This document shows positions 1 to 35,429 of a stretch of DNA of 35,429 nt, one piece after another. How positions within the stretch are numbered: position 1 is the stretch's first letter; each line of letters starts with the position of its first letter. Made by a program: the position numbers and the translations under genes. The notes beneath the pieces are model-generated. The model ran no database searches. It saw only the letters and a list, made by a program, of their open reading frames with translations, and was not told the DNA's origin. Source of the DNA: Hyphomicrobiales bacterium (lineage in GTDB: Bacteria; Pseudomonadota; Alphaproteobacteria; Rhizobiales; HXMU1428-3); NCBI GenBank assembly GCA_017640685.1, contig JAEPQF010000025.1, positions 1 through 35,429 of the forward strand, written 5' to 3'.

Positions 1-104
1 TATAATTAACTGAGGGGACTTAAGAGACTTTCTAGACGGGGGTCTTTGTCTTTAAGGTTTTTAAAATCTAACGTGCATTGGGGCACATGTTAAGGGAGAG
101 ATAA

Positions 105-977
105 ATGGCAGATCAACACGGAAAACACCATGATTATCATTTGGTGGACCCTAGTCCGTGGCCTTTACTAGGCTCAATCGCAGCTTTTGTTATGGCTTAT
201 GGCGCTATTCAATTGATGCACGATAATGGTTCGGTTGTTTTTGCGATCGGTTTTGGCTTGGTTTTGTTGACCATGTTTTTGTGGTGGCGTGATGTTATTA
301 AGGAAGCTGAAAAAAATGGTGACCACACACCTGTTGTTCAGATCCACAATCGCTATGGTATGATTTTATTCATTGCTTCTGAAGTGATGTTTTTTGCAGC
401 TTGGTTTTGGGCTTTCTTTGATATTTCTCTTTTCCCTGGTTTAGGTGATGAGGTGATTAAAACGGCTGGAGGAGCTGAAACCGCTTTAGGTCAGGTGACA
501 CGTAATGAAGTGACACAAGGTGTATTCCCACCAGCTGGGACAGAGACGTTTAACCCTTGGAAACTTCCATTGGTGAATACTTTGATTTTGCTTCTTTCTG
601 GTACGACAGTGACATGGGCTCACCATGCTATGCTTAAAGATGACCGCAAGGGACTTATATGGGGCCTTCTTTTAACTGTTATCCTTGGTGTTATTTTTAC
701 CATCTGTCAGGTTTATGAATATATGCATGCCGGTTTTGCTTTCAGCAATGAAAATGGTGGCAATATTTATGGATCTGTATTCTATATGGCAACAGGTTTT
801 CACGGGTTCCACGTGGTTGTAGGTACAATTACACTAGCAGTGATGATGTTTAGAGCGATGGCTGGACACTTTACGGCAAAGCAACATTTTGGTTTTGAAG
901 CTGCTGCTTGGTATTGGCACTTTGTTGATGTTGTTTGGTTGTTCTTGTTTGCTTGTATTTATGTATGGGCGCAATAA
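105..977 (+). CDS. ctaE: Cytochrome c oxidase subunit III
   Basis: Subunit III of the aa3-type haem-copper terminal oxidase in the inner membrane; it stabilises the catalytic subunit I and the proton path. The 290-residue protein has the expected family length, with about seven hydrophobic segments and the conserved late motifs HGFHVVVG and WYWHFVDVVWLFLF. An insertion with little hydrophobicity (about residues 112-150) separates the early helices, as in other alphaproteobacterial CoxC proteins. The ATG is preceded by AAGGGAGAG at good spacing. A strong terminator follows at once, so the gene probably ends an upstream cta operon (subunits I/II and CtaG would lie outside the window). DUF983 and SURF1 genes downstream fit the usual cluster. 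The symbol coxC is also used. Confidence 0.97.
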   Translation: MADQHGKHHDYHLVDPSPWPLLGSIAAFVMAYGAIQLMHDNGSVVFAIGFGLVLLTMFLWWRDVIKEAEKNGDHTPVVQIHNRYGMILFIASEVMFFAAWFWAFFDISLFPGLGDEVIKTAGGAETALGQVTRNEVTQGVFPPAGTETFNPWKLPLVNTLILLLSGTTVTWAHHAMLKDDRKGLIWGLLLTVILGVIFTICQVYEYMHAGFAFSNENGGNIYGSVFYMATGFHGFHVVVGTITLAVMMFRAMAGHFTAKQHFGFEAAAWYWHFVDVVWLFLFACIYVWAQ

Positions 978-1021
978 GTATCAAACAGTGATCAAAATAA
1001 ACTTTTGAAGTTTGATTTGCT

Positions 1022-1061
1022 AAAAAAGCCCGCCTGTATATTGCAGGTGGGCTCTTTTTTT
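1022..1061 (+). terminator. Rho-independent terminator after cox3
   Basis: A stem GCCCGCCTG/CAGGTGGGC (one G-T pair) with loop TATATT is followed by TCTTTTTTT. It lies about 45 bases after the cox3 stop and just before the first intergenic repeat unit. Confidence 0.9.
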
Positions 1062-1224
1062 GTGCTTCAGGTTGCTCACCAGCAACCGCACTATTTTGTG
1101 CTTCAGGTTGAGTTGTTCTTGCTTCAGATGCCCACTAGGCATCCGCAAAAAGCAACCATATATTGTGTTTATAATTTGGGTTGTTATTTTTAATGGACTT
1201 TCAGGTTTCCTACCAGAAACGGTC
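1062..1224 (+). repeat. Intergenic bulged-hairpin repeat cluster 1 (three units, one nested)
   Basis: Unit A (1062-1091): outer stem GTGC/GCAC, bulge TTCA, inner stem GGTTGC/GCAACC, loop TCACCA. Unit B (1119-1148): outer TTGC/GCAA, bulge TTCA against a single C, inner GATGCC/GGCATC, loop CACTA. Unit B is enclosed by a second pair of arms, GGTTG (1106-1110) and CAACC (1153-1157), so it sits in the loop of another hairpin. Unit C (about 1196-1224): GTTTC/GAAAC with loop CTACCA and a weak outer GAC/GTC. The short ORFs called here (1005-1193 and 1060-1251) are repeat sequence rather than genes. Confidence 0.85.
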
Positions 1225-1264
1225 GCTAACGACAGCTTGAAAATCTCATAAGAGAGACGTTTAT

Positions 1265-1633
1265 ATGTCAGAAAAACAGGTTAATCCGATTGTTGCTGGA
1301 ATTTTAGGGCGGTGTCCGCGGTGTGGTAAGGGGCATTTGTTTGAAGGGTTTATTTCATTGAAACAATCCTGCTCTTCTTGTGATCTTGATTATGATTTTG
1401 CAGATAGTGGAGATGGGCCCGCGGTTTTTATTATTCTCATTGTAGGCTTCTTGGTGGTTGCTCTTGCTATTTATGTGGAAGTGCATTACCGCCCTGATTA
1501 TTGGGTGCATGCGGCGCTTTGGTTGCCAAGCATTCTTATTCTCTCAGCAGGGTTATTAAGGCCGTTTAAGGGCATATTGATTTGTTTACAATTTAGCAAT
1601 GATGCACATGAAGGGCGCCGGATTGATGATTGA
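1265..1633 (+). CDS. DUF983 family membrane protein
   Basis: A small inner-membrane protein of 122 residues. Two CxxC pairs near the N-terminus (RCPRCGKG, about residue 16, and SCSSCDLDY, about residue 37) could form a zinc-ribbon-like site, and two hydrophobic segments follow (about residues 52-72 and 81-98). These are the hallmarks of DUF983. In alphaproteobacteria this family is encoded between cox3 and SURF1, which suggests a part in cytochrome oxidase biogenesis; the biochemical function is not established. The ATG has AGAGAGACG upstream. The stop overlaps the start region of the SURF1 gene, so the two are probably translationally coupled. Confidence 0.9.
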   Translation: MSEKQVNPIVAGILGRCPRCGKGHLFEGFISLKQSCSSCDLDYDFADSGDGPAVFIILIVGFLVVALAIYVEVHYRPDYWVHAALWLPSILILSAGLLRPFKGILICLQFSNDAHEGRRIDD

Positions 1634-2357
1634 TAAATTTAAACGAAGTGGACTGATTTTTCCGTCTCTCTTTGCAATTATAGGATTGGTCATTTTGATT
1701 GGTCTTGGAAATTGGCAGATGGAGCGAATGGCTTGGAAGGCCAATTTGATTGAATTGGTGAACGAACGGATTGAGAGCCCTTCGCGTTCTTTTGAAGAGG
1801 TGCTTAAACTTTCGAAAAATTTGGAAGATATTCGCTTTCAACCTGTGACTGTGCGCGGCGTTTTTGATCATAACCAAGAGCGTCATTATTTCTTGCCTTA
1901 TAAGGGTAAGATCGGGTGGCATATTATCACACCTCTCAAAATGCAAAGTGGCCAGATTGTTTTGATTGATCGGGGCTTTGTGCCTGATGAGCTTAAAGAT
2001 GCGTCTCGACGCCCTAAAGGATTGGTTGAGGGAGAACAAGTTATTGATGGCTTGGTTCGTTTAAGTGAACAGGGGAACTATTTTTCTCCTCTTAATGATG
2101 TTGCTAACAACAAGTGGTATGTTCGTGATATAGCAGAGCTTTATGCCAGCCTTGGTGAGGGAGTGAAACAGCCACTTAACTTTATGATTGATCAAAAACG
2201 GCTTAAATCTTCTGGTGAATGGCCGTTGCCTGGTGTGACCAAGGTTGAGTTTTCAGATAAGCATTTTGGGTATGCGTTAACCTGGTATGGTTTGGCTCTG
2301 ACTTTGATTGGGGTGTTTATTGCTTTTGCCTATAGTCGTTTTTCCAAATTAGACTAG
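1626..2357 (+). CDS. SURF1 family cytochrome oxidase assembly protein
   Basis: SURF1/Shy1 proteins help insert haem a into cytochrome oxidase subunit I. Seen here: an N-terminal membrane segment followed by NWQMERMAWK, the periplasmic-domain motifs GWHIITPL and DRGFVP, and a second membrane segment near the C-terminus, giving the usual two-helix layout. The ORF track starts at 1599, but I favour the ATG at 1626 (MIDKFKRSG...): AAGGG lies about 10 bases upstream and the overlap with DUF983 shrinks to 8 bases, giving 243 residues. Upstream ATGs at 1599, 1602 and 1608 remain possible. It completes a cox3-DUF983-SURF1 oxidase set. Confidence 0.92.
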   Translation: MIDKFKRSGLIFPSLFAIIGLVILIGLGNWQMERMAWKANLIELVNERIESPSRSFEEVLKLSKNLEDIRFQPVTVRGVFDHNQERHYFLPYKGKIGWHIITPLKMQSGQIVLIDRGFVPDELKDASRRPKGLVEGEQVIDGLVRLSEQGNYFSPLNDVANNKWYVRDIAELYASLGEGVKQPLNFMIDQKRLKSSGEWPLPGVTKVEFSDKHFGYALTWYGLALTLIGVFIAFAYSRFSKLD

Positions 2358-2551
2358 AAGCTAAATTAATGTAACGGTTAATAAGGCCGTTTGATTGAAT
2401 GCTGGTAAATTTCTAAAAAAACAAATATATAGTCATTTGGAATTCTTAAAGGCGTCTTTCTTTTCCTGTGAGAAGCTTTTAAGTGAGATATACCTTTTTT
2501 AAATTGTCTTTTTAAATTGATTAGGCTTTGCCTGCTTGAAGGAGAAATCAG

Positions 2552-3961
2552 TTGAAATATGTGAGCACGCGCGGGCAAGCGCCAGTTCTTGAATTTGAAG
2601 ATGTGATGCTCTCAGGCCTCGCCCGTGATGGGGGGCTTTACGTGCCTGAAACATGGCCAACTTTTAGTGCTGAGCAAATTGCTGCGCTAAGAGGGTGCTC
2701 ATATCAAGAAATTGCGTTTCAGGTGATGTTTCCTTTCGTTAGTTCTTCTATAGATGAAACTGAATTTAAAGAGCTGATTAATGAGGCTTATTCAGGCTTT
2801 AGCCACAGGGCTGTGGCGCCACTTGTCCAGATGGATGATAATTTATGGTTGCTTGAATTATTTCATGGTCCGACATTGGCGTTTAAAGATTTTGCTATGC
2901 AGATCCTAGGGCTTTTAATGGATCGCGCGCTCATTAAACGAGGCGAGCGTGCGACTATTCTTGGTGCGACTTCAGGTGACACTGGGGGGGCCGCTATTGA
3001 GGCGTTTAGGGGCCGTGAGCAAATTGATATTTTCATTCTTCACCCCTCTGGCCGTGTTTCAGATGTTCAACGGCGGCAAATGACAACAGCACAGGAGAAA
3101 AATGTATTTAACATTGCTCTTGAAGGCACGTTTGATGATTGCCAAGCCATGGTCAAGGCTATGTTTAATGATCATGAATTTCGTGATGGCATGAAAGTAA
3201 CCGGCGTGAACTCGATTAACTGGGCACGCATCATGGCACAAATCGTTTATTATTTCACAGCAGCTGTTGCTTTGGGGAGCCCAAATAGACCGCTTTCTTT
3301 TGCTGTGCCAACCGGGAATTTTGGTGATGTGTTTGCCGGGTTTGTTGCGCATAAAATGGGATTGCCAATTGAGAAATTCGTTGTGGCAACAAATGTAAAT
3401 GATATTTTGGTGCGCACATTGGAGACTGGCACGTACAAACCGGATGGGGTGATGGCAACTTATAGCCCGAGCATGGACATTCAAGTTTCTTCCAATTTTG
3501 AGCGGTTGATGTTTGAAATGGCTGGACGTGATGCGACACGAGTTTCTGCACTTATGTCAGACCTATCGACAAAAGGTGAGTTCCAACTTTCTGAAAATGA
3601 ATTGGCACCTATGAGAGACTTATTCATAGGTATGCGGATCGATGAAGATGAGACCGTATCTCGCATTGCAGCTGAATATGAGGACAATGATTATGTTATT
3701 GATCCGCATAGTGCGATTGCGCTTGAGGCGGGGGCTCGTTGCTCTGGTAGGGCTAAAGATGTACCTATGATTGCTTTGGCAACGGCTCATCCAGCCAAAT
3801 TCCCTGATGTGGTCACAAAAGCGACAGGGGTAGAGGTGGCTCAACCAGCGCGGTTGATTGCTCAATTAAAAAGTGAAGAGCGCGTAAGCCAATTGCCAAA
3901 TGATTTAGCTACAATTTCTCAATTTATTGCGGACAAGACCAGAGCGAGCAAGGTTGCTTAA
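2552..3961 (+). CDS. thrC: Threonine synthase
   Basis: PLP-dependent enzyme converting O-phosphohomoserine to threonine, the last step of threonine synthesis, in the cytoplasm. The 469-residue length is normal for the longer thrC class. The N-terminus MKYVSTRGQAPVLEFED is characteristic, the PLP lysine is K112 in GPTLAFKDFAMQ, and the cofactor-binding stretch GATSGDTGGAA and the PTGNFGDVFAG motif are intact. The start is a TTG: AAGGAGAAA lies about 8 bases upstream and the family N-terminus begins exactly there. The stop overlaps the ATG of the M16 peptidase by one base (TAATG), so the two are translationally coupled. ispH, thrB and rnhA, which often lie between SURF1 and thrC in related bacteria, are absent from this gap. 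Confidence 0.97.
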   Translation: MKYVSTRGQAPVLEFEDVMLSGLARDGGLYVPETWPTFSAEQIAALRGCSYQEIAFQVMFPFVSSSIDETEFKELINEAYSGFSHRAVAPLVQMDDNLWLLELFHGPTLAFKDFAMQILGLLMDRALIKRGERATILGATSGDTGGAAIEAFRGREQIDIFILHPSGRVSDVQRRQMTTAQEKNVFNIALEGTFDDCQAMVKAMFNDHEFRDGMKVTGVNSINWARIMAQIVYYFTAAVALGSPNRPLSFAVPTGNFGDVFAGFVAHKMGLPIEKFVVATNVNDILVRTLETGTYKPDGVMATYSPSMDIQVSSNFERLMFEMAGRDATRVSALMSDLSTKGEFQLSENELAPMRDLFIGMRIDEDETVSRIAAEYEDNDYVIDPHSAIALEAGARCSGRAKDVPMIALATAHPAKFPDVVTKATGVEVAQPARLIAQLKSEERVSQLPNDLATISQFIADKTRASKVA

Positions 3962-5238
3962 TGGAGGCACGTGTTTCTACACTTGCGAACGGTCTTCGGG
4001 TTGTGAGCTATGAGATGCCGCATTTAGAGACCGTTTCTCTTGGAGCGTGGATTGCTGCTGGGAGCCGGAATGAACGGCCTGAGCAACATGGTATCGCCCA
4101 TTTTCTTGAGCATATGGCCTTTAAGGGCACAACGACGCGCTCAGCTTACGAGATTGTTGAAACGATTGAGAATGTTGGTGGTGATTTAAATGCTTCCACA
4201 GGGCTTGACCAAACGTCATATTATGCCGTTGTCATGCGCTCTGATGTTGAGTTGGCTGTTTCTCTTCTTGGTGATATTTTGCAAAACCCTTCATTTGAAG
4301 AGGATGAGCTTCTTCGTGAGAGAGATGTGATTTTGCAAGAAATTTTGGCGAGTGAAGACCAGCCAGATGATGTTGTTTTTGATTTAGCGCAGTCTCTTGC
4401 TTTTAAAGATCAATCTGTTGGCCGGCCTGTGATGGGCACTACCGCGACCGTTTCTAGTTTTATTATTTCGGATTTAACCGACTTTATGAAGACGCATTAC
4501 CGGGCAGAGAATATGGTTTTATCAGCGGCTGGTGCCATCAAACATGATGAGTTCGTTCAGTTTGCTGAGACTTATTTTTCTCAACTGCTAAGTGGTCACC
4601 TTTGTTCCCTAGAGAAGATTACCTACACAGGAGGAATGGCTGCTGCGTCTCAAGAATTTGAGCAGGGTCATGTTGTTATTAGTTTTAAAGGAGTGGCGTT
4701 TAAATCATCCGATATTTTTACGATGCAGATTATAAGCTCTGCTCTTGGCGGGGGGATGTCGTCTCGTTTGTTTCAAGAGGTTCGCGAGAAGCGAGGGCTT
4801 GCTTATCATGTGTATAGTTTTCACTCTTCTTATGAAGATGCAGGATTGTTTGGGCTTTATGTTGCCTGTGATAAAAAGAGGCAGTTGGAAGCCACGGAAG
4901 TTATGCTGAATGAGATTGCAACTCTTTGTGAGAGTGGGTTAAACTTAACTGAGTTAAATCGTGCGAAAGCTCAGTTAAAATCTAGCCTTGCGATGAGTTT
5001 GGAAAGTTCAGCTGTTCGGGCTGAACAACTTGCTCGCCAGATTTTGTTTTTTAATCGTGTTATTCCGGTTTCTGAGCTGATTGAAGAGATTGATGCTGTC
5101 ACCTTGGAAATGTGCCAAGATTTAATGAAAAGAGTTGTGAGTGAAACTGAGCCAACGATTGCTTTGGTTGGTGGTGGACAGAATATTGACGAATTTAAGA
5201 GGTTTAAGTGTTTTTTCGACACTTCAGATGCCTGCTAA
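3961..5238 (+). CDS. M16 family zinc metallopeptidase (processing-peptidase-like)
   Basis: Homologue of the beta subunit of mitochondrial processing peptidase. The inverted zinc motif HFLEH (residues 47-51) with the downstream acidic region EEDELLRERDVILQEI supplies the metal ligands and catalytic glutamate, and the substrate-side LGGGMSSRLFQEVREKRGLAY is well conserved. At 425 residues it is near full length. thrC upstream overlaps by one base, and this thrC-M16-GNAT order is common in Hyphomicrobiales. The odd feature is the C-terminus: after VGGGQNIDEFKRF the last residues (about KCFFDTSDAC) are read from DNA resembling the left arm of the intergenic repeat family (ACTTCAGATGCC), which also supplies the stop. 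The native end may have been replaced. The physiological substrate is unknown. Confidence 0.95.
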   Translation: MEARVSTLANGLRVVSYEMPHLETVSLGAWIAAGSRNERPEQHGIAHFLEHMAFKGTTTRSAYEIVETIENVGGDLNASTGLDQTSYYAVVMRSDVELAVSLLGDILQNPSFEEDELLRERDVILQEILASEDQPDDVVFDLAQSLAFKDQSVGRPVMGTTATVSSFIISDLTDFMKTHYRAENMVLSAAGAIKHDEFVQFAETYFSQLLSGHLCSLEKITYTGGMAAASQEFEQGHVVISFKGVAFKSSDIFTMQIISSALGGGMSSRLFQEVREKRGLAYHVYSFHSSYEDAGLFGLYVACDKKRQLEATEVMLNEIATLCESGLNLTELNRAKAQLKSSLAMSLESSAVRAEQLARQILFFNRVIPVSELIEEIDAVTLEMCQDLMKRVVSETEPTIALVGGGQNIDEFKRFKCFFDTSDAC

Positions 5239-5298
5239 TTTGCCTTTGGTTGTTTATTTTGTCCGGCTTCAGTTTTCTGCCAGAAACCTGCGAGCAAC
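5218..5298 (+). repeat. Intergenic bulged-hairpin repeat cluster 2, overlapping a gene end
   Basis: Starts with a left arm ACTTCAGATGCC (about 5221-5232) inside the last codons of the M16 peptidase gene, followed by a hairpin around 5272-5287 with GTTTTC/GAAAC arms and loop TGCCA, preceded by GGCTTCA. GTTG (5249-5252) and CAAC (5295-5298) could form enclosing arms. It is more degenerate than the other clusters but shares the TTCAG lead and the CCAGAAAC arm with the unit at 1196-1224. Confidence 0.65.
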
Positions 5299-5363
5299 TT
5301 AGACAGAGTATCTTGACTGATTTTAGGGCTAAGTTTTTAGCATTTTGAGAGGTTTTGCAAAAG

Positions 5364-5948
5364 ATGGTGTTTCTTCGATCTGCAACATCATTAGATATGG
5401 GGCCTATTTTAACAACAGATAGGTTGATTTTACGTTTGCCGCAACAGGCGGATTTTGCGGAATGGTCCCACTTGCGCGGGCTTAGCAAAGAGGGATTGGT
5501 CCCATATGAGCCGAAATGGGCTGAAAATGAGCTATCTAGAGATAGTTTTCGGCTGCGTTTGCGGTTTTATCAACGTGAATTTCGTGATAGTACTGGGTAT
5601 CCGTTCTTTATTTTTACTAAAGATGGCAATAATCTTTTAGGAGGCATTACCCTTTCAAATGTGAGACGGGGGGTGACGCAATCGGGATCTATTGGCTATT
5701 GGATTGGACTGCCTTTCCAGAAAAATGGGTATATGACTGAAGCGGTTAAGGCGCTTGGGGTTTATGCATTTAAGGAATTGGGATTACATAGGATTGATGC
5801 TGCAAGTTTGCCGGAAAATTCAGCATCTATTCGTGTTCTTGAGAAATGTGGATTTAAAAACGAGGGATTAGCTAGAGAATATTTATGCATAAATGGTCAG
5901 TGGCAAGATCATCTCTTGTTTGGTTGGCTTTTTAGTGATTTACGTTAG
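5364..5948 (+). CDS. GNAT family N-acetyltransferase (RimJ/RimL-like)
   Basis: A GCN5-related acetyltransferase of about 194 residues. The N-terminal TTDRLILRLPQQADF is typical of the RimJ/RimL/YdaF branch, which acetylates protein N-termini or small amines. The acetyl-CoA region is around SIGYWIGLPFQKNGYMTEAV, followed by LGLHRIDAASLPENSASIRVLEKCGF cut by the usual NxxSxRVLEK motif. The ORF track starts at a TTG at 5355; I prefer the ATG at 5364, since AGAGG lies about 12 bases upstream and homologues that follow M16 genes begin at a similar point. The ATG at 5397 is another option. The substrate cannot be told. Repeat cluster 2 separates it from the M16 gene. Confidence 0.9.
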   Translation: MVFLRSATSLDMGPILTTDRLILRLPQQADFAEWSHLRGLSKEGLVPYEPKWAENELSRDSFRLRLRFYQREFRDSTGYPFFIFTKDGNNLLGGITLSNVRRGVTQSGSIGYWIGLPFQKNGYMTEAVKALGVYAFKELGLHRIDAASLPENSASIRVLEKCGFKNEGLAREYLCINGQWQDHLLFGWLFSDLR

Positions 5949-6127
5949 ACATAGATTGTTACGTAATAGCGCCGTTTTTAATTGATTTTTTAGTTTACAT
6001 TTTGGGATTCATCTATTTGCCCTATTCCTATGGCATAGTTTTTGATGCCTGTTTGGATGAATTGAGGATTGGTTTGACGCAGATTTGCGCAAAAATAATT
6101 ATTAGGTTGCGGGAAATGATACTTTTT

Positions 6128-9100
6128 ATGGCGCATTCTGTGATTTCAGGGGCCGTATCAACGCTAAATTTTATGATGTCATGTTTTTTGAAACTTGTTT
6201 CATTAACGGCATCTTATTTTTGCTCGCCTGTAAAAAATATGTTTCATTTTTCTAGATTTAAAGCACTTTCTGTTGTTTTACTGAGCTTTTTTACTGTTGT
6301 TTTAGGTTTGTCTCAGGCTCATGCACTTGAGCCGATTGAGCTCACTTCTGAAATTGAACGAATTGAGATCACCAAGTTTAGTGAGCACTACAAAGGCGCT
6401 GGTGATACGCTGCAAGTTGAGACAGCGCGAGATGCTGATGGCATTTCGAACCGGATGGCTGTGAAAGCTCAAACACCAGGTACGGACCCAAAATGGATTG
6501 TATTTGCTCTTAAAAATAATACTGATAAACAGATTGTCCGTGTTGTAACAACCGATCGTTATAATATTGTTGGTTCTCGTATTTTACGTCCTGATTTGGA
6601 TGCAAAACGGCTTATTCATATGACGCCTTCCGTTGGCTTTTTGCCGTTGCGCGTCCCAAATGATGCTGTTGATATTTTTAGTCTTACAATTGAACCTGGC
6701 CAGACGGTGACTTTTGTTGCTGAGCTTTCAAATTCTCGTTTCCCGCGGGTGTTTTTGTGGCATCCATTAGCTTTGAGTAAGAAGCTGCGCGATATGGCGC
6801 TTTTCAACGGGATCATGCTTGGTATCGTTGGTATTTTAGCGATTTTCCTTACAGCTGTTTTTGTAGCCAACCATAAAGCAATTTTCCCAGCAACGGCGTT
6901 TATTGCCTGGTGTGTTGGAGCCTATTTATGTGTTGATTTTGGTTTTTGGCATAAATTATTCCGACTAGATCCTGAGATGAACTCGCTTTATCGAGCTGGT
7001 GCTGAGGCTTCAATTGCGTCTAGTCTTGTGGTTTTTCTTTATACCTTCTTGCGGTTAAGGTTTTGGCATGGGTGGATCAAGCTTTTATTCGGCGTTTGGA
7101 TTTTAGGGCAATTTGGCCTTATTGCGCTTGCGGTTCTTGACCCTATTCTTGTTTCTGGTTTAGCGCGTCTTTCGCTTTTGGCGATTGGGACCTTTGGCTC
7201 ATTGCTGATTGGTTATTTGGCTATTCGCGGGCAAGACAGAGCGCTTGCACTGGTGCCAACCTGGCTCCTTTTTGTTGTTTGGTTGTTTGGTGCTGGGGTT
7301 GCGACACTTGGCCAGCTTTCTGGTGACATTGTTGCGCCAGCTTTGACCTCTGGTTTGGTGCTTATTTTGGTTCTCCTTGGTTTTACCGTGACGCAATTTG
7401 CATTCCGTTCTTTTGAACCGTTGGCAGGTGCGCCGCCAAGTCAATTGCAATTACGTTCACTAGCCCTAGAAGGTGCGGGTGCAGCCGTATGGCAATGGAA
7501 TTCACGCCGTGATGAGATTTCTGTTAGCCCTGAAGTTGAAGATGCTTTGGGATTGCATGAAGGTGAGTTGACCTGCCGGGTTGAGCAATGGATGCAATAT
7601 TTGCACCCCTCTGACAGAGAACGCTTTCGTTTGCTCATGCGAACGTTGCAAGAGAAAAATGGCGGCGAATTGCAACTTGAGTTTCGTATGCGAGGGCATG
7701 AGGGACATTTCCTATGGTATGAGCTTCGCGCGCATTCAGTGACTATGCCGCATCAAAGATCATTACGCTGCGTTGGTTTGATGAGGGACGTTACAGATGG
7801 TAAGCGCTCGCAAGAGCGGTTGCTTGGTGACGCGGTGCATGACAGTTTAACTGGCCTTCCTAACCGTGAGTTATTTCTTGACCGTCTGCAAATTGCCATT
7901 ACGCGCGTGAAAGATGAGGGGGGTGTTCGCCCGCCGACCATTCTGTTTGTTGATATTGATCGCTTTAAACATGTGAACCAATCTTTTGGTATGGTGATTG
8001 GCGATACGATGTTGCTGACAATTGCACGCCGGTTACAGCGCCACCTTGGACCACAAGATAGTTTGGCACGTTTAAATGGTGATCAGTTTGCTGTTTTGCT
8101 TGTGACCGAAAACAATCCGCAAGAGATTGCGCTTTTGGCTGAGCGTATTCGGCGCTCTTTGCGCAGCCCTATGAAAATCGGTGGTAAGGAAATTATCCTA
8201 ACTGGTTCCATTGGTATCGCTGTTTATGATGGCACGCAGCTAAGCCATCAAGATTTGGTCAATGAGGCTGAGCTTGCCATGTACCGAGCCAAGCGCTCTG
8301 GCACAGACCGGATTGAGATTTTCAAACCGACTATGCGCGGTGAGCGGGATAACCGTTTGGCGCTTGAAAGTGATTTGCGCCGGGCGATTGAACGCCGGCA
8401 GATCAAGGTGCTTTACCAGCCAATTACCAAACTTAAAGGTGAGGATTTAACAGGGTTTGAAGCCCTTATTCGTTGGGATCATCCAAAACATGGGCGTTTA
8501 TCGCCGGATGAATTTATTCCGATTGCGGAAGAATCTGATTTGATTTCTGAGCTTGGGTCTTATGTACTTAACCAGGCTGTGAAAGATGCTGTTCAATGGA
8601 ATAGAATTTTACCACGTGCTGATGAACCGCTTGTGGTTAGTATTAATATTTCTAGCCGTGAGCTTTTCCGCCAAGAGCTTTATCAAGAAGTTCGTATGAT
8701 CCTAACGCGCGAGTCATTGCCTGAAAATAGTTTGCGGCTTGAAGTGACCGAATCTCTTGTTATGGAGAACCCTGAAGGGGCTGTTGAGATTTTAGGATGG
8801 CTTCGAAATGCTGGTGCCTCTTTGGCATTAGATGATTTTGGAACGGGTTATTCAAGCTTGAGCTATTTACATCGTTTTCCTTTTGATACGTTGAAAGTTG
8901 ATCGCTCGATTGTTCATAATGTCTCTTCAGGGAAAACGGGACCGGCTATTTTACGCTCGGTTGTGGCACTTGCTAGTGAACTGCATATGGGCGTGGTTGC
9001 TGAAGGGGTTGAAAGCGAAGAAGATGTTTCTTTCCTTCGCTCAATTGGTTGTGGTTATGCTCAAGGGTTTTACTTTGGCGAACCGATGAACCAAAAGGAT

Positions 9101-10231
9101 GTGATTTATCTCCTTGAGGCCTTGGCAAAAGATGTCAAAATTAAAGGGCGGTCAGGTATGTTTGGCGCTATTCGAGCGAAAACCGGAGCTGATAGCAAAC
9201 AAGTTAGTGAGGGTGCACCAAAACAAGTTGATGACCAGATTAGTGGACAAGGGAATGATGTTTCTTTAAATGACAAAGTTTCTAATGGTCATATTTCTAA
9301 TGGTCATATTTCTAATGAGCATATTTTGACTGAAAGGGAAGCAACTCCTCACGTTTCAAATGGACAAGTGGCGACAAATAATAATGGTGATGGAAATCGT
9401 CATGTGCCTCATGCTGATCATTCCTCTGGCTCTGGTTATGAAGAGCAGGTTCAAAATCTTGGGGGCAATGGGGCCTTGCAAGGTGAATTGGGTGCGCAGA
9501 ATTTACATCATCACGAACACAACCAGAAAAATTTGAAACCGCAGAATGGTGCTGGAGAAGTCACTGAAGCAGTTGGCCAAAAGGTGGACCCTTCTGTTGC
9601 GGCTGCTTTGGCCAATTTGCAGAATAGCGAACTACAAAAAGATCATTTGAAATCAGCGCATTTAAATGGTGAAGGACATTCACCTGCGGCTCAGACAGCT
9701 GTTGATCATTTATCTCAACAAGGGCAATCAGCTGAGTTTTCTGGTGCTAATGGTGCAGATGCTGAGCAAGTTTATTTACAAAGGCATGCTGCTTTGGGAG
9801 AAAAAGTCGGGCAGGACTTAAGCCATGTTTCAGGGCAAGAGCCCAAACGTTCAGGGTTAACTGACGCTTTGAAACTTGCCGAACAAGCAGCCGTTGCCGG
9901 TTCGGCCGAGATTGCACGGCGAAAAGAAACTAAAAAAGATTTAGCGCAAAAGGTGAGGAAAGAGCCTCTTTCTACAGCTCAGCCAACTGGTGAGTTAAAT
10001 CCAAAAGTTATGGATGTTTATGCGCAATTAGCCAGTGGTGGTGGATATTCTGATGTGGGTGATGCGACATATCAGGAAAAAAATGACAAAAAAGAACGTA
10101 AGTTCAATTTCAATAATGGCCAATTGAATGGCGGCCCTCAATCAGGTGTTCCAGGTGATGTTCACCCACAAGCCAATCAGAAAAAAGGGGCTAAGCCTCC
10201 TAAAAAAGGGAATAGAAAGGGCAAGAAGTAA
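6128..10231 (+). CDS. Membrane PAS-GGDEF-EAL cyclic-di-GMP protein with degenerate GGDEF and long tail
   Basis: Predicted c-di-GMP phosphodiesterase of about 1367 residues from this start. Order (ORF-track numbering): signal-peptide-like segment ending QAHA (about 85-110); a periplasmic sensor region resembling 7TMR-DISM (to about 260); about seven membrane helices (265-480); a PAS domain (WQWNSRRDEISVSPEVEDAL, about 497-610); GGDEF domain (about 615-770); EAL domain (about 790-1040); then about 350 residues of Gly/Asn/Gln/His-rich sequence. The GGDEF signature reads NGDQF, so cyclase activity is doubtful. The EAL motifs FEALIRW, DDFGTGYSSL, VAEGVE and QGFYFGEP are intact, so hydrolysis is likely. 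The tail includes VSNGHISNGHISNEH and ends in a basic stretch. The track start at 6002 is TTG; 6128 is preferred (GGGAAA upstream), and 6116 or 6240 are possible. Confidence 0.88.
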   Translation: MAHSVISGAVSTLNFMMSCFLKLVSLTASYFCSPVKNMFHFSRFKALSVVLLSFFTVVLGLSQAHALEPIELTSEIERIEITKFSEHYKGAGDTLQVETARDADGISNRMAVKAQTPGTDPKWIVFALKNNTDKQIVRVVTTDRYNIVGSRILRPDLDAKRLIHMTPSVGFLPLRVPNDAVDIFSLTIEPGQTVTFVAELSNSRFPRVFLWHPLALSKKLRDMALFNGIMLGIVGILAIFLTAVFVANHKAIFPATAFIAWCVGAYLCVDFGFWHKLFRLDPEMNSLYRAGAEASIASSLVVFLYTFLRLRFWHGWIKLLFGVWILGQFGLIALAVLDPILVSGLARLSLLAIGTFGSLLIGYLAIRGQDRALALVPTWLLFVVWLFGAGVATLGQLSGDIVAPALTSGLVLILVLLGFTVTQFAFRSFEPLAGAPPSQLQLRSLALEGAGAAVWQWNSRRDEISVSPEVEDALGLHEGELTCRVEQWMQYLHPSDRERFRLLMRTLQEKNGGELQLEFRMRGHEGHFLWYELRAHSVTMPHQRSLRCVGLMRDVTDGKRSQERLLGDAVHDSLTGLPNRELFLDRLQIAITRVKDEGGVRPPTILFVDIDRFKHVNQSFGMVIGDTMLLTIARRLQRHLGPQDSLARLNGDQFAVLLVTENNPQEIALLAERIRRSLRSPMKIGGKEIILTGSIGIAVYDGTQLSHQDLVNEAELAMYRAKRSGTDRIEIFKPTMRGERDNRLALESDLRRAIERRQIKVLYQPITKLKGEDLTGFEALIRWDHPKHGRLSPDEFIPIAEESDLISELGSYVLNQAVKDAVQWNRILPRADEPLVVSINISSRELFRQELYQEVRMILTRESLPENSLRLEVTESLVMENPEGAVEILGWLRNAGASLALDDFGTGYSSLSYLHRFPFDTLKVDRSIVHNVSSGKTGPAILRSVVALASELHMGVVAEGVESEEDVSFLRSIGCGYAQGFYFGEPMNQKDVIYLLEALAKDVKIKGRSGMFGAIRAKTGADSKQVSEGAPKQVDDQISGQGNDVSLNDKVSNGHISNGHISNEHILTEREATPHVSNGQVATNNNGDGNRHVPHADHSSGSGYEEQVQNLGGNGALQGELGAQNLHHHEHNQKNLKPQNGAGEVTEAVGQKVDPSVAAALANLQNSELQKDHLKSAHLNGEGHSPAAQTAVDHLSQQGQSAEFSGANGADAEQVYLQRHAALGEKVGQDLSHVSGQEPKRSGLTDALKLAEQAAVAGSAEIARRKETKKDLAQKVRKEPLSTAQPTGELNPKVMDVYAQLASGGGYSDVGDATYQEKNDKKERKFNFNNGQLNGGPQSGVPGDVHPQANQKKGAKPPKKGNRKGKK

Positions 10232-10274
10232 AGTTTGCTTCTTTTAGAGCGCATTCGTTTCTTGTTAGCTTGAT

Positions 10275-10883
10275 CTAAGCATGACCTGTTTGGTTCACAA
10301 GATGTGTTGGATCAATGCCAAGTGAATTAAACGCTGTGTCATATTTAGAAGCGGCGTCGGTTTCAAAGATCAAATCAGGGTTGGCTTTACAATGTAGCCA
10401 TCCGTTATCACTTAGCTCTTCTTCTAATTGGCCTGGGGCCCAACCTGCGTATCCAAGAGCGAGTAAAACTTGTTCTGGGCCAGTACCTTCTGCAATTGCT
10501 TTTAAAATATCAATAGTTGCTGTGAGGGAAATATTATCATTTACCGGAAAGGTATGACTTTTAGAGTGATAATCAGATGAATGAAGCACAAAGCCTCTTT
10601 CTGTTTCAACTGGACCACCCAGATGAATAAAGGGTACGTTTTTGGTATTTTGTGAGATTGAGAGTGGTTTGTTGTCTATGGTTGGGAAGACTTGTTCTAA
10701 AATATCACTGAAGTTCATGGATTTTGCTTGGCGATTGATAATCAGGCCCATGGCACCTTCTTCAGAATGAGCGCATATGTAAATGACGCTTTTTGAGAAG
10801 CGGTCATCTTGCATGCTGGGCATGGCTAAGAGAAGTTGGCCACTAAGACCTGATGCATTGTTATTTTTTAATAAGTTTTGCAT
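10275..10883 (-). CDS. yqgE: YqgE/AlgH family protein (UPF0301)
   Basis: A 202-residue cytoplasmic protein of the YqgE/AlgH family, recognised from LSGQLLLAMPSMQDDRFSKS near the N-terminus, the core GAMGLIINR and the LGYAGWAPGQLEEEL segment towards the end. Its biochemical role is not settled. The length is normal, slightly longer than the E. coli protein. It is convergent with the EAL gene, with only about 40 bases between stops and no clear terminator. It is divergent from the DsbD-like gene across about 290 bases, and in Hyphomicrobiales yqgE, the DsbD-N-like gene and a peroxiredoxin are frequent neighbours, as here. Confidence 0.94.
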   Translation of the reverse strand: MQNLLKNNNASGLSGQLLLAMPSMQDDRFSKSVIYICAHSEEGAMGLIINRQAKSMNFSDILEQVFPTIDNKPLSISQNTKNVPFIHLGGPVETERGFVLHSSDYHSKSHTFPVNDNISLTATIDILKAIAEGTGPEQVLLALGYAGWAPGQLEEELSDNGWLHCKANPDLIFETDAASKYDTAFNSLGIDPTHLVNQTGHA

Positions 10884-11172
10884 TTGTTTTATCCATGACA
10901 GGCATTATCTATATGATAGTTAGGGCTTTTTTATTTTCAAAGCACTTTTGACTTTTGTTTAGTCTAGCTAAAAAAGATTGGTTTTGGGAAGAGTGAGCTT
11001 GTTATTGGTTAATTGGATGTTTTTCGCTGTTGCCTAATTGTGTCACCTAATTGTGATATATGTTTTAAAGCTTAGTTATTTGGAAATGGGTATTATTTAA
11101 TTGTCGATCAGAGGTATTGATGGATTTAATTGATTGACTTAAATGTTGTTTCTTGAATGATTTAAAGGACTT

Positions 11173-12054
11173 ATGGTGAGCTTTTTGTTTAAATCTCATG
11201 TTGAAAAACTAACTTTAGCTACTTTGCTTTTAATATTAACATTTGCTTCAACTATGCCTGCTTTGGCCTTTGAAGCTGCTGAGAATGCTAAATGGCAAGG
11301 TAATGCTAAATCTCAATTGCGGTTAATAGCGGCTAAAACCGAGTGGTTAGGTCAGAAACAATTATTTGCTGGTATTGAGATCAGTTTAGCGCCGAAATGG
11401 AAAACCTACTGGCGCACACCTGGGGACACTGGGATTCCGCCGTTCTTTGATTGGACTGGTTCTGAGAATTTGAAAATGGCCAAAGTTATGTATCCAGTAC
11501 CTGGGCGATTTCAAGACCCGATGGGCATGACTATTGGGTATAAATCCCGAGTGACTTTACCTGTTTTATTAAAGCCTGAAGATCCTTCAAAACCCATAAA
11601 GCTCAAATTAACAGCTCAATATGCCATTTGTTATGATTTGTGTGTGCCTGTTAGTACCTATCAAAATTTGACGGTTAATGAGAGTGAAGCCCAACGATTT
11701 GCTCCTGTATTATCAATGGCATTAGCGCTTACGCCGAAACCGGTTGAAACCGTAACAGATGGTTTGGGCGTACAAACCGTTAAAATGAGCAAGGAGCAAG
11801 ATAAATCCTCTTTGACATTAGATGTTTTAGTGCCTCCTTCTTCTCAAAAGGTTGATTTGTTTGTTGAGGGGCCTGATGGCATGTATGTGCCAACACCAAA
11901 ATTGGTTAAAAGAGCTGAAAAGAGTGATAAGCCATTGCTTTATAAAATTAGCCTTGCTGATGTTGATGAGCCGCATAAATTTAAAGGGCTTGTTTTAACC
12001 TGCACCTTACGAGCTGATGATTTAGCCGTAGTTCAGCCGTGTCCAGTTCGCTAA
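11173..12054 (+). CDS. Periplasmic DsbD N-terminal-domain-like protein
   Basis: A 293-residue exported protein with a signal peptide (hydrophobic core LATLLLILTFAST, cleavage near PALA-FEA). The mature part resembles the DsbD alpha domain family: WKTYWRTPGDTGIPP, the cysteine pair in AICYDLCVPV (about residues 156-160), and a second pair near the end (LTCTLRADDLAVVQPCPV). There is no following membrane or thioredoxin domain, so this is a stand-alone periplasmic module. It probably passes electrons to, or takes them from, a partner thiol protein; the partner is not visible. AAAGGA lies just upstream of the ATG. The peroxiredoxin gene starts 84 bases downstream, which suggests a shared redox theme. 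Confidence 0.88.
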   Translation: MVSFLFKSHVEKLTLATLLLILTFASTMPALAFEAAENAKWQGNAKSQLRLIAAKTEWLGQKQLFAGIEISLAPKWKTYWRTPGDTGIPPFFDWTGSENLKMAKVMYPVPGRFQDPMGMTIGYKSRVTLPVLLKPEDPSKPIKLKLTAQYAICYDLCVPVSTYQNLTVNESEAQRFAPVLSMALALTPKPVETVTDGLGVQTVKMSKEQDKSSLTLDVLVPPSSQKVDLFVEGPDGMYVPTPKLVKRAEKSDKPLLYKISLADVDEPHKFKGLVLTCTLRADDLAVVQPCPVR

Positions 12055-12138
12055 TTTCTCTCATAAAATGATTGTAAATAATTATTATTCTTTTAGGCTA
12101 AGTCCTAAGATATTTGTTTTCAAAAAAGGGGCTTTACT

Positions 12139-12624
12139 ATGGCTATTTCTGTTGGAGAAAAATTACCTGACGTTCAACTTACTATCATGACGGCTGATGG
12201 CCCGACTGCTCAATCTACATCAGAGCTTTTTAAGGGTAAGAAAACGGCTTTATTTGCGGTGCCTGGCGCCTTTACTCCAACTTGTCATATGAACCATGCG
12301 CCTGGTTATCTTGCCTCTCATGATGAACTGAAAGCTAAAGGTGTTGACCAAATTGCTTGTGTTTCTGTGAATGATGTTTTTGTGATGGATGCTTGGAGTA
12401 AATCTCTTGGAGCTGATGGTAAGATTGTTATGCTTGCTGATGGTAGCGGAGAGTTCACAGAAGCTCTTGGCTTAGAACTTGATGCAACGGCTCATGGCCT
12501 TGGGGTTCGCTCACAACGGTTTGGCATGCTTGTTGATGATGGGGTTGTTTCGGTTTTGAATATCGAAGGTAATCCAACTGAGGCTGATGCAAGTTCTGCA
12601 GAGAGTTTATTGAAAAGTCTTTAA
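12139..12624 (+). CDS. Peroxiredoxin, Prx5-like
   Basis: A 161-residue thiol peroxidase that reduces hydrogen peroxide and organic peroxides. The peroxidatic cysteine is C49 in VPGAFTPTCHMNHAPGY, with the catalytic threonine three residues before it. A second cysteine, C74 in QIACVSVNDVFVMDAW, lies where many bacterial Prx5 proteins have one. The downstream arginine is in GVRSQRFGMLVDDGVV. Length and sequence fit the single-domain type without a fused glutaredoxin. ATG is preceded by AAAAAAGGGGC. It follows the DsbD-like gene on the same strand; a long repeat-filled gap follows it. Confidence 0.95.
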   Translation: MAISVGEKLPDVQLTIMTADGPTAQSTSELFKGKKTALFAVPGAFTPTCHMNHAPGYLASHDELKAKGVDQIACVSVNDVFVMDAWSKSLGADGKIVMLADGSGEFTEALGLELDATAHGLGVRSQRFGMLVDDGVVSVLNIEGNPTEADASSAESLLKSL

Positions 12625-13130
12625 TTTCTCTCACGGCTATTCTAAGCGCTTTTTTTGCACTTCATTACCCATTGTTTAAGTGCTCCTTTAGTTACCTACT
12701 AGGGGCAACTGTCGCATGCAATCGCGCTTAGGCCTCCGAGGGGCGGCGCTAGGCGCCGGACTTCGCTGGCACTTCGTCATGTCTCTCAACCCGAAGTGGG
12801 TTGAGTTCCTTCTTTGTGTAGCTTGTATTAAATTTTTGTCTTATGGGCGGTGGGTACTTTTAGTGCTTTGGATTGCCCACTGTTTAAGTGCTCCTTCAGT
12901 TGCCTCCTCTTTACTTGCTCCTTCAGTTGCCCACTAGGCAACCGTCGCATGCAACCGCATAACTGCTGCCCTGCGATGGCGCGGGGCTAAGCACTAACAG
13001 TCTCTTTTCGTTTTGCTTTTGATTATCCATCAATAACCGTGCTGAGGTCTTGTGTTTTTTATCTTCAGCTAAATGTTAGAGTTTTAACTCATCTCTTTTA
13101 GCGTTTTGAGTTTTGGAAGCTATTGTCATT
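12625..13130 (+). repeat. Intergenic bulged-hairpin repeat cluster 3 in a gene-free gap
   Basis: About 500 bases without a credible gene. First unit (about 12678-12730): TAAGTGC/GCGCTTA outer arms, GTTACC/GGCAAC inner arms with one mismatch. Second unit (12915-12954): inner GTTGCC/GGCAAC, loop CACTA, outer TTGC/GCAA. It is enclosed by GTTGC (12899-12903) and GCAAC (12951-12955), which would compete for the same right arm. Both units share a tail TCGCATGCAAYCGC not seen elsewhere. Between them lies a GC-rich pocket (12722-12805). The 73-residue ORF at 12716-12937 spans these repeats and is rejected. From 12970 to 13130 nothing further is recognised. Confidence 0.75.
12785..12805. repeat. Perfect 8-bp inverted repeat in GC-rich pocket
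   Basis: CTCAACCC and GGGTTGAG flank the loop GAAGT, preceded by CATGT. A degraded relative (CATGTCTCTTAGTCCGAAAC then GGGTTGAG) lies at about 28711-28738 upstream of cpdR, so this is likely a second small repeat type that travels with the bulged hairpins. Confidence 0.6.
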
Positions 13131-13173
13131 AAAAAAATGCGCCCCTGCCTCAAAGGCAAGGGCGCATTTTTTT
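13131..13173. terminator. Bidirectional terminator between the peroxiredoxin side and the aminotransferase
   Basis: AAAAAAATGCGCCC and GGGCGCATTTTTTT form a long stem around TGCCTCAAAGGCA, with a single mismatch. It has A-tracts and T-tracts on both sides, so it can work in both directions. It touches the stop codon of the minus-strand aminotransferase gene. Confidence 0.92.
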
Positions 13174-14296
13174 AAAGGACTGCTTTGACTTCTTCGATAA
13201 TTCTATCTTGCACATCTGGTTTGAGATAAGGGTGCATAGGCAGGCTGATTACATTGTGTGAAAGGTCATCTGTGACTGGGAGTTTGCCGCCTGCAATTGG
13301 AAATTTGGCATAGACCGTTTGGCTATGCATTGGTTTTACGTAATAAATAGCCGTTGGGATATTTTTCTCTCTCAAATGGTCAGCTATTGCATCTCTTTTT
13401 GATGTTTGAATTGTGTATTGTGCCCAGGTTGAGATGATGTTTTCTGGTACAAATGGAACCTCAACTACATCTTTTAAGCCTTGGCTATATCTGGCAGCTA
13501 TTTCATTTCTAGATTCGATTTCTTCGGGGAAAATTTCTAGCTTGAGTAACAGTATAGCTGCTTGAATTGAATCGAGGCGGCCATTGATGCCGATGCGGAC
13601 ATTGTCATATTTATCAACGCCTTGGCCGTGGTTTCTTAATGAGATGAGTGTGTTGTAAATTTCATCATCATTGGTGAGAACAGCACCACCATCTCCATAA
13701 CAGCCAAGAGGTTTTGCTGGGAAGAAACTTGTTGTTAGCACATCAACATACTCACCAGCTTGTGTGTTATTAATGGTTGAGCCAAAGCCTTGAGCGGCAT
13801 CTGCAATGACTTTCAAACCAGCGTCTTTGGCGATTGGGCATAGGTCTGGGTAGTTTGCAATTTGACCAAATAAACAAACAGGCATCACAGCTTTAGGTGT
13901 GAACTCACCTTTTTCTTTCACCTCTTTGATCGCTTGTTTTAAATTTTCTGGGTCCATGTTCATAGTGTCAGGCAAGACATCAACAAAAACAGGAGTTGCC
14001 CCTGAAAGAGCGACCATTTCACCAGTGGCTGCGAATGTAAAACTTGGAACAAATACCGCGTCACCTGGGCCGATTTCTAGAGCTAATAATGCCAGCAAAA
14101 TAGCGTCTGAGCCATTAGAGCAAGACAGAGTGTGTTTTGTGCCTGCAAATGCGCTTAGCTTTTCTTCTAGTTCAGTGATTTCAGGGCCCATAATATAACG
14201 GCCATGGCCTAGAATATCATTGATTTTGCTGTTTATTTTATCAACGCCAATATGGGCTTGTTGGGCTTTTAAGTCGATGAACTGGATTGGTTCCAT
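13172..14296 (-). CDS. DegT/DnrJ/EryC1/StrS family sugar aminotransferase
   Basis: PLP-dependent aminotransferase that adds an amino group to a keto-sugar nucleotide. The 374-residue length is typical. The PLP lysine is K195 in SFFPAKPLGCYGDGGAV, the ring-nitrogen aspartate is D166 in VIADAAQGFGS, and the substrate loops SNGSDAILLAL and VPSFTFAATGE are conserved. The sequence is closest in feel to the WbpE/WlbC group, which makes UDP-2-acetamido-3-amino-glucuronate; that substrate is an inference. It is supported by the next gene on the same strand, a Gfo/Idh/MocA oxidoreductase of WbpB/WlbA type. Repeat cluster 4 separates the two, and a strong terminator sits at the stop. The pathway product would feed surface polysaccharide. 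Confidence 0.93.
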   Translation of the reverse strand: MEPIQFIDLKAQQAHIGVDKINSKINDILGHGRYIMGPEITELEEKLSAFAGTKHTLSCSNGSDAILLALLALEIGPGDAVFVPSFTFAATGEMVALSGATPVFVDVLPDTMNMDPENLKQAIKEVKEKGEFTPKAVMPVCLFGQIANYPDLCPIAKDAGLKVIADAAQGFGSTINNTQAGEYVDVLTTSFFPAKPLGCYGDGGAVLTNDDEIYNTLISLRNHGQGVDKYDNVRIGINGRLDSIQAAILLLKLEIFPEEIESRNEIAARYSQGLKDVVEVPFVPENIISTWAQYTIQTSKRDAIADHLREKNIPTAIYYVKPMHSQTVYAKFPIAGGKLPVTDDLSHNVISLPMHPYLKPDVQDRIIEEVKAVL

Positions 14297-14321
14297 TTTC
14301 TTTTTATTCTCTTTCTAAGTT

Positions 14322-14434
14322 GCGCTTTAGGTTGCCCACAAGCAACCGCGCTTTTTAGCGCTCCTTCAGTTGCCTTGTCTTTGCTTCAGATGCCCACGGA
14401 GCATCCGCAAAACAACCATCGCTGTTGCCTACAG
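14322..14434 (+). repeat. Intergenic bulged-hairpin repeat cluster 4
   Basis: Unit D (14322-14351): outer GCGC/GCGC, bulge TTTA, inner GGTTGC/GCAACC, loop CCACAA. Unit E (14380-14411): outer TTTGC/GCAAA, bulge TTCA against C, inner GATGC/GCATC, loop CCACGGA. Unit E is nested: GTTG (14369-14372) pairs with CAAC (14413-14416), and AGCG (14357-14360) with CGCT (14420-14423). A tail GCTGTTGCCTACAGGG follows, similar to the tail of the cluster at 28556. Both neighbouring genes run on the minus strand, yet the TTCA/TTTA bulge is again on the plus strand. Confidence 0.88.
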
Positions 14435-14467
14435 GGACCGGAGCATTGTACGTCTAATATTTCTTTT

Positions 14468-15466
14468 TTAACTTGCTTTACTTAGTGAGTTCCCTGTTTC
14501 AATTGCAGGATCGGCGGTTTCGAGGAGCTTGATTACTCTGCATGCTTCTTCACCGTTGCTTGGGGGCTGGGTGTTTGTTTCAATGCAGCTTAGGAATGTA
14601 GCGCATTCATTGAGTAAAGGTTCTTTGAAAGGCACTTTAATGGCTTCGCCTTCCATATCGCGCTCTAGTATCGCTGGTTTGTCATATTCCATTGCGCAAT
14701 TATGACGATGAATACGAAGTTTTTCATCCCATTCTAATGTATCATCAAAAACGGCCATGGCTTTTGAACCTACAACAATGAGGCGGTGTTCTTTTTGTGG
14801 TGTGAGCCATGAAAGGCTAAGTTCTGCGTTGATATTGTTTTTAAATTCTAGATTGATGGTTGCAAAATCGCTAACCGTTGGCAGTAAGTAGCTGCTAGCG
14901 CTGGTTTGAATTGACGTCGGCTCATCATTCACTAATGAGAGAACCATTGATGCATCATGAGGCCCTAAATCCCAAATGACATTTTCTTCTTGGCGGAATT
15001 TTCCAATATTGAAACGGCGTGAATGGACATGCCTTAACTCGCCTAAATCACCATTTAAGACAAGTTCTTTCATTTTTTCAAAGCAAGGATGATATTGTAA
15101 GAGATGGCCGATCATTAAAATGAGGCCTTTATCATTGGCTGCTTTGGTTAGGGCTTCAGCATCAGCTAAATTAAGAGCAATTGGTTTTTCAATGAAAAGA
15201 TGTTTGCCTTGCTCAATAGCTTTTAAACCAAGGTTTTTATGAGTATTTGCTGGGGTGACAAGGACGATTGCATCAATCTCAGGATCGTTAATGATTTCAT
15301 CGAATGATTTATTCACAACGCCGAAATCATCATGTATTTTTTGTGCAACTGTAGGGTTTGTTTCACAAATGGCTTTTAGTGATCCAAGTTCGTGAAATTT
15401 GCGGACGTGGTTTTTTCCCCAATCGCCTGCGCCGATTACGGCTGTTGATACCGCATGGCTGGTCAT
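14468..15466 (-). CDS. Gfo/Idh/MocA family oxidoreductase
   Basis: NAD(P)-dependent sugar dehydrogenase of 332 residues. The N-terminal Rossmann motif AVIGAGDWGKNHVRKF (about residues 9-24), the conserved EKPIALNLADAEAL (about 94-107) with its EKP lysine, and the segment IWDLGPHDASMVLSL place it in the Gfo/Idh/MocA family, near the WbpB/WlbA group that oxidises UDP-N-acetylglucosaminuronate at C3. It is upstream of the DegT aminotransferase on the same strand, so the two probably act in sequence: oxidation to a 3-keto sugar, then transamination. The UDP-sugar dehydrogenase and acetyltransferase needed to complete such a pathway are not in the window, so the exact substrate is open. Confidence 0.92.
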   Translation of the reverse strand: MTSHAVSTAVIGAGDWGKNHVRKFHELGSLKAICETNPTVAQKIHDDFGVVNKSFDEIINDPEIDAIVLVTPANTHKNLGLKAIEQGKHLFIEKPIALNLADAEALTKAANDKGLILMIGHLLQYHPCFEKMKELVLNGDLGELRHVHSRRFNIGKFRQEENVIWDLGPHDASMVLSLVNDEPTSIQTSASSYLLPTVSDFATINLEFKNNINAELSLSWLTPQKEHRLIVVGSKAMAVFDDTLEWDEKLRIHRHNCAMEYDKPAILERDMEGEAIKVPFKEPLLNECATFLSCIETNTQPPSNGEEACRVIKLLETADPAIETGNSLSKAS

Positions 15467-15637
15467 GTGCAGTTCCTCACTTTTATGGCCGTTAATTCCA
15501 TCGGATAAATAGCATTAAAATGCCTTATCGCAAGGAAAATGAGGGGTGATATGAAGTGAAATTATGTTTCTGAATGTTGCACGGAATTATCTATTGTATG
15601 TCTGAAAACAAGCTTTGATCAGAAATGATCATCTATC

Positions 15638-16045
15638 TTATAGATAGTTTTGTAGAAATGGGAGCTTGTAGCCGGCTTTTTCGACTGAATTGATGATGTC
15701 TTCAGTTGCTGATTGACCAAGTTGTGAGAAGGCCCAGAGGGTTATAGATCTGGTGCCAGAGCGACAATAAGCAAAAGCTGGTCCGTCGATTTGGGCAATG
15801 AGTTCTTTTGTTTGCTCAACAGCTTCCATTGGAAGTGTTCCTGATTGGATAGGAAGGAAGTGATAATCTAAGCCAGCTTCTTCAGCTAACTTGCTTAATT
15901 CTTCTGAGGTTGGTTGTCCTTCAACTTCATTATCTGGGCGATTGTTAATAATAGCGACATACCCAAGTGCTTTAATTTCTTTGATATGATCAGGGCTGAT
16001 TTGGGGCGCGACGGCAAAATCGCTGGTGACAACTCTATAATCCAT
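15638..16045 (-). CDS. DUF442/TIGR01244 phosphatase-like protein
   Basis: A small 135-residue protein of the DUF442 (TIGR01244) family, which shares the dual-specificity phosphatase fold and is often fused to sulfide-oxidising or beta-lactamase-like domains (Blh). Seen here: SPDHIKEIKALGYVAIINNRPDNE near the N-terminus and the P-loop CRSGTRS (CX5R, about residues 94-100), giving a potential nucleophilic cysteine. It stands alone, divergent from phaA across about 310 bases and separate from the oxidoreductase upstream. Whether it acts on phosphate or sulfur substrates cannot be told from the sequence. Confidence 0.88.
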   Translation of the reverse strand: MDYRVVTSDFAVAPQISPDHIKEIKALGYVAIINNRPDNEVEGQPTSEELSKLAEEAGLDYHFLPIQSGTLPMEAVEQTKELIAQIDGPAFAYCRSGTRSITLWAFSQLGQSATEDIINSVEKAGYKLPFLQNYL

Positions 16046-16355
16046 GTTTTCAGTTTCCTGTTTCAGTCTCTTGGAAATATCAAAACTTTGAGATGATAAA
16101 GTTTAGGCACTTATAGGACCTAAGTTTGCTTTTTTATCATTCTCTCTTGGTCTAAAACCTCACTTAGAGTGTTTATTGTTGATTGAAGTGATAGTCAATT
16201 TAGAAAATCATCCAAATTTGAGGCTGGAGTTTATTAAAAGCTCTAAAAAAAAGGTTTAATTACGAATATTATCATATGTGCGATTGCCTAAGTACAAAAG
16301 ATATTTATAAGATAAAAGATGGGTATTTCATTTAATTTAGGAGGAGAACGAGTTT
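16046..16355. promoter_or_regulatory. Divergent intergenic region upstream of phaA
   Basis: About 310 AT-rich bases between the start of the DUF442 gene and phaA. It must carry promoters for both directions. A strong Shine-Dalgarno AGGAGGAG (about 16341-16348) precedes the phaA ATG. I cannot assign -35/-10 boxes with confidence, and no repeat unit or small ORF is seen. Confidence 0.5.
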
Positions 16356-17540
16356 ATGTCGAATGATCAAGACATTGTAATTGCTAGTGCTGTTCGGACA
16401 GCTGTTGGTTCATTTAATGGTAGTTTAGCGACTGTATCAGCTCACGAGCTTGGACAAACGGTTATTTCTGAAGCAATTTCTCGTGCTGGTGTTGCCCCAG
16501 AAGATGTTAGCGAAGTTATTTTAGGGCAAGTTTTAACAGCTGGTCAGGGACAAAACCCTGCGCGTCAAGCGTCTGTTGGCGCTGGATTACCACATGAAAC
16601 TCCTGCTGTGACCATCAACCAGGTTTGTGGCTCTGGTCTTAGAACTGTGGCTTTGGGCATGCAATCCATTAAAAGTGGTGATGCGAACATTGTTGTTGCT
16701 GGTGGTCAGGAATCAATGAGCCAATCAACTCATGTGGCTCATATGAGAAATGGTACAAAAATGGGCAACCTTGAAATGGTTGACTCTATGATTAAAGATG
16801 GCTTGTGGGATGCTTTTAATGGCTATCACATGGGCACAACAGCTGAAAATGTAGCTAAAGAGTTTCAAATTGATCGTCAAACACAAGATGAATTTGCTCT
16901 TGCATCTCAAAATAAAGCTGAAGCTGCACGTTCAGCCGGTAAGTTTAAAGACGAGATTGTTCCAGTAACAGTTAAAACTCGCAAAGCTGAAGTTGTTTTT
17001 GACCAAGATGAATATATTCGTGAAGGTGCGGTTATTGATAATATGACCAAACTTCGCCCGGCTTTTGACCGTGAAGGCACTGTGACAGCGGGTAACGCGT
17101 CTGGCATCAATGATGGTGCAGCTGCACTTGTGCTTATGACTGCTGCTGAAGCTGAGAAGCGTGGCATTGAGCCACTTGCTAAGATTGTATCATTTGGCCA
17201 AGCTGGTGTTGACCCAGCTGTTATGGGAACGGGCCCTATTCCAGCGTCTAAAGTGGCTCTTGAAAAAGCTGGCTGGTCAATTGATGATTTGGATGTTGTT
17301 GAAGCTAACGAAGCTTTTGCAGCGCAAGCGATTGCGGTGAATAAAGGCCTTGGCTGGGATACATCTAAAGTTAATGTCAATGGCGGTGCTATTGCTATTG
17401 GTCACCCAATTGGTGCATCTGGCGCGCGTGTTCTTGTGACGTTGTTACATGAGATGAAACGTCGTGGCAGTGCAAAAGGTTTGGCAACACTTTGTATCGG
17501 TGGTGGTATGGGTGTGGCTCTTTGTGTTGAGCGTGCTTAA
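16356..17540 (+). CDS. phaA: Acetyl-CoA acetyltransferase (beta-ketothiolase)
   Basis: Biosynthetic thiolase condensing two acetyl-CoA to acetoacetyl-CoA, the first step of polyhydroxybutyrate synthesis. The 394-residue length is typical. The acyl-accepting cysteine is C91 ([12 protein letters not shown]); the other catalytic residues are H350 in [10 protein letters not shown] and C380 in CIGGGMG. The strong AGGAGGAG ribosome site suggests high translation. phaB starts 47 bases downstream with its own good ribosome site, so the two form an operon ended by the terminator after phaB. No PHA synthase, depolymerase or phasin gene is in the window. Confidence 0.98.
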
Positions 17541-17587
17541 TTTACAAAAACTGAAATAAAAACATTAAATAATTTAGGAGAAAACAT

Positions 17588-18313
17588 ATGGCACGTGTAG
17601 CTGTTGTAACTGGTGGAACCCGGGGTATTGGTCGGGCGATTTCTGAAAATTTGAAAGCTAAGGGCTATCAAGTTGCTGCTAACTATGGCGGCAATGATGA
17701 TGCTGCTAATCAATTTCAAAGTGAAACAGGGATTCCTGTTTTTAAATTTGATGTTGGCTCTTTTGAAGGTTGTACAGAAGGTTTGGCTGCTGTTGAAGAA
17801 AAGCTAGGCCCTGTTGATGTGATTGTGAATAATGCTGGTATCACAAGAGATGCTATGCTTCATAAAATGTCACTTGAGCAATGGGAAGATGTGATCCGTG
17901 TTGATTTAACATCTCTCTTTAACATGACACGTCCTGTGATTAATGGGATGCGTGAACGTGGCTTTGGTCGTATCATTTCGATTTCATCTATTAACGGTCA
18001 AAAAGGTCAAATGGGTCAGGCAAACTATTCAGCTGCGAAAGCTGGTTTGATTGGTTTTTCTAAAGCTTTGGCGCAAGAAAATGCACGTAAAGGCATTACT
18101 GTGAATGTTGTGGCACCAGGTTATGTTGATACTGAAATGGTAGCTGCTGTGCCTGAGAAAGTGCTTGAGAGCATTATTGCACAAATTCCTGTTGGCCGTC
18201 TTGGTAAGGCAGAAGAGATTGCTGATTGTGTGGCATTCCTTGCTGATGACAATACAGGCTTTATTACTGGCGCGACCATTACTGCAAATGGTGGACAGTA
18301 CTTTACATCTTAA
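17588..18313 (+). CDS. phaB: Acetoacetyl-CoA reductase
   Basis: NADPH-dependent short-chain dehydrogenase reducing acetoacetyl-CoA to (R)-3-hydroxybutyryl-CoA. The 241 residues contain the cofactor motif TGGTRGIGRAI (residues 8-18), NNAGITRD, and the catalytic serine and YxxxK around SISSINGQ and NYSAAKAGLIGFSKA. INGQKGQMGQ is typical of PhaB as opposed to FabG, which supports the substrate call along with the phaA neighbour. TAGGAGAAAACAT precedes the ATG. A perfect bidirectional terminator follows. Confidence 0.96.
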   Translation: MARVAVVTGGTRGIGRAISENLKAKGYQVAANYGGNDDAANQFQSETGIPVFKFDVGSFEGCTEGLAAVEEKLGPVDVIVNNAGITRDAMLHKMSLEQWEDVIRVDLTSLFNMTRPVINGMRERGFGRIISISSINGQKGQMGQANYSAAKAGLIGFSKALAQENARKGITVNVVAPGYVDTEMVAAVPEKVLESIIAQIPVGRLGKAEEIADCVAFLADDNTGFITGATITANGGQYFTS

Positions 18314-18376
18314 AACTTAAATTAAGATGCACAAGGATTATGAATAAGCATTAGCTTATCTTATTAATTTTAAAAC

Positions 18377-18414
18377 AAAAAAACATAGGTGATTAATTTC
18401 ACCTATGTTTTTTT
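18377..18414. terminator. Bidirectional terminator between phaB and the NYN gene
   Basis: A perfect 16-bp inverted repeat, AAAAAAACATAGGTGA and TCACCTATGTTTTTTT, with loop TTAATT. It lies between convergent genes, and A- and T-tracts on the two sides allow use from both directions. Confidence 0.95.
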
Positions 18415-18449
18415 ATGTTCTGATTTTTGAATAATTTTTTTTTGAGATT

Positions 18450-20195
18450 TTAGCCATCTGATCCTAAACGGAACATTCTGGGTAATTCTTTTTCTAAATG
18501 TTCTTGAGGTTCATGGTGGTTAATTTGTTCATGAACTGAATGGTTTGGATTTAGAGGATCTATATATGGATGGCGTAATTGTTGCGCTGGTTCCATATAG
18601 GCTTCATTCTCACTATTTGGTAAGAGCCATGCTTCTTGGCTATTGTTTGTGAGTTGTTCCGTTTCTCCATAAGCTTGATGAGCTAGGCTTTTGGTGTTGC
18701 CAGTGAACCAAGCTGAGACGAGCTCATATTCTTCTTGTGTGAGATGTAGACCATTTGAGCGGCATCTTGCAATAATCGCGTTTAGAAACCGTTCTGCAAA
18801 TAGAGGTGGGCTTATGCCTTTTTCAAACCAGGGGTCAGCTTCGGAAATAATATCAAGGACGAATTGAGCATCTTCAGCTGTTAGTTCAACGGCTTCAACT
18901 TTGGCGCGACTTGATATGTTATAAGCTGTTTGCCTTCCCTTTAAACCAACTTCGCTGAGTTCATCAGTGATGACTTCAAACATGATTTGATATTCACTTG
19001 GCGCTAATGCGGGCACGTGAGTGTATTCATGGACACGGCTGATTGTGTCGCGAATAGACTGGTTATTTTCTAAAAGTCTGTTTGCTTCTTGTTGGCGCGG
19101 CGGAATGGAATATGTGTTTTGTTCCAATTCATTATGATCTGTCTCAGTATAATAATCACTCACAGGTGGCGCAGCATTGTAACTATGCTCAATAGGCCGA
19201 CTGTTTGCTTTTGCGTTTGTTTCAGCAGTTTTTGTTTGTTCAGAAGAAACGCTTGGTGATTTATGGCGTCTTTCATCAACGACATAATAGGGTTGATTGC
19301 TGGTGACACGCATGGTTTCTGGCAAGTTGTTTTGCAAAAAGTTTAAAAAGCTGCCATAGCCAGCCCAATTTGAGCCCACCGTTTTATCATGACCGACTGT
19401 GCGTTGGGCTTTATCAGCTAAGAATGAAAGTGGCACCGGTGCGCTTGAATTTGCAACGGCTTGCTCGATTTCGTTAGTGATTTGTGTGCGAATATCAGCC
19501 AGACCTGTATTTTGAAGTTCGGTGGTTTCGAAGCTGTTTTTTTGAGGCTCTGGTAATAAGTTTTTATTTTTGCGCTCAAGCTTTTTATTGCTACTGGCTT
19601 CTTCTTTGGCAAAGCGTTGCATTCGATTGAGCAAGTCTTGTTCGCGCACTTGTGCATCACAGAGGGCTACATATGGCACTGCTGTGTTTTCATTCACATA
19701 AATGGTTGTGCTGCGCGCATGAGTGCGAAGCCTTTGCAGAATTGGTGCAAAGTCGGCATCACCAGAGAGGATCATAAATTCATCAAAATGAGTTTTATGG
19801 TCTAGAAAATCTTGAATATCCATGACCATGCGGATGTCTGATGAATTTTTCAGCTGTGAAGTTAATGGCGGGCAATCGACAATGTCGAAACCTGCACGAA
19901 GAAAATGATGGCGTACAAAGGGGAATGATCCAATATCTGTGCTTTGGTCGCTGCTGTTCCGGCGCGGCACGGGGTTGCCATAGCACCGACACATGACAAG
20001 GCGTCGCTCAATTTTAGCACCATTACCGCTTGTCTCGGTGATGAGTTCACCGGTTTCCAATTGACGTAGCCAATGGATCACGCTTTTAGGAAATTGTTTT
20101 GCCGCAAGCTCATCCTGCCGTCTGAGAGACAGGTAGATATTGTCGTAATCAACAAAGACCGCGCAGAGACGTGTCTCAGCTGGTACTTTTTTCAT
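18450..20195 (-). CDS. NYN-domain putative ribonuclease with LOTUS/OST-HTH-like domain
   Basis: A 581-residue cytoplasmic protein. Residues about 5-190 form a NYN (PIN-like nuclease) domain: AVFVDYDNIYLSL, SSDIRMVMDIQDFLD and ILSGDADFAPIL carry the metal-binding aspartates. A second region (about 230-310) with RTVGSNWAGYGSF-like spacing and a closing PYYVVDE resembles a LOTUS/OST-HTH RNA-binding domain. A polar, Gln/Asn-rich linker follows, then a helical C-terminal region (about 400-510) I do not recognise, and a disordered tail. The ORF track starts at 20258, but GGGGGAATTGAAA lies just before the ATG at 20195 (MKKVPAETRL), which I take as the start. A role in RNA cleavage or turnover is inferred; the target is unknown. 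Confidence 0.82.
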   Translation of the reverse strand: MKKVPAETRLCAVFVDYDNIYLSLRRQDELAAKQFPKSVIHWLRQLETGELITETSGNGAKIERRLVMCRCYGNPVPRRNSSDQSTDIGSFPFVRHHFLRAGFDIVDCPPLTSQLKNSSDIRMVMDIQDFLDHKTHFDEFMILSGDADFAPILQRLRTHARSTTIYVNENTAVPYVALCDAQVREQDLLNRMQRFAKEEASSNKKLERKNKNLLPEPQKNSFETTELQNTGLADIRTQITNEIEQAVANSSAPVPLSFLADKAQRTVGHDKTVGSNWAGYGSFLNFLQNNLPETMRVTSNQPYYVVDERRHKSPSVSSEQTKTAETNAKANSRPIEHSYNAAPPVSDYYTETDHNELEQNTYSIPPRQQEANRLLENNQSIRDTISRVHEYTHVPALAPSEYQIMFEVITDELSEVGLKGRQTAYNISSRAKVEAVELTAEDAQFVLDIISEADPWFEKGISPPLFAERFLNAIIARCRSNGLHLTQEEYELVSAWFTGNTKSLAHQAYGETEQLTNNSQEAWLLPNSENEAYMEPAQQLRHPYIDPLNPNHSVHEQINHHEPQEHLEKELPRMFRLGSDG

Positions 20196-20493
20196 TTTCA
20201 ATTCCCCCACTGAAATTGCGCACGTCAATTGGCCTTCATTTTGACATGCCTTCGCCATATTAAGTGAAGCTTTGTTGGGAACTCAATAGAAGTTGGGGGA
20301 GTGCTTGTTGAGATGCACAGTTTTCGGACGTTTTCTTTCGATGTTTCTATAAATTGCGACAGATATGTTACAAATTTGAGGGATGTTTTGGGAATTTTCT
20401 CAATGAAAGTTACGATTTTTACTTAAAAAAACGAATCACCTGGGCTTTTAAAATGATGCTGTGGGGGCTTGACAAAAGGGTTGGCCTTGAGGG

Positions 20494-21273
20494 TTAGTTT
20501 GATTCGTTTTTGTTGTTCGTTGTTGGATCTAAGCGATTGAGTTCATTTGTTATATGTTCGGCGAGTTTGCTTTTATCACTTTGACTTTGTTTTTGACTTT
20601 CAGAGTTTACTTCATTGTTGTTCCAATGATTTTTCATGATTAATTCATTAAGGTTTAGTCGTTTGCGCCAGCCTTTTCTTGAAAGATCTGGTTCTTGATG
20701 AAAGTTACTGACATGCCCTACTGTGAGATAGGCAATGAGATGAATTTCTTCTGGGATTCCTAATAGCTCTTTGACTTCTTTTTCATGAAAAATACTCACC
20801 CAACCAACACCTATATTTTCAGCTCTGGCTGCAAGCCAAAAGTTTTGGACGGCGCAAACGGTTGAATATAAATCCATGTCGCTCATATGAGTTCGCCCTA
20901 AAACAACGGGGCCTGCTCTGTTGCGATCGCACGTTATGCAGACATGAAGAGGGGCTGTTAGTAACCCTTCGAGCTTTAGTGATTGATAGAGGCTTTGTTT
21001 TTCCTCTTCAAACATTTTCGCGGCTTCTTCATTTGCTTTGACGAAAAGTGAGTGAACGTTTTTTTGAACGTCTTTATCGTCAATAAGGAGAAAGTTCCAA
21101 GGCTGCATGAACCCTACAGAAGGGGCATGATGAGCAGCGATGAGTAACCTAGCGAGGATAGCATCATCTATAGGTTCACTATTAAATTCACCTCTCACGT
21201 CTCTTCTATTGAAAATAATATCATAAAGAGTGTTTCTGGCTGTTTCGGTGAAGGTTATATTTTCGTTGCTCAT
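20494..21273 (-). CDS. bluB: 5,6-dimethylbenzimidazole synthase
   Basis: Flavin-destroying oxygenase of the nitroreductase fold that turns FMNH2 into 5,6-dimethylbenzimidazole, the lower ligand of cobalamin. Diagnostic stretches: FNRRDVRGEFNSEPI, AAHHAPSVGFMQPWNFLLI, NRAGPVVLGRTHMSDMDLYS and ENIGVGWVSIFHEKEV. The BluB core is about 220 residues, so this 259-residue protein carries an extra hydrophilic C-terminal tail of some 35 residues rich in Asn, Ser and Lys. No other cobalamin gene and no cobalamin riboswitch is seen nearby. It lies downstream of gloB on the same strand with a stable hairpin between them, so cotranscription is uncertain. Confidence 0.94.
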   Translation of the reverse strand: MSNENITFTETARNTLYDIIFNRRDVRGEFNSEPIDDAILARLLIAAHHAPSVGFMQPWNFLLIDDKDVQKNVHSLFVKANEEAAKMFEEEKQSLYQSLKLEGLLTAPLHVCITCDRNRAGPVVLGRTHMSDMDLYSTVCAVQNFWLAARAENIGVGWVSIFHEKEVKELLGIPEEIHLIAYLTVGHVSNFHQEPDLSRKGWRKRLNLNELIMKNHWNNNEVNSESQKQSQSDKSKLAEHITNELNRLDPTTNNKNESN

Positions 21274-21286
21274 GTTATTTTTTCAT

Positions 21287-21336
21287 AAGGCTAGAGTTTT
21301 GAATTACCCCTAAATTTAGAGGGTGGCTCTAGCCTT
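21287..21336. repeat. Long inverted repeat between gloB and bluB
   Basis: AAGGCTAGAG (21287-21296) and CTCTAGCCTT (21327-21336) form a perfect 10-bp outer stem, and ACCCCTAAA/TAGAGGGT inside can pair with one mismatch. On the minus (coding) strand no T-run follows, so it may be a weak or Rho-aided terminator, or a structured bluB leader. On the plus strand a T-rich run follows, but no plus-strand gene ends here. Confidence 0.7.
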
Positions 21337-21358
21337 AAGTTTCTTCTTTTTTGTGAAA

Positions 21359-22126
21359 TTACTCGTTGTTTTTTCTTTCGCGAATTTCTGTGAAAACGTC
21401 TTCATCTGTCGCGTCTGTTAGATTTAGTTTTTCTCTTAGCTCTGGGCTTGAGGCTCTTAAAAATGGGTTTGTGAGCAATTCTTTTTCGATCGTTGTTGGA
21501 AGAGTAGGTTGGTTTTTAGCTCTTGCAGCTCTGATTTCAAGAATTCTGGTTTGCAGGTCAATATTGTTCGGCTCATATTTAATGGCAAACTCGGCATTTG
21601 AGAGGGTGTACTCATGCCCGCAATAAACCTTTGTTTTTTTAGGTAAGGTCATGAGTTTTGAGAGAGATTGCCACATTTGAGCAGGTGTGCCTTCAAATAA
21701 GCGACCACAACCTAGGACAAATAAAGTGTCACCAGTAAAGATGATATCGTCTTCTTTAAAATGAAAGCAAACATGCCCTAAAGTATGCCCTGGGGTCTCG
21801 TAAATATCGATTTCTCTATTTGACCAATTTATAGGGGTGCCTTCGCTGACGAGTTCATCAAGATTTGGTATTTTAAGTTTCTCGGCTGCTGGTCCGTAGG
21901 TTTTTGCCCCTGTGATTTCTTTTATCTGATCAATGCCAGCTGTATGATCTTGATGATGATGAGTGATTAGGAGTGTGTCTAGAGACCAGTTGCGCTCAGA
22001 AAGAGCTGAGAGGATTGGCCGTGCTTCTGGAGCATCTATGCAAACTGTTTTGTTGGTTTTGTCATCATGAAGAAGGACTGCGTAATTATCTGTATAGCAG
22101 GGGACGAGGATGGTCTCTAAGCTCAT
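21359..22126 (-). CDS. gloB: Hydroxyacylglutathione hydrolase (glyoxalase II)
   Basis: Metallo-beta-lactamase-fold hydrolase that releases D-lactate and glutathione from S-lactoylglutathione, the second step of methylglyoxal detoxification. The dinuclear metal motif is THHHQDHTAG (about residues 55-64), followed by TPGHTLGHVCF and FTGDTLFVLGCGRLFEGT, and YCGHEYTLSNAEFA supplies the substrate side. The ORF track starts at a GTG at 22141; I prefer the ATG at 22126 (MSLETILVPCYTDNY), with GAGAGAAAG upstream and the normal family length of 255 residues. It is divergent from a methyltransferase gene, an arrangement common in Hyphomicrobiales. Confidence 0.96.
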   Translation of the reverse strand: MSLETILVPCYTDNYAVLLHDDKTNKTVCIDAPEARPILSALSERNWSLDTLLITHHHQDHTAGIDQIKEITGAKTYGPAAEKLKIPNLDELVSEGTPINWSNREIDIYETPGHTLGHVCFHFKEDDIIFTGDTLFVLGCGRLFEGTPAQMWQSLSKLMTLPKKTKVYCGHEYTLSNAEFAIKYEPNNIDLQTRILEIRAARAKNQPTLPTTIEKELLTNPFLRASSPELREKLNLTDATDEDVFTEIRERKNNE

Positions 22127-22340
22127 TGTGCTTTCTCTCACTTTAATTTCGGTGCAGTTTAGTTTGTAAACTTATATTTGTCATGTTTGGTGTTATTACA
22201 ATAAGGCTCATTGTAGTTTTCTGGGCTAAATGTTCATTTACTATCCACAAAATTTATTGTGTTTGGAGGTGAGCTAAGTGTTATTATTTTTCAAGTGCTT
22301 ATAAAGCGCTCTTAACCTTTTGATAAATGGTTTTGGTTCT

Positions 22341-23069
22341 ATGCATTTAGATGTTGTTGAAATTCGTGATTTTTATGCAAGTGCCCTTGGTTTGCGGGTT
22401 CGAAAGCAAATAACGCAAAAAATAAAAGAACATTGGCCCTCTGGTGATCAATTGAATTTAGCTGGTGTTGGTTATCCTTCTCCTTATTTAAGGCCTTATT
22501 TGACTGATTCTTTTCAAGTGGGGGCTTTTAGCCCTGCCGGGCAAGGTGGGTTAATTTGGCCAAGTGAGGGGCCTTTGCGCTCTGTGATGATTGATGAAGA
22601 TATGTTTCCCGTTTCTGATGAGTGTTTTGATCGGGTGATTGAAATTCATGGGCTTGAGTTTTTTTCTGATATTGAAATGCATTTAAAAGAAGTGTGGCGC
22701 ATTATGAAACCTGAAGGGAGATTATTGCTTATTGTGCCTAATCGCTCTGGTTTGTGGGCGCGGGTTGATACGACGCCTTTTGGTTATGGGCAACCTTTTA
22801 GCCGTGGGCAGTTGAGAGATCTACTCATTCGCTCTTGGTTTCGTCCGCTCTCTATTGAGCCGCTTGTTCATTTTGCCCCGTTTGACAAGAGACTAAAATT
22901 GGCTACTAGCCCTGCGATTGAGCGAATAGGTGCTAAAGTTTGGCCGAGATTTTCTGGAATGCTACTAGTTGATGCGATTAAAGAGGTTGCGCAACCAATT
23001 CGCCCTAAAGGTATTAAAGTTAGTCGGATGAAAACAGCGCCAATGCAGGTTCGTCCATTGCCAGCTTAG
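22341..23069 (+). CDS. Class I SAM-dependent methyltransferase domain protein
   Basis: A 242-residue protein with a Methyltransf_11-like fold. The expected glycine-rich SAM loop is represented by LAGVGYPSPYLRPY; FPVSDECFDRVIEIHGLEF is the motif after strand 4, and HLKEVWRIMKPEGRLLLIVPNRSGLWAR the characteristic strand 5 region. The ORF track begins at TTG 22320, but homologues next to gloB begin MHxDVVxLRxFYA, which matches the ATG at 22341. No good Shine-Dalgarno is seen. The substrate is unknown. chaC follows after about 60 bases, probably in the same transcript, and gloB is divergent, so the three make a glutathione-leaning neighbourhood. Confidence 0.87.
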   Translation: MHLDVVEIRDFYASALGLRVRKQITQKIKEHWPSGDQLNLAGVGYPSPYLRPYLTDSFQVGAFSPAGQGGLIWPSEGPLRSVMIDEDMFPVSDECFDRVIEIHGLEFFSDIEMHLKEVWRIMKPEGRLLLIVPNRSGLWARVDTTPFGYGQPFSRGQLRDLLIRSWFRPLSIEPLVHFAPFDKRLKLATSPAIERIGAKVWPRFSGMLLVDAIKEVAQPIRPKGIKVSRMKTAPMQVRPLPA

Positions 23070-23131
23070 ATTATTGCCAGCTTAGATTTATGCTTTTTCT
23101 ATAAGAGATTATTTTTGATGAGATTACATTC

Positions 23132-23764
23132 ATGAAACCTGGTTTAGAAATAAAAAACAATAAAGAATTTGATGAAAGCTCTATAATCTCTCCTGAGCTA
23201 CTATCTTCTAATGCCGATAAAACAACGAGTAGAGGTTTATGGGTTTTTGGTTATGGGTCTTTGATGTGGCGACCTGAATTTTCCTATGAGCACAGGGTTA
23301 ATGGGCGTTGTGCTGGGTTGCGGCGGTCATTTTGTGTGCGCTCGGTTTATCATAGAGGGACTTATGAGCAACCTGGCCTGGTTCTTGGACTTGATCGTGG
23401 TGGGGCTTGTGATGGCGTTTTGTTTTATGTGCCGCCTTCAAGTGCATTGAAAACACTAAGTTATTTGCGCAAGCGTGAACAGGTAACACGGGTTTACCGT
23501 GAAGTTTATATGCCTGTTGAGCTTTTGGATGGAAGTGGGCGGGTGTGCCGTGCGCTCTGCTATGTGGCTGAACGGGGGCATAAGCAATATATTGGGTCTC
23601 TTTCTATTCAGAAGAAGGCTGAAATCATAAAAAGATGTACTGGGCGTTCAGGCAAGAATATTGATTATTTTCTCTCGACCTTGCGGCACATGGATGAGCT
23701 TGGGTTTTATGATGCCGAGCTTGCGCGAATTTTAGCGCTCACCGGGTGTGCTTATAGATTGTAG
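23132..23764 (+). CDS. chaC: ChaC-type gamma-glutamylcyclotransferase
   Basis: Glutathione-specific gamma-glutamylcyclotransferase that cleaves glutathione to 5-oxoproline and Cys-Gly. The substrate-binding signature VFGYGSLMWRPEF (about residues 35-47) is intact, followed by RSVYHRGTYEQPGLVLGLDRGG and the segment LRKREQVTRVYREVYMPV holding the catalytic glutamate. The 210-residue length is normal; about 30 polar residues precede the core. The gene lies downstream of the methyltransferase on the same strand and close to gloB, another glutathione-linked gene. Convergent with the next gene, with a repeat hairpin between them. Confidence 0.93.
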   Translation: MKPGLEIKNNKEFDESSIISPELLSSNADKTTSRGLWVFGYGSLMWRPEFSYEHRVNGRCAGLRRSFCVRSVYHRGTYEQPGLVLGLDRGGACDGVLFYVPPSSALKTLSYLRKREQVTRVYREVYMPVELLDGSGRVCRALCYVAERGHKQYIGSLSIQKKAEIIKRCTGRSGKNIDYFLSTLRHMDELGFYDAELARILALTGCAYRL

Positions 23765-23783
23765 GAGAGATAGAACCAGCATT

Positions 23784-23858
23784 ACGAAGAAGGAGCTAAA
23801 CCTTTTCTCCCTTCAGTTGCCAACCAGCAACTGGATTAAGGCTGAGTTTCTTCTTCGT
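23784..23858. repeat. Repeat hairpin inside a larger inverted repeat between convergent genes (cluster 5)
   Basis: The inner hairpin CAGTTGC/GCAACTG (23814-23820 and 23827-23833, loop CAACCA) is a perfect 7-bp stem led by CCTTCAG, as in other family members. An unrelated outer pair, ACGAAGAA (23784-23791) and TTCTTCGT (23851-23858), encloses it. The whole could serve as a bidirectional transcription end for chaC and the gene at 23929, although no long T-run follows. Confidence 0.75.
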
Positions 23859-23928
23859 ATCGATGGGGTTTCGTTTTTTAGAAGTAACTTTACTTTTTGA
23901 GCATTTCATTTGCCTAATGGCAATCGTA

Positions 23929-24369
23929 TTAGTGCTTTGGGTTTTGGCCGTTGATTGATTGGCAGCCAAGAAGATCAAGGCGAACCAAGTTGCGTTCATG
24001 GTCATTTTTCGTCATCACATTAACATGGATTTCATTCGCGCCGAATTTTGCGGCACTTTGGCGAAGGAAAGCCAAGTTTAATGAATTAGCGTCAGCTGTT
24101 GTTTGACCAATTGAAAGAGCCGTGCACTCATCATTTTCATCGCGTTTCACCAAGACATAATTTGCTTTTGGTAATTCAGGGCAGGTGAAAAGAGTGTAAA
24201 CACTGTGAATGTATCTTTTGCCTGAAGCGCCTTGCCAAAAATGAAAGGCATTTTCTAAATCGGCATCGTTTGAAATGTGAAGGGGTTCATTTAAATTTAT
24301 TTGCTCAACAATTCGTTGAGAAGAGGTTTTACGCATGATACTGGACTTACATTCTACATTTACTAACAT
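23929..24369 (-). CDS. Conserved hypothetical protein
   Basis: A 146-residue protein I cannot name with confidence. The middle part, FHFWQGASGKRYIHSVYTL followed by CPELPKANYVLVKRDENDE, and the later SLNLAFLRQSAAKFGANEIHVNV look like a compact conserved domain that I associate with alphaproteobacterial hypothetical proteins. No signal peptide, membrane segment or catalytic motif is visible. Start uncertain: ATG 24369 or the internal ATG eleven codons later. Its last codons lie about 70 bases from repeat cluster 5. Codon use looks like its neighbours, so I believe it is real. Confidence 0.7.
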   Translation of the reverse strand: MLVNVECKSSIMRKTSSQRIVEQINLNEPLHISNDADLENAFHFWQGASGKRYIHSVYTLFTCPELPKANYVLVKRDENDECTALSIGQTTADANSLNLAFLRQSAAKFGANEIHVNVMTKNDHERNLVRLDLLGCQSINGQNPKH

Positions 24370-24551
24370 ACTACTGCCTCCCCATTTTCAGACTGATTCC
24401 GCTTTCATTAATCAATATAATTGCGAGAATTGCCGAAAAAAGGGCTGACTTATGGCCTTCTTGGGGCGCATTGATAACTTTATTGTTAAGTACTAAATGT
24501 TAAGAGGAGGTAAGCGGCAGGATTTTTTTCAAAATAAATAGACTAATTTTT

Positions 24552-25406
24552 CTATCTAGCTGAATTTAAATAGCTTTCTTTTTCTGCTTCGCCTTCTTTT
24601 TGAAGCACATCACATTTGTCTTCAATGGTTTTAATGAGAGTTTCTTTAAATGTTTTGCGCTCGAGCCCGGCTGGGATTGGCGGGAGAAATTCCACAATAA
24701 TGGTGCCTTTATAGAGCTTTTTCTCATTTCTTGGCCAAAATACGCCCGAATTTAGTGCAACGGGCACACATGGAATATTCAAACTTTCATAAAGCTTTAT
24801 GACGCCTGGTTTGTAATCAGGCTCGGCTCCGGGCACTTTTCTTGTGCCTTCTGGGAAGATGATGATTTCTCTCTTATCTTCTTTTCGAATTTCCGCTTCT
24901 TTGAGCATTTCTTTTAAAGCTATGGCGGCACGTTCTCTTCGAATGGGGATCATCTCAAATTTACGAGAAAACCAGCCGTAAAACGGGATGGCCATAAGTT
25001 CTTCTTTCATAATAAGAGCTGGGTCTTTTAAAATGGCGGGGAAGGCAAAGGTTTCCCATGGGGCTTGGTGTTTGGCTGCGATAAGCACTGGGTTTTGAGG
25101 TAAGTTCTCAAGGCCGCGTACTTCTATTTTGGTGCCGACCGTTAATTTAAGCCACCAGAGAACAAACCGGCCGTGAAATGCGAGACCTGCCATAGCCCAA
25201 GCTCTTTTACCAAACAATAGCGGAGAGCCAATAACAAGAATGAGCGCTGATCCGATGTAAAAGCCGATTTTAAAAATGAGCGAGGCCACGAATAAAATTC
25301 CTATGATGCTTAGAGAGATAAGGAAAATTTTAGTGCGAGAACTTTTTAAGCACTCTTGCTGTTTGTTGTTAATGATGCTGGGAGTTGAGTATGCGGTAGA
25401 CACCAT
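24552..25406 (-). CDS. plsC: 1-acyl-sn-glycerol-3-phosphate acyltransferase
   Basis: Inner-membrane acyltransferase making phosphatidic acid from lysophosphatidate. The 284-residue protein has N-terminal hydrophobic segments (about 27-65), then the catalytic block AAKHQAPWETFAFP, which reads HX4E where the family consensus is HX4D, followed by PFYGWFSRKFEMIPIRRE and the substrate motif FPEGTRK. The HX4E form occurs in other PlsC-like proteins, so activity is still likely. The start ATG lies inside the end of ftsX (38-base overlap in another frame), which indicates translational coupling in a ftsE-ftsX-plsC operon. Its first 25 residues come from that overlap. Confidence 0.92.
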   Translation of the reverse strand: MVSTAYSTPSIINNKQQECLKSSRTKIFLISLSIIGILFVASLIFKIGFYIGSALILVIGSPLLFGKRAWAMAGLAFHGRFVLWWLKLTVGTKIEVRGLENLPQNPVLIAAKHQAPWETFAFPAILKDPALIMKEELMAIPFYGWFSRKFEMIPIRRERAAIALKEMLKEAEIRKEDKREIIIFPEGTRKVPGAEPDYKPGVIKLYESLNIPCVPVALNSGVFWPRNEKKLYKGTIIVEFLPPIPAGLERKTFKETLIKTIEDKCDVLQKEGEAEKESYLNSAR

Positions 25407-26364
25407 AGCGGGTTGTTAGCATACAAAGAGCAGCAATTACCACAACAACTATTCCTAGCAAAATAAAGCCGGGTAAATCAAGGGCTGCTGAGCCAATGAG
25501 GCGGCGCACTTCAGCGCTTGTCATATTGCTTCCGCCTAAAACGCGCATGAAAAAAGGCATAAAAATAAACACTATGAGTGACCCTGTGGCGCCGACCAAC
25601 CCAGAGCGGATGCCTAGTGAGAGGAAGTGGCGTTCGAATTCACGGGCAATGAACCTGTCTGTTGCGCCAACAAAATGAAGGACTTCTACAATCTCTCTAT
25701 TTGATGCCATTGCTGACCTGGTGGCGGAAACAATGACAGCTGTTGTGGCTAAGCCCACAAGGATGAGAACTGCGAGACCAGCTAATGCCATAGAACGCGT
25801 GACTGTTTGAATTTGGGATTGCCAGCGGCGATGATCATCAAGCGTGGCGTTTTTGAAATTTTTCTTAATATCTTCTCGAAGCTTATCAAGGTTTGGTTTG
25901 CTGTCTCTATCAAGCTCAACGGCAATGAGGCGGGGGATGGGCAGATCTTTTAAATTTGCGCCATCTCCTAGCCAAGGCTCCAGGAGGTTTGCGCTTTCTT
26001 CAAGTGGAAGAGGGCGCACGCCTGTAATGCCAGGTTGATTAGTTAGAAAGAATGAGACTTTAGAGAGCTTATCTTCAACGTTTTCTGTTCGATTAATGCT
26101 GATCTGAACAGTCACTTCACTGGCGATGTTTTCAGTCCATGCTGCGGCAGATTGATTGATTAGATAAACCCCACCTGCCGTGAGAGAGGCAAGGAAGCAC
26201 ATGATCGAAATCACGACAACTAGCGAGCTACCTGTAACTGATTTAGCTTGTACAATAGGTGTGTTTTGGGTGCCCCAACCGCGCTCTTTTGGGCGCGAGG
26301 GGGAGTATAATTCCTTGCTAGCTGGGCCTCCTTGGGGCGCTGAATTATTTGGTTGGAAGGTCAT
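25369..26364 (-). CDS. ftsX: Cell division protein FtsX
   Basis: Membrane subunit of the FtsEX complex that couples ATP use at the division site to activation of periplasmic peptidoglycan hydrolases. The 331 residues show a hydrophilic, Pro-rich N-terminus, one membrane helix (SSLVVVISIMCFLASLTAGG), a periplasmic loop of about 120 residues, then three more helices (MALAGLAVLILVGLATTAVIV, a Gly-rich segment after SLGIRSGLVGATGSLIV, and LPGFILLGIVVVVIAAL), the usual four-helix design. VEVLHFVGATDRFIAREFERHFLSLG-type coupling sequence (here EVLHFVGATDRFIAREF) is conserved. Two bases separate it from the ftsE stop, so it is in one operon with ftsE. Confidence 0.95.
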   Translation of the reverse strand: MTFQPNNSAPQGGPASKELYSPSRPKERGWGTQNTPIVQAKSVTGSSLVVVISIMCFLASLTAGGVYLINQSAAAWTENIASEVTVQISINRTENVEDKLSKVSFFLTNQPGITGVRPLPLEESANLLEPWLGDGANLKDLPIPRLIAVELDRDSKPNLDKLREDIKKNFKNATLDDHRRWQSQIQTVTRSMALAGLAVLILVGLATTAVIVSATRSAMASNREIVEVLHFVGATDRFIAREFERHFLSLGIRSGLVGATGSLIVFIFMPFFMRVLGGSNMTSAEVRRLIGSAALDLPGFILLGIVVVVIAALCMLTTRYGVYRILNSQHH

Positions 26365-26366
26365 GT

Positions 26367-27026
26367 TTATCCTACCTGGTGAATTCGGCCATCGTGAAGT
26401 TCAAGACGTGGGGCCTGAAATTGTTGCATGAGCTGATGATCGTGAGTGGCAATGATAACCGAGGTTCCCAAGCGGTTCAATTCTATGAATAGGCGAAGGA
26501 GACGACGGGCCATTTGTGGATCCACGTTACCAGTTGGTTCGTCAGCAAGCAGAAGTTCTGGTTTGCCAATCACGGCTCTTGCTATGGCAGCTCTTTGTTT
26601 TTCACCGCCTGACAAGACTGGGGATAGCGCGTACATGCGTTCGCCAAGGCCTACCCATTGGAGAAGGTCTGTGACGTCTTCTTGATATTCGTTTGGTTTT
26701 TTGCCGGTTACTCTTAAAGGAAGTGCCACGTTTTCCCAGGTGCTTAGGTGATCTAGTAAGCGGAAATCCTGGAAAACAATGCCAATTCTGCGACGTAAAT
26801 CTGCCCGTCTTGAAGGGGTGATTCGGGTAACATTTTGCCCAAACAGGTGAATGAGGCCGCGTGTGGGCTGAATAGACATAAATAAAAGCCGTAAAAGAGA
26901 TGTTTTACCTGAACCAGAAGGGCCGGTTAAAAAGTGGAGTGACCCAGGGCGAAGGTGAAAATTAACATCTCGTAGGATTTCAGGCCCTCTTCCATAACGA
27001 AGAGCGACGTTTTCTAATCGAATCAA
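26367..27026 (-). CDS. ftsE: Cell division ATP-binding protein FtsE
   Basis: ATPase subunit of FtsEX. At 219 residues it is the expected size for FtsE. Motifs: Walker A GPSGSGKTS (about 36-44), Q-loop IGIVFQDFRLLD, ABC signature LSGGEKQR, Walker B ELLLADEPTGNVDP and H-loop IIATHDHQLM. The N-terminus MIRLENVALRYGRGPEILRDV is standard. It begins the operon with ftsX and plsC and is divergent from the zinc-ribbon gene at 27286, leaving about 260 bases that must hold both promoters. Confidence 0.97.
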   Translation of the reverse strand: MIRLENVALRYGRGPEILRDVNFHLRPGSLHFLTGPSGSGKTSLLRLLFMSIQPTRGLIHLFGQNVTRITPSRRADLRRRIGIVFQDFRLLDHLSTWENVALPLRVTGKKPNEYQEDVTDLLQWVGLGERMYALSPVLSGGEKQRAAIARAVIGKPELLLADEPTGNVDPQMARRLLRLFIELNRLGTSVIIATHDHQLMQQFQAPRLELHDGRIHQVG

Positions 27027-27285
27027 TGGTCTAATACCCTCTATTTGATGTGTTTTGGCTTATTTTTGAACTTTTCAGCAGATTTGGGCCGTTGGTTTAG
27101 AAGTTAGTGAAATTATTCTTTATCTTAGCCGCCATTATTGCCAGCAAAAAGTGTTTTGTAAATTTTATTTAGCCGCTGAATGAGGCCAAAGCGGGGATAA
27201 GTCTGGAAAAGAAGGGCTTCTTTAATTATTTCTCGGTTATTTCTAGATATTCTTTATTTTTGAACTGCAATTGGTGCATTTTATT

Positions 27286-28545
27286 ATGATTTTGGTTTGT
27301 CCAGAATGTTCGACCCATTATGAAATTCCTTCAGCTTTGCCTGAGGGGGGGACGAAAGTGCGCTGTACGAGTTGTACTCATGTTTGGATGGCAACCGCAG
27401 ATGATGTGTTTGAAAATGCCGCTTTGGCTGAAGAAAGTGCTCAAGCTAAAGAGGCTGCTCCAGAAGAGACTGCTTCTAGTTTAGTAGAGGAAGAAGAAGC
27501 TGGTATTCCTGCGATTTCTCCTTTTGACGAAGACCCTTTTGAAGAGCTTGATTTTGAAGAAATTGAGGAAGAAGCTCTGAACGAGACTGAAGAATTAGAT
27601 CAAGCAGAGCTCGATAGTTTGTTTGAAGAGATGGGGGTCGACCCGGAACCTGAGCCTGAGCCCGAACCTGAGCAGGCTGAAGAAAACTCTCAAGGTGATA
27701 TTGATAGCCTATTTGATGAGATGGCTGATGAAGAACCTGAGGATGATAATTCTCAAGATGATATTGATAGTCTCTTTGATGAAGTGGGTGATGATGCTGG
27801 AGAGGAAAACTCTCAGGATGATATTGATGGTTTGTTTGACGAACCTGAGGCGGCTGAGGAAAACTCGCAAGATGATATTGATGGCTTGTTTGATGAGCCA
27901 GCTGCAGATGAGGGAGAAGAAAACTCTCAAGATGATATAGACGGACTTTTTGATGAAGAGCCGGCTGTTTCAGAAGAACCTCAAGCTGAAGAACCACTAG
28001 CTGCAGCAGAAGAAGATGCGGAAGATCCATTTGAGAATGAGACAGTTGAAGTAGAGCTTGATGATGAGCCTGCTGTTGAACCCGAGCCAGTTGCAGCAAA
28101 ATTACCGATTTGGAAAAAACTTAGCCGCAATGAAATGATTGGTTGGGGAGGTTATGCCCTTTCTATTGTTTTGGTTTTTTCCATCATAATCATGGCTCGT
28201 GTTTCCATTGTTAAGGCCATTCCTAGCATGGCGGGTGTCTATGCGGCATTGGGTATGAATGTGAATGTTAGAGGTTTGACCTTTACGAATGTGCAGCAAA
28301 AATGGGTGATCGAAGATAATCGGCTTTTGCTTAAAGTTCGAGGTGAAGTTACCAATTTAACAAATCGCTATAAAACTCTACCTCCTATGGTTTTTGGAGC
28401 TGTTGGGCCAAATAAAAAAGAAATTTTCCGTTGGGTTATGAAGGTTAGAAAAAAACCTCTCTTACCTGGTGAGAAAGCCCCTTTCATGGCGATGGTACCT
28501 TTGCCGCCAGAGCAGGCTCGTCATTTATATATTAGTTTTCAGTAG
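27286..28545 (+). CDS. MJ0042 zinc-ribbon / DUF3426 membrane protein with acidic SQDDIDxLF repeats
   Basis: A 419-residue single-pass membrane protein. N-terminal MJ0042-type zinc ribbon: CPEC, then CTSC with HVW following (residues about 4-33). A very acidic region (about 45-265) includes five copies of NSQxDIDxLFDE plus an earlier weaker copy (DQAELDSLFEEMG) and a Pro-Glu run. One membrane helix (GGYALSIVLVFSIIIMARVS) and a C-terminal DUF3426-like domain (EVTNLTNRYKTLPPM, LLPGEKAPFMA) follow. The ORF track starts at TTG 27271; the ATG at 27286 (MILVCPEC) matches the family start. Location opposite ftsE is typical for Hyphomicrobiales; function is not known. The repeat motif resembles the N-terminus of FliM. 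Confidence 0.9.
   Translation: MILVCPECSTHYEIPSALPEGGTKVRCTSCTHVWMATADDVFENAALAEESAQAKEAAPEETASSLVEEEEAGIPAISPFDEDPFEELDFEEIEEEALNETEELDQAELDSLFEEMGVDPEPEPEPEPEQAEENSQGDIDSLFDEMADEEPEDDNSQDDIDSLFDEVGDDAGEENSQDDIDGLFDEPEAAEENSQDDIDGLFDEPAADEGEENSQDDIDGLFDEEPAVSEEPQAEEPLAAAEEDAEDPFENETVEVELDDEPAVEPEPVAAKLPIWKKLSRNEMIGWGGYALSIVLVFSIIIMARVSIVKAIPSMAGVYAALGMNVNVRGLTFTNVQQKWVIEDNRLLLKVRGEVTNLTNRYKTLPPMVFGAVGPNKKEIFRWVMKVRKKPLLPGEKAPFMAMVPLPPEQARHLYISFQ
27679..27960 (+). repeat. In-frame tandem coding repeats (SQDDIDxLFDE)
   Basis: Five near-identical units built around AACTCTCAAGATGATATTGA, spaced about 45-66 bases apart, all in the reading frame of the zinc-ribbon gene. Spacer codons are mostly Glu, Asp, Ala and Pro. 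Unit boundaries at protein level: NSQGDIDSLFDE, NSQDDIDSLFDE, then three copies of NSQDDIDGLFDE. Copy number could vary between strains through slippage. Confidence 0.9.
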
Positions 28546-28555
28546 TTTTCTCTCA

Positions 28556-28645
28556 CTTTTTAGCGCTCCTTCGGTTGCCTCTATTGCGCTCTAGATGCCC
28601 ACAAAGCAACCGCGCTAAGGCAACCTTCGTTGTTACCTACAGAGT
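28556..28645 (+). repeat. Intergenic bulged-hairpin repeat cluster 6 (nested)
   Basis: Inner unit G (28586-28615): outer stem GCGC/GCGC, bulge TCTA, inner GATGC/GCAAC with one mismatch, loop near CCACAA. It is enclosed by a perfect 7-bp pair GGTTGCC (28573-28579) and GGCAACC (28619-28625). A tail TTCGTTGTTACCTACAG matches the tail of cluster 4 closely. It lies just after the stop of the zinc-ribbon gene; the rest of this roughly 300-base gap holds a degraded copy of the 12785 inverted repeat (about 28711-28738) and the cpdR promoter region. Confidence 0.85.
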
Positions 28646-28768
28646 TTTTAGTATTTTCCTAAATAATTTTTCCTTTTTTACTACTGATAGTTTTAATTCT
28701 TGAGTTTTGGCATGTCTCTTAGTCCGAAACGGGTTGAGTTAACTTAAAAGAATAGTTCAATAATGAAA

Positions 28769-28783
28769 TTTAAGTTTTGTTAA
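28769..28783 (+). promoter_or_regulatory. Possible CtrA-type box upstream of cpdR
   Basis: TTTA-N7-TTAA, one mismatch from the TTAA-N7-TTAA CtrA consensus, about 70 bases before the cpdR start. In such an AT-rich gap a chance match is quite possible, so this is only a candidate. Confidence 0.3.
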
Positions 28784-28852
28784 CTCTGCATTGAGGATTG
28801 CGGGCTTATCATGGGGGATAAGATCGATTTTTTCTAATCTTAGGTGATGTTC

Positions 28853-29257
28853 ATGGCTCGGATATTAATTGCTGAAGATGACTTTGCGGTGAGGGATTTT
28901 ACTTACCGTGCTCTTTCTATGAGTAATCATGATGTGGTGGTCGCTCATGAGGGGCAAGAGGCGCTTCGTTGTTTAACTGTGCCAGATGAGAGTTACGATC
29001 TTGTGATTAGTGATATTCGGATGCCAGTTATTGATGGGGTAACTTTGGCGAAGTTGATTTTTAAACAACAGCCTCATTTGCCAATTTTATTGATGACTGG
29101 GTATTCAACTGCAGAAGAAGCTGATTATGCACCGTCTGTTGTTGGTGTTTTGCAAAAGCCGTTTACTCTTGAGATGATGAGACAGGCTGTGCAATCTGCT
29201 TTGGGACAATCACGACAAAAACCTAGGGAAAAGCAACTTAAGCTTGGATTGCGTTAA
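28853..29257 (+). CDS. cpdR: CpdR-type single-domain response regulator
   Basis: A 134-residue CheY-like receiver without output domain. Acidic pocket EDD at residues 8-10 (ILIAEDDFAVRDFTYRALSM), phosphoacceptor D in DLVISDIRMP, then LLMTGYS and the lysine in LQKPFT. In Caulobacter, unphosphorylated CpdR localises ClpXP to the pole and promotes degradation of CtrA and other substrates; phosphorylation by the CckA-ChpT relay switches this off. The ORF track starts at GTG 28844, but TAGGTG is well placed for the ATG at 28853 (MARILIAEDD), the family start. The C-terminus has some 15 extra basic residues. It is convergent with the TIGR02302 gene, three bases apart. Confidence 0.9.
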   Translation: MARILIAEDDFAVRDFTYRALSMSNHDVVVAHEGQEALRCLTVPDESYDLVISDIRMPVIDGVTLAKLIFKQQPHLPILLMTGYSTAEEADYAPSVVGVLQKPFTLEMMRQAVQSALGQSRQKPREKQLKLGLR

Positions 29258-29260
29258 AGC

Positions 29261-31819
29261 TTAAAATCTTTTGAGCAATCTTTCTATGTAATCAATTTCA
29301 GGCGCAGGGCGGTTGGGATCGCTCAATTTGTTTTGCAAATTTCTCAAAATTTCTCTTGCGCGTTGGATGTCAATTTTATCTGGCACTTTTGTGCTTTCGC
29401 TTGTGTCCATTCCTTTTGCACCTTGATTTCTTCCCAATGGATCTTTGCCACCAGCTTTTTTGCCGCCGCCATTTCCTGACATGCCTTTCATGTCTTTGGC
29501 CATTTGTTGCATGCCTTTACGCAGCTGATCAAGGGCTTGGCCTTCTTGGTTAAGAGCGTTGCCTAAATCATTACCTTTTAACAGTTCTTCAGCTCTTTGC
29601 ATGGCTCTGTCAGCATTTTCCAAGGGGGATCCGCTCTGGCGATTGTTTTGTTCGCCCTCTTGACCCATTCCTTTTTTTCCTTGTTTGCCAGCTTGCCTTG
29701 CTTTTTCAAGTTCTTTCATTAATCGTTGTAATTGCTCTCTTAGGGCTTGTTGTTGTTGTTCTAAACCGTTATTGCCATTTGGTTGGCTAAGTTGTCTTTG
29801 GCTATTATTGTCTTGTTGAGTTTGATTTCTCTCGCCTGCACGTCTTTTTTGTTGCCTGTTTTGCTCAAAGGTTTTGTCCATCAATTTTTGTTGTTCTTGA
29901 AGAATTTTTCCAAGCTCTTCTAAATTTTTGGCGGCTCTATTTTGTTGCTGTTGATTTTGGTTTTTACCCGTTTGCAAATTTTCGAGCATATTTTGTAGCT
30001 GACTTAGCATTTGATTGGCTAAATCTTTTGCACCGGATTTTGAGAGCTCTTCAATGGTTTTGAGCATTTGCTCAAAATCTTCTGGGCTCATGTTTCTTTG
30101 ATTTTGATTTGAATTTTGATTTTGTGCCTGGTTGTTTTGGTTTTGTTGTTGCTTGGCTAGAGCTTGCATGTATTTTTGCAAAGCTTTACGCAAATTATCG
30201 ATGCGTTTTTGAATTTCTTTAGCAGATGCATTTTCTTGTAAGGCTTTGCGCAATTCTTCTTGTGCGGTTCTTAGTTCGCGTTCAGCGGCAGACAGATCTC
30301 CATCTTCGGCATGACGAGCTAATTGATATAAAAGTTTTGAAAGTTCTTCTTTTTCTTGGCGAGTTTGTGCCGTCAACAAGCGATTGGCTGTGACTTTTAG
30401 CCCTAAATAAAGGGTAAGGTCTTTTTCAAATGGTTTTTTGTTGCTCAATAACCCGTGGAGTAACTCTGACAATAAAGGCGTTTCTGAAGGTGTCATAATG
30501 AGTTGTTTGCGAAGGCGAATTATGTTTTTTGCAATGGGTTTTGTGAATTTATATTCTGGCAAAACAATATTTATCTCAGGGCTGTTAGACGTGTTTTCGC
30601 CTTCATCAGTTGCTGAGAGGTAGAGGGTGATTGGGAGGCCTGCCCAAGGGTGATCTGTTAGATCTTTGTATGTTGTTCCCTCACTTGATTTTGTTCCTTG
30701 TTCAGATAGGTTTAGAGGGTATTCAATAGGGGCACCGAGAGGGCGTTCTTCTTTAAAAAAGATTTTTGGTTTTGTTTGATCTTTATCTTTTTGAAAAATT
30801 TCTTTCACATGGGCTTTTGCTTCAATAACACCATAATCATCAACCACGCGGTATTTTAACTTCAATGCACGGCTTTGCGCTGGAGCTGGTAGTTCCACCA
30901 ATCCAATAATTGGAGGATTATCTGGTGTGATTTCAAAACGCCAATCTTTTAGGGGAATTGTATCTATGGTGAGTTTTACTGGCCCGTTTTCAGTTAGTTT
31001 TAAGTGGAACTCTTTGGTTTTAACCGGTTTGGATGATTGATTTTGAGCCGTGTTTCTAGGTGATGTTTTTTTTGTTGATTTGATTAGTTTATTTAAACTT
31101 TCAACCTCAACTTGTTTGGCCTCGTTGCCATTAATGCGGATTGTTAAGGTTGAATTTTGTGGTGCAGTGAAAACAGGTTTCTTATCACTGTTTTTATTAT
31201 CTGAATGATTTGATGCTGTTTTGGCATTTTTCCCACCATCTGCGATTAAGATCGGAGCTTTGCCTGTGTAAGATGGCGGGGTGACCCATGCATCAACTCT
31301 AAGGTGTGAAGTGTTGATCATTGGGGGGAGTGTCACTGCGTTTGCAATCAATGACTGGATGTTGCCATTTTGGAAAAATAAACCACAAGCGACCACGAGC
31401 ATCAGAACCATTCTTAGAGCGTAAGGATCTTGCTTGTAAGTTTCTGGTTGAGGGGGGCGAACTTTGAGCTGCTTTATTTTCTCAACAAGGCGATTTTTAA
31501 ACTGAAGCCAGATGGCTTCTGTTTGGCTGTTAGACGTACCAGAGAGGTTTGGTTCTAGTTTATCTTTAAAAGCTTGGGCGGGTTGATGAGGCAGAGTTGA
31601 ATTTTTATCTAGCCTTTTTAGTGCTTCTTTATCTTTGGGCGAGCGCAGGGATAAAAGCGGATAAAAACTTGCAATAAAGCCCATGGCAAAAAGAGCAAGA
31701 GCCAGACGATGCATTAACGGAGATAATAGAGGCCATACATGAAAGAGAGTGAAAATTAAAAAGAGGGAGACGACAATAAAAGGAGCCCACAATTTTATCC
31801 AGAGGCGTTCCAGAAGCAT
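29261..31819 (-). CDS. TIGR02302/DUF4175 family large membrane protein
   Basis: An 852-residue (or longer) protein of the alphaproteobacterial TIGR02302 family, function unknown. N-terminal part has two hydrophobic segments (about 12-60) and a third near 137-155; a periplasmic-type region with VDAWVTPPSYTGKAPI and LKYRVVDDYGVIEAKA follows; then a long coiled-coil and Gln/Asn-rich region (about 480-780) with poly-Q stretches, and a closing IDIQRAREILRNLQNKLSDPNRPAPEIDYIERLLKRF, which is very characteristic. The annotated ATG probably is not the real start: the frame stays open for about 43 codons upstream (LLERKLRWTKVA just before the ATG looks like family sequence) but contains no ATG, GTG or TTG. 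It lies downstream of lysA on the same strand. Confidence 0.9.
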   Translation of the reverse strand: MLLERLWIKLWAPFIVVSLFLIFTLFHVWPLLSPLMHRLALALFAMGFIASFYPLLSLRSPKDKEALKRLDKNSTLPHQPAQAFKDKLEPNLSGTSNSQTEAIWLQFKNRLVEKIKQLKVRPPQPETYKQDPYALRMVLMLVVACGLFFQNGNIQSLIANAVTLPPMINTSHLRVDAWVTPPSYTGKAPILIADGGKNAKTASNHSDNKNSDKKPVFTAPQNSTLTIRINGNEAKQVEVESLNKLIKSTKKTSPRNTAQNQSSKPVKTKEFHLKLTENGPVKLTIDTIPLKDWRFEITPDNPPIIGLVELPAPAQSRALKLKYRVVDDYGVIEAKAHVKEIFQKDKDQTKPKIFFKEERPLGAPIEYPLNLSEQGTKSSEGTTYKDLTDHPWAGLPITLYLSATDEGENTSNSPEINIVLPEYKFTKPIAKNIIRLRKQLIMTPSETPLLSELLHGLLSNKKPFEKDLTLYLGLKVTANRLLTAQTRQEKEELSKLLYQLARHAEDGDLSAAERELRTAQEELRKALQENASAKEIQKRIDNLRKALQKYMQALAKQQQNQNNQAQNQNSNQNQRNMSPEDFEQMLKTIEELSKSGAKDLANQMLSQLQNMLENLQTGKNQNQQQQNRAAKNLEELGKILQEQQKLMDKTFEQNRQQKRRAGERNQTQQDNNSQRQLSQPNGNNGLEQQQQALREQLQRLMKELEKARQAGKQGKKGMGQEGEQNNRQSGSPLENADRAMQRAEELLKGNDLGNALNQEGQALDQLRKGMQQMAKDMKGMSGNGGGKKAGGKDPLGRNQGAKGMDTSESTKVPDKIDIQRAREILRNLQNKLSDPNRPAPEIDYIERLLKRF

Positions 31820-32105
31820 AGCAACTTTGGTCCAGCGCAGTTTTCTTTCTAGAAGAATTTCACCCTGGTGACGGTGTTCAGGACCAAGCTCTTGATTGAG
31901 CTCTGTATTTTGATTTTGTGAGTTCGGATCTGTAATTATTGGCTTGCTCTTTCAATTTCAATAATCTTGATTTGGTACAGGAATACACTTCATAAAGATG
32001 TTTTGCACTATAGCATAGAAATGAGATCTTTGCCTATGGGGGACATCTTGCCTAAAGGTAAGGTTATTGTGAGATAGAGGCTATTTTGGGGTAAAATCCC
32101 TGTTA

Positions 32106-33374
32106 CTAACCGATCCAGTTCGGTAATTGATCCAAATCGATCAAATCTTCGTAAGCTGGACGGGGGCGAACAACTGCGTATTCATCCCCTTTAACCATAA
32201 CTTCTGGGATGGTTAAGCGGCTATTGTAAGTGCATGATTGTACAGCACCATAAGCACCTGCTGACATCACAGCTATGAGGTCATCTGGGGCAAATTCTGG
32301 CATTTGGCGATTTTCAGCTAAGAAATCACCTGTCTCGCAAACGGGGCCTACCACATCCATTAAAGATTTCGGAGCTTCATTTTTGCTTTCATCAATGGGC
32401 ATAATCTGATGATAAGCTTCATAAAGTGTTGGGCGGATGAGATCATTCATTGCGGCATCAACAATGAGGAAGTCTTTCGCTGCACCTTTTTTCAAATAAA
32501 GGACTTTTGAGACGAGAATTCCTGCATTACCAGCGATTAAGCGGCCAGGTTCAAAAATTAGTGTGGCGTCGAGGTCACCAATTGCTTTTTCAATGATGGC
32601 TGCATAATCATTTGGGTGAGGAGGATCTTTGGCGTCTTCCTCATAAGGTATGCCAAGACCGCCACCTAAATCTATATGAGTGATTTTATGGCCATCTGCT
32701 CTTAGATCAGTTACGAGTTCACGCATGAGGCGGAAGGCATTATCAAAAGGGGTCAAATCAGTGATTTGACTGCCAATATGCATATGCACGCCGTGAGGCT
32801 CTAGCCCTGGTAATTTGGCGGCAATGGCATAGATATCTCTTGCTCTTTCAAAAGGAATGCCGAATTTATTTTCAGCCTTACCCGTTGAAATTTTCGCGTG
32901 TGTTTTCGCGTCTACATCTGGGTTCACACGAATGGCAATACTAGCGGTTTTGCCAAGATTATCAGCCACTTCGCTTAAAGTGTGAAGTTCAGGCTCTGAC
33001 TCAATGTTAAAACTTAAGATGTTGGCGTTTAATGCGGCGGCCATTTCATCTTTGGTTTTACCCACACCAGAGAAACAGATTTTATCAGGGCTGACGCCCG
33101 CTTGAAGTGCGCGGCGTAATTCTCCTTCAGAGACAACATCCATGCCTGCACCAAGATTTGCGAGCGTTTTGATCACCGCTTGGTTGGAATTGGCTTTAAT
33201 CGCGTAACAAACAAGGTGATCAACATTTGCAAAAGCTTGATCAAACACTTGAAAATGGCGCTCTAACGTGGCGCTTGAATAGCAATAGAACGGGGTTCCA
33301 ACATTTTGAGCGATGGTTGTGAGGGCCACATTTTCAGCGTGGAGCACACCATTTATGTATGAGAAGTGGCGCAT
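32106..33374 (-). CDS. lysA: Diaminopimelate decarboxylase
   Basis: PLP-dependent fold III decarboxylase converting meso-diaminopimelate to lysine, the last step of lysine synthesis. The 422-residue length is standard. The PLP lysine is K60 in VCYAIKANSNQAV; other landmarks are HMHIGSQITD, IDLGGGLGIPY, LIFEPGRLIAGNAG and the active-site cysteine region GPVCETGDFLAE, with YGAVQSCTYNSR near the end. It follows lptM with a strong hairpin in between and precedes the TIGR02302 gene; argH-lptM-lysA-TIGR02302 is a conserved order in Hyphomicrobiales. No lysine riboswitch is seen upstream. Confidence 0.97.
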   Translation of the reverse strand: MRHFSYINGVLHAENVALTTIAQNVGTPFYCYSSATLERHFQVFDQAFANVDHLVCYAIKANSNQAVIKTLANLGAGMDVVSEGELRRALQAGVSPDKICFSGVGKTKDEMAAALNANILSFNIESEPELHTLSEVADNLGKTASIAIRVNPDVDAKTHAKISTGKAENKFGIPFERARDIYAIAAKLPGLEPHGVHMHIGSQITDLTPFDNAFRLMRELVTDLRADGHKITHIDLGGGLGIPYEEDAKDPPHPNDYAAIIEKAIGDLDATLIFEPGRLIAGNAGILVSKVLYLKKGAAKDFLIVDAAMNDLIRPTLYEAYHQIMPIDESKNEAPKSLMDVVGPVCETGDFLAENRQMPEFAPDDLIAVMSAGAYGAVQSCTYNSRLTIPEVMVKGDEYAVVRPRPAYEDLIDLDQLPNWIG

Positions 33375-33399
33375 ATTATTTTTATTCTGTTAAAAGCAT

Positions 33400-33439
33400 A
33401 AAAGAACAAGAGATGAGATTTTCATCTGCTTGTTCTTTT
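33400..33439 (-). terminator. Hairpin terminator between lptM and lysA
   Basis: AAAAGAACAAG/CTTGTTCTTTT plus the inner AGATGA/TCATCT form a 17-bp stem with a one-base bulge. Read on the minus strand it ends in TTCTTTTATGCTTTT. It lies about 25 bases before the lysA start, so it would separate the argH-lptM transcript from lysA, or attenuate read-through. Confidence 0.8.
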
Positions 33440-33492
33440 AAATGTTGGTTGTTTTAGGCTTTCAGTTTTCGAGCCATAAAATTATTAAAAGG

Positions 33493-33684
33493 TTAGTTCA
33501 AAAGGCCATCTAGAATGAAGCCGCGATGCGGTTTTTTCTCTTCAACGACAACACTTGTATCACCTTCAATTTTAGCTTCAGGCGGTGCTTCTAATGGTCC
33601 CTTTGCACCACATGCTGTGAGGGATAATGCCAGCCCAGCTAAAATGATGATAGCTTTTGCAGTGCGCAATAACATAATTAGCAA
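33493..33684 (-). CDS. lptM: Small lipoprotein, LptM (YifL) family
   Basis: A 63-residue outer-membrane lipoprotein. A short signal peptide ends in the lipobox LTAC (cysteine at residue 25), and CGAKGPLEAPPEA after it is the defining start of the LptM/YifL family (CGxKGPL). In E. coli LptM assists oxidative maturation of the LPS translocon LptD; that function is carried over by family membership only. Position between argH and lysA is the normal one in this group of bacteria. Start ATG at 33684, with a second in-frame ATG three codons later. Repeat cluster 7 lies immediately upstream. Confidence 0.88.
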   Translation of the reverse strand: MLIMLLRTAKAIIILAGLALSLTACGAKGPLEAPPEAKIEGDTSVVVEEKKPHRGFILDGLLN

Positions 33685-33690
33685 TCCTTT

Positions 33691-33903
33691 TTAAGTGCTC
33701 CTTCAGTTGCCATTTTTGTGCTTCGGTTGCCCACCAGCAACCGCAACATTGTGCTTCAGCTGTTCACATGGCATCCGCACTAGCAACCGTTTTTTTTAAT
33801 TGGCCTTCAGTTGCCATTTCTTTGCTTCAGATGCCCACAAGGCATCCGCAACGGCAACCGGCCTTTTTTAGTTGGCCTTTAGGTTGCCCACAAGCAACCG
33901 GCC
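33691..33903 (+). repeat. Intergenic bulged-hairpin repeat cluster 7 (largest, four units, two nested groups)
   Basis: Unit H (33718-33746): inner GGTTGC/GCAACC, loop CCACCA. Unit I (33751-33780): outer GTGC/GCAC, bulge TTCA, inner degenerate. H and I are enclosed together by GTTGC (33706-33710) and GCAAC (33783-33787). Unit J (33822-33851): outer TTGC/GCAA, bulge TTCA against C, inner GATGCC/GGCATC, loop CACAA; enclosed by GTTGCC (33810-33815) with GGCAAC (33853-33858) and by GGCC (33802-33805) with GGCC (33860-33863), so the enclosing hairpin itself has the family layout. Unit K (33874-33903): GGCC/GGCC, bulge TTTA, GGTTGC/GCAACC, loop CCACAA. The cluster fills the gap of about 300 bases between argH and lptM. 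Confidence 0.92.
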
Positions 33904-33983
33904 CACCCATAATTGTTGTTACGTGCCTGTTTCAAGTTTTAGTCGGCGCGTAAATTTCATATTTGGTGATGAACTTACCTTGC

Positions 33984-35360
33984 TTAAGTTTGTTTTTCTA
34001 GTGATTTTATCCATTTCTTCGCCATTTTTCGAACCTCTGTGGGCGCTGTGCCACCATATGATTTGCGGCTTTTTACTGAATTTTCGACAGAAAGAACGTT
34101 AAAAATGTCTTTTGTGATTTTTGGCTCTACTGATTGCATGTCATCAAGGCTTAATTCATGAAGGCGTAGATTTTGTTTTTCAGCCAAAGCTACAATGCTT
34201 CCCGTGACATGATGGGCGTCTCTAAAGGGAAGGTTTATCACTCGAACAAGCCAATCAGCGATGTCTGTTGCCGTTGAGAAACCACCGCCGGCAGATTTTG
34301 CCATTTTTTCCTTATTTGGGTGCATATCTTCAATCATGCCAGTGAGGGCGGCTAACGCCAGGGAATAATTATCCAAAGCGTCAAAGGCCATTTCTTTGTC
34401 TTCTTGCATGTCTTTAGAATAAGCAAGTGGGAGGCCTTTCATAACCATTGAAAGCCCGTTGAACGCACCGATGATGCGGCCAACTTTTGCTCTAATGAGC
34501 TCAGCTGCATCGGGGTTGCGTTTTTGAGGCATGATGGATGAGCCGGTTGTAAAGCTATCTGAGAGCTTGATAAAGTTAAACTCAGCTGAGGACCAAATGA
34601 CGAGCTCTTCCGCAAAGCGAGAAAGGTGAATGGCACTAATTGACGCTGCGCTTAGTGTTTCCAGGATAAAATCTCTATCAGCAACGCTATCGAGTGAGTT
34701 AGCTGTTGGTTTGTCAAAATCCAAAGCTTTTGCTGTCATTTTACGATCAATTGGAAATGAAGTGCCGGCTAATGCTGCTGAGCCTAGGGGGCATTCATTT
34801 AATCTTTTTCTTGCGTCTTTAAAGCGGGTGACATCACGGCCAAGCATTTCAACATAAGCCAGGCAATGATGACCAAAGGTCACAGGTTGCGCGGTTTGCA
34901 AGTGCGTATAGCCGGGCATGACTACTTCTGCATGCTCTTCTGCTTTTTTGGCGAGTGCCAATTGCAATGTGGTTAATTGACTTAGAAAGTGATCAATTGT
35001 GTCTCTGACATAGAGTTTGAAATCTGTTGCGACTTGGTCATTTCTTGATCTCGCGGTATGAAGACGGCCTGCTGCATCACCAATGAGCTCTCTAAGACGT
35101 GATTCGACATTCATATGAATGTCTTCTAACTGACGAGAGAAGGTGAATTGATCGGTTTCAATTTCTTTTTGAACTTGCTTTAGCCCTGTGATGATTTTCT
35201 TGCCATCTGCTTTGCTGAGGATACCAGCATCAACCAACATTTCGGCATGAGCAATTGAGCCTTTTATATCTTGTTTATAGAGGCGTTTATCGTATCCGAT
35301 GGAGGCGTTAATTTCTTCCATGATTTCGGAGGGGCCTGAGGCAAATCGTCCGCCCCACAA
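33984..35360 (-). CDS. argH: Argininosuccinate lyase
   Basis: Cleaves argininosuccinate into arginine and fumarate, the last step of arginine synthesis. The 458 residues carry [56 protein letters not shown] and the fumarase-superfamily signature [20 protein letters not shown], whose serine is catalytic. The track start is a TTG coding directly for the residue before WGGRF, with no well-placed ribosome site. Upstream, the frame continues through ACG TGT TTT AAA AAT AAA, which reads like the usual NKxWGGRF, and AGAAGG sits about 5 bases before that ACG. The true start may therefore be a few codons upstream with an unusual codon. First gene of the argH-lptM pair. Confidence 0.96.
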
Positions 35361-35429
35361 TTTATTTTTAAAACACGTTGGCCTTCTTTATTTTTTGTGT
35401 TAAAAATTTTTTGTTTATTGTGTTAAAAT

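Follow-up and report, generated by a model that had tools for sequence, protein, structure and literature searches.

The hairpin cluster beside argH

The DNA analyzed is a stretch of 35,429 nucleotides from a Hyphomicrobiales bacterium (GenBank assembly GCA_017640685.1, contig JAEPQF010000025.1), referred to here as the window, with a GC content of 42% in a genome of 3.5 Mb. A cluster of bulged-hairpin units is located at 33691–33903, with the TTCA strand of the units on the plus strand, and its neighbors are argH (33984–35360) and a small lipoprotein gene/lysA, all on the minus strand. Read along the TTCA strand, a unit consists of a T-rich 5′ lead, stem A, TTCA, stem B, a CCACNA loop, the returning strand of stem B, a single C, and the returning strand of stem A. 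The unit is roughly 30 nt long (range 30–45 nt) and forms a bulged hairpin with a TTCA/C internal loop. The cluster holds one outer unit with two inner units, one outer unit with one inner unit, and one single unit.

The outer unit at 33802–33863 is formed by GGCC-TTCA-GTTGCC and GGCAAC-C-GGCC, which pair over 10 bp around the asymmetric TTCA/C internal loop, and its detector score of 13 is the joint maximum. Its loop contains ATTTCT, then the complete inner unit J at 33822–33851 (TTGC-TTCA-GATGCC-CACAA-GGCATC-C-GCAA), and a C on the 3′ side of the inner unit. Unit J is a member of the TTGC/GCAA family of GATGCC units. The first-pass annotation, which was made from the window sequence alone, had described a hairpin within a hairpin of the same design at this site, and both the arms and the coordinates are exact. 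The other outer unit (33702–33789) features the arms GTTGC at 33706–33710 and GCAAC at 33783–33787 with two units in its loop, the first of the GTTGC type (33718–33747, recognized in the sequence and on folding) and the second (33751–33780) with a decayed stem B, GCTGTT/GGCATC, and an intact stem A, GTGC/GCAC. The three-way junction proposed earlier for 33706–33787 is present and represents a loop into which two units have been inserted; two or three units are likewise found in some other loops. The single unit at 33874–33903 is GGCC-TTTA-GGTTGC-CCACAA-GCAACC-GGCC with an empty loop and DNA fold z-scores of −2.7/−3.0.

When the entire region was folded as RNA, its minus strand yielded this nested and branched structure, at −81.5 kcal/mol with a z-score of −4.2 and none of 200 shuffles as good. 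The plus strand of the region reached −62.9 kcal/mol (z −2.4); the TTCA strand folds less well than its complement. The left lead of the outer unit at 33702–33789, TTTTTAAGTGCTC, is native flank and is found in relatives that do not carry the element. Additionally, a AAGTGCTC-like sequence (33688–33702, with a T-run before it at 33691) resembles the 5′ lead of the element itself and is already present at element-free sites in relatives (G004b_21538 vs. G002b; OWN129_855 vs. G004b), as if it were the target and not part of the insert.

The unit family and its strand polarity

A grammar-based detector found 152 units in 0.91 Mb of the genome of this bacterium, a sample of contigs partly picked for having hits, vs. 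11 in the same sequence reversed. BLAST with the 33691–33903 cluster identified 56 places genome-wide. Stem B measures 5–6 bp and is of the GATGC, GTTGC, or GTTTC type. Stem A is about 4 bp and variable, with GCGC/GCGC, GTGC/GCAC, TTGC/GCAA, GGCC/GGCC, TGCC/GGCA, CCCC/GGGG, and other variants. In units chosen by stem B alone, stem A pairs over a mean of 3.06 bp vs. 1.64 bp when the 3′ flanks are permuted, so its sequence is diverse yet complementary. Covariation was 0.49 vs. 0.10 in shuffled rows, the rows being partly selected for pairing. The dispersed copies are mostly intergenic (29 of 225 units lie inside an ORF of at least 100 aa) and are over-represented between convergent genes. No Rfam 15 family matched in the window above its gathering score.

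A covariance model of the unit matched 16 of 298 genomes of the order, comprising all eight genomes of the genus and eight others, six of which belong to one family. Within the genus (this genome and G001 to G007) the copy numbers, which are lower bounds because no more than 150 candidates were scored in each genome, are 3 in G001, 35–47 in G006 and G005, and at least 140–177 in this genome, G002, G003, G004, and G007 (about 170 in this genome, G002, and G004). In a public species collection, exact matches to the unit come mainly from Hyphomicrobiales MAGs, including Methyloligella sp. DHS20C07, Rhodomicrobium sp. DHS20C08, OFTM213, OFTM288, and Hyphomicrobium bins.

The units are strongly polar. 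Neighboring units lie on the same strand in 88 pairs and on opposite strands in 2, and the covariance-model hits keep a constant strand along contigs, e.g., the 1.16 Mb contig G002:C1. Where the size of the GC skew exceeds 0.08, the G-rich strand carries 101 units and its complement 5 (this genome, G002, and G004 combined). The excess is smaller over all stretches, at 105 vs. 47 in this genome and a non-significant 24 vs. 15 in G007, because the strand cannot be read reliably from the sign of a weak skew; within stretches the units are still unmixed in strand. The TTCA strand is C-rich, and therefore the units are not the source of the skew. Between co-directional genes in strongly skewed stretches, the G-rich strand carries 50 of 50 units; the genes run in the same direction in 14 cases and in the opposite direction in 36, and an orientation set by transcription was rejected on this basis. 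The G-rich strand is usually read as the lagging-strand template sequence, where single-stranded DNA is exposed. The units are thus probably located on the lagging-strand template, with GC skew serving as a proxy for the direction of replication.

Nesting and turnover of the units

The first-pass annotation had listed further nested sites in the window and had proposed either that one element inserts into the loop of another at a favored position or that a two-storey structure of fixed design is copied as a whole. Four of the five sites besides 33802–33863 hold well. At 1061–1160 there are two units, the first empty (GTGCTTCAGGTTGCTCACCAGCAACCGCAC) and the second, of the GTTG type, filled with a GATGCC unit at 1119–1148. 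The loop of a GTTGC-type outer unit at 12890–12960 contains another GTTGC-type unit (stem A GCTCC/GTCGC, about 12915–12950), and at 14311–14425 a single unit is followed by a nested unit, at 14380, whose outer right arm has decayed to CAACC. The site at 28573–28625 (within 28560–28630) stands in part, with a good outer unit, GGTTGCC/GGCAACC, around an inner GATGC/GCAAC unit, GCGCTCTAGATGC..GCAACCGCGC, that is mispaired at one position. All of these are on the plus strand, as is a GTTGCC-type unit at 23806–23842 within the inverted repeat ACGAAGAAGGAGCT...CTTCTTCGT of another repeat family. The pattern noted at four sites, a GATGCC unit inside a GTTGCC unit, is true for the window and is not general, as the genome also features GTTTCC and GTTGCC units in GATGCC outer units and GTTGCC units in GTTGCC outer units.

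Enclosing arms are far commoner than in shuffled sequence. At the chosen score 22 units of the own-genome sample have them, vs. 0.86 with shuffled flanks and 5.0 (maximum 10) when the right flanks are permuted among units. When this genome, G002, G004, and G007 are pooled, 40 units are flanked on both sides by a half-arm, and in 35 of them the arms agree in type, vs. a mean of 22.4 and a maximum of 30 over 2000 permutations. Chance juxtaposition of hairpins was rejected by these shuffled and permuted controls. The 3′ junction is nearly constant (1–6 nt before the outer 3′ arm, mostly 2–4). The 5′ junction is 6–16 nt past the outer 5′ arm and is mostly made up of a T-run, sometimes after a retained CCCAC.

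The outer element occurs empty and the inner element occurs alone, and orthologous regions display both states. The orthologs were compared between species, using two close species of the same genus (94–95% protein identity at lysA). In several intergenic regions the species have the outer hairpin and its two flanks in common and differ only in the loop, which is 5–6 nt long in one and consists of a T-run followed by a complete unit in the other. The pairs include GATGCC|CACAA|AGCATC vs. a loop of |TCCTTTTTGACGGG..GGCCTTA|, GGTTG|CCCACC|AGCAACC vs. |GCTTTTC-unit-TG|, GGTTGC|TCACC|AGCAACC vs. |TCTTTTTAGTG-unit-AA|, and GGTTG|CCTATT|AGCAACC vs. |AGTTGTTC-unit-AA|. The pairs with the TCTTTTTAGTG and AGTTGTTC units are reciprocal at one locus. 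At the locus of window positions 978–1264, the window has an empty first unit and a filled second unit, whereas in G004 it is the first that is filled and the second that is empty. The outer unit at the locus of 14357 is common to the window, G002, and G004, and the inner unit is of the GATGCC type in the window and of the GTTTCC type in the other two. A third level is found at one G002 locus, where a unit lies in the loop of an already nested unit and G004 has two levels; GGATGC|CCACAT|AGCATC vs. |TATTTTTGATGGGCC..GGCCCAA| is a pair at this third level. The loop of an unrelated repeat, CTCAGCC|CGAAGTG|GGCTTAG, is likewise filled with a unit in G002; this host repeat is a composite, TCTCACGGCTATT ... 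CCATGTCC-hairpin-CTCCTTCTTCG. Units also land at unstructured T-rich sites.

The filled and empty pairs show the insertion step itself. Outer and inner types combine both ways, which argues for insertion into loops and not only for a fixed two-storey block. Copying of such a block as the only explanation was rejected, since inner and outer types occur in mixed combinations and orthologs differ in whether the loop is filled. Whole blocks contribute to a minor extent: between G002 and G004, a two-storey unit appeared whole in a G002 loop (G004b_115764), and another occupies, as one piece, a site without the element in G002 (G004b_21538). Because the empty loops match the family consensus, insertion is the simpler direction, and this match would favor gain over loss. 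In many filled sites the loop bases look replaced rather than interrupted. Many nested copies are inherited unchanged, and 17 of 46 units are missing from the ortholog or show gaps there. Among retained units, 13 of 500 stem bases and 17 of 173 loop bases differ.

In the own-genome sample, units with a stem A ending in CGC are the inner unit in 1 of 36 cases and GATGCC units with TGC in 14 of 38, and the CGC and CTCC stem A types act as hosts. This is possibly a compatibility rule between stem A type and nesting, in which stem A is confounded with stem B type. A guiding role of the inner stem A for the outer stem B is noted here as a hypothesis that is confounded with unit type.

Origin of the nested structures and associated repeats

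On the best reading, the family is a previously undescribed mobile palindrome that resembles REPs and inserts itself into the loops of hairpins. The bulged hairpins of roughly 30 nt would spread through the genome as a non-autonomous element, and their preferred landing site would be the loop of an existing hairpin of their own family or another. Each landing would exchange or interrupt the 5–6 nt loop and leave the outer stem intact, and repeated landings would build two- and three-storey structures and multi-branched loops. From the strand polarity and the loop preference we infer that insertion would take place on single-stranded, folded lagging-strand template DNA and that a strand-specific activity encoded in trans would perform it. 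A small non-autonomous mobile palindrome with these properties is given a probability of roughly 0.55. It is a tentative and rather doubtful further proposal that this is a new kind of element, i.e., a gene-less palindrome of about 40 nt that uses a non-Y1 activity, has a structural target (any hairpin loop on the lagging-strand template), and nests recursively. The enzyme search covered the Y1_Tnp family (PF01797), which was not found in 7 of the 8 genus genomes, this one included; no units lie close to the two Y1 genes of G004. The better folding of the strand complementary to TTCA speaks against the mobile-palindrome reading. That no Y1_Tnp transposase is linked to the units argues against it as well, and the frequent apparent replacement of loop bases argues against simple single-stranded DNA transposition, which does not replace them.

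The last two of these points suit the strongest rival, in which no dedicated enzyme acts and the shuffling of units comes from template switching during replication together with gene conversion from copy to copy. Synthesis would stall at hairpins on the lagging-strand template, the nascent strand would jump by way of shared arms or T-runs, and loops would be exchanged or arrays extended. Such a process fits the strand polarity, the replacement of loop bases at most filled sites, the growth of tandem arrays by whole repeats, the swapping of unit type at fixed array positions among G002, G004, and this genome, and the outcome of the Y1_Tnp search. However, landings in the loops of unrelated repeats and at unstructured T-rich sites give copy-to-copy conversion no homology. 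Template switching as the whole explanation is considered possible on the unlikely side, and both processes may operate. A selected RNA or DNA structure (a 3′ UTR stabilizer, a terminator, or a polar signal such as an FtsK-orienting motif) that nesting strengthens would account for stems that are more conserved than loops, for the excess between convergent genes, and for the strong polarity; but the strand tracks the replication proxy rather than transcription (the G-rich strand in 50 of 50 cases), about a third of the units are absent or gapped in a near relative, many arms are decayed, and the window has no Rfam match, which leaves this explanation scarcely probable.

Classical REP elements, mobilized by a RAYT/TnpA-REP (HUH Y1) transposase, are similar to the units in several respects. 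REP/BIME sequences are bulged, imperfect palindromes of 20–40 nt with more than 100 dispersed intergenic copies, strand-specific features, and enrichment close to 3′ ends and between convergent genes (PMC8266576, PMC3733652). The units differ in the tag at the hairpin foot, with GTAG found within 14 nt in 0 of 150 5′ flanks and 3 of 150 3′ flanks and CGTC in 1 and 7 of 150, respectively, and also in the lack of a RAYT in 7 of 8 genomes, in direct rather than alternating arrays (88 vs. 2), in their recursive loop insertion, and in their polarity with GC skew. The missing tag, enzyme, and alternating arrays exclude REP membership, which is largely refuted and thus very improbable. The two Y1 genes of G004 are RAYT-like (L233 and L234, G004:C1 11.5–15.4 kb) and lie beside a different palindrome, AATTACGGTNACTGTCACCGTAATT, that is unrelated to the units.

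Other known systems share single features with the family. Insertion of IS200/IS605 elements into the lagging-strand template with hairpin recognition (PMC6006769) would yield the polarity seen, and the fixed orientation of those elements has its counterpart in the 101 vs. 5 units on the G-rich strand, with GC skew as a proxy for the origin; however, the units measure only 30–45 nt and are gene-less, and no tnpA was found in this genome. Insertion sequences that target REPs also use a palindromic repeat as a fixed landing site (PMC1525189), but in that case the inserting element is an IS that carries its own gene, whereas here the palindrome itself enters palindromes. In Volvox organelle genomes short palindromes are described as inserted into one another to give larger composites (PMC2670323), and yeast mitochondrial GC clusters are described as merging and shuffling, with stems more constrained than loops (PMC4478555). 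The palindromes within palindromes of Volvox (PMC2670323) are a likeness of arrangement; both sets of repeats belong to eukaryotic organelles and are unrelated in sequence to the units, and the available text of the two papers (PMC2670323, PMC4478555) reports no replication-strand polarity. A search of the open-access literature yielded no account of this family or of hairpins nested recursively in the chromosome of a bacterium. The spread of REP-like palindromes is still poorly understood, and the occurrence of empty and filled states side by side, a structural target, and an orientation that follows a replication proxy make single-strand insertion directly testable here. Loop insertion by a mobile palindrome would show that the palindrome-in-palindrome growth of algal organelles also occurs in the chromosome of an alphaproteobacterium, and that branched RNA and DNA structures can originate stepwise.

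Additional repeats are found in the window and in the related genomes. A second, larger repeat is composite and reads TCTCACGGCTATT - hairpin - GGCCTACGAGGTGCGG - hairpin - GGGC... - CCATGTCC - hairpin - CTCCTTCTTCG; its three hairpins differ widely in the sequence of their stems, which still remain complementary. The composite TCTCACGGCTATT/CTCCTTCTTCG repeat, whose loops are occupied by TTCA units, is located at 12625–12850, 23789–23880, and 28700–28745 of the window and at many other loci, e.g., L198 (G004:C4 ~116.7 kb). A third palindromic repeat (..CCTAAAACCGGTNCC..TTTTAGG..) has a TTCA unit inside (G004:C4 ~202.9 kb, L107, L025), and the CCTAAAACCGGTNCC repeat of G004:C4 ~202.9 kb is entirely missing at the orthologous G002 site. 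The window also features a tandem acidic repeat at 27600–27971 with a period of about 60 nt (direct repeats D2/D6/D7), which is located within an ORF at 27271–28545 that encodes a zinc-ribbon protein.
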